Made by a program: the position numbers and the translations under genes | Assembly (NCBI RefSeq): GCF_001874645.1 | Contig: NZ_CP017886.1 | Location: forward strand, 930,001-994,000 | Origin: Pseudomonas frederiksbergensis | GTDB lineage: Bacteria > Pseudomonadota > Gammaproteobacteria > Pseudomonadales > Pseudomonadaceae | Reading direction: 5' to 3' | Length of the DNA: 64,000 nucleotides | The notes under the pieces: generated by a model | What the model saw: the letters and a program-made list of their open reading frames with translations, nothing else | Told to the model about the DNA's origin: nothing | Databases searched by the model: none | Part shown: in pieces, positions 1 through 64,000 of the stretch | Position numbering within the stretch: position 1 is the first letter of the stretch | Layout of the letters: the number at the start of each line of letters is the position of its first letter

Positions 1-111
1 GAGAAAATCGTGGTCCTGCCCGCCGGCCGGTTGCTGGTCCGCTCGGTGTGCATGGTCTTCGATGCTTACCTGGAACAACAGAATCGCCAGCGCTTCTCTC
101 GGGTGATTTAA
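1..111 (+). CDS. hemN: HemN C-terminal end (oxygen-independent coproporphyrinogen III oxidase), 5' truncated by window
   Basis: The first reading frame is open from base 1 and ends at a TAA at 109-111, leaving 36 residues. The tail (GRLLVRSVCMVFDAYL, then QRFSRVI) matches the C-terminus of Pseudomonas HemN, the radical-SAM enzyme that decarboxylates coproporphyrinogen III for heme synthesis without oxygen. The catalytic domain lies outside the window. Its place just before anr is the usual Pseudomonas order and fits control of anaerobic heme synthesis by the adjacent oxygen sensor. The identification rests on a short tail plus context. Confidence 0.85.
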   Translation, partial: EKIVVLPAGRLLVRSVCMVFDAYLEQQNRQRFSRVI

Positions 112-190
112 GTCACCCCACACTGGCCTCGACGTCATTGCGTAGGTTACCCTTACATCTTATGTGTGCTTTCCCACAAGGATCTAAGAA

Positions 191-925
191 ATGTCCGAGC
201 CAGTTAAACTGCGCGCTCATAGCCAGGCACATTGCAAGGATTGCAGCCTGGCCCCCCTCTGCCTGCCACTTTCTCTGAATCTGGAAGACATGGATGCGCT
301 GGACGATATCGTCAAACGTGGTCGCCCGCTGAAGAAAGGCGAGTTCCTGTTCCGCCAGAGCGACCAGTTCGATTCCGTCTTTGCAGTACGCTCCGGGGCG
401 TTGAAAACCTTCAGCCTGAGCGACAGCGGTGAAGAGCAGATCACCGGCTTCCACCTGCCGAGCGAACTGGTCGGCTTGTCGGGCATGGACACCGAGAGCC
501 ACCCGGTTTCGGCCCAGGCACTGGAAACCACTTCGGTGTGCGAAATCCCCTTCGAACGTCTCGATGAACTGGCCCTGCAACTGCCACAGTTGCGCCGCCA
601 GTTGATGCGCGTGATGAGCCGCGAGATTCGTGACGATCAGCAGATGATGCTGCTGCTCTCGAAGAAAACCGCTGACGAACGTATCGCCACATTCCTGGTC
701 AACCTGTCGGCGCGTTTCCGCGCACGCGGATTCTCTGCCAACCAGTTCCGCCTGAGCATGTCACGCAACGAAATCGGTAATTACCTGGGCCTCGCGGTGG
801 AAACCGTGTCCCGGGTGTTCACGCGCTTCCAGCAGAACGAGCTGATCGCCGCCGAAGGCAAGGAAGTGCATATCCTCGACCCAATCCAGCTGTGTGCGCT
901 GGCCGGTGGCTCGGTCGAAGGCTGA
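191..925 (+). CDS. anr: Anr, FNR/CRP-family oxygen-sensing transcription regulator
   Basis: This 244-residue protein is the Pseudomonas FNR orthologue, a cytoplasmic activator of anaerobic and microaerobic genes such as denitrification, arginine deiminase and high-affinity oxidases. The N-terminal Cys15-x2-Cys18-x5-Cys24 plus Cys117 are the expected ligands of the oxygen-labile [4Fe-4S] cluster. A cyclic-nucleotide-binding-like beta roll spans about residues 30-140. The C-terminal helix-turn-helix near 189-212 carries E204, S207 and R208, the E-x2-SR set that reads TTGAT half-sites in FNR. ATG 191 follows an AAGGATC Shine-Dalgarno. I see no clear TTGAT-N4-ATCAA box in the 79 bases upstream, so any autoregulation is not visible here. 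Confidence 0.97.
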
Positions 926-1003
926 CGTGGCGATTGCGGCTGAGCGAACCTGCTCGGCCGCCGTTATACTGCGGCGTTTGTAGCCTGCCAGGACACCTCG
1001 ACG

Positions 1004-1552
1004 ATGATCATCGACTCCTTCGACATCAAATCCCTGATCCGCCCCGTGATCGACTTTCCAAAGCCGGGCGTAATCTTTCGCGACATCACCCCGCTGTTCC
1101 AATCTCCGAAGGCCCTGCGCCTGGTGATGGACAGCTTTGCGCACCGCTACGTAGAGGCTGACTTCACGCACATCGGCGCCATGGATGCGCGCGGCTTTCT
1201 GATTGGATCAATCATTGCCTATCAGCTGAACAAGCCGCTGGTGCTGTTCCGCAAGCAAGGCAAACTGCCGGCTGACGTGCTGTCCGAGGGTTATCAGACC
1301 GAGTACGGCGAAGCCTTCCTTGAAGTCCACGCCGACAGCCTGTGCGAGGGTGATTCGGTGGTAATGTTCGATGACCTGATCGCCACTGGCGGCACGCTGA
1401 TTGCTGCTGCGAACCTGATTCGGCGCATGGGCGCGCGGGTTTTCGAAGCCGCTGCAATTATCGATCTGCCGGAGTTGGGCGGCTCCCAGCGGCTGGAAGA
1501 CATGGGCATCCCGACGTTTTGCCTGACGCAGTTTGCGCTGACCGACAAGTAA
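1004..1552 (+). CDS. apt: Adenine phosphoribosyltransferase
   Basis: Apt converts adenine and PRPP to AMP and pyrophosphate in purine salvage. The 182 residues match the family length. The PRPP-binding loop is intact ([13 protein letters not shown], about residues 119-131), and the substrate hood region with RDITPLF lies near residues 26-32. The gene is 78 bases downstream of anr on the same strand and is closed by a REP hairpin that can serve as its terminator. Nothing unusual is seen. ATG 1004 is the family start ([19 protein letters not shown]). Confidence 0.97.
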
Positions 1553-1559
1553 GCCCCTA

Positions 1560-1642
1560 AAAGATCGCAGCCGTAGGAGCTGCCTAAGGCTGCGATCTTT
1601 TGATCTATGTTGGTAAAGATCGCAGCCTGCGGCAGCGCCTAC
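1560..1642. repeat. Paired REP elements between apt and the acyl-CoA dehydrogenase gene
   Basis: The first unit (1560-1601) is a hairpin with arms AAGATCGCAGCC and GGCTGCGATCTT ending in a T-run, so it probably terminates apt. The second unit starts at 1616 and reads into the neighbouring gene: its CCTAC end supplies the minus-strand stop codon (CTA at 1639-1641) of the acyl-CoA dehydrogenase. Same family as the copies at 9677, 23810, 24876 and 37256. Confidence 0.85.
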
Positions 1643-2793
1643 AGCCCCATCTGCTTGCTGATGATCTCGTTCATCACTTCCCGCGTACCACCCCCGATCG
1701 AAAGGATCCGGTTGTCGCGGTAAAGCCGCTCCACCAGGCTTTCACGCATATAACCCAGCCCACCCAGGATCTGCACAGCGTCGCTGGTGATGCGATCGGC
1801 GGTGTCAGTGGCAAAATTCTTGGCCATGGATATTTCCTTGATCACGCTTTGCCCAGCGGCCATTTTCGCCGCCTGGCGATAGGTGAACTCTCGAGAGACT
1901 TCCAGCGCCGTGGCCATCTCCGCCAAGCGATGCTTGAGTACCTGAAACTTGCCAATCGGTTTGCCGAACGCTTCGCGCTGCCGGGCCCATTTCAGGCTTT
2001 CTTCCAGTGCCAGTTGCGCAGTCATGTTGGCCATCAACGCCAACGCCAGGCGCTCGCTTTGAAAGTTGCCCATGATGCAGGCGAACCCCATGTTCTCGAC
2101 GCCAATCAGGTTGCCCACCGGCACACGGCAATCATCGAAAAACAGCTCGGCGGTGTCCGACGCCCACCAACCCATTTTCTTCAACTGACGACCGACGGTG
2201 AATCCCGGCGTGCCCTTCTCGATCAGCAGCAGGCTGATACCAGCAAACCCCGGTTCACCGGTACGCACCACGACAGTATAGAAATCCGCACGAACACCAC
2301 TGGTGATAAAGGTTTTGCTGCCACTGACCCGATAGTAGTCACCGTCACGCACGGCACTGGTTTTCAGGTTGGCCACATCGGAGCCGCCACCGGGCTCGGT
2401 GACCGCCAACGCGCAGATTTTTTCGCCGCAAAGGACTTTCGGCACCACTCGGTCGCGAACCTCGAGCGTGGCCCATTTGAGGATCGGCGGCAGGCCGATG
2501 TCCAACGAGCCCAGCCCCGCCACCAGCCCGCCAGAACCACAGCGCATCAGCTCTTCACTGGCGGCGATTTTGGCGAACAGATCACCTTCGTGACTGCCAC
2601 CCAGCGCTTCGGGATAACCAATGCCGAGAATGCCCGCGGTGCCGGCCTTGAGGTAGAGCTCACGAGGAAAACTCTCGGCCTCCTCCCACTGATCGATGTC
2701 CGGAAGAATCTCGCGCTCGACGAAACGTCGCACGCTGTCGCGGACCAACTGATGGCCAGGGTCGAAGTATTCCTGAAAGGCAGGCATTGGCAA
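1639..2793 (-). CDS. Acyl-CoA dehydrogenase family flavoprotein
   Basis: This 384-residue protein has the normal length and fold signatures of FAD-dependent acyl-CoA dehydrogenases: an N-terminal helical domain, a middle beta domain with LAVTEPGGGSDVANLKTSA, and a C-terminal domain with the QILGGLGYMRE segment. It should introduce a 2,3-double bond into an acyl-CoA and pass electrons to ETF. The position of the MCAD catalytic Glu (YEGT) reads GGGT here (SIGGGTREVM). The base is therefore probably placed elsewhere, as in isovaleryl-type enzymes, which leaves the substrate open; branched or terpenoid-derived acyl-CoAs are possible. It is a single gene with no fatty-acid operon around it. Its stop codon lies inside a REP element. 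Confidence 0.9.
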   Translation of the reverse strand: MPMPAFQEYFDPGHQLVRDSVRRFVEREILPDIDQWEEAESFPRELYLKAGTAGILGIGYPEALGGSHEGDLFAKIAASEELMRCGSGGLVAGLGSLDIGLPPILKWATLEVRDRVVPKVLCGEKICALAVTEPGGGSDVANLKTSAVRDGDYYRVSGSKTFITSGVRADFYTVVVRTGEPGFAGISLLLIEKGTPGFTVGRQLKKMGWWASDTAELFFDDCRVPVGNLIGVENMGFACIMGNFQSERLALALMANMTAQLALEESLKWARQREAFGKPIGKFQVLKHRLAEMATALEVSREFTYRQAAKMAAGQSVIKEISMAKNFATDTADRITSDAVQILGGLGYMRESLVERLYRDNRILSIGGGTREVMNEIISKQMGL

Positions 2794-2853
2794 GCTCCAC
2801 TGAAGGTTCAGCGAACTTACCGAGCGCTTGCTTGGTTTTCAAGGTGCAAGATC

Positions 2854-2879
2854 AAAAGATCGCAGGCTGCGATCTTTTT
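2854..2879 (-). terminator. Near-perfect palindrome downstream of recR, likely terminator
   Basis: The arms AAAAGATCGCAG and CTGCGATCTTTT are separated by one base, with T-runs on both strands. It lies just past the recR stop and in front of the acyl-CoA dehydrogenase start. The arms are the outer part of the local REP sequence, so it looks like a collapsed REP pair reused as a bidirectional terminator. Confidence 0.7.
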
Positions 2880-2891
2880 ACGATGGATGCC

Positions 2892-3494
2892 TTACAACAC
2901 GATCGGCTTACGCCCGGCAAACGAATGGGCCAGGGTGCCGCCATCCACCAGTTCAAGCTCGCCACCCAACGGCACACCATGGGCGATGCGTGAGGCGATC
3001 AGGCCTTTGTTGCTGAGCAACTGGGCGATGTAGTGCGCTGTCGCTTCACCTTCAACCGTCGGGTTGGTGGCCAGGATGACTTCAGTGAAAGTACCCGCCT
3101 CTTCAATCCGCGCCAGCAATTGCGGAATACCGATGGCTTCCGGCCCCAGACCGTCGAGTGGCGACAAATGCCCCTTGAGCACGAAGTAGCGACCGCGAAA
3201 CCCGGTCTGCTCCACGGCATAGACATCCATCGGCCCTTCGACCACGCACAGTAAGGTATCGTCGCGACGAGGGTCCACGCATTGTGGGCACAGATCGTCT
3301 TCGGTCAGTGTGCGGCACAGTCGACAATGGCCGACCCCTTCCATGGCCTGACTCAAGGCCAGCGCCAGCCGCGAACCACCGCTGCGATCACGCTCGAGCA
3401 GTTGCAACGCCATGCGCTGGGCGGTTTTCTGACCGACACCGGGCAAGGTGCGCAAGGCGTCGATCAGTTGGCGAATCAAAGGGCTGAAGCTCAT
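2892..3494 (-). CDS. recR: Recombination mediator protein RecR
   Basis: RecR works with RecO (and RecF) to load RecA on gapped single-stranded DNA. The 200 residues starting at ATG 3494 ([12 protein letters not shown]) match the usual length; an upstream in-frame ATG at 3512 would add six residues not typical of the family. It contains the helix-hairpin-helix [17 protein letters not shown], a Cys4 zinc finger (CRLC, then CPQC, about 53-72), and a TOPRIM domain with [12 protein letters not shown] and [12 protein letters not shown]. It lies in the conserved dnaX-ybaB-recR block, separated from ybaB by a terminator-like hairpin. Confidence 0.96.
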
Positions 3495-3581
3495 GGGGGA
3501 AACGTCCGACATATCAACGAGACGCGGTTTATACCCGCGCCTCTGGCCAGCGTCAAATGCTCATCCGTGTGTCGCAGAAAC

Positions 3582-3613
3582 AAAAATGCCAAGCGCAATG
3601 CCTGGCATTTTTG
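3582..3613 (-). terminator. Intrinsic terminator between ybaB and recR
   Basis: The perfect arms AAAAATGCCA (3582-3591) and TGGCATTTTT (3603-3612) enclose an 11-base loop. It has T-runs in both directions and follows the ybaB stop on the minus strand. Some read-through into recR is likely because no other clear promoter is visible in the short remaining gap. Confidence 0.75.
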
Positions 3614-3637
3614 TAGTCCATCCGACGCGTTAGCGAA

Positions 3638-3976
3638 TCAGAATGGCAGTTTCATGCCCGGCGGCAGTTGCATGCCTGCGGTCATGCCGGACATTTTGTC
3701 CTGGCTGTTGGCTTCGATCTTGCGAACGGCGTCGTTGACGGCGGCAGCGAACACGGCCTCCAGCATCTCCTTGTCGTCTTCGCTCAGGCCTTCCACCAGG
3801 CTTGGATCGATCGTCACGCGCTTGACGTCGTGACGACCGGTCATGACCACGGTGACCATATCGCCACCGGCTTTACCGGTGACTTCGGCGTTGGCCAGTT
3901 CTTCCTGCATCTTGGCCATTTTTTCCTGCATCTGCTGCGCCTGCTTCATCAGGCCGGCCATGCCACCTTTCATCAT
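3638..3976 (-). CDS. ybaB: YbaB/EbfC-family nucleoid-associated DNA-binding protein
   Basis: This 112-residue homodimeric protein binds DNA and contributes to nucleoid structure. Family signatures are [22 protein letters not shown] at the start, the core [15 protein letters not shown], and the [12 protein letters not shown] tail. A GTG at 3985 would add three residues, but ATG 3976 follows a GAGGTGA Shine-Dalgarno at good spacing and gives the standard N-terminus. It is directly downstream of dnaX, the common arrangement in gammaproteobacteria. Confidence 0.95.
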
Positions 3977-4043
3977 GGGAATCACCTCAAAAGTACTTGG
4001 ATCAAAACAGCGCCCGGACCAGTGGGCCGAACACCTTCAGTTA

Positions 4044-6155
4044 TTAGCCCTGGCTGACCAGAGCCTCGACAGGTTCAATAGTATCGTTACGGATTACCGC
4101 ACCGAACTGTTGCATCATTTGCTGGATGAACGGATCGCCGTGAATCGAATCCTCGGCCTCGCGCTGGCGGTCGGCACGTCGACGCGAAGCCGCCTGTGCC
4201 GGTGTTTCCTGCTCAGGCTTGATCAGCTCGATGCTCACCGTCAGGGTGCGCTGGTGATACTGATTCAGCGCATCGTTGAGCCGGCGTTGTTGAGTCGCGT
4301 TGAAGAGCGCGCTGTGGGCCGGATCCAGGTGCAGCAACCAGTGATCGCCATCGACTGCGATCAGCGTGCAGTTGGCGGCGATGCTGCCGGTCATGCCGGA
4401 AATCGACAATTTCGGGAACAGCTCCAGCCATTGCAATGCCAGCCCCGTGGCCGGCATCGCGGCGGGTTCAGGTTCGGGTTCAGGCGCTGGTTCTGCGGCG
4501 TGCTCACTGGCCAGCTCATCCAGGTAACTATAGGCCGAATCCATGTCCGGCTCGATGTAGTCCTCGTCCAGCGGCGGCTCGTCATCCAGGTCCATGCCCG
4601 GCGTAGCGGCGTCGACTTCAGCCACCGACGGCTCGGGAATCGGCGCTGCGGTTAACGAAGGTGCATCGGGTACAACGCTGTCCGGAGTCGGCGTCGGCAT
4701 GGGTGTCAAGTCAGGTTGTTCGGCGCTCGTCTCCAGCACCGGCTCGACGGCCGGTTGCTGCACGATCTCGGGCTCTATCGGATCGTTCCAGGGCAGGTCG
4801 ACAACTTCTTCGACGACGGCCACAGGTTCAGCCACCGCCTCGACCGCAGGCACAGGCACAGGCACGACCACCGGAGCAACAGGTGCCGGAGCGGGGGCAA
4901 CCACCTCGGCAACCGGTTGAACCGGCGCCGATGCGACAGGCGCAGCAGCAACGGGAGCAGAAGCGACTACCGGCGCAACACGCGCTGCGCCAGCCACTGA
5001 GTGTGCGGAATCAACTGTGGCCTGGCTGATCCCCACTGGCTTTAGCGGCTGCCTCGGTGCGTCCGCAGTGTCTGCCGGTCGGAACGCGAGCATTCGCAGC
5101 AAGACCATTTCGAAACCACCGCGCGGGTCCGGCGCCAGCGGCAAATCGCGGCGGCCAATCAGGCCCATCTGGTAATAGAACTGTACGTCTTCGGCCGGCA
5201 AGGCCTGAGCCAGCGCCAACACCCGGTCGCGGTCGCCATGACCGTTATCGACGCCTTCAGGCAAGGCCTGGGCAATCGCAACGCGGTGCAGCACGTTAAG
5301 AATTTCCGAAAGCACGCCATTCCAGTCCGGGCCCTGCTCCGCCAGATGCCGCACCGCTTCGAGTAAAGCCTTGGCGTCGCCATCGAGCAGCGCGTGCAGG
5401 ACGTCATAGACCTGACCATGATCGAGCGTGCCGAGCATCGCCCGCACGTCAGCCGCCATGACCTTGCCTTCACCGAAGGCAATGGCCTGGTCGGTGAGGC
5501 TCATGGCATCGCGCATCGAACCGTCGGCAGCACGACCCAACAGCCACAGTGCATCGTCTTCGAACGGCACATTCTCGACCCCGAGCACATGGGTCAAATG
5601 CTCGACCACACGCTCCGGCGTCATATTTTTCAGCGAAAACTGCAGGCACCGCGACAGAATCGTTGCAGGAAGTTTCTGCGGATCGGTGGTCGCCAGGATG
5701 AACTTGACGTAGGGCGGCGGTTCTTCGAGGGTTTTCAACAGCGCATTGAAGGAATGGCTGGAGAGCATGTGTACTTCGTCGATCAGGTAGACCTTGAAGC
5801 GCCCACGGCTCGGCGCGTACTGCACGTTATCGAGCAGCTCACGGGTGTCCTCGACCTTGGTCCGGCTCGCGGCATCGATTTCGATCAGATCGACAAAGCG
5901 CCCTTCATCGATTTCGCGACACACTGAACACTCGCCACACGGCGTCGAAGTGATACCTGTTTCACAGTTCAGACATTTGGCAATGATCCGCGCGATGGTG
6001 GTCTTGCCCACACCTCGGGTGCCGGTAAAAAGATAGGCGTGGTGCAGCCGCTGGCTGTCCAAGGCATTGATCAGAGCCTTGAGCACATGGGTCTGGCCGA
6101 CCATTTCGCGGAACGAGCGCGGACGCCATTTACGTGCAAGAACCTGATAACTCAT
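4044..6155 (-). CDS. dnaX: DNA polymerase III subunits tau/gamma
   Basis: DnaX is the clamp-loader ATPase that also tethers polymerase cores and DnaB. From ATG 6155 (MSYQVLARKWRPRSF) it is 703 residues; the open frame runs 30 codons further upstream without family support. Walker A is at about 45-52 (GTRGVGKT), the zinc-module cysteines at 61, 64, 73, 76 and 79, and Walker B/DExH at LIDEVHMLS. A long Ala/Pro/Val-rich and acidic linker (about 400-570) leads to the tau C-terminal domain. I see no A-rich slippery heptamer in the linker like the one that makes gamma in E. coli, so a tau-only product is likely. Confidence 0.96.
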   Translation of the reverse strand: MSYQVLARKWRPRSFREMVGQTHVLKALINALDSQRLHHAYLFTGTRGVGKTTIARIIAKCLNCETGITSTPCGECSVCREIDEGRFVDLIEIDAASRTKVEDTRELLDNVQYAPSRGRFKVYLIDEVHMLSSHSFNALLKTLEEPPPYVKFILATTDPQKLPATILSRCLQFSLKNMTPERVVEHLTHVLGVENVPFEDDALWLLGRAADGSMRDAMSLTDQAIAFGEGKVMAADVRAMLGTLDHGQVYDVLHALLDGDAKALLEAVRHLAEQGPDWNGVLSEILNVLHRVAIAQALPEGVDNGHGDRDRVLALAQALPAEDVQFYYQMGLIGRRDLPLAPDPRGGFEMVLLRMLAFRPADTADAPRQPLKPVGISQATVDSAHSVAGAARVAPVVASAPVAAAPVASAPVQPVAEVVAPAPAPVAPVVVPVPVPAVEAVAEPVAVVEEVVDLPWNDPIEPEIVQQPAVEPVLETSAEQPDLTPMPTPTPDSVVPDAPSLTAAPIPEPSVAEVDAATPGMDLDDEPPLDEDYIEPDMDSAYSYLDELASEHAAEPAPEPEPEPAAMPATGLALQWLELFPKLSISGMTGSIAANCTLIAVDGDHWLLHLDPAHSALFNATQQRRLNDALNQYHQRTLTVSIELIKPEQETPAQAASRRRADRQREAEDSIHGDPFIQQMMQQFGAVIRNDTIEPVEALVSQG

Positions 6156-6328
6156 CGAAAACCGTCGCGACTGGGAAGCGGAAGCGGGTAATGCTATCGG
6201 AGCAAGGCCAAAATTGCATCCGGTGCGCTCGGCTAATGTGGCCAAGCGGGTCTTTGGGGGCGTTTTACATCATCAGGCTCCACACTGAAACCAACGAACC
6301 GACCCCGGCCGATTCACCACAATAAGCC

Positions 6329-8029
6329 TCAGACGGCCTGGTCCAGCACCTGCCACTGGATCGGAGTGACGAAGGCCTCGACCCAGCCCGGCACCTCACT
6401 GGCCGGCATCGGCCGCGCGATGAAATAGCCCTGCGCCACCTCGCAGCCCAGGCGCAACAGCAACTCACCATGCTCGATGCTTTCCAGACCTTCGGCAATC
6501 ACCTCTCGCCCAAAGGCCCGGGCAAGTCCAATCACCGCGGTGGTCAACGCCAGATCATCGCGATCATGCAGTATGTCGCGCACAAATGACTTATCGATCT
6601 TGATGGTGTGCGTGTGCAGGCGCTTGAGGTAACTCAGCGACGAATAACCCGTGCCGAAATCTCCCAGAGAGAACCTCACGCCCAGCGCCTGACAGGCTTG
6701 CAGACAGGTGCTGACGTGCTGAATATTCTCGATCGCCACCGACTCGACAATCTCCAGGTCAAGCAACTGGGGCGCAACCCAGGCGTGCCGTTCGAGCACG
6801 CTCTTGAGCCGATCAAAAAAATCCGTCCGCTGAAAATGCCGGGCAGCAATATTGACGCTGACCGGCCAACGTTGACCGTCCTTTTGCCATCGCGACAACT
6901 GCGCCAGAACCTGCTCCATCACCCACTCGCCAATATCGACGATCAGATCAGTCTCTTCCACAAACGGCAGAAACTCCCTGGGCGGCACCAGACCGTTCTG
7001 CGGATGCTCCCAGCGCAGCAACGCCTCAAAACCAACCACCGCACCGCAACGCATATTGACCTTGGGCTGAAAATGCAGGCGCAGCTCATCATTGAGCAAG
7101 GCCTGTCGAACCCGCGCGACCGTCTGATGAGTCGCCTTGACCTCTTGGTCGCGCACCACATCAAACAGGTGAAAACGGTTACGCCCGCTCTGCTTGGCCA
7201 CGTACATCGCCTGATCGGCATGGCGCAGCAGGGTTTGCGCATCTTCGCTGTCGTCCGGGAACAGGGTGACGCCAATGCTGGCAAAGACATTGATATCCTT
7301 GCCCAGAATCGAATACGGCGCAGAGATGGCCCCCAGCACTCGATGCAGCGCCGCGCGCAATTCCGGCATATCGTGCACAAACCGCAAGATCAGCACGAAT
7401 TCGTCCCCGGCCAGCCGCGCCACCACATCTTCGCCACGAACGATGGTGCGTAGGCGCTTGGCCACTTCCACCAGCAACAAGTCGCCACTGGCGTGACCAT
7501 AGCCGTCATTGACCGCCTTGAAGCCGTCGAGGTCGAGCATGCACACCGCCAACGGCACGCTCTCGACACGGGAATAATCCAGGGCCTGCTCGAGCAAGTC
7601 GGAGAGATACGCCCGATTGGGCAGACCGGTCAGTACGTCATGGCCGACCCGCCATTGCAGTGAGTGCAGCAACTGACGCTTTTCACTGATATCGAAGCGA
7701 ATCGACAGATACCGGTGGACCCGTCCGGTCGACTCGTCCAGCACCGGCACCATGGTGCTATCGACCCAGTACAGGCTACCGTCCTTGGCCCGGTTGCAGA
7801 CTTCGCCCTTCCAGACATTGCCCAGGGCAATGGTGCGCCACATCGTTGCAAAAAAATCGTCAGGATGCAGGCCTGAGTTGAGGATGCTGTGGTTGGCACC
7901 CAATAATTCCTCGCGACTGTAGCCAGACACCTCGCAAAACAAATCGTTGACGTAAGTAATACGCCCCGCCAGGTCAGTCTCGGAGAAAATGGCGGCTGCA
8001 TCTACAGCCCTGCGGTACTGCTCATCCAT
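6329..8029 (-). CDS. PAS-GGDEF-EAL cyclic-di-GMP signalling protein
   Basis: A 566-residue cytoplasmic protein with no membrane segment. The N-terminal PAS domain with PAC tail (about 1-125) contains GYSREELLGANHSIL and is a likely redox or small-ligand sensor. The GGDEF domain (about 135-300) has the DLDGFKAVNDGYGH substrate motif, but the signature is AGDEF rather than GGDEF. The EAL domain (about 310-555) has an intact EALLRW motif near 334 and the KIDKSFV segment. The domain set suggests net phosphodiesterase activity, although some AGDEF proteins are active cyclases. It is monocistronic. Two perfect hairpins lie about 80-125 bases upstream of its start. Confidence 0.92.
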   Translation of the reverse strand: MDEQYRRAVDAAAIFSETDLAGRITYVNDLFCEVSGYSREELLGANHSILNSGLHPDDFFATMWRTIALGNVWKGEVCNRAKDGSLYWVDSTMVPVLDESTGRVHRYLSIRFDISEKRQLLHSLQWRVGHDVLTGLPNRAYLSDLLEQALDYSRVESVPLAVCMLDLDGFKAVNDGYGHASGDLLLVEVAKRLRTIVRGEDVVARLAGDEFVLILRFVHDMPELRAALHRVLGAISAPYSILGKDINVFASIGVTLFPDDSEDAQTLLRHADQAMYVAKQSGRNRFHLFDVVRDQEVKATHQTVARVRQALLNDELRLHFQPKVNMRCGAVVGFEALLRWEHPQNGLVPPREFLPFVEETDLIVDIGEWVMEQVLAQLSRWQKDGQRWPVSVNIAARHFQRTDFFDRLKSVLERHAWVAPQLLDLEIVESVAIENIQHVSTCLQACQALGVRFSLGDFGTGYSSLSYLKRLHTHTIKIDKSFVRDILHDRDDLALTTAVIGLARAFGREVIAEGLESIEHGELLLRLGCEVAQGYFIARPMPASEVPGWVEAFVTPIQWQVLDQAV

Positions 8030-8107
8030 GAGTACGGCTCACTGTGGCTAGCGGTTGTACCGCTCGACCAGCGCGCAACGCCCGGAAGAGATGTTTTGAA
8101 AGAGGCG

Positions 8108-8153
8108 GCGCTGCGCAGGGAATCGCAGCGCGTGATGTTGCCTGAGCAACATC
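8108..8153. promoter_or_regulatory. Two adjacent perfect hairpins upstream of the PAS-GGDEF-EAL gene
   Basis: Hairpin one pairs GCGCTGCG with CGCAGCGC (8108-8131). Hairpin two pairs GATGTTGC with GCAACATC around a four-base loop (8134-8153). Neither has a following T-run, so they are not ordinary terminators. On the minus strand they would fall in the 5' untranslated region of the downstream c-di-GMP gene. No function is assigned. Confidence 0.45.
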
Positions 8154-8518
8154 CTTGCAATAGAGCGGGCCGGCAAATTCAGATGCACGTTAAAACTCCA
8201 TGAACAGCATTTGATGGCCCCCGAACAGACGAAGATCAACTAGGCTCAGAGGCCTCGTACAAACACGTCAGAAACGCTGACTCTGGTAATATTGAAACGG
8301 CATTTCGCGTCGTCAGCGGTGTCTCTGCACACCCTGCGAGTAACGCAATGCTGGCCGTCTCACATTGCCTGGACTTATAAAGTCTGGTCACCCAATGCCT
8401 GTGCGAAACGGTGATTCTACGAAATACATCACATTTTGCAAAGCAAGGTGATGGATCATGCAGTTGTCTAATGCAAAAATCTATCGTTAAGTTCTTGATT
8501 CTAAATGGGAATTGAGCG
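8154..8518. other. AT-richer intergenic stretch before the XRE gene
   Basis: No supported gene. The last 200 bases are clearly more AT-rich than the flanks and probably hold the promoter of the XRE gene, but I cannot pick a convincing -35/-10 pair. Short open frames here lack family features and Shine-Dalgarno sites. Confidence 0.4.
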
Positions 8519-8833
8519 ATGCAAATTTCAAGTTTGGGTCCAGCCATAAGGCGCTATCGCAAGGTGGCGGGGCTTACTCAGGCTGAACTCGGCGAAAGAA
8601 CCGGTTTTGACCCCAAAACCATCAGCCGCTTCGAAACCGGCACCTATACCCCCAGCGTGGAAGCCCTGTTCATGCTTGCCGATGTGCTGGGAGTGAAGCT
8701 CAAAGCGTTTTTTGCCGATCTTGGCGACGAAGACGAACAGCGAGCGTATTTGTTCGGTGTCATACACAAAGCCACCCCGAAGGATCTGGGAAAGCTGATC
8801 GCGGCGGTAGACCAGGCCTTGTCCAAGCCTTAG
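8519..8833 (+). CDS. Small XRE-family helix-turn-helix regulator
   Basis: A 104-residue cytoplasmic DNA-binding protein. The XRE/Cro helix-turn-helix spans about residues 7-62 (AIRRYRKVAGLTQAELGERTGF, then TISRFETGTYTPSVEALFMLADVLGV). A short acidic linker and a C-terminal helix (about 75-103) could dimerise it. There is no partner toxin or protease gene next to it, so an antitoxin role is not indicated. The AT-rich upstream region and a strong terminator downstream suggest a single-gene transcript. Targets are unknown. Confidence 0.85.
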   Translation: MQISSLGPAIRRYRKVAGLTQAELGERTGFDPKTISRFETGTYTPSVEALFMLADVLGVKLKAFFADLGDEDEQRAYLFGVIHKATPKDLGKLIAAVDQALSKP

Positions 8834-8845
8834 AGCCAGATACAA

Positions 8846-8892
8846 AAAAGAGCAGATATGCGTATTGGGTTGATACACATGCCTGCTCTTTT
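8846..8892 (+). terminator. Long intrinsic terminator after the XRE gene
   Basis: The outer arms AAAAGAGCAG and CTGCTCTTTT enclose an inner stem formed by ATG-GTAT and ATAC-CAT. T-runs are present on both strands. Confidence 0.75.
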
Positions 8893-8969
8893 GTTATCGA
8901 CTACTGACAGAAACTGACAATCCGACCGTCTAGGCTTGAGCCATCAACGCCAACGACATCGGAGTCGCC

Positions 8970-9338
8970 ATGAACGCCCAACATTACCTGCTGCTGTACG
9001 TCGACAGCCCCGCCACCAGCGCCCACTTCTACAGCCGCCTGCTGGACAAACCACCGGTTGAACTGCAACCGACCTTCGCGCTGTTCATTCTCGATTCGGG
9101 CGTAAAGCTTGGGCTGTGGTCCAGGCACACCGTGGAACCTGCGGCTGAAGCGGCGGGTGGTGGTGGCGAACTGGGATTCTCGGTGGCCGACGAACAGACG
9201 GTCGACACGCTGTACGCCGCATGGACCGCGCAAGGCCTGCGCATCGCCCAGACACCGACTGCACTGGATTTCGGCTACACCTTCGTGGCGCTCGATCCTG
9301 ATGGGCATCGGTTGCGGGTGTTTGCGCTTTCGGAATGA
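8970..9338 (+). CDS. VOC-fold (glyoxalase/bleomycin-resistance-like) protein
   Basis: A 122-residue protein with two beta-alpha-beta-beta-beta modules of the vicinal oxygen chelate superfamily: YLLLYVDSPATSAHFYSRLL at the start and DFGYTFVALDPDGHRLRVF at the end. The second-module motif LDPDGHRLRV is typical. Members bind metals or small hydrophobic ligands, and some confer antibiotic tolerance. The substrate cannot be read from sequence. It stands alone between the XRE gene and ffs. ATG 8970 gives the normal start. Confidence 0.85.
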   Translation: MNAQHYLLLYVDSPATSAHFYSRLLDKPPVELQPTFALFILDSGVKLGLWSRHTVEPAAEAAGGGGELGFSVADEQTVDTLYAAWTAQGLRIAQTPTALDFGYTFVALDPDGHRLRVFALSE

Positions 9339-9420
9339 CGGTAAGGTTATTTCAGACGAAGCGAGGCATCGATCAGGAAAGATCAACGAGATAAAGATTC
9401 TGGATTTTTCTGAGGATGTA

Positions 9421-9443
9421 CAAGCCTTGCGAAAGAAGGCTTG
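9421..9443 (-). terminator. Hairpin downstream of ffs
   Basis: The arms CAAGCCTT and AAGGCTTG enclose a seven-base loop a few bases past the 3' end of the SRP RNA on the minus strand. The T-run is weak, so it may act as a 3' processing or stabilising hairpin rather than a strong terminator. Confidence 0.5.
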
Positions 9444-9451
9444 GCGTTAAG

Positions 9452-9562
9452 GTGGCAACCCCACCAGCCACACCCCGGCACACAATGTTCCCGCTGTGGC
9501 TGCTCCCTTCCGGGTCTGACCAGGTTCACGGGTAATCGTTGCGGGGGGACCGATGGGGTCAC
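9452..9562 (-). ncRNA. ffs: Signal recognition particle RNA (4.5S type)
   Basis: The minus strand carries the universally conserved SRP helix 8 sequences GGTCAGACCCGGAAGGGAGC and AGCAGCCACAGCGGG, with the asymmetric internal loop and GGAA tetraloop that bind Ffh. The ends pair as GGTGACCCCA with TGGGGTTGCCACC to form one long hairpin of about 110 nt, the size of E. coli 4.5S RNA. The RNA directs nascent membrane and secreted proteins to FtsY and SecYEG. Exact ends are estimated from the pairing. Confidence 0.95.
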
Positions 9563-9595
9563 CATAACGACGCTCACCTGACGGCGAGCCGCGCC

Positions 9596-9623
9596 ATTGT
9601 ACCTATCTGAGACGAAGTTACAA
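9596..9623 (-). promoter_or_regulatory. Sigma-70 promoter of ffs
   Basis: On the minus strand a -35 TTGTAA (9618-9623) and a -10 TACAAT (9596-9601) are separated by 16 bases. Transcription would start near 9588, about 25 bases before the mature SRP RNA, consistent with a 5'-processed precursor. The GC-rich bases after the -10 resemble a discriminator of growth-rate-controlled promoters. Confidence 0.7.
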
Positions 9624-9676
9624 CCGTTGGCGCGGATTAAAAATATGAATCGGGTCAAGGACATGCGCAGCTCATG

Positions 9677-9738
9677 AAAAGATCGCAGCCTTCGGCAGCT
9701 CCTACCGGTAAATACCGATCCCGTAGGCTGCGATCTTG
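9677..9738. repeat. Paired REP element between ffs and ligA
   Basis: Inverted units beginning AAAAGATCGCAGCC and ending GGCTGCGATCTT, with GGCAGCTCCTAC inside. It lies just past the ligA stop on the minus strand, where it could terminate or protect the ligA transcript end. Confidence 0.85.
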
Positions 9739-9744
9739 CCGACT

Positions 9745-12180
<2,436 letters not shown>

Positions 12181-12193
12181 AGCAACCGTTGAA

Positions 12194-13042
12194 TCAGCGC
12201 TTCTGGGTCAGCGCGCGACGCTCGAACTCGACGATACGTTGACGGTAGTGCTCGATGGTTTGAGCGGTCAGCACGCTGCGCTGATCGTCTTTCAGTTCGC
12301 CATTGAGCTCCTGAGACAGTTTGCGGGCAGCCGCGACCATCACATCGAACGCCTGTTTCGGGTGGCGCGGGCCTGGCAAGCCGAGGAAGAAGCTGACGGC
12401 CGGGGTACTGAACAGATCGATATCGTCCAGATCGAACACGCCAGGCTTGACCGCGTTGGCCATGGAGAACAGTACTTCGCCATTGCCGGCCATGCTTTCG
12501 TGACGGTGGAAGATATCCATTTCGCCAAAGCGCAGGCCGCTTTCCAGAATGTTCTGCAACAGGGCAGGACCTTTGAAACCGCCCGGGTCACGGCAGATCA
12601 CGCTGATGACCAATACTTCTTCTGCCTGCTGTTGTTCTTTATTGACTGCAGGGCTCGACGATTTGGTTTCGTCCGGGAAATCATCACGGCTGCTGAAGCT
12701 CGGGCCGCCATCCAGGTCCAGATTCAAATTCAGGTCGCCCTGGGATGGCTCGCCACCCCGCTTGCCGCGCTTGGAACCCGACTCACGCGGCTCACGGGCA
12801 GGCATGCTCACCGACGGCAAGTCATGCTCGTCGAGTTGCGGTTCTTTATGGGTATCCAGCACGCGCGGCGGGCCCAGCAGTTCGGCGCCGCTGTCCTCGT
12901 CCGGCAGGTTGGACAGGCTTCGGTCCAGGCGAAATTTCAGCTTGCCCTTGCCGCCGCGCATGCGCCGCCAGCCATCAAAAAGAATACCGGCAATGACAAT
13001 AATGCCGATGACGATCAGCCACTCGCGCAGACCGATTTCCAT
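12194..13042 (-). CDS. zipA: Cell division protein ZipA
   Basis: ZipA tethers FtsZ to the inner membrane at the division site. Its 282 residues follow the family plan: an N-terminal membrane anchor (about residues 8-24, [18 protein letters not shown]), a basic segment ([11 protein letters not shown]), a charged flexible linker (about 40-135), and a C-terminal FtsZ-binding domain from about 140 ([21 protein letters not shown] to the end). It lies between smc and ligA, the Pseudomonas arrangement. The 256 bases between it and smc are AT-rich and probably hold a separate promoter. Confidence 0.96.
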
Positions 13043-13298
13043 GTAATCCCGTGCCTCTATAAAAAATGCTGGAAAATAAGGGGTTTACAAGCTGTAAACC
13101 GCTTTAAAACGTGGCGCCAACTCTATGTTCTGAATGGCGTTTTGCCCACGCATACGAAAAATTGACATTAAACTAGCACGACCAAAGATAACTTTACACC
13201 GTCAGTCACAATGGCTTCAGCCATTATGTCGATTGGCCAGCAATCTCTGCGGGTAAAAACCCCTGCTCCCCGCAAATATTTGGCCTACGCGCCATGAC

Positions 13299-16200
13299 TC
13301 AGGCATCCACCATCGCCATCGCCTCCTCGACATCCACAGCTACCAGACGCGAACAACCGGGCTCGTGCATCGTAACCCCCATCAATTGGTCGGCCATTTC
13401 CATGGCGATCTTGTTGTGGGTGATATAGATGAACTGCACCGTTTGTGACATCTCTTTCACCAATCGGGCATAGCGTCCAACGTTAGCGTCATCCAGGGGG
13501 GCGTCAACTTCGTCGAGCATGCAAAACGGAGCCGGATTCAGCTTGAAGATCGCAAAAACCAACGCCAATGCCGTCAGGGCTTTTTCACCGCCGGATAGCA
13601 AATGGATGGTGCTGTTCTTCTTCCCGGGCGGACGCGCCATGATCGTTACCCCTGTATCGAGTAGATCTTCGCCCGTCAGTTCCAAATAAGCGCTGCCACC
13701 ACCGAAAACTTTTGGAAAAAGCGCCTGCAATCCACCGTTAATCTGATCAAAGGTATCTTTGAAGCGATTACGGGTTTCCTTGTCGATCTTGCGAATGACG
13801 TTTTCCAGGGTGTCGAGCGCTTCCACCAGGTCAGCGTCCTGAGCATCCAGATAACGCTTGCGCTCGGACTGCTGCTGGTACTCGTCGATGGCTGCGAGGT
13901 TGATCGCGCCCAGTCGCTGAATTCGTGCGGCAATTCGCTCGAGTTCTTCTTCGGCTTCTTTTTCGCCTACCGAGGCCACCAGAGTGGCGAGTACCCCGTG
14001 CAAGTCATAGCCGTCTTCGAGCAATTGATCCTGCAAGGTTTTGCGGCGTACGGTCAGGGCCTGCCACTCCATGCGCTGCTGTTCGAGTTGACCACGGATC
14101 AACTGCGATTGCTGCTCGGCCTGGTTGCGGCGCTTCTCGGCATCACGCAATTCGCGGTCGGCATCTTCCAGGGCGATCTGCGCGGTTCTCAGTTCTTCGT
14201 CTACGCTCATGCGCTTGTCGAGCAACTCTTCAAGCTTGAGCCGCAACTCTTCCAGCGGCGCTTCGCCCTCCTCCAGATTAAGGCTGAGCTGCTCGCGCTT
14301 TTCAGTCAGGCGCTCGGACTGCAATTCCAGCCGCTCCAGTGCCTGACGGGTTGAATCGTGTTGCGCCTTGAGCGAGCCCAGACGCACCGCCAATTGGTGC
14401 GCGTGGTCTTTATGCTGACGGGCCTCCTGCCGCACTCGGTCAAGACGCTCACGTAAACTATCGCGCTGGGCCAGCAGCAACTCGCGCTGCTCGGTGTCAA
14501 TTGCCATGCTGTCGAGGGCTTCCTGCAATTGCAGGCGCGACTCGCCAACCTGTTCATGTTCCAGCGCACGCTGCTCAGCCAATTCGCCGAGTTCTTCATC
14601 GAGCCGGGTGCGGCGCAACGTCAGTTGCTCGGCCTTGGCCTTACCGGCGGACAACTGAGCTTTCAATTCACCTTGCTGGCGCGCTTCGTCTTGCAGCAAA
14701 CGACGCAAGTGTTCGCGGCCATTCTCTTGCTGACGCTGCTGGGCGCGCAGGTTTTGCAAGGTGGTCTCCAGGGTCTCGACGGTGGCTTCGCGCTCTTCGC
14801 GCTCAAGCCCCAGACGCTGGATTTCCTGCCCGCGTGCCAACAGGCCGCTCTCGGCCTCACTGGCGCGGCGCACCCGCAAAAAGTGCCGCCCAACCCAGTA
14901 GCCGTCACGGCTGATCAAGCTTTCACCAAGCGACAATTGGCCACGCAGCGACAGAGCCTGTTCAAGACTGTCCACCGGCTTGACCTGGCCTAGCCACGGC
15001 GACAGATCGATCTGCGCCTCAACCTTGTCGAGCAGACTGCCGGGTATCCGCACACCGTCGCTGGCCGGACTGAGCAAGCGCAGATCGCCCTGGGCAAACC
15101 CGGACAAATCGAAACCCGCGAAGTCATCGACCAGCACTGCTTGCAAGTCGGCGCCGAGCACGGTTTCCACCGCCAGCTCCCAACCTGCTTCAACCTTCAA
15201 GCCTTCGGCCAGACGTGGACGCTCGGCCAAATGCTGTTCGCGCAACCACTCGGCGGTGCCGGTGCCCGGATCGAGCGCTGCCTGCTGCAATGCCTCCAGC
15301 GAGGCCAGACGCCCGTTGAGTCGTTGCAAGTCGCCCTGCGCCTGCTGCTGGTTTTGCAGGGCCAGTTGCAGCGCCTGACGTAACTGCTCAAGACGCTCGA
15401 CCTGCGCGTCTTCGCTGGCCTGCAAATCTTCGAGCGTTGCCTCGCTGGCAGCCAGTTGTTCGCCGAGATCAAGGATCGCCGCGTCTTCCGGGTCCGCCGA
15501 CAGCAAGTCGCGCTCTTCGGCCAAGCGACGTTGACGTTCGGCCAGCCGTTCCATGCTGGTTTCCAGCTGCTGGATGCGTGACTGCTGGACTTCAGCCTGA
15601 CGCCGCGGCTCGGCCGAGCGCAGGTTGAAACTGTCCCACTGCTCCTGCCAGCCGTGCATGGTGGTTTCGGATTCTTCCAGCGCGGCGGCGGCCTCTTCAG
15701 CGGCGGCGCTGGTGACTTCCTGCTCGGGCGTGAGCATGTCCAGCTCTTCGCCGAGGGTCGCCAGCAACGTGCGGTCGTGGCCCAGGTGCGACTCGGTTTC
15801 CAGGCGCGAACGCTCGGCTTCCTTGAGGTCGTCCTGCAGCTGACGCAAACGCTGCTGGCCATGCTGAATGCTCTGCTCGACCCGGGCGATGTCGCCACCG
15901 ACCGAATAGAAACGTCCCTGCACCAGATTGAAGCGCTCAGACAGGTCGTGATGACCGTCGCGCAACCGTTCGATGCTCGCATCAGCATTACGTTGCTCAG
16001 CGACCAGGGCTTCGAAACTGATTTCCTGATGGCCGATGACCGCCTCGCGCTGGCCGACCTGTTCGTTCAATGCCTGCCAGCGTAACGCCGACAGTTGAGC
16101 CTTGAGCTGACGCTCTTCGGCCTTGTATTCCTGATACTTCTCGGCGGCCTGGGCCTGACGGTGCAAGCGTTCGAGCTGACGTTCCAGCTCATCACGCAGG

Positions 16201-16787
16201 TCGGTCAGACGCGCCAGGTTTTCGTGGGTGCGACGAATGCGGTTTTCGGTTTCGCGCCGGCGCTCCTTGTACTTGGAGATTCCCGCCGCCTCTTCGATGA
16301 AGTTACGCAGGTCTTCCGGCTTGGCTTCGATCAGCTTGGAGATCATCCCCTGCTCGATGATCGAGTAGCTGCGCGGGCCCAGACCGGTGCCGAGGAAGAT
16401 ATCGGTAATGTCTCGACGACGGCACTTGGTGCCGTTGAGGAAATAGGTGTTCTGGCTGTCGCGGGTGACTTTGCGGCGAATGGAAATTTCCGCGTAAGCC
16501 GCATATTCGCCGATCAACGTGCCGTCGGAGTTGTCGAACACCAGTTCGATGCTCGCCTGGCTCACCGGTTTGCGGCTGGTAGAGCCGTTGAAGATGACGT
16601 CAGTCATCGACTCGCCGCGCAAGTTCTTTGCCGAGCTCTCGCCCATCACCCAGCGTACGGCGTCGATGATGTTCGACTTGCCGCAACCATTGGGCCCGAC
16701 CACCGCCGCCATGTTACTGGGGAAGTTCACCGTGGTCGGGTCGACGAAGGATTTGAACCCCACCAGTTTGATGCATTTGAGCCGCAC
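13299..16787 (-). CDS. smc: Chromosome segregation ATPase Smc
   Basis: Smc is the core of the bacterial condensin that organises chromosome arms. I place the start at GTG 16787 (VRLKCIKLVGFKSFVDPTT), giving 1162 residues; the frame stays open 13 codons upstream but without family similarity. Walker A GPNGCGKSN is near residue 32. Two long coiled-coil arms (about 170-500 and 670-1010) flank a hinge near 510-630. The ABC signature LSGGEKALTAL and Walker B PFCMLDEVDAPLDD are near the C-terminus. The GTG lies two bases past the stop of the upstream GntR gene, so translation is probably coupled. scpA and scpB are not nearby. Confidence 0.97.
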   Translation of the reverse strand: MRLKCIKLVGFKSFVDPTTVNFPSNMAAVVGPNGCGKSNIIDAVRWVMGESSAKNLRGESMTDVIFNGSTSRKPVSQASIELVFDNSDGTLIGEYAAYAEISIRRKVTRDSQNTYFLNGTKCRRRDITDIFLGTGLGPRSYSIIEQGMISKLIEAKPEDLRNFIEEAAGISKYKERRRETENRIRRTHENLARLTDLRDELERQLERLHRQAQAAEKYQEYKAEERQLKAQLSALRWQALNEQVGQREAVIGHQEISFEALVAEQRNADASIERLRDGHHDLSERFNLVQGRFYSVGGDIARVEQSIQHGQQRLRQLQDDLKEAERSRLETESHLGHDRTLLATLGEELDMLTPEQEVTSAAAEEAAAALEESETTMHGWQEQWDSFNLRSAEPRRQAEVQQSRIQQLETSMERLAERQRRLAEERDLLSADPEDAAILDLGEQLAASEATLEDLQASEDAQVERLEQLRQALQLALQNQQQAQGDLQRLNGRLASLEALQQAALDPGTGTAEWLREQHLAERPRLAEGLKVEAGWELAVETVLGADLQAVLVDDFAGFDLSGFAQGDLRLLSPASDGVRIPGSLLDKVEAQIDLSPWLGQVKPVDSLEQALSLRGQLSLGESLISRDGYWVGRHFLRVRRASEAESGLLARGQEIQRLGLEREEREATVETLETTLQNLRAQQRQQENGREHLRRLLQDEARQQGELKAQLSAGKAKAEQLTLRRTRLDEELGELAEQRALEHEQVGESRLQLQEALDSMAIDTEQRELLLAQRDSLRERLDRVRQEARQHKDHAHQLAVRLGSLKAQHDSTRQALERLELQSERLTEKREQLSLNLEEGEAPLEELRLKLEELLDKRMSVDEELRTAQIALEDADRELRDAEKRRNQAEQQSQLIRGQLEQQRMEWQALTVRRKTLQDQLLEDGYDLHGVLATLVASVGEKEAEEELERIAARIQRLGAINLAAIDEYQQQSERKRYLDAQDADLVEALDTLENVIRKIDKETRNRFKDTFDQINGGLQALFPKVFGGGSAYLELTGEDLLDTGVTIMARPPGKKNSTIHLLSGGEKALTALALVFAIFKLNPAPFCMLDEVDAPLDDANVGRYARLVKEMSQTVQFIYITHNKIAMEMADQLMGVTMHEPGCSRLVAVDVEEAMAMVDA

Positions 16788-16789
16788 GC

Positions 16790-17449
16790 TCAGGCAACCG
16801 GCAAGGCAGACAGCACCAGATCGCAACTGCGCTGGGCATAAGCCGAGAGCACGACGCGAATCTGTGGCAGATCACGCGCCAGCACGGCCGCGAGCAGGCG
16901 TTCGAACAGCTCAAGGAACTCGCTCATCTCGGCCTTGCGCTGTTCCAGGGCGAGAAAATACGCACGGCTCATGGCCGGTTGCAGGTTCTCGACGGTTTCT
17001 TGCAAGTACGGGTTGTTGGCGAAGGGGTACGCCGCCCGCATCACGCTGAAGCTGTCTTCGACAAAGGCGCGAATGTCCTGACGTTCGTAACTGGCACTCA
17101 AACGCTGCTGAATTTGCAGGAACGGCGCCATGTCGGCCTGGACTTGCCAGCGGTCGGCCACCGAATTGCCGAGCAGGATATACAGCTCGCTCATCAACGT
17201 GCACAGGCTCTGCACCTTGTGCGCGGTGAGCTCAGTCACATGGGCGCCACGACGCGGCAGGATGGCGATCAGGTGCCGGCGCTCGAGGATCAGCAAGGCT
17301 TCGCGGACCGAGCCGCGGCTGACATTGAGGGCCAGCGTGACCTTCTGTTCCTGGATGCGCTCTCCCGGCTTGAGGTCGCCGCGAATGATGCGCTCGGCGA
17401 GGTGGTGAGCAATTTGCTCGGCGAGGCTATCCGGCGCCTTGAACGTCAT
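16790..17449 (-). CDS. GntR-family (FadR/FCD-type) transcription regulator upstream of smc
   Basis: A 219-residue regulator with an N-terminal winged helix-turn-helix (about 5-72: LAEQIAHHLAERIIRGDLKPGERIQ, then SRGSVREALLILERRHLI) and an all-helical FCD-like ligand domain (about 85-210). ATG 17449 follows AAGGAA. It is divergent from xdhA across a 266-base promoter region, so a purine-related effector and control of xdhABC are reasonable inferences. Its stop is two bases before the smc start, making it the first gene of a regulator-smc transcript. A direct repeat AAGTCAGA in the divergent region is a candidate operator. The ligand is unknown. Confidence 0.88.
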   Translation of the reverse strand: MTFKAPDSLAEQIAHHLAERIIRGDLKPGERIQEQKVTLALNVSRGSVREALLILERRHLIAILPRRGAHVTELTAHKVQSLCTLMSELYILLGNSVADRWQVQADMAPFLQIQQRLSASYERQDIRAFVEDSFSVMRAAYPFANNPYLQETVENLQPAMSRAYFLALEQRKAEMSEFLELFERLLAAVLARDLPQIRVVLSAYAQRSCDLVLSALPVA

Positions 17450-17536
17450 GGTTTTCCTTCAAACTCTTCGATCTGCACAAGCGGCGCAGTGTAGCGCACT
17501 TGCGGGGTGATGGCGCAGGGCCCAGCCAGCGGAATT

Positions 17537-17552
17537 TGGCACGATTCAAGCA
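17537..17552 (+). promoter_or_regulatory. Possible sigma-54 promoter upstream of xdhA
   Basis: TTGGCACGATTCAAGCA has a perfect -24 block (TGGCACG) and the invariant GG-N10-GC spacing (GG 17538-17539, GC 17550-17551), but the -12 block is AAGCA instead of TTGCA. If used, transcription would start near 17563. Purine catabolism as a nitrogen source would fit NtrC control. I see no clear NtrC site. Confidence 0.4.
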
Positions 17553-17628
17553 AAAGGCGAGGTATCCCGAGAGGGTCAATAATGAAAGAAGCCGCTGTTG
17601 ATCGGCAAAAGCGAATTTCCTGACCCTT

Positions 17629-17670
17629 AAGTCAGAAAACCATTGACCACAAAGTCAGACCTGATAAATT
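17629..17670 (+). promoter_or_regulatory. Sigma-70-like promoter and direct repeats upstream of xdhA
   Basis: The -35 TTGACC (17643-17648) and -10 TAAATT (17665-17670) are 16 bases apart. The octamer AAGTCAGA occurs at 17629-17636 and 17652-17659, 23 bases apart, flanking and overlapping the promoter. This could be the operator of the divergent GntR protein. Confidence in the operator is lower than in the promoter. Confidence 0.45.
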
Positions 17671-17715
17671 CGGTTCAAGTCGGTTAACAACAATAATGAG
17701 TCTGCGAGGCCTTCC

Positions 17716-19170
17716 GTGATCCAGTTTTTACTTAACCAGGAACTCCGTAGCGAGCACGCCCTGGACCCGAATCTGACCGTGCTGAACTATCTGCGCGAAC
17801 ATTTGGGCAAACCCGGTACCAAAGAAGGTTGCGCCAGCGGTGACTGTGGCGCGTGTACGGTGGTGGTCGGTGAATTGCAGACCGATGACAGCGGCCGCGA
17901 ACACATTCGCTATCGCAGCCTCAACTCGTGCCTGACGTTTGTTTCGTCGCTGCACGGCAAACAGCTGATCAGCGTCGAAGACCTCAAGCACCAGGGGCAA
18001 TTGCACAGCGTGCAAAAAGCCATGGTCGAATGCCACGGCTCGCAGTGCGGCTTCTGCACCCCGGGCTTTGTCATGTCGCTGTTCGCCTTGCAGAAAAACA
18101 GCGATCACCCCGATTCCCATAAAGCCCACGAAGCCCTCGCCGGCAACCTCTGCCGCTGCACCGGCTACCGGCCGATTCTGGCCGCCGCCGAACAGGTGTG
18201 TTGCGGTAAACCGACCGACCAGTTCGACGCTCGCGAAGCCGATACCATTGCTCGCCTGAAGGCCATCGCACCGACCGATACCGGTGAACTGAACAGCGGC
18301 GACAAACGCTGCCTGGTGCCGCTGACCGTGGCCGATCTGGCTGATCTCTATGACGCCTATCCACAAGCCAGGCTGTTGGCCGGCGGCACCGACCTGGCGC
18401 TGGAAGTGACCCAGTTTCACCGCACGCTGCCGGTGATGATCTACGTCGGCAACGTCGCAGAAATGAAGCGCATCGAACGCTTTGACGATCGCCTGGAAAT
18501 CGGTGCCGCCACCGCCCTCTCCGACTGCTATGACGCCCTCAAGGCCGAGTACCCGGACTTCGGCGAATTACTGCAACGTTTCGCCTCCTTGCAGATTCGC
18601 AATCAGGGCACCCTTGGCGGCAACATCGGCAACGCCTCGCCGATAGGTGACTCGCCACCGCTGCTGATCGCGCTCGGCGCACAGATTGTGCTGTGCAAAG
18701 GCGAAACCCGTCGCACCCTGGCACTGGAAGACTATTTCATCGATTACCGGATCACTGCGCGCCAGGAAAGCGAGTTCATCGAGAAGATCATCGTGCCGCG
18801 TGCCAGCGCTGAACAACTGTTCCGTGCCTACAAGGTCTCCAAGCGCCTGGACGATGACATTTCCGCCGTCTGCGCGGCGTTCAATCTGCGCATTGAAAAT
18901 GGTCTGGTCGCCGACGCTCGCGTTGCCTTTGGCGGTATGGCTGCGACGCCGAAACGGGCGAAAAGCTGCGAAGCCGCGCTGCTCGGCGCGCAATGGAACA
19001 ACACTACGCTCGAACGCGCCTGCGCTGCCCTGGCCGAAGATTTCACGCCGCTCTCGGACTTCCGTGCGAGCAAGGAATATCGCCTGCTCAGCGCGCAAAA
19101 CCTGCTGCGCAAATACTTCATCGAACTGCAAACACCGCACATCGAGACTCGGGTGACCGCTTATGTCTAA
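17716..19170 (+). CDS. xdhA: Xanthine dehydrogenase small subunit (FeS/FAD)
   Basis: XdhA carries electrons from the molybdenum site to NAD+. The 484 residues start at GTG 17716 (encoding MIQFLLNQELRSEHALDP). The N-terminal plant-ferredoxin-like [2Fe-2S] domain has CASGDCGACTVV (about 43-54). The second, helical [2Fe-2S] domain has CGFCTPGF and CRCTGYRP. The FAD domain begins near residue 200 (LLAGGTDLALEVT) and contains GTLGGNIGNASPIGD. It overlaps xdhB by 8 bases, so the genes are translated together. The cytoplasmic complex oxidises hypoxanthine and xanthine to urate. Confidence 0.97.
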   Translation: MIQFLLNQELRSEHALDPNLTVLNYLREHLGKPGTKEGCASGDCGACTVVVGELQTDDSGREHIRYRSLNSCLTFVSSLHGKQLISVEDLKHQGQLHSVQKAMVECHGSQCGFCTPGFVMSLFALQKNSDHPDSHKAHEALAGNLCRCTGYRPILAAAEQVCCGKPTDQFDAREADTIARLKAIAPTDTGELNSGDKRCLVPLTVADLADLYDAYPQARLLAGGTDLALEVTQFHRTLPVMIYVGNVAEMKRIERFDDRLEIGAATALSDCYDALKAEYPDFGELLQRFASLQIRNQGTLGGNIGNASPIGDSPPLLIALGAQIVLCKGETRRTLALEDYFIDYRITARQESEFIEKIIVPRASAEQLFRAYKVSKRLDDDISAVCAAFNLRIENGLVADARVAFGGMAATPKRAKSCEAALLGAQWNNTTLERACAALAEDFTPLSDFRASKEYRLLSAQNLLRKYFIELQTPHIETRVTAYV

Positions 19171-21556
19171 CCATCACACAGTCGAGAAGACCCAAGCCGA
19201 ACTGGCCGAACTGTTTGCCAAGGATCTGACCAGCGGCGTTGGCCGCAGCGTCAAGCACGACAGCGCCGACAAACATGTATCGGGTGAAGCGCAGTACATC
19301 GACGATCGACTGGAATTTCCGAATCAGTTGCACGTTTACGCGCGGCTCTCGGACCGCGCCCACGCGAAAATCATCAGCATCGACACCCAGCCCTGCTACG
19401 CCTTCGAAGGCGTGCGCATCGCCATTACCCACGAAGACGTGCCGGGCCTGAAAGACATCGGCCCGTTGTTGCCGGGCGATCCGTTGCTGGCCATCGACGA
19501 CGTGCAATTCGTCGGTCAACCGGTGCTTGCGGTGGCGGCGAAAGACCTGGAAACCGCACGCAAAGCAGCAATGGCAGCGATCATCGAATATGAAGATCTG
19601 GAGCCGGTACTCGACGTGGTCGAAGCCCTGCGCAAACGCCATTTCGTGCTGGATAGCCACACCCACAAACGCGGTGATTCAGCCACTGCGCTGGCGACCG
19701 CGGAGCATCGGATTCAAGGCACGCTGCACATCGGTGGCCAGGAACACTTCTATCTGGAAACCCAGATCTCGTCGGTCATGCCGACTGAAGACGGCGGCAT
19801 GATCGTCTACTGCTCGACCCAGAACCCCACCGAAGTGCAGAAACTGGTGGCGGAAGTACTCGACGTGTCGATGAACAAAATCGTTGTCGACATGCGCCGC
19901 ATGGGCGGTGGCTTCGGCGGCAAGGAAACCCAGGCCGCGAGCCCCGCGTGCCTCTGCGCGGTGATCGCCCACTTGACCGGGCAGCCGACCAAAATGCGTC
20001 TGCCGCGGGTCGAAGACATGCTGATGACCGGCAAACGTCACCCGTTCTACATTGAGTACGATGTCGGCTTCGACGACACCGGACGCCTGCACGGCATCCA
20101 GCTGGAACTGGCCGGCAACTGCGGTTGTTCACCGGACCTGTCGGCGTCGATCGTCGACCGGGCGATGTTCCACTCGGACAACTCGTACTACCTGGGCGAT
20201 GCGACCATCAACGGTCACCGCTGCAAGACCAACACCGCATCGAACACCGCCTATCGTGGCTTTGGCGGCCCGCAAGGGATGGTCGCCATCGAAGAAGTGA
20301 TGGACGCCATCGCCCGCCATCTAGCCCTCGATCCGCTGGCGGTGCGCAAGGCCAACTACTATGGCAAGACCGAGCGCAACGTCACCCATTACTACCAGAC
20401 CGTCGAGCACAACATGCTCGAGGAAATAACCGCGGAACTTGAAGAAAGCAGCCAGTACGCCGAACGCCGCGAAGCGATCCGGCGTTACAACGCCAACAGC
20501 CCGATCCTGAAAAAAGGCCTGGCGCTGACCCCGGTGAAATTCGGTATTTCCTTCACCGCCAGCTTCCTCAACCAGGCCGGCGCGCTGATTCACGTCTACA
20601 CCGACGGCAGCATTCACCTGAACCACGGCGGCACCGAAATGGGTCAGGGTTTGAACGTCAAAGTCGCGCAAGTCGTGGCCGAAGTGTTCCAGGTTGAAGT
20701 CGACCGTGTGCAGATCACCGCGACCAACACCGACAAGGTGCCGAACACCTCGCCGACCGCCGCATCCAGCGGTGCTGACCTGAACGGTAAGGCCGCGCAA
20801 AACGCCGCCGAAATCATCAAGCAACGCCTGGTGGAATTTGCCGCGCGCCAATACAAGGTCAGCGAAGAAGATGTGGAATTCCACAACGGTCATGTACGGG
20901 TTCGCGATCACATCCTGACCTTCGAAGCACTGATTCAGCAGGCGTATTTTGCTCAGGTGTCGCTGTCGAGCACCGGATTCTACAAGACCCCGAAAATCTT
21001 CTACGACCGCAGCCAGGCGCGTGGTCGGCCGTTCTACTACTTCGCTTTTGGCGCAGCCTGCGCCGAGGTGATCGTCGACACCCTGACCGGCGAATACAAA
21101 ATGCTCCGTACCGACATCCTGCATGACGTCGGCGCCTCGCTGAACCCGGCCATCGACGTGGGCCAGGTCGAGGGCGGTTTCATCCAGGGCATGGGCTGGC
21201 TGACCATGGAAGAGCTTGTCTGGAATAACAAAGGCAAGCTGATGACCAACGGCCCGGCCAGCTACAAGATCCCGGCGGTTGCCGACATGCCGCTGGACTT
21301 GCGAGTGAAGCTGGTGGAAAACCGCAAGAACCCGGAAGACACGGTGTTCCATTCCAAGGCCGTGGGCGAACCGCCGTTCATGCTGGGCATTGCCGCCTGG
21401 TGCGCGATCAAGGATGCAGTGGCGAGCCTGGGCGATTACAGACATCAACCCAACATCGACGCACCGGCCACACCGGAGCGGGTGCTGTGGGGCTGTGAAC
21501 AGATGCGCCAGTTGAAGGCGGTGAAAGCTGCGCAAACCGAGAGCGAAACGATCTGA
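19163..21556 (+). CDS. xdhB: Xanthine dehydrogenase molybdenum-binding subunit
   Basis: XdhB holds the molybdopterin site that hydroxylates the purine ring. The 797 residues are the usual length for the two-subunit bacterial enzyme. Visible Moco motifs are MGGGFGGKE (about 249-257), YRGFGGPQGM, and the TEMGQGLNVKVAQV loop. VGEPPFMLG near the C-terminus contains the catalytic Glu of the family. It overlaps xdhA and is followed 11 bases later by xdhC, which inserts the sulfurated cofactor. No signal peptide is present, so it is cytoplasmic. Confidence 0.97.
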   Translation: MSNHHTVEKTQAELAELFAKDLTSGVGRSVKHDSADKHVSGEAQYIDDRLEFPNQLHVYARLSDRAHAKIISIDTQPCYAFEGVRIAITHEDVPGLKDIGPLLPGDPLLAIDDVQFVGQPVLAVAAKDLETARKAAMAAIIEYEDLEPVLDVVEALRKRHFVLDSHTHKRGDSATALATAEHRIQGTLHIGGQEHFYLETQISSVMPTEDGGMIVYCSTQNPTEVQKLVAEVLDVSMNKIVVDMRRMGGGFGGKETQAASPACLCAVIAHLTGQPTKMRLPRVEDMLMTGKRHPFYIEYDVGFDDTGRLHGIQLELAGNCGCSPDLSASIVDRAMFHSDNSYYLGDATINGHRCKTNTASNTAYRGFGGPQGMVAIEEVMDAIARHLALDPLAVRKANYYGKTERNVTHYYQTVEHNMLEEITAELEESSQYAERREAIRRYNANSPILKKGLALTPVKFGISFTASFLNQAGALIHVYTDGSIHLNHGGTEMGQGLNVKVAQVVAEVFQVEVDRVQITATNTDKVPNTSPTAASSGADLNGKAAQNAAEIIKQRLVEFAARQYKVSEEDVEFHNGHVRVRDHILTFEALIQQAYFAQVSLSSTGFYKTPKIFYDRSQARGRPFYYFAFGAACAEVIVDTLTGEYKMLRTDILHDVGASLNPAIDVGQVEGGFIQGMGWLTMEELVWNNKGKLMTNGPASYKIPAVADMPLDLRVKLVENRKNPEDTVFHSKAVGEPPFMLGIAAWCAIKDAVASLGDYRHQPNIDAPATPERVLWGCEQMRQLKAVKAAQTESETI

Positions 21557-21567
21557 AGAGGTGGGAC

Positions 21568-22410
21568 ATGTACAACTGGATCAGCGCCCTCGCCGACCTG
21601 CAAACCCAGGGTGAACCCTGTGTGTTGGTGACCATCATCGAAGAGCTCGGCTCGACGCCGCGCAATGCCGGTTCGAAGATGGTCGTCAGCGCCACGCAGG
21701 CGTTCGACACCATCGGTGGCGGGCATCTGGAATACAAGGCGATGCAAGTCGCCCGGGAGATGCTTGCCAGCGGCAAACAGGACACCCACCTGGAGCGCTT
21801 CAGCCTCGGCGCCAGCCTCGGCCAGTGCTGCGGTGGCGTCACCGTGTTGCTGTTCGAACCCATGGGCCAGGTGCAAGCACAGATCGCCGTATTCGGCGCC
21901 GGCCACGTCGGTCGGGCGCTGGTGCCGTTGCTGGCCAGCCTGCCCTGCCGCGTGCGCTGGATCGATTCGCGGGAGGCAGAGTTCCCCGAACAGATCCCCC
22001 ACGGCGTGCGTAAAATCATTGCCGAAGAACCGGTGGACGAAATCGACGATCTGCCCGCTGGCAGTTACTGCATCGTCATGACCCACAATCACCAGCTCGA
22101 CCTGGAACTCACCGCGGCGATCCTCAAGCGCAACGACTTTGCCTACTTCGGCCTGATCGGCTCGAAGACCAAACGGGTGAAGTTCGAACACCGCTTGCGC
22201 GAGCGCGGATTCGACAACGCCGTGCTGCAACGCATGCGCTGCCCGATGGGTCTGGGCGAGGTCAAAGGCAAACTACCTGTGGAAATCGCCATCTCCATCG
22301 CCGGCGAAATCATCGCCACCTATAACGCGAATTTCGGCCAGCACACCGCGAAAGCCGAACCGATTGCCAAACTGCTGCCCGCCTCACGCCGCAGTCACGC
22401 TTCGAACTAA
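21568..22410 (+). CDS. xdhC: Xanthine dehydrogenase accessory protein XdhC
   Basis: XdhC binds molybdopterin, promotes its sulfuration and hands it to XdhB. The 280 residues show the N-terminal XdhC/CoxI domain (about 8-80, EELGSTPRNAGSKMVV and GGGHLEYKAM) and a C-terminal Rossmann-like domain (about 105-250, IAVFGAGHVGRALVPLLASL and LIGSKTKRVKFEHRL). It follows xdhB at 11 bases, with AGAGGTGGG as the Shine-Dalgarno before ATG 21568, and is 22 bases ahead of guaD. Confidence 0.96.
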   Translation: MYNWISALADLQTQGEPCVLVTIIEELGSTPRNAGSKMVVSATQAFDTIGGGHLEYKAMQVAREMLASGKQDTHLERFSLGASLGQCCGGVTVLLFEPMGQVQAQIAVFGAGHVGRALVPLLASLPCRVRWIDSREAEFPEQIPHGVRKIIAEEPVDEIDDLPAGSYCIVMTHNHQLDLELTAAILKRNDFAYFGLIGSKTKRVKFEHRLRERGFDNAVLQRMRCPMGLGEVKGKLPVEIAISIAGEIIATYNANFGQHTAKAEPIAKLLPASRRSHASN

Positions 22411-22432
22411 AAAGCCACGAACCGAGAACGAC

Positions 22433-23737
22433 ATGCCTTTGACTCGCAAAGCCTACCGCGCCGCCATTCTGCACAGCATCGCCGACCCTGCCGTGGTTGG
22501 CATCGAAGCCTCCTACGAGTATTTCGAAGATGGCTTGCTGGTGACTGAAAACGGCCGGATCAGCGCCATTGGCCACGCCCGAGAACTGCTCGCCAGCCTG
22601 CCCGCCGACATTCAAATCACCCATTACCAGGATGCGCTGATCACTCCGGGCTTCATCGATACGCACATTCACCTGCCGCAAACCGGCATGGTCGGCGCTT
22701 ACGGCGAACAACTGCTGGACTGGCTCAACACCTACACCTTCCCGTGCGAAAGCCAGTTCGCCGACAAGGCCCACGCCGAAGAAGTCGCCGACATCTTCAT
22801 CAAGGAATTGCTGCGCAACGGCACCACCACCGCGCTGGTGTTCGGCAGCGTGCACCCGCAATCGGTGAACTCGTTTTTCGAGGCCGCACGGACGCTCGAC
22901 CTGCGGATGATCGCCGGCAAGGTGATGATGGACCGCAACGCGCCGGACTACCTGACCGACACCGCCGAATCCAGCTACGTCGAGAGCAAGGCACTGATCG
23001 AGCGCTGGCACGGCAAGGGTCGTCTGCACTACGCGGTGACGCCACGTTTTGCCCCGACCAGCACCCCGGAACAACTGACCCTCGCCGGCCAGTTGCTCAG
23101 CGAATACCCCGACCTGTACATGCAGACGCACATCAGTGAAAACCTGCAAGAAGTCGAATGGGTCAAAGAGCTGTTCCCGGAGCGCAAGGGTTACCTGGAC
23201 GTCTACGACCACTACAAATTGCTCGGCGAACGCTCGGTATTCGCACACGGCGTACACCTGTGCGACGACGAGTGCGCACGCCTGGCTGAAACCGGTTCGG
23301 CTATCGCCTTCTGCCCGACCTCGAACTTCTTCCTCGGCAGTGGTCTGTTCAACCTGCCAATGGCCGAAAAACACAACCTGAACGTGGGCCTGGGCACTGA
23401 CGTCGGCGGCGGCACCAGCTTCTCGCTGCTGCAAACGCTGAACGAAGCCTACAAAGTCATGCAACTGCAAGGCGCACGCCTGAGCCCGTTCAAATCGCTG
23501 TACCTGGCGACCCTCGGCGGTGCCCGCGCACTGCGCCTGGAAGACAAGATCGGCACCCTGCAACCGGGCACCGACGCCGACTTTCTGGTGCTGGACTACA
23601 ACGCCACGCCGCTGCTCAGCTATCGCCTGAAACAGGCCAACACCATCGCCGAGACGTTGTTTGTACTGATGACACTGGGTGATGACCGGACCGTGTTGCA
23701 GACTTATGCGGCGGGTAACCTCGTTCACCAGCGCTAA
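22433..23737 (+). CDS. guaD: Guanine deaminase
   Basis: GuaD hydrolyses guanine to xanthine and ammonia, feeding XdhAB. From ATG 22433 (MPLTRKAYRAAILHSI) it is 434 residues. Amidohydrolase metal and substrate motifs are present: DTHIHLPQTG, the HISE segment, HGVHLCDDE, FCPTSNFFLGSG and GTDVGGGTS. The open frame extends 23 codons upstream into xdhC, but the family start and spacing favour ATG 22433. It is the last gene of xdhABC-guaD, closed by a strong terminator. Confidence 0.97.
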   Translation: MPLTRKAYRAAILHSIADPAVVGIEASYEYFEDGLLVTENGRISAIGHARELLASLPADIQITHYQDALITPGFIDTHIHLPQTGMVGAYGEQLLDWLNTYTFPCESQFADKAHAEEVADIFIKELLRNGTTTALVFGSVHPQSVNSFFEAARTLDLRMIAGKVMMDRNAPDYLTDTAESSYVESKALIERWHGKGRLHYAVTPRFAPTSTPEQLTLAGQLLSEYPDLYMQTHISENLQEVEWVKELFPERKGYLDVYDHYKLLGERSVFAHGVHLCDDECARLAETGSAIAFCPTSNFFLGSGLFNLPMAEKHNLNVGLGTDVGGGTSFSLLQTLNEAYKVMQLQGARLSPFKSLYLATLGGARALRLEDKIGTLQPGTDADFLVLDYNATPLLSYRLKQANTIAETLFVLMTLGDDRTVLQTYAAGNLVHQR

Positions 23738-23751
23738 GTTTCCCCAGGCAT

Positions 23752-23791
23752 AAAAATCCCCCGTAGCTTTACAGCTCGGGGGATTTTTTAT
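23752..23791 (+). terminator. Intrinsic terminator of the xdhABC-guaD operon
   Basis: The stem AATCCCCCG/CGGGGGATT continues as AGC/GCT around a short loop, followed by six T residues. It starts 15 bases after the guaD stop. Confidence 0.88.
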
Positions 23792-23809
23792 TGCCTGTCA
23801 GATTGCCAG

Positions 23810-23881
23810 GATCGCAGCCTGCGGCAGCTCCTACGTAGGAATGCGTCCCTTCGTAGGAGCTGCCGCAGGCTGCGATCTTTT
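23810..23881. repeat. Perfectly paired REP element between guaD and the second gntR gene
   Basis: Two inverted copies of GATCGCAGCCTGCGGCAGCTCC separated by about 26 bases. It is the best-conserved pair in the window and a good reference for the family. It lies between converging genes. Confidence 0.9.
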
Positions 23882-23896
23882 CGGCCCTCCAGCCAA

Positions 23897-24661
23897 TCAG
23901 AGCTTGGCCGTTGGTCGCCCTGGCTTTTTGGTCTGCAACAGGTGCGAGAACACGGCATGCAAATCGTCCGAGGCGCTTTCTTCGTCGAGGTTGAGTTTGC
24001 TGTCGATGTGATCCATGTGATGCATCATCAGGCTCACCGCCAGATCGGCGTCGCGGGCCTCGATGGCATCGATCAACTGAGTGTGCTCATCGTAGGAGCA
24101 GTGCGAGCGGTTACCACTTTCGTACTGGGCGATGATCAAGGACGTCTGCGACACCAGGCTGCGCTGGAAGCTGATCAGCGGGGCGTTCTTCGCCGCCTCG
24201 GCCAGCTTCAGGTGGAATTCGCCAGACAGACGGATACCGGCACCACGGTCGCCACGGGAGAAGCTGTCGCGCTCGTCGTTGACCATCTGCCGCAGCTCGG
24301 CAATCTGTTCGGCCGTCGCGTGTACGACTGCCAGTTCGGTGATCGCCTTCTCAACCAGACGCCGCGCCATGAATACCTGACGGGCTTCTTCAACACTCGG
24401 GCTGGCAACCACGGCGCCACGGTTGGGACGCAACAGCACCACACCTTCGTGGGCCAGACGCGACAGCGCGCGGCGAATGATGGTGCGACTGACCCCGAAA
24501 ATTTCTCCCAGCGCCTCTTCGCTCAATTTTGTACCGGGCGCCAGACGCTGTTCGAGGATGGCCTCGAAGATATGCGCATAGACGATATCGTCCTGGGTTC
24601 CGCTGCGGCCGGCTTTGCCTGCTCGCGGTTGTTTCTTGAGGGGCTGCAACTGTTCGTTCAT
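23897..24661 (-). CDS. GntR-family (FCD) transcription regulator next to the purine genes
   Basis: From ATG 24661 (MNEQLQPLKKQPRAGKAG) the protein has 254 residues. The frame is open far upstream, through a REP element, but that part has no family similarity. It has a winged helix-turn-helix (about 27-95: VYAHIFEAILEQRLAPGTKLSEEALGEIF, then SRTIIRRALSRLAHEGVV) and an FCD effector domain (about 105-225) with the usual metal-binding His pattern. It is divergent from the BenE-family gene and convergent with guaD, so it probably controls the transporter and perhaps purine genes. A TTGTACACAA element in the divergent region is a candidate operator. Confidence 0.88.
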   Translation of the reverse strand: MNEQLQPLKKQPRAGKAGRSGTQDDIVYAHIFEAILEQRLAPGTKLSEEALGEIFGVSRTIIRRALSRLAHEGVVLLRPNRGAVVASPSVEEARQVFMARRLVEKAITELAVVHATAEQIAELRQMVNDERDSFSRGDRGAGIRLSGEFHLKLAEAAKNAPLISFQRSLVSQTSLIIAQYESGNRSHCSYDEHTQLIDAIEARDADLAVSLMMHHMDHIDSKLNLDEESASDDLHAVFSHLLQTKKPGRPTAKL

Positions 24662-24754
24662 GGGCACTCGAGTCGGGAGAACTGCGGCGAATTGACCGTG
24701 ACTGTAATACGTCACAGAGGGTCGCTGGCAAGTATCGCGTAAAAAACACAGCAC

Positions 24755-24766
24755 ATTGTACACAAC
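24755..24766. promoter_or_regulatory. Candidate GntR/FCD operator
   Basis: ATTGTACACAAC contains the inverted TTGT/ACAA half-sites with a two-base centre, the size and sequence typical of FadR-subfamily operators. It lies about 95 bases upstream of the gntR start and 245 upstream of benE. The rest of 24662-24875 shows no gene. Confidence 0.45.
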
Positions 24767-24875
24767 CGCTGGGGGCAACACGACTGTACGGCCATTTACG
24801 CCCCCGGCTGTATTGCAACGCCCCGTCACGTTTAAGTTTAGGCTTGGACACAAACCCCGTGGCTTATACCCCCGT

Positions 24876-24961
24876 GTAGGAGCTGCCGGAGGCTGCGATC
24901 TTTTTCTCGGCAACACCACAAAAGCCAGGATCAAAAGATCGCAGCCTCCGGCAGCTCCTAC
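24876..24961. repeat. Paired REP element upstream of the BenE-family gene
   Basis: Units GTAGGAGCTGCCGGAGGCTGCGATC and its inverse flank about 30 bases. This pair lies within a divergent promoter region rather than between gene ends, only 48 bases before the downstream start, so it would be in the 5' leader of the transporter gene. Confidence 0.88.
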
Positions 24962-25008
24962 GCAGGCAGTGTCATCGAGATTTTCAACAGAACAAGGAAC
25001 ACCGCGCC

Positions 25009-26199
25009 ATGACCGACGCCACTCACGTGCACCTTCGCCCACTGGCCGACACTTCACCTTCGGCCATTGTCGCCGGGTTCATCGCCATGATGACCGGCTA
25101 CACCAGCTCGCTGGTGCTGATGTTCCAGGCTGGCCAGGCGGCGGGCCTGAGCAGCGGGCAAATTTCATCGTGGATCTGGGCGATTTCGATTGGCATGGCC
25201 GTGTGCTCGATCGGTTTGTCCTTGCGCTATCGCACACCGATCACCATTGCCTGGTCGACGCCCGGTGCGGCGCTGCTGATCACCAGCCTGTCGGGCGTAA
25301 CCTACGGCGAGGCGATTGGCGCCTACATCACTTGCGCCGTGCTCGTCACCCTTTGCGGAATGACCGGCAGCTTCGAACGTCTGCTCAAACGCATTCCTGC
25401 GTCACTGGCGGCGGCGTTGCTGGCGGGGATTCTGTTCAAGATCGGCAGCGAAATTTTCGTCGCAGCCCAACATCGCACCGGACTGGTACTGGGGATGTTT
25501 TTCACCTACCTGGTGGTCAAGCGCCTGTCGCCGCGTTATGCGGTGCTGGCGGCGCTGCTGATCGGCACTGCCTTGTCCGGCTTCATGGGCCTGCTGGATT
25601 TCAGTGGTTTTCATCTCGAAGTAGCAACCCCGGTCTGGACCACCCCGCACTTTTCCCTCGCAGCGACCATCAGCATCGGCATTCCACTGTTTGTGGTGGC
25701 GATGACCTCGCAGAACATGCCCGGCATCGCCGTGTTGCGCGCCGACGGCTACAACGTGCCGGCCTCGCCGCTGATCACCACCACCGGCATCGCCTCGCTG
25801 TTACTGGCGCCGTTTGGTTCCCACGGGATCAACCTGGCCGCCATCAGCGCCGCAATCTGCACCGGGCCACATGCCCATGAAGACCGCAACAAGCGTTACA
25901 CCGCGGCCGTCTGGTGCGGGATTTTCTACGGGATTGCCGGGGTCTTTGGTGCAACCCTGGCCGCATTGTTCGCCGCCTTGCCCAAAGAGCTGGTGCTGTC
26001 GATTGCCGCGCTGGCGCTGTTCGGCTCGATCATTAACGGCTTGAGCATCGCCATGAGCGAAGTGAAGGAACGGGAAGCGGCGCTGATCACCTTTATGGTC
26101 ACCGCGTCGGGGCTGACGCTGTTTTCCATTGGCTCGGCGTTTTGGGGGATTGTCGCGGGTGTGGTGACGTTGATGATTCTGAACTGGCGCAAGGCCTGA
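25009..26199 (+). CDS. BenE-family transporter (annotated benzoate/H+ symporter family)
   Basis: A 396-residue inner-membrane protein with about 11-12 hydrophobic segments. It matches the BenE family along its length, for example SAIVAGFIAMMTGYTSSLVLMFQA, IAWSTPGAALL, VVAMTSQNMPGIAVLRADGY and GSHGINLAAISAAICTG. The family has a UraA/SLC26-like fold related to nucleobase transporters. Characterised members are linked to benzoate uptake, but no benzoate catabolic gene is near. Its neighbours are purine degradation genes and a GntR regulator, so a nitrogenous or purine-like substrate is an alternative. ATG 25009 follows AAGGAACACC. Confidence 0.85.
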   Translation: MTDATHVHLRPLADTSPSAIVAGFIAMMTGYTSSLVLMFQAGQAAGLSSGQISSWIWAISIGMAVCSIGLSLRYRTPITIAWSTPGAALLITSLSGVTYGEAIGAYITCAVLVTLCGMTGSFERLLKRIPASLAAALLAGILFKIGSEIFVAAQHRTGLVLGMFFTYLVVKRLSPRYAVLAALLIGTALSGFMGLLDFSGFHLEVATPVWTTPHFSLAATISIGIPLFVVAMTSQNMPGIAVLRADGYNVPASPLITTTGIASLLLAPFGSHGINLAAISAAICTGPHAHEDRNKRYTAAVWCGIFYGIAGVFGATLAALFAALPKELVLSIAALALFGSIINGLSIAMSEVKEREAALITFMVTASGLTLFSIGSAFWGIVAGVVTLMILNWRKA

Positions 26200-26204
26200 A
26201 ACGC

Positions 26205-26286
26205 AAAAGATCGCAGGCTCCTACAAATGCGTACACCCTGTAGGAGCTGCCGAAGGTTCGGGCCGCGTTCGGACGATCTTTTGATC
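26205..26286. repeat. Paired REP, variant with GTTCGGGCCGCGTTCGG interruption
   Basis: The left unit is AAAAGATCGCAGG. The right unit keeps GTAGGAGCTGCCGAAGG but then reads TTCGGGCCGCGTTCGGACGATCT instead of CTGCGATCT. The same interruption occurs at 47194-47218 and 60638-60662. Confidence 0.82.
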
Positions 26287-26291
26287 TTTGC

Positions 26292-26323
26292 AAAAACGGC
26301 GACCCTCGGGTCGCCGTTTTTTT
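26292..26323. terminator. Bidirectional terminator between benE and yggL
   Basis: The perfect stem AAAAACGGCGACC/GGTCGCCGTTTTT has a four-base loop (ctcg), with T-runs on both strands between two convergent genes. Confidence 0.9.
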
Positions 26324-26328
26324 GAACA

Positions 26329-26673
26329 TCAAGCTACCGGATTGATCGGCTTTTCCGGGTACCAAACGTCCAGCAACGGGCTGACTTCTGCGCTGGTCAG
26401 CTCGGAGCGAGCTTTCAGCCAGGCTTCAACGGCGGCGCGTTGTTCTGCGCTGACCGAGCCACGTTTCTGCAGGCAAACCAGACCGAAGTCGTCGCCGCCA
26501 ACGTAGCCCAGGCCGTTCGCTTCCATGGCTTCTTTCAGAAACGCGTCGAGGAAAGCGTCAATGACTTCATCAGCCAAATCTTCTTTGAAATCCAGGTTCA
26601 GTTCGAAACCCAGCTCTTGAAATTCATCGACGCACAGTTTTTTGCGCAGACGCTGGGAACGGTTAGTCGCCAT
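26329..26673 (-). CDS. yggL: YggL-family 50S ribosome-associated protein
   Basis: From ATG 26673 (MATNRSQRLRKKLCVDEFQELGF) it is 114 residues, with GAGG Shine-Dalgarno spacing. An upstream start at 26688 would add five residues. It matches the YggL/DUF469 family, which binds the 50S subunit: the basic N-terminus, FELNLDFKEDLADEVIDAFLDAFL, and the C-terminal VEAWLKAR region. It lies between the transporter terminator and dacB and stands alone. Confidence 0.88.
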   Translation of the reverse strand: MATNRSQRLRKKLCVDEFQELGFELNLDFKEDLADEVIDAFLDAFLKEAMEANGLGYVGGDDFGLVCLQKRGSVSAEQRAAVEAWLKARSELTSAEVSPLLDVWYPEKPINPVA

Positions 26674-26906
26674 TGGAACAATCCTCAAAAGTAATAACGG
26701 GCGGCACTTTAGCAGTTTAAGCCGTCGTTTGCCCGACTCTCTCGGGGCTTGTGCCTACCGCCGGTAAAAAAATAGCGGATTCGACCCTCTGCGTACGGCA
26801 CAAGCCGCTATTGCTTGGGGCATAATGCCGACACTTTCGCGACCACTGAGGGAATTTATCTTCATGCCCTCATCTTTTCCCCCTCGGCTGTAGGGCTTTA
26901 TTTCAG

Positions 26907-28367
26907 ATGATCAAATCTTTGCGTCCATTGCTTCTCGCCAGCCTGCTTGTGCCACTGGCCTTCCCGATTTCCGCCGCCCCGATCAACACAGCCTTGTCAC
27001 CCAACGTTGAAAAGGCTCTCAGAGCCAGCAAGTTGCAGGACAGCGCCCTGTCGCTGGTGATGATTCCACTCAACGGCCCGGGCACACCGACGGTCTTCAA
27101 CGCAGACGTTTCGGTCAATCCGGCCTCGACCATGAAACTGGTAACCACCTACGCTGCGCTGGAAATGCTTGGCCCGAACCACCAGTGGAAAACCGAGTTC
27201 TACACCGACGGCACCCTCAATGGCGGCATCCTGCACGGCAACCTGTACCTCAAGGGTGGCGGCGATCCAAAGCTGAACATGGAAAAACTCTGGCTGCTGA
27301 TGCGTGACCTGCGGGCCAATGGCGTGCAGCAAGTCACCGGCGACCTGGTGCTGGACCGCAGTTTCTTCGTCCAGCCGCAATTGCCTGAGTTCAATGACGA
27401 CGGCAAAGACGAAAACAAGCCGTTCCTGGTCAAACCTGACGCACTGATGGTCAACCTCAAGGCCTTGCGCTTCGTGGCCCGAAACGACTCGGGCAAGGTG
27501 CTGGTGTCGGTCGAACCACCGATCGCCAGCATTCGTATCGACAACCAGGTCAAAGCGCTCAGCGGCAAACAGTGTTCCGGGGGCGTGCGCTACAACCCGG
27601 TCACCCAGGCCGACGGCAGCGTGAGCGTGACCGTTGCGGGCCAGTTGGCCGACGGTTGCAGCTCGCAGACTTACCTTTCGCTGCTCGATCATGCGACCTA
27701 CACCGCAGGCGCCGTACGGGCAATCTGGCAGGAACTGGGCGGCAGCATCCAGGGCAAGGACCGTCTGGCCGCCGTGCCGAAAGATGCCAAGGTACTGGCG
27801 CGAGCGTTCTCGCCGGACCTGGCGGAAATCATCCGCGACATCAACAAATACAGTAACAACACCATGGCGCAGCAACTATTCCTCAGCCTGGGTGCGAAAT
27901 ACCGCACCGACGCTGATGCTGACGATGCAAAAGCCGCACAACGGGTGGTCCGTCAGTGGCTGGCGAAGAAAGGCATCACCGCACCGCACCTGGTGATGGA
28001 GAACGGTTCCGGTCTGTCGCGTGCCGAACGGGTCAGCGCCCGTGAAATGGCGAGCATGCTGCAGGCTGCCTGGAGAAGCCCATACTCGGCCGAGTTCGTC
28101 AGTTCGCTGCCGATCAGTGGCATGGACGGCACCATGCGCAAACGCCTCAAGACCACCGCAATGAGGGGTGAAGCACACGTCAAGACTGGCACCCTGAACA
28201 CCGTACGCGCCATCGCCGGTTTCAGCCGCGACAGCAACGGCAACACGTGGGCGGTGGTCGCGATCCTTAACGATCCCGCACCGTTTGGCGCGCATACAGT
28301 GCTCGATCAGGTGCTGCTGGACCTGTACCGCCAGCCGAAACTGGCGACAGCCGAGTCGGCACTTTAA
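26907..28367 (+). CDS. dacB: D-alanyl-D-alanine carboxypeptidase/endopeptidase (PBP4)
   Basis: This periplasmic class C penicillin-binding protein trims and cleaves peptidoglycan crosslinks. The 486 residues begin with a Sec signal peptide (MIKSLRPLLLASLLVPLAFPISAA). The active-site motifs are all present: S74-TMK (NPASTMKLVT), SNN (NKYSNNTMAQQL) and KTGT (AHVKTGTLNT). A large insert between SxxK and SxN (about 100-285) is typical of the DacB type. A REP pair follows the stop. Confidence 0.96.
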   Translation: MIKSLRPLLLASLLVPLAFPISAAPINTALSPNVEKALRASKLQDSALSLVMIPLNGPGTPTVFNADVSVNPASTMKLVTTYAALEMLGPNHQWKTEFYTDGTLNGGILHGNLYLKGGGDPKLNMEKLWLLMRDLRANGVQQVTGDLVLDRSFFVQPQLPEFNDDGKDENKPFLVKPDALMVNLKALRFVARNDSGKVLVSVEPPIASIRIDNQVKALSGKQCSGGVRYNPVTQADGSVSVTVAGQLADGCSSQTYLSLLDHATYTAGAVRAIWQELGGSIQGKDRLAAVPKDAKVLARAFSPDLAEIIRDINKYSNNTMAQQLFLSLGAKYRTDADADDAKAAQRVVRQWLAKKGITAPHLVMENGSGLSRAERVSAREMASMLQAAWRSPYSAEFVSSLPISGMDGTMRKRLKTTAMRGEAHVKTGTLNTVRAIAGFSRDSNGNTWAVVAILNDPAPFGAHTVLDQVLLDLYRQPKLATAESAL

Positions 28368-28373
28368 GCCCTT

Positions 28374-28441
28374 AAAGATCGCAGGCTTCGCCAGCTCCTA
28401 CATGGAATGTGTACGCCCGTAGGAGCCTGCGATCTTTTGAT
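28374..28441. repeat. Shortened REP pair after dacB
   Basis: The left unit AAAGATCGCAGGCTTCGCCAGCTCCTAC and the right unit GTAGGAGCCTGCGATCTTTT are inverted; the right unit lacks the GCTGCCG core. It lies between convergent dacB and the GGDEF gene and can act as a terminator for both. Confidence 0.85.
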
Positions 28442-28456
28442 CTTCAGCGGCATCAG

Positions 28457-30856
28457 CTATGCCAGCTCTACCTCAACCCGATCCCGTCCCGCCTGTTTCG
28501 CGGCGTAAACCCCCGAGTCCGCGCGCAACAACAAGGCATCGGCGCCTTCTCCGGAACGCCAGCTGGCGATGCCGAAGCTCGCAGTCACCGTACCCAGCCC
28601 GTCGATCGGCGTATTGCGCAAGCTCTGCCATAGCTCGACGGCCAACGCATGGGCATGCTGCCCGTTGGTGTCCGGACACAACACCATAAACTCCTCGCCT
28701 CCCAGGCGACAGAACACATCGGTACGACGCAAGCGCTGACGGATACGCTCACAGATCGCCTGCAACACCCGATCGCCTGCCGCGTGACCGTTCACGTCAT
28801 TGATGCGTTTGAAGTGGTCGATATCGAACATGATCACCGCCAACTCCCCGGTACCGCGCTCGACCCGAGCCATTTCCGTGGTCAGCCGCTCCTGGAAATA
28901 GCGTCGATTGTGAATCCCGGTCAACGAGTCGGTCACCGACAACGCGCGCAGCTCTTCCTCGACCCGCTTGAGGTCGGAGATATCCGAAATATAACCATGC
29001 CACAGCACTCCACCGCCGGGCAGTTCTTCCGGCGTTGCCTCACCGCGCACCCAACGCAGACCACGGACGGGCAACTGCACGCGGTACTCTTCGCGCCACG
29101 GGCTGAGCTTTAATGAAGAGATCCGGATCGAGGCACGCACCCGAGCGACATCCTGCGGATGGATCCGCTCGAAAATGGCCTCGGCGTTCTGTTGCAGTAC
29201 GTCCGGATCGATCTCGTAAATATCGCGGATGCCATCACTGGCGTAGATCACACTGAAGCGCCCATCCGCCACCATCTTTAACTGATAAATGCCGCCCGGC
29301 ACATGCGCGCTGAGTTTTTTGAGCAGCAAATCGCGCGCCGCCAACGCTTCATGCACCCGCTTGCGCTCGGTAATGTCGATGCAGATCGCCAGATTCCCGA
29401 CCCAAAGCCCCAGCTCATCAAGCACGGCGGTGGCGAGCATGTTCACCGTCAGATGGCTGCCATCCTGACGCACCAAGGTCCATTCACGCGCTTCATGCCC
29501 ACCCTCCTCGCCACCTTCCACCAGCATCGCCTGACAGCTCGGCACCGGTTTGCAGTAACGCTGACTGAGTTCCATGGCTCGCGCTTCCAGCTCAGCGGGC
29601 AGATGAAGGCTTTCCAGGGTCGCATGTCCCAACACTTCGACACTGCGATAGCCGAGCATGTGCTCGGCACCGGCATTGAAGGTTGTGATCACGCCACGCA
29701 GGTTGGTGGCAATCACTGCCACTTGGGTCGCTGCGTCCAGCACCCCGCGTAACTGCCCATGAGCGCCGCTCAACTCCAGCTCTCGCAAGCGCAACTCGCG
29801 GGTGCGCTGCTCAACCAGCGCCAGCGCTCGTTGCCGTTGACTGACCAGCATGTAGAGCAAGGCACTGAGCAGCACGCTCAACAGAGCCCCCATCACGATC
29901 AGACCGGCAACCGCCGAATGATTGGCGTGCTCAAACACGGTACTGGTGCGAACATCGAGGTCGTAGACATGATCGCCCAGTCGCAACATCGAGCCGTAAT
30001 GCAACGGATGGTTCGCCACCGGGTTGGTGGATTCGTAGAGTGCTTCTGCCCGACCGTCCTGCGCCCGACCGCGAATCTGTACCACAAGGTTGTCCTGACT
30101 TGGCATCGGAAAACCATCGGCCATCAACTGACGCATGCTGATCACTGCCAGCACGTAACCAAGGGGCGCGGTGTCATGAGCAGGTGCTACGGTATGGCGC
30201 AAAACCGGCTCGACCAGCAGAACGCCACGGGCATACTCGGGATCGACACCCATCAGTTGCATGGGGTCGGACACCGCCATCCCGTTGAGGTTGCGAGCCC
30301 TTTGCAGGGTTGCGCGACGAGCCGGTTCCGAGAGTAAATCAAAACCCAGCGGCGCGCCTTTTGAGCCTTGCACCTGGCTGTACAACACCGGTGCGTATTC
30401 ATCACGTTCGACGGCGGGCTGCAACGTTGCGGAAGGTGTCAAATCGCAGATGGAAAACCCTGTTTTACCTTGCTCGCGCACCCGTCGCTCGAACGCGGAA
30501 CGTTCACTGCGGGCAACCAACGGCGCCCAGGCGTAGGCCTGAGTTCTATGCAACAGTGCTTTGGTAAAGCCGTCGAACTCTTCACGAGAGACCGATTCGG
30601 AGTTGACGAAGAATCGCCGCACGCTATCAAGGCGCTGTTCCTGATCGTCGAAACGCTCGGCAATCCGGCTTTTGCGCTCGTTGACCAGCAAATGAAAACG
30701 CTGCGCCATCTGCTGATGGTGCGCATTGAAGCTGGCCCAGGCGAGCAGCCCCGTCAGCACGCCACCGCCCAGTAGAACTAGCAGCGCAACGAGCCAGGCC
30801 GAAACATCTTCACTGATGAAGCCCAAGATCTTGGGTCGTACGGCGTGCAACGGCAT
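28457..30856 (-). CDS. Membrane CHASE-PAS-PAS-GGDEF diguanylate cyclase
   Basis: A 799-residue inner-membrane protein. The first membrane helix is at about 18-40 (AWLVALLVLLGGGVLTGLLAW). A periplasmic CHASE domain follows (about 60-300, including MDEQ-type DEYAPVLY and ANHPLHYGSMLRLGDH regions), then a second helix (about 308-332, AGLIVMGALLSVLLSALLYMLV). The cytoplasmic PAS/PAC modules (about 365-490 and 505-625) lead to the GGDEF domain (about 640-795) with an intact GGEEF near 717-721 and MFDIDHFKRINDVNGH. It should make c-di-GMP in response to an external ligand, possibly a cytokinin-like or small aromatic compound as for other CHASE sensors. It is monocistronic. Confidence 0.92.
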   Translation of the reverse strand: MPLHAVRPKILGFISEDVSAWLVALLVLLGGGVLTGLLAWASFNAHHQQMAQRFHLLVNERKSRIAERFDDQEQRLDSVRRFFVNSESVSREEFDGFTKALLHRTQAYAWAPLVARSERSAFERRVREQGKTGFSICDLTPSATLQPAVERDEYAPVLYSQVQGSKGAPLGFDLLSEPARRATLQRARNLNGMAVSDPMQLMGVDPEYARGVLLVEPVLRHTVAPAHDTAPLGYVLAVISMRQLMADGFPMPSQDNLVVQIRGRAQDGRAEALYESTNPVANHPLHYGSMLRLGDHVYDLDVRTSTVFEHANHSAVAGLIVMGALLSVLLSALLYMLVSQRQRALALVEQRTRELRLRELELSGAHGQLRGVLDAATQVAVIATNLRGVITTFNAGAEHMLGYRSVEVLGHATLESLHLPAELEARAMELSQRYCKPVPSCQAMLVEGGEEGGHEAREWTLVRQDGSHLTVNMLATAVLDELGLWVGNLAICIDITERKRVHEALAARDLLLKKLSAHVPGGIYQLKMVADGRFSVIYASDGIRDIYEIDPDVLQQNAEAIFERIHPQDVARVRASIRISSLKLSPWREEYRVQLPVRGLRWVRGEATPEELPGGGVLWHGYISDISDLKRVEEELRALSVTDSLTGIHNRRYFQERLTTEMARVERGTGELAVIMFDIDHFKRINDVNGHAAGDRVLQAICERIRQRLRRTDVFCRLGGEEFMVLCPDTNGQHAHALAVELWQSLRNTPIDGLGTVTASFGIASWRSGEGADALLLRADSGVYAAKQAGRDRVEVELA

Positions 30857-30993
30857 AAGCGAAACTCAAAACGCCGGCGTGCTTTGGCGTCACCTGGCTT
30901 TGAGTAAAGTTATAGCCATTAGCCATTAGATTAGCCAGCGCAAAAAGACCAAAGAGCCTCGAAAAATCAAGGCTCTATGGATCCAATCAGGCG

Positions 30994-33264
30994 TTAGCGC
31001 GCCATGATTTTCCAGGCGCGATGGATCTTGCCGTTACGGGCAAAGTCCGGGTCGATGGTTTGAGCGGTGATCTCCTCGACGGCATAGCGCGCCGTGAGGT
31101 TTTCTTCGAGCTGGAACTTGCGAAAGTTGTTGGAGAAATACAACACGCCACCCGGCGCCAGACGAGCCATGGCCAGGTCCAGCAACTGCACGTGGTCACG
31201 CTGCACGTCGAAGATCCCTTCCATGCGCTTGGAGTTGGAGAAGGTTGGCGGATCGATAAAGATCATGTCGAACTCGTCACGGTTGGCTTCCAGCCAAGCC
31301 ATCACATCGCCCTGCTCCAGGCGGTTCTTGTCAGAAAAACCGTTCAGTGACAGGTTGCGGCGCGCCCAATCCAGGTAGGTTTTCGACAGGTCGACGCTGG
31401 TAGTGCTGCGCGCGCCGCCTTTGGCCGCGTGGACGCTGGCTGTTGCGGTGTAGCAATACAGGTTGAGGAAGCGCTTGCCGGCCGCCTCCTTCTGAATCCG
31501 CAGACGCATTGGACGGTGGTCCAGGAACAGCCCGGTGTCGAGATAGTCGGTCAGATTGACCAGCAACTTCACGCCGCCTTCATTCACCTCGGTGAACTTG
31601 CCCTGCGCGCTCTGGCGCTCGTACTGCTTGGAGCCGCTCTGACGCTCGCGACGCTTGACGACCACGCGGCTCTTATCGATGTTCAAGGCTTGCGGAATGG
31701 CCGCCAGCGCATCGAACATCCGCGCCGAGGCTTTTTCCGGATCGATCGACTTCGGTGCCACGTACTCCTGGACATGGACCCAGTCGTGATACAGGTCGAT
31801 GGCCATGGAATATTCCGGCATGTCGGCATCGTAAACGCGGTAGCAGTCGATACCCTCGCGCTTGATCCACTTGCCCATGGCCTTGAGGTTCTTTTGCAGG
31901 CGGTTGGCAAACATCTGCCCGCCTTCGCTCAGACGTGCCTGTTCAATAACAGGAGCCGGCGCCGGGGCGGGTTTGATCGGGTTGCCGTTCTTGTTGTACT
32001 GACGCTCTTGCGGCTCGACCGGCGCCTGATCGTAGGCCGCCTGTTCACGTTCAGCCTGACGCTGTTCCGGGGTACGACGCTCACCGGTGACGAACTGGTC
32101 CGGCAGGACTTTGATCAGCAGCAATTTGCACGGCAAGGCGCCGTTCCAGAACGAATACTGTTTGTGGCTACGAATCCCCATACGCTTGCCCAGATCCGGC
32201 GCGCCGGTGAACACCGCCGCCTCCCAGTTCAGGCAGGCCTGGCGCAGACGCTCGCCGAGGTTCTGGTAGAGATAGAGCAAGCTCGCCTCGTCGCCCAGAC
32301 GCTCGCCATACGGAGGGTTGCAGATCACCAGGCCTTTCTGGTTCTGGTCCGGACGCGGCTCGAAGGTTGCGACTTCACCCTGGTAGATCTTGATCCACTC
32401 ACTCAAGCCTGCGCGCTCGACGTTATTGCGGCCCGGTTGAATCAGGCGCGGGTCGGCTTCGTAACCGCGAATCCACAGCGGTGGCTTGGCCAGACCGGCA
32501 GCGGCGCGGGCGACGGCTTCTTCGTGAAGTTTTTTCCACAGCGCTGGCACATGACCGAGCCAGGCGGTGAAGCCCCACTGCTCGCGACGCAGGTTCGGCG
32601 CCATGTCGGCAGCGATCATCGCGGCTTCGACGAGGAAGGTACCGACACCGCACATCGGGTCAGCCAAGGCGCCGCCTTCAGCCGCAATGCGTGGCCAGCC
32701 GGAACGGATCAGAATCGCCGCGGCGAGGTTTTCCTTCAGTGGCGCTGCACCTTGCTGCAGGCGGTAACCGCGCTGGTGCAGGCTGTGGCCGGACAGGTCG
32801 AGAGACAGGATCGCCTCGCCACGGTCCAGACGCAGGTGAACGCGCAGGTCCGGGTTGAGCTTGTCGATGGACGGACGCTCGCCCGACGGGGTGCGCAGTT
32901 TGTCGACAATGGCGTCCTTCACTTTCAGCGCGCCAAAGTGCGTGTTGTCGATGCCCGAGCCGTGACCGCTGAATTCGACGGCCAGGGTGCCGTCATTGAG
33001 CATGTGGTCTTGCCACTCGATATCCAGCACGCCGTGGTACAGGTCTTCGGCGTCCTTCATCGGGAAACGCTTGAGCACCAGCAGCACCCGGTTCGCCAGA
33101 CGCGACCACAGGCACAGGCGATAAGCCGTTTCCATGTCGGCCATGCCGCGCACGGCCGACGTGTGCTCACGCGCTTCCTCAAGGCCAAGCCCGACGGCTT
33201 CCTCGATCAGCAGGCCTTCGAGGCCCTTGGGGCAAGTGAGGAAGAGTTCGTAACGATCCGACAT
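30994..33264 (-). CDS. rlmL: Bifunctional 23S rRNA methyltransferase RlmKL (m2G2445 and m7G2069)
   Basis: A 756-residue fusion. The N-terminal THUMP domain (about 45-155) and first Rossmann methyltransferase (about 165-390) carry the NPPYGERLG motif and make m2G2445. The linker about 395-455 is rich in Gln, Glu and Pro. The C-terminal RlmK domain (about 470-756) has DPPTFSNSKRM and makes m7G2069. The fused form is the gammaproteobacterial norm. It is divergent from rmf; several hairpins lie in the DNA just upstream. Confidence 0.95.
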   Translation of the reverse strand: MSDRYELFLTCPKGLEGLLIEEAVGLGLEEAREHTSAVRGMADMETAYRLCLWSRLANRVLLVLKRFPMKDAEDLYHGVLDIEWQDHMLNDGTLAVEFSGHGSGIDNTHFGALKVKDAIVDKLRTPSGERPSIDKLNPDLRVHLRLDRGEAILSLDLSGHSLHQRGYRLQQGAAPLKENLAAAILIRSGWPRIAAEGGALADPMCGVGTFLVEAAMIAADMAPNLRREQWGFTAWLGHVPALWKKLHEEAVARAAAGLAKPPLWIRGYEADPRLIQPGRNNVERAGLSEWIKIYQGEVATFEPRPDQNQKGLVICNPPYGERLGDEASLLYLYQNLGERLRQACLNWEAAVFTGAPDLGKRMGIRSHKQYSFWNGALPCKLLLIKVLPDQFVTGERRTPEQRQAEREQAAYDQAPVEPQERQYNKNGNPIKPAPAPAPVIEQARLSEGGQMFANRLQKNLKAMGKWIKREGIDCYRVYDADMPEYSMAIDLYHDWVHVQEYVAPKSIDPEKASARMFDALAAIPQALNIDKSRVVVKRRERQSGSKQYERQSAQGKFTEVNEGGVKLLVNLTDYLDTGLFLDHRPMRLRIQKEAAGKRFLNLYCYTATASVHAAKGGARSTTSVDLSKTYLDWARRNLSLNGFSDKNRLEQGDVMAWLEANRDEFDMIFIDPPTFSNSKRMEGIFDVQRDHVQLLDLAMARLAPGGVLYFSNNFRKFQLEENLTARYAVEEITAQTIDPDFARNGKIHRAWKIMAR

Positions 33265-33509
33265 GGGAGTTCCAGGGCCTTTAGCAATAAGTGAACGGGC
33301 AACGCATTGACCGCTCGGTTTTCAATCAAGCGCTTTTCTTGAAGAGCGCTCGCGTGGCACGAAAGTGTGCCGTCCCACCCTGGCCGCTCACTCAACCAAC
33401 CGGTTGAATGAGCTTAGATGCCCAGGCAGATAAAAAATTCTGTGCAACAAAATGTCATAACTCGACCCTTCGTCGAATAGTACCCGAGTGCAACGGGTGG
33501 ACATTTTCA
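33265..33509. other. rlmL upstream region with three inverted repeats
   Basis: No gene seen. Hairpin-forming repeats are AGCGCTTT/AGAGCGCT (33329-33350), GGCAC/GTGCC (33356-33371) and CTCACTCAACC/GGTTGAATGAG (33387-33412). None has a T-run. They would lie in or near the 5' leader of rlmL on the minus strand. Confidence 0.4.
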
Positions 33510-33550
33510 CTAAAAAATCAGCCTCATCATCCAGTGAAAGGCTGATCATA
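33510..33550 (-). terminator. Orphan minus-strand intrinsic terminator
   Basis: On the minus strand ATCAGCCT and AGGCTGAT pair around a 14-base loop and are followed by TTTTTT. No annotated gene on the minus strand ends here: the next gene upstream on that strand is pyrD, beyond the oppositely oriented rmf. On the plus strand the hairpin is followed by CATATC, so it does not terminate in that direction. Confidence 0.65.
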
Positions 33551-33677
33551 TCGGGCTTTGGTCAATGAATACGAAAATTACATCGTGTTACTTATGGCCT
33601 TAGCATCATTATCGTTACGTCCTTATGACAAAACGATCATTCCCTCGATGTGACGCATTGGTTAGAACTCAATACAG
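33551..33677 (-). ncRNA. Possible small RNA ending at the orphan terminator
   Basis: The AT-rich minus-strand segment running into the orphan terminator has no coding potential and contains several GGA triplets. A short transcript of about 100-160 nt would explain the terminator. I cannot define a firm promoter and do not recognise a named RNA. Both ends are approximate. Confidence 0.3.
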
Positions 33678-33771
33678 GTTGACGCCGCAACGACGTCAAC
33701 ACCTTGGCTCGTGACGCCGGCAGCGAGCCACCAACGGCAGAAATTTTTCTGCCTGACCTCGATAGAGGTCA
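33678..33771 (+). ncRNA. rmf leader RNA with four successive hairpins (rmf motif)
   Basis: Four perfect hairpins follow one another upstream of rmf: GTTGACG/CGTCAAC (33678-33700), TGGCTCG/CGAGCCA (33705-33730), GGCAGAA/TTCTGCC (33736-33753) and TGACCTC/GAGGTCA (33754-33771). The array ends about 39 bases before the rmf start. A conserved rmf RNA motif has been described from comparative genomics upstream of rmf in Pseudomonas, and this structure is its likely counterpart here. It may set the stability or translation of the growth-phase-dependent rmf mRNA. Confidence 0.7.
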
Positions 33772-33809
33772 ACGCGACGAAAACAGTCAACAAGTGAGGG
33801 CAACACCCT

Positions 33810-34025
33810 ATGAGAAGACTTAAGCGTGATCCGTTGGAAAGAGCATTTTTGCGCGGATATCAATATGGCGTTGGTGGAAAATCCCGTGAGCTTTGCCCAT
33901 TTACTCTACCGTCGGTACGTCAAGCCTGGATCAACGGCTGGCGAGAAGGACGCGGCGACAACTGGGACGGTATGACCGGCACTGCGGGAATCCATAGACT
34001 CAACGAACTTCACGCCGTCGGCTAA
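33810..34025 (+). CDS. rmf: Ribosome modulation factor
   Basis: Rmf is a small basic protein that dimerises 70S ribosomes into inactive 100S particles in stationary phase. The 71 residues carry the family core RDPLERAFLRGYQYGVGGKSRELCPF and RQAWINGWREGRGDNWDGM. ATG 33810 follows AGTGAGGG. The C-terminal tail after WDGM is longer than in E. coli, as in other pseudomonads. It lies between rlmL and pyrD, the conserved order. Confidence 0.96.
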   Translation: MRRLKRDPLERAFLRGYQYGVGGKSRELCPFTLPSVRQAWINGWREGRGDNWDGMTGTAGIHRLNELHAVG

Positions 34026-34109
34026 ACAGGGCACATACTCCGACACAAAAACTTGATTACGTAACGACTTAACCACGCACGTCCTCTCCGGACGGCGGGC
34101 TTCGGCCCA

Positions 34110-34136
34110 GGGGCTCCTTCGAGGAGCCCTTTTTTA
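34110..34136 (+). terminator. Intrinsic terminator of rmf
   Basis: GGGCTCC/GGAGCCC stem with a TTCGA loop and six T residues, 85 bases past the rmf stop. A smaller GC hairpin (GGGCTTCGGCCC) precedes it. Confidence 0.88.
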
Positions 34137-34175
34137 TTTCCGTTGCCACAAAGATTTCGCGCAGGAGGTCTGTAC

Positions 34176-35195
34176 TTACCTCAGGGCGGCGATGGCATCC
34201 ACCGATTCGCGAATCAGCGCCGGGCCTTTGTAAATGAAGCCCGAATACAGCTGCACCAGACTGGCGCCCGCAGCGATTTTCTCAGCCGCATGCTTGCCTT
34301 CGGTAATACCGCCCACCGCGATGATCGGCAAACGTCCAGCCAGCTCAGCCGCCAGCACCTTGACCGTGTGAGTGCTCTTGTCGCGCACCGGGGAGCCAGA
34401 CAATCCACCCGCCTCGTCACCGTATTCCATGCCTTCGACGCCTACACGGCTCAGGGTGGTGTTGGTCGCAATCACCGCGTCCATCCCGGTGTCGATCAGC
34501 GCTTGAGCCACCTGAACGGTTTCTTCGTCGGTCATGTCCGGCGCGATCTTGATCGCCAGCGGTACACGCTTGCCGTGGCGTTGAGCCAGGTCTTCCTGGC
34601 GCTGACGCAAGGCTTCGAGCAGTTGCTTGAGTGAATCACCAAATTGCAGGCTGCGCAGGCCTGGCGTGTTCGGCGAACTGACGTTGACCGTCACGTAACT
34701 GGCGTGGGCGTAGACCTTGTCCAGGCAGATCAGGTAGTCGTCGACCGCACGCTCAACCGGCGTGTCGAAGTTCTTGCCAATGTTGATCCCCAGCACGCCC
34801 TTGTATTTGGCAGCCGCCACCCGTGCCAGCAGATGATCGACGCCAAGGTTGTTGAACCCCATGCGGTTGATGATCGCCTCGGCTTGCGGCAAGCGGAAAA
34901 TCCGTGGTTTCGGATTACCCGGTTGCGGACGCGGGGTGATGGTGCCGATTTCAACGAAGCCGAAACCCAATTGCGCGAACCCGTCGATGGCCGCACCGTT
35001 CTTGTCCAGACCGGCCGCCAGACCCACCGGGTTCGGAAAGTCCAGGCCCATGACATTCACTGGCAACTGCGCTGGCGCCTTGCACAGCAAGCCATTGAGA
35101 CCCAAACGCCCACCTGCGCCGATCAGGTCCAGGGACAGATCGTGGGAGGTTTCCGGGGAGAGTTTGAACAACAGTTGGCGGGCCAGGGTATACAT
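34176..35195 (-). CDS. pyrD: Dihydroorotate dehydrogenase, quinone-dependent (class 2)
   Basis: PyrD oxidises dihydroorotate to orotate at the inner membrane, passing electrons to quinone. From ATG 35195 ([20 protein letters not shown]) it is 339 residues; the upstream extension in the same frame has no family match. The N-terminal amphipathic helices form the class 2 quinone site. FMN and substrate motifs include [28 protein letters not shown] with the catalytic Ser of class 2 enzymes, and IAVGGI near the phosphate site. It is convergent with rmf. Confidence 0.97.
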
Positions 35196-35289
35196 GGGCG
35201 AATTTGACTCGGTTGGCGGCGAAATAAGGCGGCGATTATAGCCGTGCATCGACGTCGCAAGCGAGGCGCACGACAAAATCAGCCATCAA

Positions 35290-35305
35290 TGGCATATGCC
35301 TTGCA
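35290..35305 (+). promoter_or_regulatory. Sigma-54 promoter of nasST
   Basis: TGGCATATGCCTTGCA has GG at 35291-35292 and GC at 35303-35304 with the required ten-base spacing, and a perfect TTGCA -12 block. The predicted start is near 35316. This implies NtrC-type nitrogen control. Confidence 0.65.
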
Positions 35306-35313
35306 CCAACCTG

Positions 35314-35425
35314 CTCATCTGCCCCCATACCAATAGCGGGATGAGTGCCAGGCTGCGATTAAAAAGGACAACGGCGTCGTTACCTGGCCTTACGTGCACA
35401 AGGGGCCTGGGGACGGCGCTTTTTT
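35314..35425 (+). promoter_or_regulatory. nasS leader: ANTAR-like hairpin overlapping an intrinsic terminator
   Basis: A hairpin with loop AACGGC (stem GAC/GTC, 35367-35378) has A at loop position 1 and G at position 4. It shares bases with the 5' arm of a terminator: GCGTCG (35374-35379) pairs with CGGCGC (35414-35419), with an inner CCTGGCC/GGCCTGG stem and a T-run at 35420-35425. An upstream hairpin CTCAT/ATGAG (35314-35345) occupies the first-hairpin position, but its loop is long and not of ANTAR type. The layout parallels the nasA and nirB leaders, suggesting autogenous NasT control. Confidence 0.55.
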
Positions 35426-35444
35426 CATGCAAGGTGCTTATGTG

Positions 35445-36656
35445 ATGACTGAATCTGTAGCAGGACCGCTGGCTTGGATCAACGGCAGCGATGCCCCGGA
35501 AAAGACCGCGATCAACCTTGGCTTCATGGCCCTGAGCGACTGCGCTTCCGTGGTGGTTGCTGCGACCCAGGGCTTCGCCCAACCCTACGGGCTGACCCTG
35601 AACCTCAAGCGCCAATCGTCGTGGGCCAACCTGCGGGACAAACTGGTCAGCGGCGAACTGGATGCCGCCCACAGCCTCTACGGCTTGATCTATGCGGTGC
35701 ATCTGGGCATCGGCGGCGTCGCGGCGACGGACATGGCCGTGCTCATGGGCCTGAACCAGAACGGCCAGAGCATCAACCTTTCTCATGGTCTGCAAGGGCT
35801 GGGCGTGACCGGTCCTGAAGCGCTGGACCGTCACGTGCACCAAAGTCACTCAAAACTCACCTTCGCCCAGACCTTTCCCACAGGCACACACGCCATGTGG
35901 TTGTATTACTGGCTGGCGAGCCAGGGCATCCATCCGTTGCAGGATGTCGACAGCGTCGTGGTGCCACCGCCACAAATGGTCGCGCACCTGCAGGCCGGAC
36001 GGATCGACGGCTTCTGCGTCGGCGAACCCTGGAGCGCCAGTGCAGTGAAGCAGAACCTCGGCTTCACCCTGGCGACGAGCCAGACCATCTGGCCCGACCA
36101 CCCGGAAAAAGTTCTCGGCTGCACCCGAGCCTTTGTCGAGCAGTACCCGAACACCGCACGGGCACTGGTCATGGCGATCCTGGAGGCCAGTCGCTTCATT
36201 GAACAAAGCACGGAAAACCGCCGCAGCACCGCGCAACTGTTGAGTGCCGCCGAATACCTGGACGCACCGATCGACTGCATCGAACCGCGCTTGTTGGGGG
36301 ATTATGCCGACGGCCTTGGCAATCGCTGGCAGGACCCTCACGCGCTGCGCTTTCACGGCGGCGGCGAGGTCAACGTGCCGTACCTTTCCGACGGCATGTG
36401 GTTCATGACCCAGTTCCGGCGCTGGGGCTTATTGCGCGAAGACCCGGACTATCTAGACGTGGCACGCCAGGTCCAGCAACTCGGTATCTACCACGACGCA
36501 GCGACTGCGCTGGGTGTTACGGCCTGGGCTCAGGACATGCGCAGCAGCCAGTTGATCGACGGTAAAATATGGAACGGTTCGGACCCGGCGGCGTATGCCC
36601 GCAGTTTCAAGCTGCACGCCATGGCCGACACCCCCGCCCTTCTCGCCCGCCGCTGA
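35445..36656 (+). CDS. nasS: NasS, nitrate/nitrite-sensing partner of NasT
   Basis: NasS belongs to the NrtA/CmpA nitrate-binding family but works in the cytoplasm, holding NasT inactive until nitrate or nitrite binds. From ATG 35445 (MTESVAGPLAWINGSDAPEKT) it is 403 residues with no signal peptide, which separates it from transport proteins. A longer frame from 35394 overlaps the leader terminator and is rejected; AAGGTG precedes the chosen start. Family features include LGFMALSDCASVVVAATQGF, HSLYGLIYAVHLG and GFCVGEPW. nasT follows 15 bases later. Confidence 0.93.
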   Translation: MTESVAGPLAWINGSDAPEKTAINLGFMALSDCASVVVAATQGFAQPYGLTLNLKRQSSWANLRDKLVSGELDAAHSLYGLIYAVHLGIGGVAATDMAVLMGLNQNGQSINLSHGLQGLGVTGPEALDRHVHQSHSKLTFAQTFPTGTHAMWLYYWLASQGIHPLQDVDSVVVPPPQMVAHLQAGRIDGFCVGEPWSASAVKQNLGFTLATSQTIWPDHPEKVLGCTRAFVEQYPNTARALVMAILEASRFIEQSTENRRSTAQLLSAAEYLDAPIDCIEPRLLGDYADGLGNRWQDPHALRFHGGGEVNVPYLSDGMWFMTQFRRWGLLREDPDYLDVARQVQQLGIYHDAATALGVTAWAQDMRSSQLIDGKIWNGSDPAAYARSFKLHAMADTPALLARR

Positions 36657-36671
36657 CAGGAGCCTGCAAAT

Positions 36672-37250
36672 ATGTTGCGTATCCTGCTGATCAACGACAC
36701 CGCGAAAAAGGTTGGGCGCCTCAAGGCCGCGCTGACCGAAGCCGGGTTTGAGGTGATCGATGAATCAGGCCTGACCATCGACCTGCCTGCACGCGTCGAA
36801 ACGGTGCGCCCGGACGTGATCCTGATCGATACCGAGTCACCGAGCCGCGATGTGCTGGAGCAAGTGGTGCTGGTCAGCCGCGACCAGCCACGGCCGATCG
36901 TGATGTTCACCGACGAGCACGACCCGGACGTGATGCGTCAGGCGATCAAGTCCGGCGTCAGCGCCTACATCGTCGAAGGCATTCATGCCGCGCGCCTGCA
37001 ACCGATCCTCGACGTGGCCATGGCACGTTTTGAAAGCGATCAGGCCCTGCGCGCCCAACTCCAGGCCCGCGACCAGCAACTGGCCGAGCGCAAGCGCATC
37101 GAACTGGCCAAGGGCTTGCTGATGAAAATGAGGGACTGCAATGAAGAACAGGCCTACACCCTGATGCGCCGCCAGGCCATGAGCCGCCAACAGAAGCTTA
37201 TCCAGGTGGCCGAGCAGATCATTGCCATGAGCGAATTGCTGGGTGGTTGA
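36672..37250 (+). CDS. nasT: NasT, ANTAR-domain RNA-binding antiterminator
   Basis: A 192-residue protein with an N-terminal receiver-like domain (about 1-120; VILIDTES holds the phosphoacceptor-position Asp). The C-terminal ANTAR domain (about 130-190) has the three-helix pattern RKRIELAKGLLMKMRDCNEEQAYTLMRRQAM. ANTAR proteins bind paired RNA hairpins with A1/G4 hexaloops and prevent terminator formation. NasS inhibits NasT when nitrate and nitrite are absent. ATG 36672 follows AGGAG. Its predicted targets are the nasA and nirB leaders in this window and perhaps its own. Confidence 0.95.
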   Translation: MLRILLINDTAKKVGRLKAALTEAGFEVIDESGLTIDLPARVETVRPDVILIDTESPSRDVLEQVVLVSRDQPRPIVMFTDEHDPDVMRQAIKSGVSAYIVEGIHAARLQPILDVAMARFESDQALRAQLQARDQQLAERKRIELAKGLLMKMRDCNEEQAYTLMRRQAMSRQQKLIQVAEQIIAMSELLGG

Positions 37251-37255
37251 CCCGC

Positions 37256-37332
37256 AAAAGATCGCAGCCTGCGGCAGCTCCTACAGGGTGTACGCCATTC
37301 CAATGTAGGAGCTGCCGCAGGCTGCGATCTTT
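37256..37332. repeat. Paired REP element after nasT
   Basis: Near-perfect inverted units AAAGATCGCAGCCTGCGGCA and TGCCGCAGGCTGCGATCTTT, starting six bases after the nasT stop. It may end the nasST transcript before the separate nasA promoter 25 bases downstream. Confidence 0.9.
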
Positions 37333-37357
37333 CCGACCCCACTACACATTCCGAATG

Positions 37358-37373
37358 TGGCACAGATCTCGCT
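37358..37373 (+). promoter_or_regulatory. Sigma-54 promoter of nasA
   Basis: TGGCACAGATCTCGCT has GG at 37359-37360 and GC at 37371-37372 with ten bases between. One mismatch in the -12 block (TCGCT for TTGCT). The predicted start is near 37384, five bases before the first ANTAR hairpin. Confidence 0.7.
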
Positions 37374-37388
37374 ATGTAAACCGCACAG

Positions 37389-37428
37389 GTAGCCAACGGC
37401 GGTTGCCCCACCTACGACAAAGACGTCG
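37389..37428 (+). promoter_or_regulatory. Dual-hairpin ANTAR (NasT) target in the nasA leader
   Basis: Hairpin P1 (37389-37406): stem GTAGCC/GGTTGC with G-U pairs and hexaloop AACGGC. Hairpin P2 (37415-37428): stem CGAC/GTCG and hexaloop AAAGAC. Both loops have A at position 1 and G at position 4, the ANTAR-binding signature, and the linker is 8 bases. The 3' arm of P2 is also the start of the terminator, so the two structures exclude each other. Confidence 0.8.
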
Positions 37429-37470
37429 CACACCCCTTTCGCGCAAGCGCAGCGGGTTGCGGCGTTTTTT
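37425..37470 (+). terminator. Leader terminator (attenuator) before nasA
   Basis: The 5' arm GTCGCACACCCC pairs with CGGGTTGCGGC (with a G-U pair and a bulge), followed by seven T residues at 37464-37470. It ends 100 bases before the nasA start, so it would stop transcription unless P2 forms. Confidence 0.78.
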
Positions 37471-37570
37471 CGTTTTGGCCCCACAGCCCGGGGCCGGTGG
37501 TGCGGCCGTCGCGGCGCCCCACCGCAAAGCTCATGACTCCCTTCGAGACTCTTCACAGCTGAGGTGCGCG

Positions 37571-38782
37571 ATGAATTCAAGCTTCTGGAAATCCGGCCAT
37601 ACCCCGACACTCTTCTCGGCCTTTCTGTATTTCGACCTGAGCTTCATGGTCTGGTACCTGCTCGGCCCGTTGGCGGTGCAGATCGCCGCTGACTTGCATC
37701 TGACTACCCAGCAACGCGGCCTCGTGGTGGCCACGCCGATTCTGGCCGGGGCGTTCTTGCGCTTCGTGATGGGACTGCTGGCAGATCGTCTGTCGCCGAA
37801 AACCGCCGGGCTGATCGGCCAGGTGATTGTGATCTGCGCCCTGTTCGGTGCCTGGAAGCTCGGTATCCACAGCTACGAGCAAGCATTGCTGCTGGGCCTG
37901 TTCCTCGGCATGGCCGGCGCCTCCTTCGCCGTCGCCCTGCCCCTGGCTTCGCAGTGGTATCCGCCACAGCATCAGGGCAAGGCGATGGGCATTGCCGGTG
38001 CGGGCAACTCGGGCACGGTGTTCGCCGCACTGATCGCCCCGATACTGGCTGCCTCATTTGGCTGGAGCAACGTCTTTGGCTTCGCGCTGATCCCACTGAT
38101 CCTGACGCTGATCATCTTCGCCTGGCTGGCGAAAAACGCGCCTGAACGGCCGAAAGCCAAAGCCATGAGCGACTACTTCAAGGCCCTCGGTGACCGCGAC
38201 AGTTGGTGGTTCATGTTTTTCTACAGCGTGACCTTCGGTGGTTTCATCGGCCTGGCCAGCGCCCTGCCCGGCTACTTCAACGACCAATATCGCCTGAGCC
38301 CGGTCACCGCCGGTTACTACACCGCAGCCTGTGTGTTCGGCGGCAGTTTGATGCGGCCACTCGGTGGTGCACTGGCGGATCGTTTCGGTGGTATTCGCAC
38401 CTTGCTGGTGATGTACACGCTGGCAGCGATCTGCATGGCTGCCGTGGGTTTCAACCTGCCCAGCTCCTACGCTGCACTGGCGCTGTTCGTCTGCACCATG
38501 CTCGGCCTTGGCGCAGGTAATGGCGCGGTGTTCCAGTTGGTGCCGCAGCGCTTTCGCCGCGAAATCGGCGTGATGACCGGCTTGATCGGCATGGCGGGCG
38601 GCATCGGCGGTTTCGCCCTCGCGGCGGGCATGGGTGCGATCAAGCAGAGTACCGGCAGCTACCAGTTGGCCTTGTGGTTGTTCGCCAGTCTCGGTGTTCT
38701 GGCCTGGTTTGGCCTGCATGGGGTCAAACGCCGCTGGAGAACCACGTGGGGTTCGGCCGCTGTGACCGCAGCGCGGGTATGA
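37571..38782 (+). CDS. nasA: MFS nitrate/nitrite transporter
   Basis: An inner-membrane NarK/NasA-family transporter for assimilatory nitrate uptake. From ATG 37571 (MNSSFWKSGHTPTLFSAFLYFDLSFMVWYL) it is 403 residues with 12 predicted helices. The longer open frame from 37247 is read-through of REP and leader DNA. Family features are the FMVWYLLGPLAVQIA first helix, the GMAGASFAVALPLASQWYP segment close to the NarK signature, and GLGAGNGAVFQLVPQRF. AGCTGAGGTG precedes the start. The kinase gene follows 7 bases later. Confidence 0.93.
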   Translation: MNSSFWKSGHTPTLFSAFLYFDLSFMVWYLLGPLAVQIAADLHLTTQQRGLVVATPILAGAFLRFVMGLLADRLSPKTAGLIGQVIVICALFGAWKLGIHSYEQALLLGLFLGMAGASFAVALPLASQWYPPQHQGKAMGIAGAGNSGTVFAALIAPILAASFGWSNVFGFALIPLILTLIIFAWLAKNAPERPKAKAMSDYFKALGDRDSWWFMFFYSVTFGGFIGLASALPGYFNDQYRLSPVTAGYYTAACVFGGSLMRPLGGALADRFGGIRTLLVMYTLAAICMAAVGFNLPSSYAALALFVCTMLGLGAGNGAVFQLVPQRFRREIGVMTGLIGMAGGIGGFALAAGMGAIKQSTGSYQLALWLFASLGVLAWFGLHGVKRRWRTTWGSAAVTAARV

Positions 38783-38789
38783 TGCGCCA

Positions 38790-40460
38790 ATGAGCCTGCA
38801 ATTGAGCTTCGCCGAGGCCAGTGCCATCGGCCCACGGGACGAGAATCAGGACGCCCTGTGCCTGGTCACGCCCGCCGCTGAACTGGCGGCGAGCAAGGGG
38901 TTTCTGTTCGCGATCGCCGACGGTGTCAGTCAATGCGCCGACGGTGGTCTCGCCGCCCGGTCAACCTTGCAGGCTCTGGCCCTCGACTACTACGCCACAC
39001 CGCAGACCTGGGCTGTGGCCCAAGCGCTGGACCGCCTGCTGCTGGCGCAGAATCGCTGGTTGCAGGCCAATGGCGGTGGCCAGCCGTTGCTCACCACCCT
39101 CAGCGCGCTGGTGCTGCGCGGTCGACGCTTCACGTTGGCGCATGTCGGCGATTGTCGGGTCTATCGCTGGCACGCCGACCAGTTGCAGCGCATCAGTGAG
39201 GACCACGTCTGGGAGCAACCGGGCATGCAGCATGTGCTCAAGCGCGCACTAGGGCTGGATCAGCATCTGGTGCTGGACTTTCTCGATGGCGAGTTGCGCG
39301 CGGGCGAGAGTTTCGTCCTGCTGAGCGATGGCGTTTGGGCGACACTCGGCGACATGGCCATCGCGGCCATTTTGCGCGATCAGCCCGACCTCGACAGCGC
39401 TGCGCAAACCCTGGTCAACGCGGCCCACCTGGCCGGTAGCCAGGACAACGCCAGTGCGCTGCTGGTGCGGGTCGACACTCTAGGCGAAACGAGCATCGGT
39501 GATGCGCTGATCCACCTGCAGCAATGGCCATTGCCGCCGCCACTCAAACCCGGTCAGGCCTTCGAGGGCTGGCACGTCGAGCGGCTGCTCGGGCAGAGTC
39601 AGCAGTCGCTGATGTACCGTGTACGTGATGGGCAGCAACAGCCCTGGCTACTGAAAACCCTCCCCTCGCAGTTGAACACCGACACAGCGGCCGGCCAGGC
39701 GCTGCTCTGCGAAGAGTGGTTTCTCAAGCGCGTTGCCGGTCGAAGCTTTCCGGAAATACACCCGGCAGCGCAACGTCAGCACCTGTATTACGTGATGCGC
39801 GAGTACCCGGGGGTGACCTTGGCCGAGCTGTTCGCGCAAAACGGTCCGTTGCCGCTGCCCCAATGGCAACAACTGGCCGAACGTCTGCTGCGGGCCGTGG
39901 GCATGCTGCATCGGCGGCAGATTTTCCATCGCGACATTAAACCGGAAAACCTGCTGCTGGCTGAAGACGGCGAGTTACGGCTGCTGGATTTCGGTCTGGC
40001 GTACTGCACTGGCTTATCCGAAGACCCATCGAACGCGCTGCCGGGCACTCCGAGCTACATCGCCCCGGAAGCGTTCAATGGGGATCCGCCGACACCGCAA
40101 CAGGATCTGTATGCCGTCGGCGTGACGCTGTATTACCTGGCCACCGGGCATTTTCCCTACGGAGAAATCGAAGCCTTTCAACGTCCGCGCTTTGGCTCGC
40201 CGGTCAGCGCCAACCGCTATCGGCCGGATTTGCCGGACTGGCTCGGGCAAAGCCTGGAACGCGCGGTATGCGCCGACCCGGCGCAACGTTATGAAACGGC
40301 GGAGGAATGGTTGCTGCTGCTGGAACAAGGCGAACGGCGCAGTTTGAGTGTACGACCCCGGCCGCTGCTGGAGCGTGAACCGTTGAAGGTCTGGCGGACA
40401 CTGGCGCTGGTGTCGTTGCTGATCAATCTGGCGTTGTTGTATCTGGTATTTCATGGCTGA
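38790..40460 (+). CDS. PP2C phosphatase-Ser/Thr kinase fusion with C-terminal membrane anchor
   Basis: A 556-residue fusion of two opposing activities. The PP2C domain (about 1-235) keeps its metal-binding motifs: RDENQD, ADGVS, SDGVW and QDNAS. The kinase domain (about 260-520) has an invariant-type Lys near 287 (LLKTL), HRDIKPEN near 380, DFG near 400 and a PGTPSYIAPE activation segment; its glycine loop is degenerate (LLGQSQQSLMYRV). A single helix at about 532-554 (TLALVSLLINLALLYLVF) anchors the C-terminus with only HG after it. It is 7 bases after nasA, within the nitrate regulon. The substrate is unknown; NasA, NirB or nitrogen regulators are candidates. Confidence 0.9.
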   Translation: MSLQLSFAEASAIGPRDENQDALCLVTPAAELAASKGFLFAIADGVSQCADGGLAARSTLQALALDYYATPQTWAVAQALDRLLLAQNRWLQANGGGQPLLTTLSALVLRGRRFTLAHVGDCRVYRWHADQLQRISEDHVWEQPGMQHVLKRALGLDQHLVLDFLDGELRAGESFVLLSDGVWATLGDMAIAAILRDQPDLDSAAQTLVNAAHLAGSQDNASALLVRVDTLGETSIGDALIHLQQWPLPPPLKPGQAFEGWHVERLLGQSQQSLMYRVRDGQQQPWLLKTLPSQLNTDTAAGQALLCEEWFLKRVAGRSFPEIHPAAQRQHLYYVMREYPGVTLAELFAQNGPLPLPQWQQLAERLLRAVGMLHRRQIFHRDIKPENLLLAEDGELRLLDFGLAYCTGLSEDPSNALPGTPSYIAPEAFNGDPPTPQQDLYAVGVTLYYLATGHFPYGEIEAFQRPRFGSPVSANRYRPDLPDWLGQSLERAVCADPAQRYETAEEWLLLLEQGERRSLSVRPRPLLEREPLKVWRTLALVSLLINLALLYLVFHG

Positions 40461-40473
40461 CGCCTTGCTTTAC

Positions 40474-40608
40474 GTAGCAGCTGGCGCAGCCTGCGTTCGG
40501 CGGCGCAGCCGTCGTAATCCGGTACGCTCGGTCTACCTGTTGAACCGCGTGTTGAGATTTTACGACGGCTTCGCCGCCGAACGCAGGCTTCGCCAGCTGC
40601 TACGGGGA
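40474..40608. repeat. Long imperfect inverted repeat of a different REP type
   Basis: The left arm TACGTAGCAGCTGGCGCAGCC continues with TGCGTTCGGCGGCGCAGCCGTCGTAA; the right arm is its inverse, TTACGACGGC through GCTGCTACG. The arms are about 47 bases each and lie about 40 bases apart. They are much longer than the common REP units and share only short motifs with them. It lies between the kinase stop and the nirB promoter. Confidence 0.8.
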
Positions 40609-40714
40609 TGTGTCGCGCCAATTGTGGGCGGCACGCCTTTAATCGGTGCAAAAAGCCCAATTCAGGCACTGCATGACGGACCAAAACCCAACAAAACCAC
40701 GCCCTCCCCCGATT

Positions 40715-40730
40715 TGGCACGACCACTGCA
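40715..40730 (+). promoter_or_regulatory. Sigma-54 promoter of nirBD-nasC-cobA
   Basis: TGGCACGACCACTGCA has GG at 40716-40717 and GC at 40728-40729 with ten bases between, and only one departure from the consensus (CTGCA for TTGCA). The predicted start is near 40741, eleven bases before ANTAR hairpin P1. Confidence 0.75.
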
Positions 40731-40751
40731 TTACCTGTTTCACCATACATA

Positions 40752-40816
40752 AAGCCCAGCCTTCAACGACGAAGGGTGGGCTTCCCTCAGAGTAGGGACC
40801 AGGACAAAGGCGTCCT
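40752..40816 (+). promoter_or_regulatory. Dual-hairpin ANTAR (NasT) target in the nirB leader
   Basis: P1 (40752-40783): outer stem AAGCCCA/TGGGCTT, inner stem CCTTC/GAAGG, hexaloop AACGAC. P2 (40801-40816): stem AGGAC/GTCCT, hexaloop AAAGGC. Both loops have A1 and G4. The 17-base linker contains a small TCCCT/AGGGA hairpin whose loop (CAGAGT) does not fit ANTAR. P2 overlaps the 5' arm of the following terminator by eight bases. Confidence 0.83.
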
Positions 40817-40846
40817 CGCTAGGCAACTAGCGGGACGCCTTTTTTT
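40808..40846 (+). terminator. Leader terminator (attenuator) before nirB
   Basis: AGGCGTCC and CGCTAG pair with CTAGCG and GGACGCCT around a GCAA loop with one bulged T, followed by six or more T residues. It is very stable and lies 70 bases before the nirB start. Confidence 0.9.
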
Positions 40847-40916
40847 GTTTGCGCAAAATATCTCGAGCCAGCCTGACCGCCCTGATGAGGCCAGTCTGAG
40901 CTCCCCGGAGAACCTG

Positions 40917-43370
40917 ATGAAAAAACTAAAACTGGTGATGATCGGCAACGGCATGGCCGGGGTTCGCACCCTGGAAGAATTGCTCAAGCTGAGCAGCGAG
41001 CTGTATGACATCACGGTCTTCGGTGCCGAGCCCCACACCAACTACAACCGTATTCTTCTCTCGCCGGTACTGGCCGGGGAGCAGACCTTTGAAGAGATCG
41101 TGCTCAACGACCTGAGCTGGTACCTGGACAACAACATCAAACTGCTGCTCAACCGCAAGGTGGTGGAGATCGACCGGGTCAAACGCAGGGTCATTGCCGA
41201 AGACGGCAGCGAAGCCGAATACGACCGGCTGCTGATCGCCACCGGTTCGACGCCATTCATCCTGCCAATCCCTGGCAACACCTTACAGGGCGTGATCGGC
41301 TACCGCGACATCGCCGACACCCAGGCCATGATCGACACCGCCAAAACCCACAAACATGCGGTGGTCATCGGCGGCGGCCTGCTGGGCCTTGAAGCCGCCA
41401 ATGGGCTGATGCTGCGCGGCATGCAAGTGACCGTGGTGCACCTCGGCGAGTGGTTGCTGGAACGGCAACTGGACAAAACCAGTGGCCAGTTGCTGCAAAC
41501 CGCCCTGGAAGGTCGCGGCTTGCACTTTCGCCTGTGCGAACAGACCCAGGCCCTGCACGACGCCGGCAACGGCCGGGTCGGCTCGGTACAGTTCAAGAAC
41601 GGCGATATCATTCCCGCTGACCTCGTGGTGATGGCCGCCGGCATTCGCCCCAATACCGAACTCGCGGAGAAATCCGGCATCCCGTGCAACCGCGGGATTC
41701 TGGTCAACGACACCCTGCAAACCTATGACCCGCGCATCTACGCCATCGGCGAATGCGCCAGTCACCGTGGCATCGCCTACGGCCTGGTGGCGCCGCTGTT
41801 CGAGCAGGCCAAGGTCTGCGCCAACCACCTGGCGCAACTGGGTTTCGCGCGCTATTCGGGCTCGGTGACCTCGACCAAACTGAAAGTCACCGGCATCGAC
41901 CTGTTCTCCGCCGGCGACTTTATGGGCGGCGAAGGCACCGAGACCATCACCCTCTCCGACCCTATTGGCGGGGTCTACAAAAAACTGGTGATCAAGGATG
42001 ACGTGCTGGTCGGTGCCTGTCTGTACGGCGACACCGCGGATGGCGGCTGGTATTTCCGGCAGATTCGCGAGAACCACGCCATCGGCGAGATCCGCGATCA
42101 CCTGATGTTCGGTGAGAACGCTCTGGGCGATGTAGGCCACCAGGGCCAGGACAAAGCCATGAGCATGGCCGACAGCGCCGAAGTCTGCGGTTGCAACGGT
42201 GTCTGCAAGGGCACCATCGTCAAGGCGATTCAGGAACACGGGCTGTTCAGCGTCGACGAGGTCAAGAAACACACCAAAGCGGCCAGCTCGTGCGGCTCTT
42301 GCGCCGGACTGGTGGAGCAGATCCTGATCAACACCGTCGGCGGCGCGGCGGACGTCAAACCGAAAAGCGAAAAAGCCATTTGCGGCTGCAGCGACCTCAA
42401 CCACGGGCAGATCCGCCAGGCGATCCGCGAAGAGCATCTGTTGACGATCGCCGGAACCATGAGCTACCTGAACTGGCGCACCCCGAATGGCTGCGCCACG
42501 TGCCGCCCGGCGCTCAACTACTACCTGATTTCCACGTGGCCGGGCGAGGCCAAGGACGATCCGCAATCACGCCTGATCAACGAGCGGGCCCACGCCAATA
42601 TTCAGAAAGACGGCACGTATTCGGTAGTCCCACGGATGTGGGGCGGTGTGACCAATCCTTCAGAGCTGCGGCGCATTGCCGATGTGGCCGACAAGTACAA
42701 CGTGCCCATGGTCAAGGTCACGGGCGGCCAGCGCATCGACTTGCTGGGGATCAAGAAGCAGGATCTGCCCGGCGTCTGGAAGGACCTCGACATGCCGTCC
42801 GGCCATGCCTACGGCAAATCGATTCGCACGGTCAAAACCTGCGTCGGTAGCGAGTTCTGCCGCTTTGGCACGCAAAATTCCACACAACTGGGTATCGAAC
42901 TGGAGCATGACCTGTTCAACATGTGGTCGCCGCACAAGGTCAAGCTGGCGGTCTCTGGTTGCCCGCGCAACTGTTCGGAAGCCGGGATCAAGGACGTAGG
43001 GATCATCGGCGTCGACTCTGGCTGGGAGATGTACATCGGCGGCAACGGCGGGATCAAAACAGAGGTCGCGGAGTTCTTCGTCAAACTGAAAACGGCTGAA
43101 GAAGTGCGCGAATACAACGGCGCTTTCCTACAGCTGTATCGCGAAGAAGCCTTCTACCTCGAACGCACCGTGCACTACCTGCAACGAGTCGGCATGGAAC
43201 ACATCAAGAAAGCCGTGCTGGAAGACCCCGAGCGCCGCAAAGCACTCAACGACCGGCTGCAATTCTCCCTTTCGTTCGAGCAGGACCCATGGAAAGAACG
43301 CCTTGAGCAGCCGTTGCTGAAGAAGGAGTTCGATGTCATCCCCGTGAAAAACCTGGAGGTGCCGGCATGA
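40917..43370 (+). CDS. nirB: Assimilatory nitrite reductase (NADH) large subunit
   Basis: NirB reduces nitrite to ammonium in the cytoplasm. From ATG 40917 (MKKLKLVMIGNGMAGVRTLEELL) it is 817 residues; the frame extends upstream through the attenuator without family support. The FAD/NAD(P)H-binding module covers about 1-400. Two BFD-like [2Fe-2S] segments follow, with CGCNGVCKGT and CGSC near 422-465 and CGCSDLNH and CATC near 487-525. The ferredoxin half-domain comes next. The siroheme/[4Fe-4S] ligands are CVGSEFCRFG (about 641) and CPRNCSEAG (about 681). It overlaps nirD by four bases. Confidence 0.96.
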   Translation: MKKLKLVMIGNGMAGVRTLEELLKLSSELYDITVFGAEPHTNYNRILLSPVLAGEQTFEEIVLNDLSWYLDNNIKLLLNRKVVEIDRVKRRVIAEDGSEAEYDRLLIATGSTPFILPIPGNTLQGVIGYRDIADTQAMIDTAKTHKHAVVIGGGLLGLEAANGLMLRGMQVTVVHLGEWLLERQLDKTSGQLLQTALEGRGLHFRLCEQTQALHDAGNGRVGSVQFKNGDIIPADLVVMAAGIRPNTELAEKSGIPCNRGILVNDTLQTYDPRIYAIGECASHRGIAYGLVAPLFEQAKVCANHLAQLGFARYSGSVTSTKLKVTGIDLFSAGDFMGGEGTETITLSDPIGGVYKKLVIKDDVLVGACLYGDTADGGWYFRQIRENHAIGEIRDHLMFGENALGDVGHQGQDKAMSMADSAEVCGCNGVCKGTIVKAIQEHGLFSVDEVKKHTKAASSCGSCAGLVEQILINTVGGAADVKPKSEKAICGCSDLNHGQIRQAIREEHLLTIAGTMSYLNWRTPNGCATCRPALNYYLISTWPGEAKDDPQSRLINERAHANIQKDGTYSVVPRMWGGVTNPSELRRIADVADKYNVPMVKVTGGQRIDLLGIKKQDLPGVWKDLDMPSGHAYGKSIRTVKTCVGSEFCRFGTQNSTQLGIELEHDLFNMWSPHKVKLAVSGCPRNCSEAGIKDVGIIGVDSGWEMYIGGNGGIKTEVAEFFVKLKTAEEVREYNGAFLQLYREEAFYLERTVHYLQRVGMEHIKKAVLEDPERRKALNDRLQFSLSFEQDPWKERLEQPLLKKEFDVIPVKNLEVPA

Positions 43371-43684
43371 ACTGGCTGGATATCTGCGCACTCGAAGAAA
43401 TCAACGCCCTGGGCTCGCGCATCGTCAGCGGACCCAAAGGTGACATCGCTATTTTTCGCACCAGCGACGATGAGGTTTTCGCCCTCGACGACCGCTGCCC
43501 GCACAAAGGCGGGCCGCTGTCCCAGGGACTGATCTATGGCAAACGCGTCGCTTGCCCGTTGCACAATTGGCAGATCGACCTGGAGTCCGGTCAGGCCCTG
43601 GCGCCTGACGTCGGTTGCGCCCATCACCATCCGGCACGGGTGGAGAATGGTCGGGTCATGCTGGCTCTGCGGGAAGCAGGCTGA
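43367..43684 (+). CDS. nirD: Assimilatory nitrite reductase small subunit
   Basis: A 105-residue Rieske-fold partner of NirB. The Rieske ligand pattern is complete (CPHKGGP, then CPLHNW), unlike the E. coli NirD, which lacks the cluster ligands. It may therefore hold a [2Fe-2S] cluster. ATG 43367 overlaps the nirB stop, and its TGA overlaps the ATG of the nitrate reductase gene by one base, so all three are translationally coupled. Confidence 0.94.
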   Translation: MNWLDICALEEINALGSRIVSGPKGDIAIFRTSDDEVFALDDRCPHKGGPLSQGLIYGKRVACPLHNWQIDLESGQALAPDVGCAHHHPARVENGRVMLALREAG

Positions 43685-46401
43685 TGAGCCGCCAAACGAC
43701 CGCCTCGACCTGCTGTTACTGCGGGGTGGGCTGCGGCGTACTGATCGAGCATGACGGCGAGCAGATCCTCGGCGTCAGCGGCGACCCGACGCACCCGGCC
43801 AATTTCGGCAAGCTGTGCAGCAAAGGCTCGACCCTGCACCTCACCGGCGACCTCGCGGCGCGGGCGCTGTACCCGGAACTGCGCCTCGGCAAAGCCCTGG
43901 CTCGCGGGCGCACCGACTGGGACACCGCACTGGAGCACGCTGCTACGGTGTTCGCCGCCACCATCAGCGAGCACGGTCCGGACAGCGTGGCGTTCTATAT
44001 CTCGGGGCAACTGCTGACCGAGGACTACTACGCCTTCAACAAGCTGGCCCGGGCGCTGGTGGGCACCAACAACATCGACAGTAACTCGCGACTCTGTATG
44101 TCATCGGCGGTGGTCGGCTACAAACGTAGCCTGGGCGCCGACGCCCCACCGTGCAGCTATGAAGACCTTGAACTGAGTGATTGCGTGATGATCGTCGGCA
44201 GCAACATGGCCTACGCCCATCCGGTGCTGTTTCGCCGACTGGAAGAAGCCAAATCTCGCCGACCACAGATGAAAGTCATCGTCATCGACCCTCGACGCAC
44301 TGACACCTGCGACCTCGCCGACCTGCATCTGGCCATTCTACCGGGCACCGATGTCGCGCTGTTCCATGGGATTTTGCACTTGCTGCTATGGGAAGACTGG
44401 GTCGACAGGGCGTTCATCAACGCTCACACCGAAGGGTTGGCCGAGCTGAAAAACCTGGTGCGTGATTACACCCCACAAATGGTCGCGCAACTCTGCGGGA
44501 TCAGCGTTGAACACTTGCAGCAATGCGCCGAGTGGGTCGGCACCTCAAAGAGTTTTCTTTCGCTGTGGTGCATGGGGCTGAATCAGTCCACTGCCGGCAG
44601 CGCAAAAAACAGTGCGCTGATAAACCTGCACCTGGTGACCGGGCAAATCGGCCGCCCAGGTGCAGGTCCCTTCTCGCTCACCGGTCAGCCGAATGCCATG
44701 GGCGGGCGCGAAACCGGCAGTTTGTCGAACTTGCTGCCAGGTCATCGCGAAGCGGCCAATGCTGAACATCGCGCCGAAGTGGCAGCTTACTGGGGGGTCG
44801 AAAAGCTGCCCGACACCACCGGCTTGACCGCCATTGAGCTGTTCGAACAGGTCCAGAGCGGCAAGATCAAAGCAATGTGGATCGCCTGCACCAACCCGGC
44901 GCAGTCGCTGCCGGATCAGCAAACCGTCCGCGCTGCATTGCAGGCCTGCCCATTCGTGGTGCTGCAAGAAGCCTTTCACACCACCGAAACCGCGCCCTTC
45001 GCCGACCTGCTGCTGCCCGCCGCCAGTTGGGGTGAGAAGGAAGGCACGGTGACCAATTCCGAACGGCGGATTTCCCACGTTCGCCGCGCCATTACCGCAC
45101 CAGGTGAAGCGCGCCCGGACTGGGCGATCACTGTGGATTTCGCACAGCGTCTGGAACGGCGTCTGCGTCCTGGACAGCCCAGCCTGTTTGCTTTCGAACA
45201 ACCGGCGCAGGTCTTCGATGAGTACAAACAACTGACGCGCGGACGGGATCTGGACCTCTGCGGGATCAGTCATGCGCTGCTCGACCGCCTCGGCCCACAG
45301 CAATGGCCGTTCCCGGACGGCGCCTTGAACGGAACGCCGCGGCTCTATATGGATGGGATTTTCCCTACCGAAAGTGGTCGCGCACAGTTTGTCGCCGACC
45401 CCTATCGCGCCGCCAAGGAGCAACGCGATGCACGCTTTCCTTTGACCTTGATCACCGGACGCCTGCGCGATCAATGGCACGGCATGAGCCGCACCGGCAC
45501 TGCGGCGCAATTGTTCGGCCACGTCAGCGAAGCCCTGTTGAGCGTGCATCCTGACGAGCTGCGTCGGTATCGACTGCAAAACGGTGACCTGGTCAACCTC
45601 AAAAGCCGTCGAGGCAGCGTGATCGTTGCCGTCGGCAGTGATGACAGCGTGCGCCCGGGCCAGGCGTTTCTGCCGATGCACTGGGGAGACCGTTTCCTCA
45701 AGGGCGGCGTCAATGCGCTCACCCAGCCGGCATTCGACCCCCTGTCGAAACAACCCGAACTCAAGCACAGCGGCGTGCGTCTCGAACCGGTAAAGCTGCC
45801 ATGGCATTTGTTCGCACTGGTTGAGGGCGATGTTCAGCAGCATTTCGAGGCCTTACGACCGCTCTGCGAGGACTTTTCCTATGTCAGCCTCAGCCTGACC
45901 GGCCGTGAACGCCCAGCGCTGCTGATACGTGCCGCCAGCGCCCAGGCACCCGATCCACAACGGCTGCATGACATCGATCAACAACTGGGACTCAACGATG
46001 GCCCAGTCTTGGCTTATGACGATCCACGGCGCGCCATTTGCAAACGAGTACGCATCGACCAGGGCCGGATTACCGCCATTCGTCTGGCCGGTGAAACCCT
46101 TGCACAACACTGGCTGCAAAACCTCTGGCTGGAAGGTCGTGCCGACGAACAACTGCGGCGCTGGCTCTTGGCGCCGTTGAGCACGCCTCCCGGTAGTGCA
46201 GGCGCCACTGTCAGCCCCCGCAAGACCCTGTGCAACTGCAAGAACGTCAGTGAAGACGCGGTGTGTGCCGGCATTCGCAACGGGCTGGACTTGCAGGGTC
46301 TGAAACAACAACTCGGTTGCGGCACGCAATGCGGCTCCTGTGTCCCGGAAATCAAGCGTCTGTTGGCGGCCAGCGTGCAGCCCATCGCATTCACGTCGTG
46401 A
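43684..46401 (+). CDS. nasC: Assimilatory nitrate reductase catalytic subunit with C-terminal BFD domain
   Basis: A 905-residue cytoplasmic molybdoenzyme that reduces nitrate to nitrite. From ATG 43684 (MSRQTTASTCCYCGVGCG) the N-terminal [4Fe-4S] motif is CCYCGVGC with a later LCSKG Cys. Mo-bisMGD domains follow (SNSRLCMSSAVVGYKRSLGAD, MGLNQSTAGSAKNSALIN, GQPNAMGGRETG) and the molybdopterin-dinucleotide domain (LITGRLRDQWHGMSRTG). The last 60 residues form a BFD-like [2Fe-2S] domain (LCNCKNVSED, then CGTQCGSC), probably the electron entry. No Tat signal. A separate electron-transfer subunit gene is absent, so reduction may come from NirB or a general ferredoxin/flavoprotein. Confidence 0.95.
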   Translation: MSRQTTASTCCYCGVGCGVLIEHDGEQILGVSGDPTHPANFGKLCSKGSTLHLTGDLAARALYPELRLGKALARGRTDWDTALEHAATVFAATISEHGPDSVAFYISGQLLTEDYYAFNKLARALVGTNNIDSNSRLCMSSAVVGYKRSLGADAPPCSYEDLELSDCVMIVGSNMAYAHPVLFRRLEEAKSRRPQMKVIVIDPRRTDTCDLADLHLAILPGTDVALFHGILHLLLWEDWVDRAFINAHTEGLAELKNLVRDYTPQMVAQLCGISVEHLQQCAEWVGTSKSFLSLWCMGLNQSTAGSAKNSALINLHLVTGQIGRPGAGPFSLTGQPNAMGGRETGSLSNLLPGHREAANAEHRAEVAAYWGVEKLPDTTGLTAIELFEQVQSGKIKAMWIACTNPAQSLPDQQTVRAALQACPFVVLQEAFHTTETAPFADLLLPAASWGEKEGTVTNSERRISHVRRAITAPGEARPDWAITVDFAQRLERRLRPGQPSLFAFEQPAQVFDEYKQLTRGRDLDLCGISHALLDRLGPQQWPFPDGALNGTPRLYMDGIFPTESGRAQFVADPYRAAKEQRDARFPLTLITGRLRDQWHGMSRTGTAAQLFGHVSEALLSVHPDELRRYRLQNGDLVNLKSRRGSVIVAVGSDDSVRPGQAFLPMHWGDRFLKGGVNALTQPAFDPLSKQPELKHSGVRLEPVKLPWHLFALVEGDVQQHFEALRPLCEDFSYVSLSLTGRERPALLIRAASAQAPDPQRLHDIDQQLGLNDGPVLAYDDPRRAICKRVRIDQGRITAIRLAGETLAQHWLQNLWLEGRADEQLRRWLLAPLSTPPGSAGATVSPRKTLCNCKNVSEDAVCAGIRNGLDLQGLKQQLGCGTQCGSCVPEIKRLLAASVQPIAFTS

Positions 46402-46411
46402 GGAATAGAAC

Positions 46412-47182
46412 ATGAGCGCAAAAGTCTGGTTGGTGGGAGCAGGTCCCGGTGACCCTGAATTGCTGACCCTCAAAGCCGTTCGGGCGCTGAATGAAGCCGA
46501 TGTGGTGCTGATCGATGATCTGGTCAACGACGCGGTGCTGGTGCATTGCCCGCAGGCACGGATTATTGCAGTTGGCAAACGCGGTGGCTGCCGCTCTACT
46601 CCGCAGGCGTTCATTCATCGCTTGATGCTGCGTTATGCCCGCCAAGGCAAGTGTGTGGTGCGGCTCAAGGGCGGCGATCCGTGCATTTTCGGACGCGGCG
46701 GTGAAGAAGCGCAGTGGCTGCGCGAGCGCGAGATTGAAGTGGAGTTGGTCAATGGCATCACCGCAGGCCTGGCCGGCGCCACACAATGCGATATTTCCCT
46801 GACCCTGCGCGGCGTCGCCCGCGGCGTAACCCTGGTCACCGCGCACACTCAGGACGACAGCGAGCTTAACTGGCGAGCCTTGGCCCACAGCGGTACGACG
46901 CTGGTGATTTACATGGGCGTGGCGAAATTGAGCGAGATTCGCGAGCAATTGCTCGCCGGTGGGATGGCGACTGATACGCCGGTGGCGATGATTGAAAACG
47001 CTTCCTTGCCACACCAGAGGGAATGTCGGAGCAACCTCACTGCGATGCAGGAAGACGCCCACAACTTCCAACTGAAAAGCCCGGCTATCCTGGTGATCGG
47101 CGCGGTGGCCGCCAGCGACAATGCTGAAAGATCGCAGCCTGCGGCAGCTCCTACAGAGGAGCATTACGCCAATCTTGCGTAG
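46412..47182 (+). CDS. cobA: Uroporphyrinogen-III C-methyltransferase (siroheme synthesis)
   Basis: This enzyme methylates uroporphyrinogen III twice to precorrin-2, the precursor of siroheme needed by NirB, which explains its place 10 bases after the nitrate reductase gene. The 256 residues show the SUMT signatures VWLVGAGPGDPELLTLKA and VVRLKGGDPCIFGRGGEEAQ, and MGVAKLSEI. The normal domain ends near ILVIGAVAA. The last 20 or so residues (SDNAERSQPAAAPTEEHYANLA) are translated from a REP element starting at 47127, which also supplies the stop. The gene has no CysG-type oxidase/ferrochelatase domain. Confidence 0.93.
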   Translation: MSAKVWLVGAGPGDPELLTLKAVRALNEADVVLIDDLVNDAVLVHCPQARIIAVGKRGGCRSTPQAFIHRLMLRYARQGKCVVRLKGGDPCIFGRGGEEAQWLREREIEVELVNGITAGLAGATQCDISLTLRGVARGVTLVTAHTQDDSELNWRALAHSGTTLVIYMGVAKLSEIREQLLAGGMATDTPVAMIENASLPHQRECRSNLTAMQEDAHNFQLKSPAILVIGAVAASDNAERSQPAAAPTEEHYANLA

Positions 47183-47219
47183 GAGCTGCCGCAGGTTCGG
47201 GCCGCGTTCGGACGATCTC
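47127..47219. repeat. Paired REP at the 3' end of cobA
   Basis: The left unit AAAGATCGCAGCCTGCGGCA lies inside the cobA reading frame. The right unit GTAGGAGCTGCCGCAGG continues into the TTCGGGCCGCGTTCGGACGATCT variant also seen at 26257 and 60638. Confidence 0.88.
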
Positions 47220-47272
47220 TTCAACGCCAACGCCATTGCAGCTTTTCGCTCAAGATCAAATCGCAGACAAAG

Positions 47273-47298
47273 AAAAGCCCGGCCTAAGCCGGGCTTTT
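47273..47298 (-). terminator. Intrinsic terminator of oprF
   Basis: The perfect stem AAAAGCCCGGC/GCCGGGCTTTT has a four-base loop, located 17 bases past the oprF stop. It is symmetric and could also stop cobA read-through. Confidence 0.9.
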
Positions 47299-47314
47299 CC
47301 GAACTACACGCTAA

Positions 47315-48292
47315 TTACTTAGCAGTAGCTTCAACCTGCGCTTCTACGCGACGGTTTGCAGCGCGGCCAGCGTCAGTGCTGTTGTCAGCAATTGGGCGGG
47401 ACTTGCCATAACCAACCGAGTGAACGCGGTTAGCCGAAACACCATCCTTGACCAGAACTTGTTTCACAGCGTCAGCACGACGCTGGGACAGCTTCTGGTT
47501 GTAAGCGTCAGGACCGACGTTGTCGGTGTGACCTTCAACAACGGTGGTGGTGTTCGGGTACTGCTTCATGAAGTCAGCCAGGTTCTTCACGTCGCCGTAG
47601 CTGTTTGGCTTGACAACAGCCTTGTTGAAGTCGAATTTCACGTCCAGTTGAACGCGAACAACTTCAGCAACTGGAGCTTCTGGCTCTGGCTCTGGAGCCG
47701 CTGCTACTGGGGCTACTGGAGCTGGAGCAACTTTGCCGCCAGTGCCGCCGAAGTTAACGCCCAGACCTACCAGTGCAGCGTAGTCCCAACGACCGTTGTC
47801 CAGCTTGTAGTCAGCTTCAACGCCGGCACGAGCGTACAGGTTGTCGGTGATGTACCACTTGGCGCCAGCGCCAGTGGTCAGGAAGGTGGACTGGTCACGA
47901 CCAGTGTGACCGTCAGCAGCGACGTTGGTCATGCTGCCGTGAGATACACCGCCTTCAACGTAAGGACGGATAGCGTCGCCTACGGTACCGAAGTGGTACT
48001 GGGACTTCAGACCGAAGTGATCACCACGGATCTTTTGGCTGCCAGTGTTGTTGTTCGAACGAGTGTAATCGTCTTTCTCGTAAGTGGCGTTGACCGAAAC
48101 GTCGTCGGTCAGGAAGTAACCGATCGAAACGCCTGGACGGCGACCGTCTTCAACGTCGTTGATGCTGTCGTTGTATTGCTTCTTGTAGAAAGCCTCACCT
48201 TCGACCGCGCCTTGGCCTTGTGCCAGAGCGCCGAACGAAGTAGCGGCAATAAGAGTACCAATGGCCAAGCCCAAGGTGTTTTTCAGTTTCAT
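47315..48292 (-). CDS. oprF: Major outer-membrane porin OprF
   Basis: OprF is the main Pseudomonas porin and a peptidoglycan anchor. The 325 residues start with a signal peptide (MKLKNTLGLAIGTLIAATSFGALA), followed by an eight-strand beta barrel (about 25-185), an Ala/Pro/Glu linker (about 188-210), and an OmpA-like peptidoglycan-binding domain with VVEGHTDNVG, QRRADAVKQVL and ANRRVEAQV. No cysteines are seen in the mature protein, unlike the P. aeruginosa OprF linker region. It has a GC hairpin in its leader and lies directly downstream of sigX, which is known to drive oprF expression. Confidence 0.97.
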   Translation of the reverse strand: MKLKNTLGLAIGTLIAATSFGALAQGQGAVEGEAFYKKQYNDSINDVEDGRRPGVSIGYFLTDDVSVNATYEKDDYTRSNNNTGSQKIRGDHFGLKSQYHFGTVGDAIRPYVEGGVSHGSMTNVAADGHTGRDQSTFLTTGAGAKWYITDNLYARAGVEADYKLDNGRWDYAALVGLGVNFGGTGGKVAPAPVAPVAAAPEPEPEAPVAEVVRVQLDVKFDFNKAVVKPNSYGDVKNLADFMKQYPNTTTVVEGHTDNVGPDAYNQKLSQRRADAVKQVLVKDGVSANRVHSVGYGKSRPIADNSTDAGRAANRRVEAQVEATAK

Positions 48293-48399
48293 CCGTTAAA
48301 TCCCCATCTGGTGATTGTAAAGCAGTCCCGCAAACCGGGGGACAACTCGGCGGCAAGTCTATCAGAACTTGCCTACACGTAAGAGAAATTTGCGCCGAA

Positions 48400-48990
48400 C
48401 TAAGTTTCAGCAATGCCTGCAAATTTCTCACGCAATTTGTCAAGAGCGCGTTTGTACCGCATTTTCGTTGCACTCAAACCCATGTGCATGATGTCTGCGA
48501 TCTCCTGAAACTCCAGCTCTGCGACAAATCGTAGCACCAGAATTTCCCGGTCAATCGGGTTCACATACACCAGCCAGCGATCAAGCCCACCCTTTTCCTC
48601 AGGTTTCGGCGCCTTTTCCTCAGACGCTTCCTCAAGGGGGTCCAGACTCAAAGCGTCCATCAAGCGACGCTTACGCCGTTCCTTCCGATACTGTGTGATG
48701 CATTCGTTGTACGTGATGCTGTAGAGCCACGTTTTGAACTTCGATTTGCCCTCGAAGTTCTTCAAACCGTACAACACCTTCAACATCACTTCCTGACAGA
48801 CATCGTCTGCATCACGATCGTTCCCAAGATACCGTGCACAAACGTTAAATAATGTTCTCTGATAACGCCGCATCAGCTCTTCGTAGGCGCGCGTCACGTG
48901 AAACAGCTCCGTGTGCGAGCGCGCGACCAACTCCTCATCAGAGAGCTCGCGGGGGTCGTAGCGCATGGATAGCGATTGGGCTTTATTCAA
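48400..48990 (-). CDS. sigX: ECF sigma factor SigX
   Basis: A 196-residue extracytoplasmic-function sigma factor. Region 2 (about 25-100) has RYLGNDRDADDVCQEVMLKVLYGL and FKTWLYSITYNE. Region 4 (about 140-190) has DREILVLRFVAELEFQEIADIMHMGLSATKMRYKRAL. An acidic linker between them is rich in Glu and Lys. No anti-sigma gene is adjacent; in Pseudomonas SigX responds to envelope state together with CmpX and CfrX. It controls oprF, c-di-GMP and fatty-acid genes. Upstream are cmpX and crfX on the same strand. Confidence 0.96.
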   Translation of the reverse strand: MNKAQSLSMRYDPRELSDEELVARSHTELFHVTRAYEELMRRYQRTLFNVCARYLGNDRDADDVCQEVMLKVLYGLKNFEGKSKFKTWLYSITYNECITQYRKERRKRRLMDALSLDPLEEASEEKAPKPEEKGGLDRWLVYVNPIDREILVLRFVAELEFQEIADIMHMGLSATKMRYKRALDKLREKFAGIAET

Positions 48991-49080
48991 AACAAGTCGG
49001 GCCGACAGTCAGGTCAATGTCCGCCGCAGCCCATCGTATCGGGCATTTTGCGGCGGCATACATTAGCAGGGTTTGCCGGG

Positions 49081-49911
49081 TTAGCGGCTACTAACATGCT
49101 GCTCCAGGAGGATCCGATTGGAAAGTGAGACTAGCTCACCCTCATCGGTCAGCAATGTAGTTTTAACCGTGCCGATCTCTTCGATCTGACCTTCGACCTC
49201 ACCAACACGCACTTGTTGCCCAACCTGATACAACTCACGCACATAGATTCCAGCAAGAATCTGACCGGCGATTTCCCGGCTTCCCAACCCCATGGCCAAG
49301 GCAACTGCCAGACCAACGGTAATCAAGACAATCACAATCACATGGTTCAGCAGGTCTGTTTTGACCTCAAGCTGACTGATCGCAACCGAAATACTGATGA
49401 TGATCACCAGGCCTTGAGCGATACGCCCAAGGCCCGATGCGTAATCCAGCCCTACGCCTTCTGCGGCGCCTCGCACCAGCCCATTGGCCAATTGTGCGAG
49501 CAACACGCCCACCAGCAACACCAGCGCGGCACCAAATACTTTCGGCAAATACAGTGCCAGCATGTCGAGCGTAGCCGAAACTCGCTCCAAGCCAAGGGAT
49601 TCTGCAGCAGAAACCAGAAAAATCAGCAAAACGAACCAATAAACAATCTTGCCGATCAGCGTAGAAATCGGCACCTGCAGGCCCGCACGGGACAGTAGCT
49701 TGGTCAAGCCGGTACCCCCCATCAAGCGATCCAGGCCCAGTTTTGCGAGCAGTTTCGAGAGCAGGGTGTCGAGCAGCTTGGCCACGACAAAACCCAGCAA
49801 AAGCACTACCAGTGCGCCGAACAGGTTAGGAATGAAGTTCGCTACCTTGGTCCACAACGCTGTCATTGCCGTGACGAGGCTCTGAGTCCAGAGATCAAGT
49901 TCCATATTCAA
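49081..49911 (-). CDS. cmpX: CmpX, MscS-like mechanosensitive channel family protein
   Basis: A 276-residue inner-membrane protein with five or so hydrophobic helices (FGALVVLLLGFVVAKLL, IVYWFVLLIFLVSAA, FGAALVLLVGVLLAQLA, GLVIIISISVAIS, LNHVIVIVLITVGLAVALAMGLG). A C-terminal MscS-like beta domain follows (VREYVGQQVRVGEVEGQIEEIGTVKTTLLTDEGELVSLSN-like arrangement). It is known in Pseudomonas as CmpX, linked to SigX activity and membrane tension. It overlaps crfX by four bases and precedes sigX by 90 bases, which may hold a sigX promoter. Confidence 0.93.
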   Translation of the reverse strand: MNMELDLWTQSLVTAMTALWTKVANFIPNLFGALVVLLLGFVVAKLLDTLLSKLLAKLGLDRLMGGTGLTKLLSRAGLQVPISTLIGKIVYWFVLLIFLVSAAESLGLERVSATLDMLALYLPKVFGAALVLLVGVLLAQLANGLVRGAAEGVGLDYASGLGRIAQGLVIIISISVAISQLEVKTDLLNHVIVIVLITVGLAVALAMGLGSREIAGQILAGIYVRELYQVGQQVRVGEVEGQIEEIGTVKTTLLTDEGELVSLSNRILLEQHVSSR

Positions 49912-50159
49912 TCAGCCTTATCAGCAGTGCGAGCAGTAGGTTTACGACGGGAAACCGGCAAGACGTGGGCCGATCCGTTATTCAGGGCGATCATCAGCGC
50001 GGGCAGCCAGCGGCCCAGCAGGCTGAACAGATCACCGGCACCCACCTGGCGGTTGGCGGTTTTCAGCACACGCCCCAGACAGGCATCGTCGTCACGGGTG
50101 GACGGTGATGCCTTGAGCATGTCGCGCAAGGACTGTTCAAACGGATCGTGCATACGCAC
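49908..50159 (-). CDS. crfX: CrfX, small conserved protein of the sigX-oprF locus
   Basis: An 83-residue protein starting MRMHDPFEQSLRDMLKASPSTRDDDACLGRVLKTA. It has no signal peptide; one moderately hydrophobic stretch (LFSLLGRWLPALMIAL) could associate with the membrane. The basic tail RRKPTARTADKAD overlaps the cmpX start by four bases. Position between cmaX and cmpX identifies it with the small CrfX/CfrX protein that accompanies sigX in Pseudomonas. Its biochemical role is not known from sequence. Confidence 0.82.
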   Translation of the reverse strand: MRMHDPFEQSLRDMLKASPSTRDDDACLGRVLKTANRQVGAGDLFSLLGRWLPALMIALNNGSAHVLPVSRRKPTARTADKAD

Positions 50160-50216
50160 CTCTCGTGATATCTGTGAAAGACGCGATCAAAATTCTTCGG
50201 GTCACATGGCTCTCCC

Positions 50217-51218
50217 TCATACCCAGCGCAAACGCCGGAACAACCACCACTGCCCCACCGCCACTGTCACCATCATCAGGCAGGCAATCACGAAGCCATA
50301 AGGGTTCCCGGAAAAAGGAATTCCACCGACGTTTATGCCGAGTAAACCGGTCAAAAAACTCATCGGCAGAAAGATTCCGGTAATGATCCCAAAGCGGTAC
50401 ATGGTGCGATTCATGCGCACGCTCAAACGCCGGTCTTCAGTCTCAAGCACCAGCCCCACGCGCTCCCGGGTCAATTCCAGCTCTTCCAGATAACGCGTCA
50501 GGCTGTTGTTCAATTCGTTCCAGTAGTCGCCGTCATCGTCGACAAACCAGGGCAGTTTTATCCGCGTCAGCTGACCAAAGATATCCCGCTGCGGAGCAAG
50601 GAAGCGCTTTAGTCCTGCCGCTCGCCGACGGATCTGCAAAATGGCACCATGTTCCGGAGCATACCGTTCGTCGGCATCCAGCTTTTCTTCTTCGTCATCG
50701 ACGATTTCAGAGAGATCGCTGACCAGATCCTGCACCTTGTTGGTGAGGTACTGAGCCATATAAAGGACCAGTTCAGAGGTGGTTTTTGGCCCCTTGCCCT
50801 CAGTCAGTTGCACCAGCAACTCATCGGTGGCGCGCAACGGCCGTAAACGCAGGGAAATGACCCGCTGAGCAGAAGCGAAGATCCGCACCGACACCATGTC
50901 TTCAGGCTCGGCGCCCGGATTGAGGTTGATTCCGCGCAAAAACAGCAACAACTCGGAGTCCGGCAGCGCCAACAGGCGCGGCCGGGTATTTTCTTCGAGC
51001 AGCAGGTCACAACTGAACTCACTCAGACCGCTGGATTGACGCAACCAGGTCTGAGTTTGCGGGTGACTACGGTCCCAATGCAGCCAAAGGCTTTCATGGG
51101 GTTGCAGTTGCAGGTCATCCAGTTCAGTCCGGGCAAGCCAACGCGCACCGCCTTTACCATCCAGCACCAGGGCATGCACCAGCCCCCACTGCGCGTTTTC
51201 TTCCTCGAACATCCTCAC
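50217..51218 (-). CDS. cmaX: CmaX, CorA/ZntB-family cation transporter
   Basis: A 333-residue member of the CorA superfamily: a large cytoplasmic N-terminal domain (about 1-260) with a long helix region, then two C-terminal membrane helices (about 272-292 and 303-325). The conserved pore motif at the end of the first helix is GIN (LLGINVGG) instead of the GMN of magnesium channels, as in ZntB-type members, so zinc or another divalent ion is more likely than magnesium. It is 57 bases upstream of crfX in the sigX-oprF cluster. Confidence 0.9.
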   Translation of the reverse strand: MRMFEEENAQWGLVHALVLDGKGGARWLARTELDDLQLQPHESLWLHWDRSHPQTQTWLRQSSGLSEFSCDLLLEENTRPRLLALPDSELLLFLRGINLNPGAEPEDMVSVRIFASAQRVISLRLRPLRATDELLVQLTEGKGPKTTSELVLYMAQYLTNKVQDLVSDLSEIVDDEEEKLDADERYAPEHGAILQIRRRAAGLKRFLAPQRDIFGQLTRIKLPWFVDDDGDYWNELNNSLTRYLEELELTRERVGLVLETEDRRLSVRMNRTMYRFGIITGIFLPMSFLTGLLGINVGGIPFSGNPYGFVIACLMMVTVAVGQWWLFRRLRWV

Positions 51219-51238
51219 CCCTGGCTTGAATCAGTTAT

Positions 51239-51730
51239 TTATTCAGGCATCTTCAACGGACTTGGCGAGATGATCACGCCATTGTTGTCCGCGTAGATGT
51301 ATTCACCTGGACGGAAAGTCACACCGGCAAAGGTTACCGCGACGTTCAGATCACCGACGCCACGCCTGTCGGTCTTCATTGGGTGGCTGGCCAGCGCCTG
51401 CACGCCCAGATCGGTCTGCGCAATAACGTCAACGTCACGGATACAACCGTAGATCACCAACCCTTCCCAACCGTTTTTCGCAGCTTTCTCGGCGATCATG
51501 TCGCCCAGCAGTGCGCGGCGCAGCGAACCACCGCCATCGACCACCAGCACCTTGCCATCCCCTTCGAGCTCGACCTGCTCCTTGACCAGCGAGTTGTCTT
51601 CGAAGCACTTGATGGTAACGATCTCGCCACCGAAGGAGTCACGGCCGCCAAAATTGCTGAACATCGGCTCCAGCACCTGCACCAGTTCCGGATAGGCATC
51701 GCACAGGTCGGGAGTGAGGTAATGGTTCAT
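51239..51730 (-). CDS. rraA: RraA-family protein (RNase E regulator or HMG/CHA aldolase)
   Basis: A 163-residue protein of the RraA/MenG-like fold, matching the family in length and in [53 protein letters not shown] and [19 protein letters not shown]. coli RraA inhibits RNase E, while pseudomonad relatives with the G-x20-R-D-like motif (GCIRD here) may act as 4-hydroxy-4-methyl-2-oxoglutarate aldolases. The sequence does not decide between these. It lies between cmaX and estX on the same strand. Confidence 0.9.
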
Positions 51731-51958
51731 CGAGAAACTCCTGTAAGAGAAAGAACACGATTTTGGGCTGTCGAAAATTGCAGGCTACGCCCTTCGACCG
51801 GGAACGTCCGCCGAAAACCTTCATTCAGATTGATCAGACGCTCAAGAGGTACGAACATAAAGCCGACCCAGCAACCGATTGTGACCAGAACAGCTCAGTG
51901 CGTCATATCTTAGCCGTTCGCTGATCGGAGCGAAACGCTCTTGTCAGAGCATTCGTAC

Positions 51959-52948
51959 TCAGACTGCTGTAGCCAAATCCGGCTTGCCAGCCAATAACGG
52001 CGCCTGCGGATCTGTCAGCCAGCGCTGCACCAACGGCCAGACTTCGGCCTGTGCGGCTTTGCTGACCAGCATTTCAACATGCCCGAAATTGTCCGAAAAA
52101 CCCTGCTCGCGCCCCAGGCAGATGAACTGTTTATGCTCGGAACCGATCTGGTCGAACAGCTTGCGACACGCCCAATCCGGGTCCTGATGATCGCTGGTCG
52201 CACTGACGCCCAATACCGGCACCTGAACCTCGGCCAGCCCGGCCCACCAGTCTTTCTCGGCATCGCCAAAGCGTCCGAACAAGCCGTACCAGCGCATGCC
52301 CTCCAGGGCCAGGCCTATGGGCTCGTCTTCCGGACCACGCTTGAGGCGAGAGCCCGAAATTTGCGCGAAACGCTTCAGGATAAACCGCCCGCTCCACTCC
52401 ACCGGGGGAATTTTCAGTGGCCAATAGGTGCGACTGACCTGCGTACCAAAAAATGCGGCAGAGGCCACGGCGGGCTCCCCCAGGTACTGACCACCCAGCG
52501 CTGCCGCCAGGGTGATGCCGCCCAGTGAATGACCAATCCAGTGCGGCACCTGACCGCTTTGCTCGCGAACGAACGCAGCAATCGCTGGCAGATCGTAACG
52601 GGCATAGTCGGCAACGCGGTTCTTTCGATAGTTCTGGTTGCGCTGGGACAAGCCGTGACCGCGCATTTCCGGTATCCACACATCAAAACCGGCGCGCGCC
52701 AGATAGGCACCCAGACCAAGGCCTTTGGGGGAATACCAGAAACGCCGATTGGAAAAGCTGCCGTGAAGCAAAATCACCGGAACGCCACGCACGGACGGCT
52801 CATCGGCCATGCCCAAGCGGGTGACCGCCAGTTCGACGGTGCCGTCAGGGCTATTGCCGGGTTTCAGGCGATAGACGTCCTCGCTCAGATCGCCGCGACG
52901 CTCGGCGCTGATCAAGGCGACAGGAAACAGGTTGCTGCTGCTTTGCAT
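51959..52948 (-). CDS. estX: Alpha/beta-hydrolase family esterase
   Basis: A 329-residue alpha/beta hydrolase from ATG 52948 (MQSSSNLFPVALISAERRGD), which follows AAGAGC; a GTG at 52963 would add five residues. The nucleophile elbow GHSLGG is near residues 135-140. The oxyanion-hole segment is HGSFSNRRFW, and an EMRGHGLSQ loop, a DHQDPDW acid region and FGHVEML with the likely catalytic His follow. No signal peptide. The synteny cmaX-rraA-estX-ppsA is that of other pseudomonads. The natural substrate is unknown. Confidence 0.88.
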   Translation of the reverse strand: MQSSSNLFPVALISAERRGDLSEDVYRLKPGNSPDGTVELAVTRLGMADEPSVRGVPVILLHGSFSNRRFWYSPKGLGLGAYLARAGFDVWIPEMRGHGLSQRNQNYRKNRVADYARYDLPAIAAFVREQSGQVPHWIGHSLGGITLAAALGGQYLGEPAVASAAFFGTQVSRTYWPLKIPPVEWSGRFILKRFAQISGSRLKRGPEDEPIGLALEGMRWYGLFGRFGDAEKDWWAGLAEVQVPVLGVSATSDHQDPDWACRKLFDQIGSEHKQFICLGREQGFSDNFGHVEMLVSKAAQAEVWPLVQRWLTDPQAPLLAGKPDLATAV

Positions 52949-53005
52949 AATGCTCTTGCACAAAAAAGGGCGGCATCCACCGGGGCCCGCCCTACTTGAA
53001 TCTTA

Positions 53006-53040
53006 AAGCCCGGGTCAGCAGTGTAGCCTGACCCGGGCTT
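53006..53040 (-). terminator. Terminator hairpin of ppsA
   Basis: A 12-bp perfect stem AAGCCCGGGTCA/TGACCCGGGCTT, 10 bases past the ppsA stop. The T-run is short. A second hairpin AGGGCGG/CCGCCCT lies at about 52968-52992, just before the estX start. Confidence 0.75.
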
Positions 53041-53050
53041 CATTCACGGA

Positions 53051-55426
53051 TCAGACCGCAGCCTGACCCTCAGCCAGGAAGAACCAGGTTTCCAGTACGG
53101 AATCGGGGTTCAACGAAACGCTTTCGATACCCTGCTCCATCAGCCACTTGGCCAGGTCTGGGTGGTCGGAAGGGCCCTGGCCGCAAATACCGATGTATTT
53201 GCCAGCCTTGTTGCAGGCCTGAATCGCGTTGGACAGCAGCTTCTTGACCGCTGGATTACGCTCGTCGAACAGGTGCGCGATGATCCCGGAGTCACGGTCC
53301 AGGCCCAGGGTCAGCTGGGTCAGGTCGTTGGAACCGATGGAGAAACCGTCGAAGAACTCGAGGAACTCTTCAGCAAGGATCGCGTTGGACGGCAGTTCGC
53401 ACATCATGATGACGCGCAGACCGTTTTCGCCACGCGCCAGGCCGTTCTCGGCCAACAGGTCCACGACCTGACTGGCTTCGCCCAGGGTACGGACGAACGG
53501 CACCATGATTTCGACGTTGGTCAGGCCCATCTCGTTGCGCACGCGTTTCAGCGCGCGGCATTCGAGCTCGAAGCAGTCACGGAACGACTCGCTGATGTAA
53601 CGCGAAGCGCCACGGAAGCCCAGCATCGGGTTTTCTTCTTCCGGCTCGTAGAGCTTGCCGCCGATCAGGTTGGCGTATTCGTTGGACTTGAAGTCCGACA
53701 GACGTACGATGACCTTTTTCGGCCAGAATGCGGCGGCCAGGGTGCTGATGCCCTCGACCAGTTTCTCGACGTAGAAGCCGACCGGATCGTTGTAACCGGC
53801 AATGCGCTTGTCGACGCTTTCCTTGATTTCCGACGGCAGACCGTCGTAATTCAGCAGCGCTTTAGGGTGCACACCGATCATGCGGTTGATGATGAACTCC
53901 AGACGGGCCAGGCCCACACCGGCGTTCGGCAACTGCGCGAAATCGAAGGCGCGATCCGGGTTGCCGACGTTCATCATGATTTTGAACGGCAGTTCCGGCA
54001 TGGCGTCGACGGAGTTTTTCTTCACGTCGAAGCCCAGCTCGCCTTCGAAGATGAAACCGGTGTCGCCTTCAGCGCAGGAAACAGTCACGCCCTGGCCGTC
54101 TTTCAACAGTTGGGTGGCGTTACCGCAACCCACGACTGCCGGGATACCCAGTTCACGCGCAATGATCGCCGCGTGGCAGGTACGACCGCCACGGTTGGTA
54201 ACGATGGCGCTGGCGCGCTTCATGACCGGTTCCCAGTCCGGGTCGGTCATGTCGGAAACCAGAACGTCGCCCGGCTGGACTTTGTCCATCTCGGAAACGT
54301 CCTTGATAATGCGTACTTTACCGGCGCCGATGCGCTGGCCGATGGCGCGACCTTCAACCAGCACGGTGCCGGTTTCTTTCAACAGGTAACGCTCCATGAC
54401 GTTAGCCTGGGTGCGGCTCTTCACGGTTTCAGGGCGAGCCTGAACGATGTAGAGCTTGCCATCGTCACCGTCTTTGGCCCATTCGATATCCATCGGGCAC
54501 TTGTAGTGCTTCTCGATGATCATCGCCTGCTTGGCCAGTTCGCTGACTTCAGCATCGGTCAGGCAGAAACGTGCGCGTTCGGCCTTGTCGACATCGACAG
54601 TCTTGACCGAACGACCGGCCTTGGCTTCGTCGCCGTAGATCATCTTGATGGCTTTGCTGCCCAGGTTGCGGCGCAAAATAGCCGGACGACCGGCTGCCAG
54701 CGTGCCTTTGTGGACATAAAACTCATCCGGGTTCACCGCGCCCTGTACGACGGTTTCCCCCAGGCCGTAGGCGCCGGTGATAAACACCACGTCACGGAAG
54801 CCGGATTCGGTGTCCAGGGTGAACATCACGCCGGCAGTGCCGGTTTCCGAACGGACCATGCGCTGTACGCCAGCCGACAGCGCAACCAGTTTGTGGTCGA
54901 AACCCTGGTGCACGCGGTAGGAAATCGCGCGGTCGTTGAACAGGGAAGCAAACACTTCCTTGGCAGCGCGAATGACGTTTTCGACGCCACGGATGTTCAG
55001 GAAGGTTTCCTGCTGACCGGCGAAGGAAGCGTCCGGCAAGTCTTCGGCGGTCGCCGAAGAGCGCACGGCCACGGCCATGTCCGGATTACCGGCCGACAGC
55101 GCGGCGAATGCGGTGCGGATTTCGGCGTTAAGCTTCTCCGGGAACTCGGCTTCCATGATCCATTGACGGATTTGCGCACCGGTTTTCGCCAGGGCATTCA
55201 CGTCGTCGACGTCCAGCGCATCGAGGGCTGCGTGGATCTGGTCGTTCAAACCACTTGATTCGAGAAAATCACGATAAGCCTGAGCCGTCGTGGCGAAGCC
55301 ACCCGGGACCGATACACCGGCACCCGCAAGATTACTGATCATCTCGCCCAGGGATGCGTTCTTGCCCCCCACATGCTCTACATCATGGACGCCGAGCTTA
55401 TCGAGGGAAACTACGTACTCTACCAA
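53051..55426 (-). CDS. ppsA: Phosphoenolpyruvate synthase
   Basis: PpsA makes PEP from pyruvate and ATP for gluconeogenesis. The 791 residues begin at TTG 55426 ([27 protein letters not shown]), preceded by GGAGAG, a rare start codon supported by the family N-terminus. The N-terminal nucleotide-binding domain has [24 protein letters not shown]. The phosphohistidine domain has [23 protein letters not shown]. The C-terminal PEP/pyruvate barrel has [17 protein letters not shown] and [15 protein letters not shown]. It is divergent from ppsR, which controls its activity. Confidence 0.97.
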
Positions 55427-55602
55427 GGTGATCTCTCCACTAACTGTGTTGGAAAAGCTCAGGGCGCTGGCGGCTCATCAGGAGCATTTGCCAGCAATAT
55501 GGCCTGGACCTGGAAAATAAGTGAGAATGCGGGCCAATCCAGGCCGACAAATCGCGCCTATCATATCCAAGAATCGTCACCAGCTTAAGGCCCAAGGCGC
55601 AA

Positions 55603-56421
55603 ATGAAACGATCTGCTTTCTTTATCTCCGATGGCACGGGCATTACAGCCGAAACCCTGGGTCAAAGTCTGTTGGCGCAGTTCGAAAACATTACCTTCAG
55701 CAAGGCCATACGGCCGTACATCGACAGCGTGGACAAAGCGCGGGCCATGGTACAACAAATCAACCTGGCCGCCGAAAAGGACGGATTTCGTCCGATCATC
55801 TTCGACACAATCGTCAACCAGGAAATTCGTGAGATTCTCGCGACCTCCAACGGTTTCATGATCGATATCTTCTCGACCTTCCTCGCACCGCTGGAGCAAG
55901 AGTTGAGCGAGCACTCGTCGTATTCGGTCGGCAAGTCCCATTCCATTGGCCACAACTCCAATTACATGGAGCGTATCGAGGCGGTGAACTTCGCTCTCGA
56001 CAACGACGACGGCGCCCGCACCCACTATTACGACAAGGCTGACCTGATTCTGGTCGGCGTGTCGCGCTGCGGCAAAACCCCGACCTGCCTGTATATGGCC
56101 ATGCAATTCGGTATTCGCGCAGCCAACTACCCGCTGACCGAAGACGACATGGAACGCCTGCAATTGCCACCGGCATTGCGCGCCCATCAGCACAAGCTGT
56201 TCGGCCTGACCATCGACCCGGACCGCCTCACCGCGATCCGCAACGAACGCAAGCCCAACAGCCGCTACTCGAGCTACGCCCAGTGCGAGTTCGAAGTGCG
56301 TGAAGTCGAGAACCTGTTCCGCCGCGAGAACATCGCGCACATCAACTCCACGCATTTTTCCGTGGAAGAGATTTCGGCGAAGATTCTGGTGGAGAAAGGC
56401 GTGGAGCGGCGGTTCAAGTAG
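55603..56421 (+). CDS. ppsR: PEP synthase regulatory protein (bifunctional kinase/pyrophosphorylase)
   Basis: A 272-residue DUF299 protein that inactivates PpsA by ADP-dependent phosphorylation and reactivates it by phosphate-dependent dephosphorylation. Key features are the N-terminal [44 protein letters not shown], and the P-loop [15 protein letters not shown] (about 152-166). ATG 55603 gives the standard N-terminus [13 protein letters not shown]. It is divergent from ppsA over 176 bases that must hold both promoters. Confidence 0.96.
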
Positions 56422-56448
56422 TTCTGCGTCGCCTATCAGATTGCTATC

Positions 56449-56525
56449 GCGGGCCAGCCTTGCTCCTACGGCTGAACCGCAATGAGGTGATCGACGCAGA
56501 ACCGGTAGGAGCAAGGCTGGCCCGT
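56449..56525. repeat. Paired REP of a second family after ppsR
   Basis: The inverted units CGGGCCAGCCTTGCTCCTAC and GTAGGAGCAAGGCTGGCCCG share only the TGCTCCTAC/CTCCTAC end with the common REP of this window. It lies between convergent ppsR and the MocR gene. Confidence 0.85.
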
Positions 56526-56534
56526 GATGAGCGA

Positions 56535-57953
56535 TTACGCGATTTCCGCGCCCTGCTCCAACGCCTTCGCCACCGCCGCAAACCCTTCACACAGCAACCG
56601 GTCATCCCCAGACGTATTGCAGACACTCACCCGAATGAACTGCGGCACGCTCGCATGTCCGACAGCGAACGCTTCGGCAGTAGTGATCAGGTAACCGTTC
56701 TGTTTGAGCTCAGCCTCGATCTGCGACGCACGCCAAGGCTCGGGCACTTCGATCCAGAAGTGTGGGCTGTGGAGGTGGGTTTTGTACTCAAGCCCCTTGA
56801 GCAGCCCGGCGACCAAGGCTTTGCGGCGAATGATTTCTGCGATTTGTTGCCCCAGCAACTGCTCGGCGACACCGCGCTCAATCCATGAAGTGGCCAGCTC
56901 CAGTGTCAACGGCGTGGCCATCCAGCATGTACCCCGCACAGCCGCCGATAAACGACTGATCAAGGGTTGCGGCGCCTGCAGATAACCGACGCGCAATCCG
57001 GCCGAGACTGCCTTGCTCAAGCTGCCAATCAGAATCGTCCGCTCCGGTGCGAAAAAGCTCAGGGGCAGCGGGCGCTCTTGCGCCAGCACGGCATGGGCTT
57101 CATCCTCAATGATCAGCAAATTGTGCTCTCGACAGACCTCAGCGATAGCCTCACGCCGCGCAACAGACATCACCGCCGCCGTAGGATTCTGGATCGTCGG
57201 AGTGCAGTACAACGCAGTCACTCGATGATTACGGCAAGCCTCATCCAACGCGGACGGCAGCAATCCTTCGTCATCCATCCCCAGCCCCATGAGTTTTATT
57301 CCGAGCATGCGTGCGACGCTGATCAATCCCGGATACGTCAATTGCTCGGTTACCAGCGTATCGCCCGCTTTGAGCAAGGCCATCAGCGCACAGAGCAGCC
57401 CGTGCTGGCCGCCATTGACACAAATCACCTGCTCCGCACTCGCAGCAAACTCCCTGTGACTGAGCCAATGCGCACCCGCAGACCGATACCGCAGCAAACC
57501 GGCATCGACGGTGTAGCCGCTGATCCCCTGCAACCTCTCTGAATCACCGGCCAACGCCTGCAAGCTCTGACTCAGAAACAGCGCCGCTTGCCCGGGAATC
57601 GGCTGGTTGCGGCTCATGTCAAAACAGGGTTCTGGCTCATCGCTGACATTGCGAAACCCACCGTCGCGCGGACGCTCCATCCCACGCTGACGCACATAAG
57701 TACCATCGCCTACGCGAGCAACCACCAGCCCCACGCGCTCCAGTTCGGCGTAAGCACGACTGATGGTCCCAACGGTAACGCCCAGACTGTCAGACAACAG
57801 TCGATGCGGCGGCAACTTGCAACCGGGCTCGATCAAGCCGTCGTGAATGCCCGTTTCGATGGCCTCAGCCAGACGCTTGTACTTCACGCCCAGCCCGTCC
57901 GCGAGCCCGGCCCGCATGATTGACACCATGGCAATACTTACTTTGACAGCCAT
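56535..57953 (-). CDS. MocR-type regulator (GntR helix-turn-helix plus aminotransferase-like domain)
   Basis: A 472-residue fusion regulator. The N-terminal GntR winged helix (about 24-92: YKRLAEAIETGIHDGLIEPGCKLPPHRLLSDSLG, then VGTISRAYAELERVGLV) joins a fold-type-I PLP domain (about 125-465). The PLP Lys lies in ILIGSLSKAVSAGLRVGYL, and NPTAAVMS and IIEDEAHAVL are also present. MocR proteins sense PLP-amino-acid adducts and usually control the divergent gene, here an EamA transporter 92 bases away. The transporter may therefore export an amino acid or amine. The start could be a few codons later; M1 at 57953 is used. Confidence 0.9.
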   Translation of the reverse strand: MAVKVSIAMVSIMRAGLADGLGVKYKRLAEAIETGIHDGLIEPGCKLPPHRLLSDSLGVTVGTISRAYAELERVGLVVARVGDGTYVRQRGMERPRDGGFRNVSDEPEPCFDMSRNQPIPGQAALFLSQSLQALAGDSERLQGISGYTVDAGLLRYRSAGAHWLSHREFAASAEQVICVNGGQHGLLCALMALLKAGDTLVTEQLTYPGLISVARMLGIKLMGLGMDDEGLLPSALDEACRNHRVTALYCTPTIQNPTAAVMSVARREAIAEVCREHNLLIIEDEAHAVLAQERPLPLSFFAPERTILIGSLSKAVSAGLRVGYLQAPQPLISRLSAAVRGTCWMATPLTLELATSWIERGVAEQLLGQQIAEIIRRKALVAGLLKGLEYKTHLHSPHFWIEVPEPWRASQIEAELKQNGYLITTAEAFAVGHASVPQFIRVSVCNTSGDDRLLCEGFAAVAKALEQGAEIA

Positions 57954-57983
57954 TATCTTCCCTAATAGCGTGCTGGAAACAGG

Positions 57984-58022
57984 TTCAATCAGGGATAGAC
58001 CTTTTCCATGGACAGGTCAATT
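57984..58022. promoter_or_regulatory. Candidate MocR binding site in the divergent region
   Basis: GGATAGACCTTTTCC and GGACAGGTCAATTCC are imperfect direct repeats with adjacent centres 20 bases apart, in the short gap between the MocR gene and the transporter. MocR proteins commonly bind direct repeats. I have not found a matching published consensus for this subgroup. Confidence 0.35.
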
Positions 58023-58045
58023 CCGCTCACGGAAGGTGCTCGATC

Positions 58046-58984
58046 ATGCCGATGTCCATTGCCATCGATGCCACTCAAAAAAACCACAAACCCTGGCTGG
58101 CCGGCCTGATCACCAGTGCACTGTTTCTCATCGTTTGCCTGAGTTGGGGCACCACATGGCTGGGAATCAAGATTGCGGTCGAAAGCGTGCCGCCCCTGAC
58201 CGCTGCGGGCCTGCGCTTTCTGATTGCCTTTCCACTGTTCCTGACATTCGCGAAGCTACGTCGGGAACCGCTGTTGTTTCCCAAGGAAAGCCGCTGGTTT
58301 TTCGCATTTGTCACGCTGTCGTACTTCAGCCTGCCGTACTACCTGCTGAACTACGGTGAGATGCACGTTTCTTCTGGCCTGACCGCTCTACTGTTCAGCT
58401 GCATGCCGGTGTTCATCCTGATTTTTTCTGCGGTGTTTCTGCACCAGAAAATCTTCGTTTCACAAGTCATCGGTATCGCGATCGGGTTTGGCAGCCTGTA
58501 CATGATCATCCGCAGCCAGGGATTGCACCTGGACCATGCGGAGTTTTTCGGAGTCATTGCGATTCTCGCCGCCGCGATCATGCATGCACTGTGTTACGTG
58601 GTGACCAAGAAACAGGGCAGCGCCATCAGCGTCATCACCTACAACACGCTGCCCATTGGCATCGCCGGACTGATGCTGTTGAGCGCAGGTCTGGTGGTCG
58701 AGACACCCGCGTTCGAGACCATCAGCCTGCGCTCATGGGGCGCCTTGCTCTATCTCGGACTGGTCGCTTCCGTCGGTGGTTTTATCGTGTATTTCATGCT
58801 GCTCAAACGTCTGAGCCCGATCATCCTGTCCTTTGTCTTCATCATCTTCCCGGTGTTCGCCGTGCTCATCGGCGCCTGGTACGAAGGCTTGGCGATTTCT
58901 CCGGAGCTGATCATCTATTCGACGGTCTTATTGGCGGGTTTCGCCATCACCAAACTTCCGGTGGAAAAATGGCTCAAGGGCTGA
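58046..58984 (+). CDS. EamA/DMT-family transporter
   Basis: A 312-residue inner-membrane protein with ten hydrophobic segments arranged as two EamA repeats (about 18-155 and 165-305), beginning ALFLIVCLSWGTTWLGIKIAVESVPP, a typical EamA first helix. Substrates of the family are amino acids, metabolites or drugs, usually exported. ATG 58046 follows GGAAGGTG. Divergence from a MocR regulator suggests induction by an amino acid or vitamin B6-related effector. Confidence 0.9.
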   Translation: MPMSIAIDATQKNHKPWLAGLITSALFLIVCLSWGTTWLGIKIAVESVPPLTAAGLRFLIAFPLFLTFAKLRREPLLFPKESRWFFAFVTLSYFSLPYYLLNYGEMHVSSGLTALLFSCMPVFILIFSAVFLHQKIFVSQVIGIAIGFGSLYMIIRSQGLHLDHAEFFGVIAILAAAIMHALCYVVTKKQGSAISVITYNTLPIGIAGLMLLSAGLVVETPAFETISLRSWGALLYLGLVASVGGFIVYFMLLKRLSPIILSFVFIIFPVFAVLIGAWYEGLAISPELIIYSTVLLAGFAITKLPVEKWLKG

Positions 58985-58995
58985 ACGCCCTTCCC

Positions 58996-59085
58996 TGTAG
59001 GAGCTGCCGAAGGCTGCGATCTTTTGATCCTGATCTTCAGCGCACATTCAGACGCCAAAAGATCGCAGCCTTCGGCAGCTCCTAC
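58996..59085. repeat. Paired REP between the EamA transporter gene and prpD
   Basis: The units GTAGGAGCTGCCGAAGGCTGCGATCTTTTGATC and its inverse have a spacer of about 24 bases. It lies between convergent genes and ends 14 bases before the prpD stop. Confidence 0.9.
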
Positions 59086-59098
59086 GCAGGGTTCGACT

Positions 59099-60583
59099 TC
59101 AGATCACGAAGAGATCCATGAAGCGGTTAACCGGCGTGGCCTCGAGTTTCGCCTGATCCTTGCACAAGGCAAAGATCTGCGCCGAGCGTTGCGCAGTGAA
59201 TCGGGTTGCCAGATTCGCCTTGAACTTGTCCTCCAGCAAGGGAATACCCTCGGCGCGGCGACGACGATGACCAATCGGGTATTCGACCACCACTTGCTCG
59301 GTGCTTGAGCCGTCCTTGAAGAACACTTGCAGGGCGTTGGCGATGGAGCGCTTGTCGGCCTCCAGATACTCGCGGGTGTAGCGCGGGTCTTCGACAATGA
59401 CCATTTTCTCGCGCAACTCGTCGATGATCGGGTGCGCCGCGTGAAACTGGTCTTCGTACTGTTCGGCCGCCAGATTGCCGAACACCAACGGCACAGCCGT
59501 CATGTACTGGATGCAGTGGTCGCGGTCCGCGGCGTTGGCCAGCTGGCCGACCTTGGAAATGATACGAATCGCCGACTCGTGAGTGGTGATGACGATTTTG
59601 TCGATTTCATTCAGACGATTGCTCACCTGCGGGTGCAGGGTCACCGCCGCTTCGCAAGCGGTTTGCGCGTGAAACTCGGCCGGAAAACTGATCTTGAACA
59701 GCACGTTTTCCATCACGTAGGTGCCGTACTTCTGCGAGAGGCTGAACTCGCGCTTGTCGTCGGGCTTGAGCGCCAGATCCTTGTTGGTATGGCTGAACAG
59801 CACGTCGTAGAAACCCCACTGCTTTGCTGTCAGCACGCCCGGAATGCCCATCTCGCCACGCAGGGCGATGTCCGCCAGCCGCACGCCACGACTGGAGGCG
59901 TCGCCCGCCGCCCAGGACTTGCGCGAACCGGCGTTCGGCGCGTGACGGTAAGTGCGCAGTGCCTGGCCGTCGACAAAAGCATGGGACAGCGCCGCCAACA
60001 GTTGCTCGCGATTGGCACCCATCAGTTTCGCAGTCACCGCCGTCGAGGCGACTTTGACCAGCAACACATGATCCAGGCCGACCCGGTTGAACGAGTTTTC
60101 CAAGGCAATCACGCCCTGGATCTCATGAGCCATGATCATCGCGTCCAATACGGCCCGCACGGTCAGCGGGGCATCGCCATTGGCCACGCGTTTCTGCGAC
60201 AGATGATCGGCGACCGCGAGTATCCCGCCAAGGTTGTCGGACGGATGACCCCACTCGGCAGCCAGCCAGGTGTCGTTGTAGTCGAGCCAACGGACAATAC
60301 AACCGATGTCCCACGCCGCTTTTACCGGGTCGAGACGAAAGCGGGTACCGGGAACACGTGCGCCAAAGGGCACGAGCGTGCCTTCAACGATGGGGCCCAG
60401 GTGTTTGGTGCATTCGGGAAAACGCAGCGCCAACAGGCCGCAGCCCAAGGTGTCCATCAAGCAATTGCGGGCGGTGTCGAGGGCTTCTTTGGATTCGATC
60501 TTGAAATTCAGGACGTAGTCGGCAATGTCCTGCAGGACTTTGTCGTAGTCGGGGCGGATGTTCAGGTCAACGTTGGCGCTCAT
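59099..60583 (-). CDS. prpD: 2-methylcitrate dehydratase
   Basis: PrpD dehydrates 2-methylcitrate in the propionate-degrading methylcitrate cycle. The 494 residues match the MmgE/PrpD family from [24 protein letters not shown], with [58 protein letters not shown] and [20 protein letters not shown] 60583 follows AGGGAG. In this genome it lies downstream of acnD and prpF, separated from prpF by a REP pair. AcnD and PrpF offer a second route for the same step, so the two dehydratases may be partly redundant. Confidence 0.96.
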
Positions 60584-60620
60584 GTTCGACTCCCTACGTT
60601 AATGGCGAAGCAAACACTGC

Positions 60621-60717
60621 GTAGGAGCTGGCGAAGGCTCGGGCCGCGTTCGGACGATCTTTTGATCTTCAGCACATTCGAAAACATCAAAAGATCGCAG
60701 CCTGCGGCAGCTCCTAC
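60621..60717. repeat. Paired REP inside the prp gene cluster, interruption variant
   Basis: Between prpF and prpD. The left unit GTAGGAGCTGGCGAAGGC continues with TCGGGCCGCGTTCGGACGATC, the third copy of this subtype. The right unit AAAGATCGCAGCCTGCGGCAGC is standard. Its intra-operon site may lower expression of the downstream prpD. Confidence 0.88.
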
Positions 60718-60728
60718 GGGGCTAACTG

Positions 60729-61919
60729 TCAGAACGCATCGCCCGGCACACGCACCCAGCCTTCCATCAACACCCGCGCACTGCGGCTCATGATGGCTTT
60801 GGTCACGGTCCATTCGCCATCGACCAGATTGGCTTCGGCGCCGACGCGCAAGGTGCCTGACGGATGCCCGAAGCGCACGGCGTTGCGTGGGTTACCACCT
60901 GCGGCGAGGTTGACCAGCGTGCCGTCAATCGCCGCCGCCGCACCAATGGCGACGGCAGCCGTGCCCATCATTGCGTGGTGCAACTTGCCCATGGACAGTG
61001 CGCGGACCAGCAGGTCGACATCGCCTGCTGCCACCGGCTTACCGCTGGAAGCGAGGTAATCGGCGGGCCGTGCGACGAACGCAACCTTGGGGGTGTGCTG
61101 ACGCTTGGCAGCGTCGTCCAGGTTCGAAATCAGCCCCATGCGCAGTGCGCCATGCGCACGAATGGTCTCGAACATCGCCAGCGCCTTCGGGTCGCCGTTG
61201 ATGTCGCCCTGCAACTCGGTGCCGGTGTAACCGATGGCATCGGCGTTAACGAAGATGGTCGGAATGCCGGCGTTGATCATGGTCACCTTGAGAGTGCCAA
61301 CACCTGGCACTTCCAGGTCATCGACCAGGTTGCCGGTAGGAAACATCGAACCTGCGCCGCCCTCTTCTTCCGCGGCCGGGCCCATGAATTCGACCTGCAC
61401 TTCAGCGGCCGGAAAGGTCACGCCATCGAGTTCGAAATCACCGGTTTCCTGCACCGCACCGTCGGTGATCGGCACATGGGCGATGATGGTCTTGCCAATA
61501 TTGGCCTGCCAGATACGCACCACCGCCACGCCGTTGTGCGGAATGCGACTGGCCTCGACCAGACCGCTGCTGATGGCGAACGAACCGACCGCCGCCGAGA
61601 GGTTGCCGCAGTTGCCGCTCCAGTCGACAAAAGGCTTGTCGATGGAGACCTGACCGAACAGGTAATCGACGTCGTGATCGGCCTTGATGCTCTTGGACAC
61701 GATCACCGTTTTGCTGGTGCTGGAAGTCGCCCCGCCCATGCCGTCGATTTGCTTTTCATACGGGTCAGGGCTGCCGATGACTCGCAGCAACAGCGCGTCA
61801 CGGGACGGGCCCGGAACCTGTGCCGATTCAGGCAGGTCTTGCAGGCTGAAGAACACGCCTTTGCTGGTGCCTCCCCGCATGTAGGTGGCAGGGATCTTGA
61901 TCTGAGGTACGTGAGCCAT
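60729..61919 (-). CDS. prpF: 2-methylaconitate cis-trans isomerase PrpF
   Basis: PrpF isomerises the 2-methylaconitate produced by AcnD so the cycle can continue. From ATG 61919 (MAHVPQIKIPATYMRGGTSKGVFF) it is 396 residues; an upstream in-frame extension has no family match. The DAP-epimerase-like fold has two halves. Typical segments are MRGGTSKGVFFSLQDLP, MGGATSSTSKTVIV, DWSGNCGNLSAAVGSFAI and MGKLHHAMMGTAAVAIGAAA. It is 54 bases downstream of acnD, its functional partner. Confidence 0.95.
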   Translation of the reverse strand: MAHVPQIKIPATYMRGGTSKGVFFSLQDLPESAQVPGPSRDALLLRVIGSPDPYEKQIDGMGGATSSTSKTVIVSKSIKADHDVDYLFGQVSIDKPFVDWSGNCGNLSAAVGSFAISSGLVEASRIPHNGVAVVRIWQANIGKTIIAHVPITDGAVQETGDFELDGVTFPAAEVQVEFMGPAAEEEGGAGSMFPTGNLVDDLEVPGVGTLKVTMINAGIPTIFVNADAIGYTGTELQGDINGDPKALAMFETIRAHGALRMGLISNLDDAAKRQHTPKVAFVARPADYLASSGKPVAAGDVDLLVRALSMGKLHHAMMGTAAVAIGAAAAIDGTLVNLAAGGNPRNAVRFGHPSGTLRVGAEANLVDGEWTVTKAIMSRSARVLMEGWVRVPGDAF

Positions 61920-61973
61920 AGTGTTCCTTATGTGCCGGAGCAGAACGTCATCGCCCTGCCCCGGCAAGTCGCG

Positions 61974-64000
61974 TTAAACGGCAACAGCCGATTCAAGGAA
62001 GTCCTGGGCGAAACGCTGCAACACACCGCCGGCTTCGTAGATCGAGACTTCTTCAGCCGTATCGAGACGGCACGTCACGGGCACCGACACCTGTTCACCG
62101 TTCTGGCGAGTGATGACCAGGGTCAATGTGGCGCGCGGCGTGCGCTCGCCGATCACATCGAAGGTTTCAGTGCCGTCGATGCCCAGCGTCTTGCGGTCGG
62201 TGCCCGGCTTGAACTCCAGCGGCAACACGCCCATGCCCACCAGGTTGGTGCGGTGGATGCGCTCGAAACCTTCGGCAGCAATGGCTTCGACACCGGCCAG
62301 ACGCACACCCTTGGCTGCCCAGTCGCGGGACGAACCCTGACCGTAGTCGGCACCTGCGATGATGATCAGCGGCTGCTTGCGTTCCATGTAGGTTTCGATG
62401 GCTTCCCACATACGCATCACTTTGCCTTCCGGCTCGACACGGGCCAGCGAACCCTGCTTGACCTTGCCATTTTCCTGAACCATTTCGTTGAACAGTTTCG
62501 GGTTGGCGAAGGTCGCGCGTTGCGCGGTCAGGTGGTCACCGCGGTGAGTCGCGTAGGAGTTGAAGTCCTCTTCCGGCAGACCCATTTTCGCCAGGTATTC
62601 GCCAGCGGCGCTGTCGAGCATGATGGCGTTGGACGGCGACAGGTGATCGGTGGTGATGTTGTCCGGCAGCACCGCCAGCGGGCGCATGCCCTTGAGCGGA
62701 CGCGCCCCGGCCAGGGCGCCTTCCCAGTACGGCGGACGGCGGATGTAAGTGCTCATCTCGCGCCAGTCATACAGCGGTTTGACTTTCGGGCCAGTGTCTT
62801 CGTGGATGGCGAACATCGGGATGTAAACCTGGCGGAACTGCTCCGGCTTGACCGAAGACTTGACCACCGCATCGATCTCTTCATCACTCGGCCAGATGTC
62901 CTTGAGGCGGATTTCCTTACCGTCAGCTGTCAGGCCCAACACGTCTTTTTCGATGTCGAAACGGATGGTCCCGGCGATGGCGTAAGCCACCACCAACGGC
63001 GGCGACGCGAGGAACGCCTGCTTGGCGTACGGGTGAATCCGGCCGTCGAAGTTGCGGTTACCCGACAACACAGCGGTGGCATACAGGTCGCGGTCGATGA
63101 TCTCTTGCTGGATCACCGGGTCGAGTGCGCCGGACATGCCGTTGCACGTGGTGCAGGCGAATGCCACCACGCCGAAACCGAGTTGTTCCAGTTCAGAGGT
63201 CAGGCCGGCTTCATCCAGGTACAGCGCCACGGTTTTCGAACCCGGCGCCAGGGACGACTTGACCCACGGTTTGCGGGTCAGCCCCAGCGTGTTGGCGTTG
63301 CGTGCCAGCAGGCCGGCAGCGATGACGTTGCGCGGGTTGCTGGTGTTGGTGCAACTGGTGATGGCGGCGATGATCACTGCGCCGTCCGGCATCTGACCGG
63401 GCACTTCATCCCACTGGCCGGAGATGCCTTGAGCCGCGAGGTCAGAGGTGGCGACACGGGCGTGAGGATTGCTCGGCCCCGCCATGTTGCGCACCACCGA
63501 AGACAGGTCGAAGGTCAAGCCGCGCTCGTATTGCGCGCCCTTCAGGCTATCGGCCCACAGGCCCGTGGTCTTGGCATAATTCTCGACCAACTGCACTTGC
63601 TCGTCTTCGCGGCCGGTGAGTTTCAGGTAGTCGATGGTCTGCTGGTCGATGTAGAACATCGCTGCGGTGGCGCCGTATTCCGGAGCCATGTTGGAAATGG
63701 TTGCACGGTCGCCGAGGGTCAGCCTTGATGCCCCTTCACCAAAGAACTCCAGCCAGGCACCAACCACTTTTTGTTGGCGCAGGAACTCGGTCAACGCCAG
63801 CACCATGTCAGTCGCGGTGATGCCCGGCTGCAGCTTGCCCATCAGTTCGACACCAACGCTTTCCGGCAGGCGCATCCACGACGCGCGACCTAGCATCACG
63901 CTTTCCGCTTCCAGACCACCAACACCGATGGCGATTACGCCCAGGGCATCGACGTGCGGGGTGTGACTGTCGGTGCCGACGCAGGTGTCCGGGAAGGCCA
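61974..64000 (-). CDS. acnD: Fe/S-dependent 2-methylisocitrate dehydratase AcnD, N-terminus beyond window
   Basis: AcnD is an aconitase-family enzyme that dehydrates 2-methylcitrate to 2-methylaconitate. The reading frame stays open past the internal Met at 63899 to the window edge, with aconitase-type sequence (DTCVGTDSHTPHVDALGV, GVGGLEAESVMLGR). Cluster ligands are visible in ITSCTNTSNPRNV and ACTTCNGMSG. The swivelling domain has YGQGSSRDWAAKGVRLAGVEAI and the IHRTNLVGMGVLPLEF segment. About 675 codons are in the window. It heads acnD-prpF-prpD here; prpB and prpC are expected upstream, outside the window. Confidence 0.95.
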   Translation of the reverse strand, partial: AFPDTCVGTDSHTPHVDALGVIAIGVGGLEAESVMLGRASWMRLPESVGVELMGKLQPGITATDMVLALTEFLRQQKVVGAWLEFFGEGASRLTLGDRATISNMAPEYGATAAMFYIDQQTIDYLKLTGREDEQVQLVENYAKTTGLWADSLKGAQYERGLTFDLSSVVRNMAGPSNPHARVATSDLAAQGISGQWDEVPGQMPDGAVIIAAITSCTNTSNPRNVIAAGLLARNANTLGLTRKPWVKSSLAPGSKTVALYLDEAGLTSELEQLGFGVVAFACTTCNGMSGALDPVIQQEIIDRDLYATAVLSGNRNFDGRIHPYAKQAFLASPPLVVAYAIAGTIRFDIEKDVLGLTADGKEIRLKDIWPSDEEIDAVVKSSVKPEQFRQVYIPMFAIHEDTGPKVKPLYDWREMSTYIRRPPYWEGALAGARPLKGMRPLAVLPDNITTDHLSPSNAIMLDSAAGEYLAKMGLPEEDFNSYATHRGDHLTAQRATFANPKLFNEMVQENGKVKQGSLARVEPEGKVMRMWEAIETYMERKQPLIIIAGADYGQGSSRDWAAKGVRLAGVEAIAAEGFERIHRTNLVGMGVLPLEFKPGTDRKTLGIDGTETFDVIGERTPRATLTLVITRQNGEQVSVPVTCRLDTAEEVSIYEAGGVLQRFAQDFLESAVAV

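Follow-up and report, generated by a model that had tools for sequence, protein, structure and literature searches.

What is the structured element upstream of nirB in Pseudomonas frederiksbergensis, and which of its hairpins might the ANTAR protein NasT read? Within the window (the whole 64,000-nucleotide stretch of DNA analysed here), positions 40715-40846 on the forward strand hold a sigma-54 promoter, two hexaloop hairpins (P1 and P2) and a terminator overlapping P2, upstream of nirB-nirD-nasC-cobA. The first-pass annotation had read this stretch as a sigma-54-dependent ANTAR attenuator, and every part was found where it had been placed. We consider it highly probable (about 93%) that the element is the known NasT-dependent transcription attenuator of the nirBD-nasC-cobA operon, with NasT binding as a prediction. 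The nirB leader itself is already known: it is catalogued in Rfam, and its P. aeruginosa counterpart was published as NasT-controlled in 2012.

The nirB leader and its setting

The sigma-54 (-24/-12) promoter, TGGCAC-N6-CTGCA (40715-40730, forward strand, as are all features of the leader and operon), has the spacing GG-N10-GC, with GG at 40716-40717 and GC at 40728-40729. Transcription probably starts about 12 bases past the -12 GC, giving an attenuated leader RNA at 40741-40846 whose terminated product corresponds to "sRNA P11." P1 is a long hairpin (40753-40782; -19.9 kcal/mol, one G.G mismatch) with the loop AACGAC (40765-40770), and it is followed by a middle hairpin, UCCCU-CAGAGU-AGGGA (Pm, 40783-40798; -5.2 kcal/mol), and by the antiterminator hairpin P2 (40801-40816; -5.6 kcal/mol) with the loop AAAGGC (40806-40811). 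AACGAC and AAAGGC are the two A1/G4 hexaloops expected of an ANTAR-target attenuator. The intrinsic terminator (40806-40846; hairpin -27.2 kcal/mol, seven T at its end) takes the loop and the 3' arm of P2, so P2 and the terminator are mutually exclusive. Folding of a 161-nt stretch gave z = -5.4, and 0 of 200 shuffles were as stable.

Behind the leader lie nirB (40917-43370; TIGR02374, 931.7 bits, above cut-off), nirD (43367-43684; TIGR02378, above cut-off), a nasC-type molybdopterin nitrate reductase gene (43681-46401) and cobA, encoding uroporphyrinogen-III C-methyltransferase (46412-47182; TIGR01469, above cut-off). Among the 25 NCBIfam models listed, none matched the nasC-type reductase above its cut-off, and it is therefore named from its domains and its place in the operon. 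NasT (a receiver-like domain joined to an ANTAR domain; 36672-37250, forward strand) is the genome's only ANTAR match, and its gene lies about 3.5 kb upstream of the nirB leader in the same cluster, next to a gene for an NMT1_2 protein (35394-36656, forward strand; PF13379, 318.7 bits) that we call NasS-like from its position. A gene lying between nasA and the nirB leader (38790-40460) encodes a PP2C phosphatase-protein kinase fusion; 79 of 99 loci with the window's nirB type have a homologue ahead of the leader, a count in which short loci can miss one. Long imperfect inverted repeats, REP-like by eye, precede each of the two leaders (37258-37335 and 40479-40598), and microRNA-family matches at 37251-37337 and 40479-40598 were rejected as weak, below cut-off and falling on long inverted repeats. 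The window also holds two ordinary RNA elements, an rmf leader (RF01755; 33658-33791, forward strand) and a small SRP RNA (RF00169; 9459-9555, reverse strand).

A scanner requiring two hairpins with A1/G4 hexaloops and an overlapping terminator that has a T-run picked out two sites in the 64-kb window, at 37419 (nasA) and 40806 (nirB); 10 shuffled versions of the window (first-order Markov) gave none. The nasA leader (37359-37480, forward strand) has the loops AACGGC (37395) and AAAGAC (37419) and a terminator, and it matches RF03032 ("narK RNA") at 37359-37429 with 80.5 bits. The P1/P2 hexaloop plan of RF03032 is common to the nasA and nirB leaders; unlike the nirB leader, RF03032 lacks a middle hairpin and spaces its loops 24 apart. 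AACGGC and AAAGAC are present in each of the 30 RF03032 loci with the best scores, with loop starts 24 apart in 29 and 23 apart in one, and the family was found in 267 of 298 genus genomes in one to five copies. With one ANTAR protein (NasT), one RF00625 match and one RF03032 match, the window genome supports the earlier proposal that the NasT regulon consists of two transcripts from a single cluster. The linker lengths given there (17 bases for nirB, 8 for nasA) needed correction: our recount gives 7 for nasA and, for nirB, 18 bases with a 5-bp P2 or 19 with a 4-bp P2.

In the mechanism that we propose, the sigma-54 promoter would start a leader of about 105 nt. When nitrate and nitrite are absent, NasS would hold NasT, P2 would be absorbed into the far more stable terminator, transcription would stop and a short RNA (P11) would be released. 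When nitrate or nitrite is present, free NasT would bind the A1/G4 hexaloops of P1 and P2 while they emerge and keep P2 folded, and with P2 held no terminator would form and the operon would be transcribed. For NasT binding, the nitrate signal and activation by NtrC, this scheme draws on relatives and published work. In P. aeruginosa, nirBD-PA1779(nasC)-cobA is described as being under RpoN, NtrC and NasT (PMC8092218, citing Romeo et al. 2012), with antitermination within the operon; the window leader resembles that leader in operon order and, by analogy, in NasT control and RpoN/NtrC activation. The NasS-NasT complex is described as dissociated by nitrate or nitrite (PMC3795266).

The EutV/eutP antiterminator shares with the window leader its A1/G4 hexaloops and a P2 embedded in the terminator, and it differs in having a shorter linker and a regulator activated by phosphorylation; P1 was proposed there as the recruitment hairpin and P2 as the antiterminator (PMC3369931, PMC8934654). 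Natural EutV linkers are given as 5-12 nt, with 14 nt harmful and 20 added nt abolishing function (PMC3369931, PMC8934654). The P1-P2 gap of 18-19 nt in the window lies beyond the 5-12 nt linkers of eut genes in E. faecalis and exceeds the spacing tolerated by EutV, although it holds a hairpin, and this counts against the attenuator reading; it is within the 2-25 nt linker range used for actinobacterial ANTAR RNAs (PMC8164766). The Klebsiella NasR/nasF leader likewise shows nitrate-responsive ANTAR antitermination, with a NasR-type NIT-ANTAR regulator (PMC7496416, PMC3369931) for which the window genome has no match.

P11, NasT and the distribution of the leader

The window leader gives a full-length match to RF00625 ("Pseudomonas sRNA P11") at 40703-40839, with 119.3 bits against a gathering cut-off of 70. 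The match begins ahead of the sigma-54 promoter, within which the model draws paired bases, so the Rfam type "Gene" seems to hide a promoter and a cis leader. A PA14 RNA named P11 (primary paper, Marogi 2024) is reported to trigger learned, inherited avoidance in C. elegans and is described as a small RNA regulating the nitrogen assimilation operon with NirB, NirD and NasC (PMC12080996); that paper nowhere uses the word NasT. Rfam's "sRNA P11," the PA14 P11 that C. elegans is reported to read and the NasT attenuator are apparently a single element. Among the titles listed in our literature search, none concerned three ANTAR hexaloops or joined P11 with NasT, and we do not claim absence from print.

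RF00625 was found in 205 of 298 genus genomes at E ≤ 0.001, in 178 of them above the cut-off. Leaders were counted from 121 of these 205 P11-positive genomes (the window, 99 loci of its nirB type and 21 of a distant type), which include the 30 best-scoring; the other 84 lie outside the counts. Behind the leader, a nirB homologue was present in 118 of 120 loci (L002-L121) and cobA in the remaining two (L079 and L084), where a cobA homologue follows the P11 leader and nirB was not seen within the 800-base locus. At L019, L022, L027 and L033-L040, NirB homology runs for about 400 residues and then gives way to a NasC homologue; seemingly only the NADH-reductase half of nirB stands behind the leader there, as domains confirm in L296.

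These gene neighbours bear on whether P11 is instead a free-standing small RNA gene that acts in trans, with hairpins serving that role and not attenuation. Its Rfam type is that of an RNA gene, which favours this reading, and its portrayal as a small RNA regulator and trigger of avoidance (PMC12080996) also suits a trans-acting RNA. We nevertheless regard this as quite improbable, given the near-constant nirB or cobA downstream, the mutual exclusion of P2 and the terminator, and the promoter DNA that makes up the 5' part of the Rfam match; removal of P11 would also take the promoter and the leader in cis. A role in trans and attenuation in cis could coexist.

At E ≤ 1e-25, NasT was identified in 264 of 298 genus genomes and in 199 of the 205 RF00625-positive ones (lists compared by eye). 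The six P11-positive genomes with no NasT match comprise four with a NasR-type protein and two incomplete genomes (G133, 88% complete, and G240, 77%) with neither a NasT nor any ANTAR match, and these six count against the attenuator reading; NasR-type (NIT-ANTAR) proteins occur in 12 of 298 genomes. A search for the element order over 194 genomes returned nine matches: four in the genus, including the window, four in other genera of the family and a weak one in another family.

In three leaders (L037-L039), the P1 loop is lost and P2 and the middle hairpin (loops AGCGAA, AACGAU and AACGAA) are retained. The corresponding genomes (G147, G001 and G164) have no NasT match, and their sole ANTAR match is a NasR-type NIT-ANTAR protein encoded about 5 kb downstream of the leader on the same strand (genes checked in L296); the NasRs of the three cases are 82-84% identical to that of G164. 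This is suggestive of a swap of regulator from NasT to NasR together with a swap of binding site, seemingly in one lineage as a single event. The link between P1 loss and NasR is suggestive at most, because the three cases look like one lineage and because G018, with NasR and no NasT match, keeps P1 (its NasR gene lies far off); we therefore do not take P1 loss as an established adaptation to NasR. The regulator-swap loci are L037-L039 with L261, L263, L265 and L296.

Ahead of the distant nirB type, the 21 leaders read retain P1 and P2, whose loops lie 40-43 apart, and they have no middle hairpin of the A1/G4 kind. From the 93 RF00625-negative genomes, 20 were examined: 15 have a distant NirB (35-37% identity) and five have no NirB. 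Applied to those 15 nirB loci (L122-L136), the scanner identified an ANTAR-type leader in six (L124, L127, L129, L131, L135 and L136) and none in nine, so the RF00625 model misses some leaders. The loop distance in these six is 33-44, of which the 33-36 cases rest on unconvincing P1 loops. In 10 of the 15 loci, the distant nirB lies beside a nasC homologue on the opposite strand. The first-pass suggestion that linker length and content are flexible holds for length, as the distance of 40-43 in the distant type indicates, but not for content within the window's type, where the middle hairpin is conserved.

Conservation and covariation of the hairpins

For the window's nirB type, we assembled 180 leaders: the window, the 99 genus loci and 80 further loci. 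These last were the top 80 among 301 and come from close relatives (96-99% NirB). Because some of the 80 may share species with the 99, counts were also made over the 158 distinct leaders. The promoter and P2 patterns served to place the leaders and occurred in every one, with L069 placed by hand. Parsimony on a nirB tree used 178 of the 180 leaders (two without nirB were dropped) and nirB stretches of unequal length. On this tree, P1 rows were picked by an AA prefix (169 of 178) and middle-loop rows by an 8-nt register (172 of 178); counts by alignment column over 95 leaders are free of the AA-prefix selection.

The promoter is strongly conserved. GG-N10-GC is present in 179 of 180 leaders, and its GG and GC columns have 0-1 changes in 95 leaders, against about 18 on average in the spacer 3' of the promoter. 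The sole departure (L069:256-389) has TGCCAC, not TGGCAC, as its -24 element. A regular expression for NtrC-like palindromes had no upstream hit in the window and one or more hits in 10 of 178 leaders, which leaves an NtrC site putative and counts against the proposed scheme; a conserved block upstream of the promoter was noticed by eye.

By alignment column, changes at positions 1-6 of the P1 loop number 1, 1, 5, 0, 14 and 21; A1, A2 and G4 are therefore conserved, with almost no constraint on positions 5 and 6. On the nirB tree the numbers are 0, 0, 4, 0, 17 and 27, the zeros at positions 1 and 2 being built in by the AA-prefix selection. The P2 loop changed 0, 0, 0, 0, 0 and 6 times on the tree and 0, 0, 0, 0, 0 and 3 times by column, and AAAGG(C/U)G, the pattern used for placing P2, occurs in 180 of 180 leaders. 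The terminator loop changed 2, 15, 16, 14, 7 and 2 times by column. The loop rule AA(C/A)G(G/A)C, proposed earlier, describes the window's own loops but does not extend across relatives: 172 of 180 P2 loops match it, against 93 of 173 parsed P1 loops (the parse is missing for seven of the 180 leaders), and the looser AAxG fits 171 of those 173. Of the 158 distinct leaders, 150 have a P1 that parses as an intact A1/G4 hairpin; five of the eight others retain the loop AACGAU over a C.A mismatch.

We assessed covariation in 97 distinct leaders (the window and 96 relatives). Changes on both sides of a pair were found in 10 of 11 P1 pairs, in five of 16 terminator pairs and, in one sequence each, in two of five middle-hairpin pairs; P2 showed no covariation in this set, a point against the attenuator reading, and four of its five pairs are invariant. 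Across P1, the middle hairpin and P2, 90.9% of cells can pair, against 36-46% in versions with the partner slid, and 0 of 500 column shuffles attained the observed values. The promoter, hairpins and terminator, their conservation, the covariation of P1 and the terminator, the linked nasS-nasT genes and the co-occurrence with NasT are all observations made here.

The middle hairpin

Of the 158 distinct leaders, 148 have an A1/G4 hexaloop on the middle hairpin, mostly AGAGAA (120), with AUAGAA in 14 and ACAGAA in five; the window (CAGAGU) is among the 10 exceptions. The closing pair is U-A in the window and G-C in 96 of 97 leaders, and because the window has this pair altered on both sides, it keeps the hairpin although the loop pattern is lost. 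The closest named relative (99% NirB) has AGAGAA, and the window's change therefore looks recent. In other genera of the family, three of four leaders have an A1/G4 middle loop and in the fourth it is deleted (by eye). Two leaders from one such genus (L289 and L290), possibly that of P. aeruginosa, have AUCGAA where the window has CAGAGU. Changes at positions 1-6 of the middle loop number 2, 14, 5, 6, 3 and 3 on the nirB tree and 2, 14, 6, 8, 3 and 4 by column in 95 leaders, and the CCC/GGG stem has none in those 95. The loop is thus under constraint, but its G4 is held more loosely than that of P1 or P2, and the pattern may have another cause. A GNRA-like reading (A-GAGA-A) suits AGAGAA but not AUAGAA or ACAGAA, and it was set aside. 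Redundancy between P1 and the middle loop was likewise rejected: no distinct leader is without both, but this is not significant because 10 and eight failures in 158 predict about 0.5 joint ones.

Two readings of this hairpin are possible, both held tentatively. It may be a third NasT site in most relatives, decayed here, that would act as a stepping stone or would form, together with P1, an RNA that holds NasT after termination. When folded, the hairpin would shorten the gap of 18-19 nt, and with A1/G4 it could serve as that stepping stone; once transcription has terminated, the loops of P1 and the middle hairpin would be free, and P11 could in principle hold NasT, as the EutX RNA is described to hold EutV as a sponge (PMC5821096). 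The prevalence of A1/G4 middle loops within the genus and in three of four leaders beyond it argues for a third site, as do their presence in the three leaders with no P1 loop and the 14 changes at position 2 against two at A1. Against it, G4 of the middle loop changed six times (eight by column), whereas G4 of P1 and of P2 never did. Conservation at positions 3, 5 and 6 of the middle loop is about equal to that at G4, which means that the pattern does not point specifically to the ANTAR rule. Moreover, A1 can pair with U6 in six of the 148 A1/G4 loops, leaving a tetraloop; leaders of the distant nirB type manage without an A1/G4 middle hairpin; and the window does so too, its A1/G4 register AGAGUA costing 3.7 kcal/mol.

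The hairpin may alternatively be a structural spacer, or its GGGAC arm may be a rival for the GUCC of P2, with the loop kept for that or another reason; we consider this conceivable but somewhat doubtful. The CCC/GGG stem is invariant, whereas the P1 stem varies and covaries, which suggests a constraint on sequence and not on pairing alone. A spacer or competitor leaves A1 and G4 of the loop unexplained, and the GGGAC-GUCC pairing was noticed by eye alone. Taken as a whole, the fullest form of the third-site reading seems rather unlikely: in it, the typical Pseudomonas nirB leader would be a three-hexaloop ANTAR target, whose middle loop spans a distance greater than the two-hairpin model allows, can replace P1 upon a change from NasT to NasR, and leaves P11 with two free hexaloops (P1 and middle) possibly holding NasT, and the window would be a natural middle-loop mutant.

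If P11 and the NasT attenuator are one element, P11 levels should track nitrogen limitation and nitrate supply, and a P11 deletion would also disturb nirB in cis. The conserved middle hexaloop would offer a simple way to ask if an ANTAR protein can read more than two hairpins, with the window as a natural variant that lacks it.
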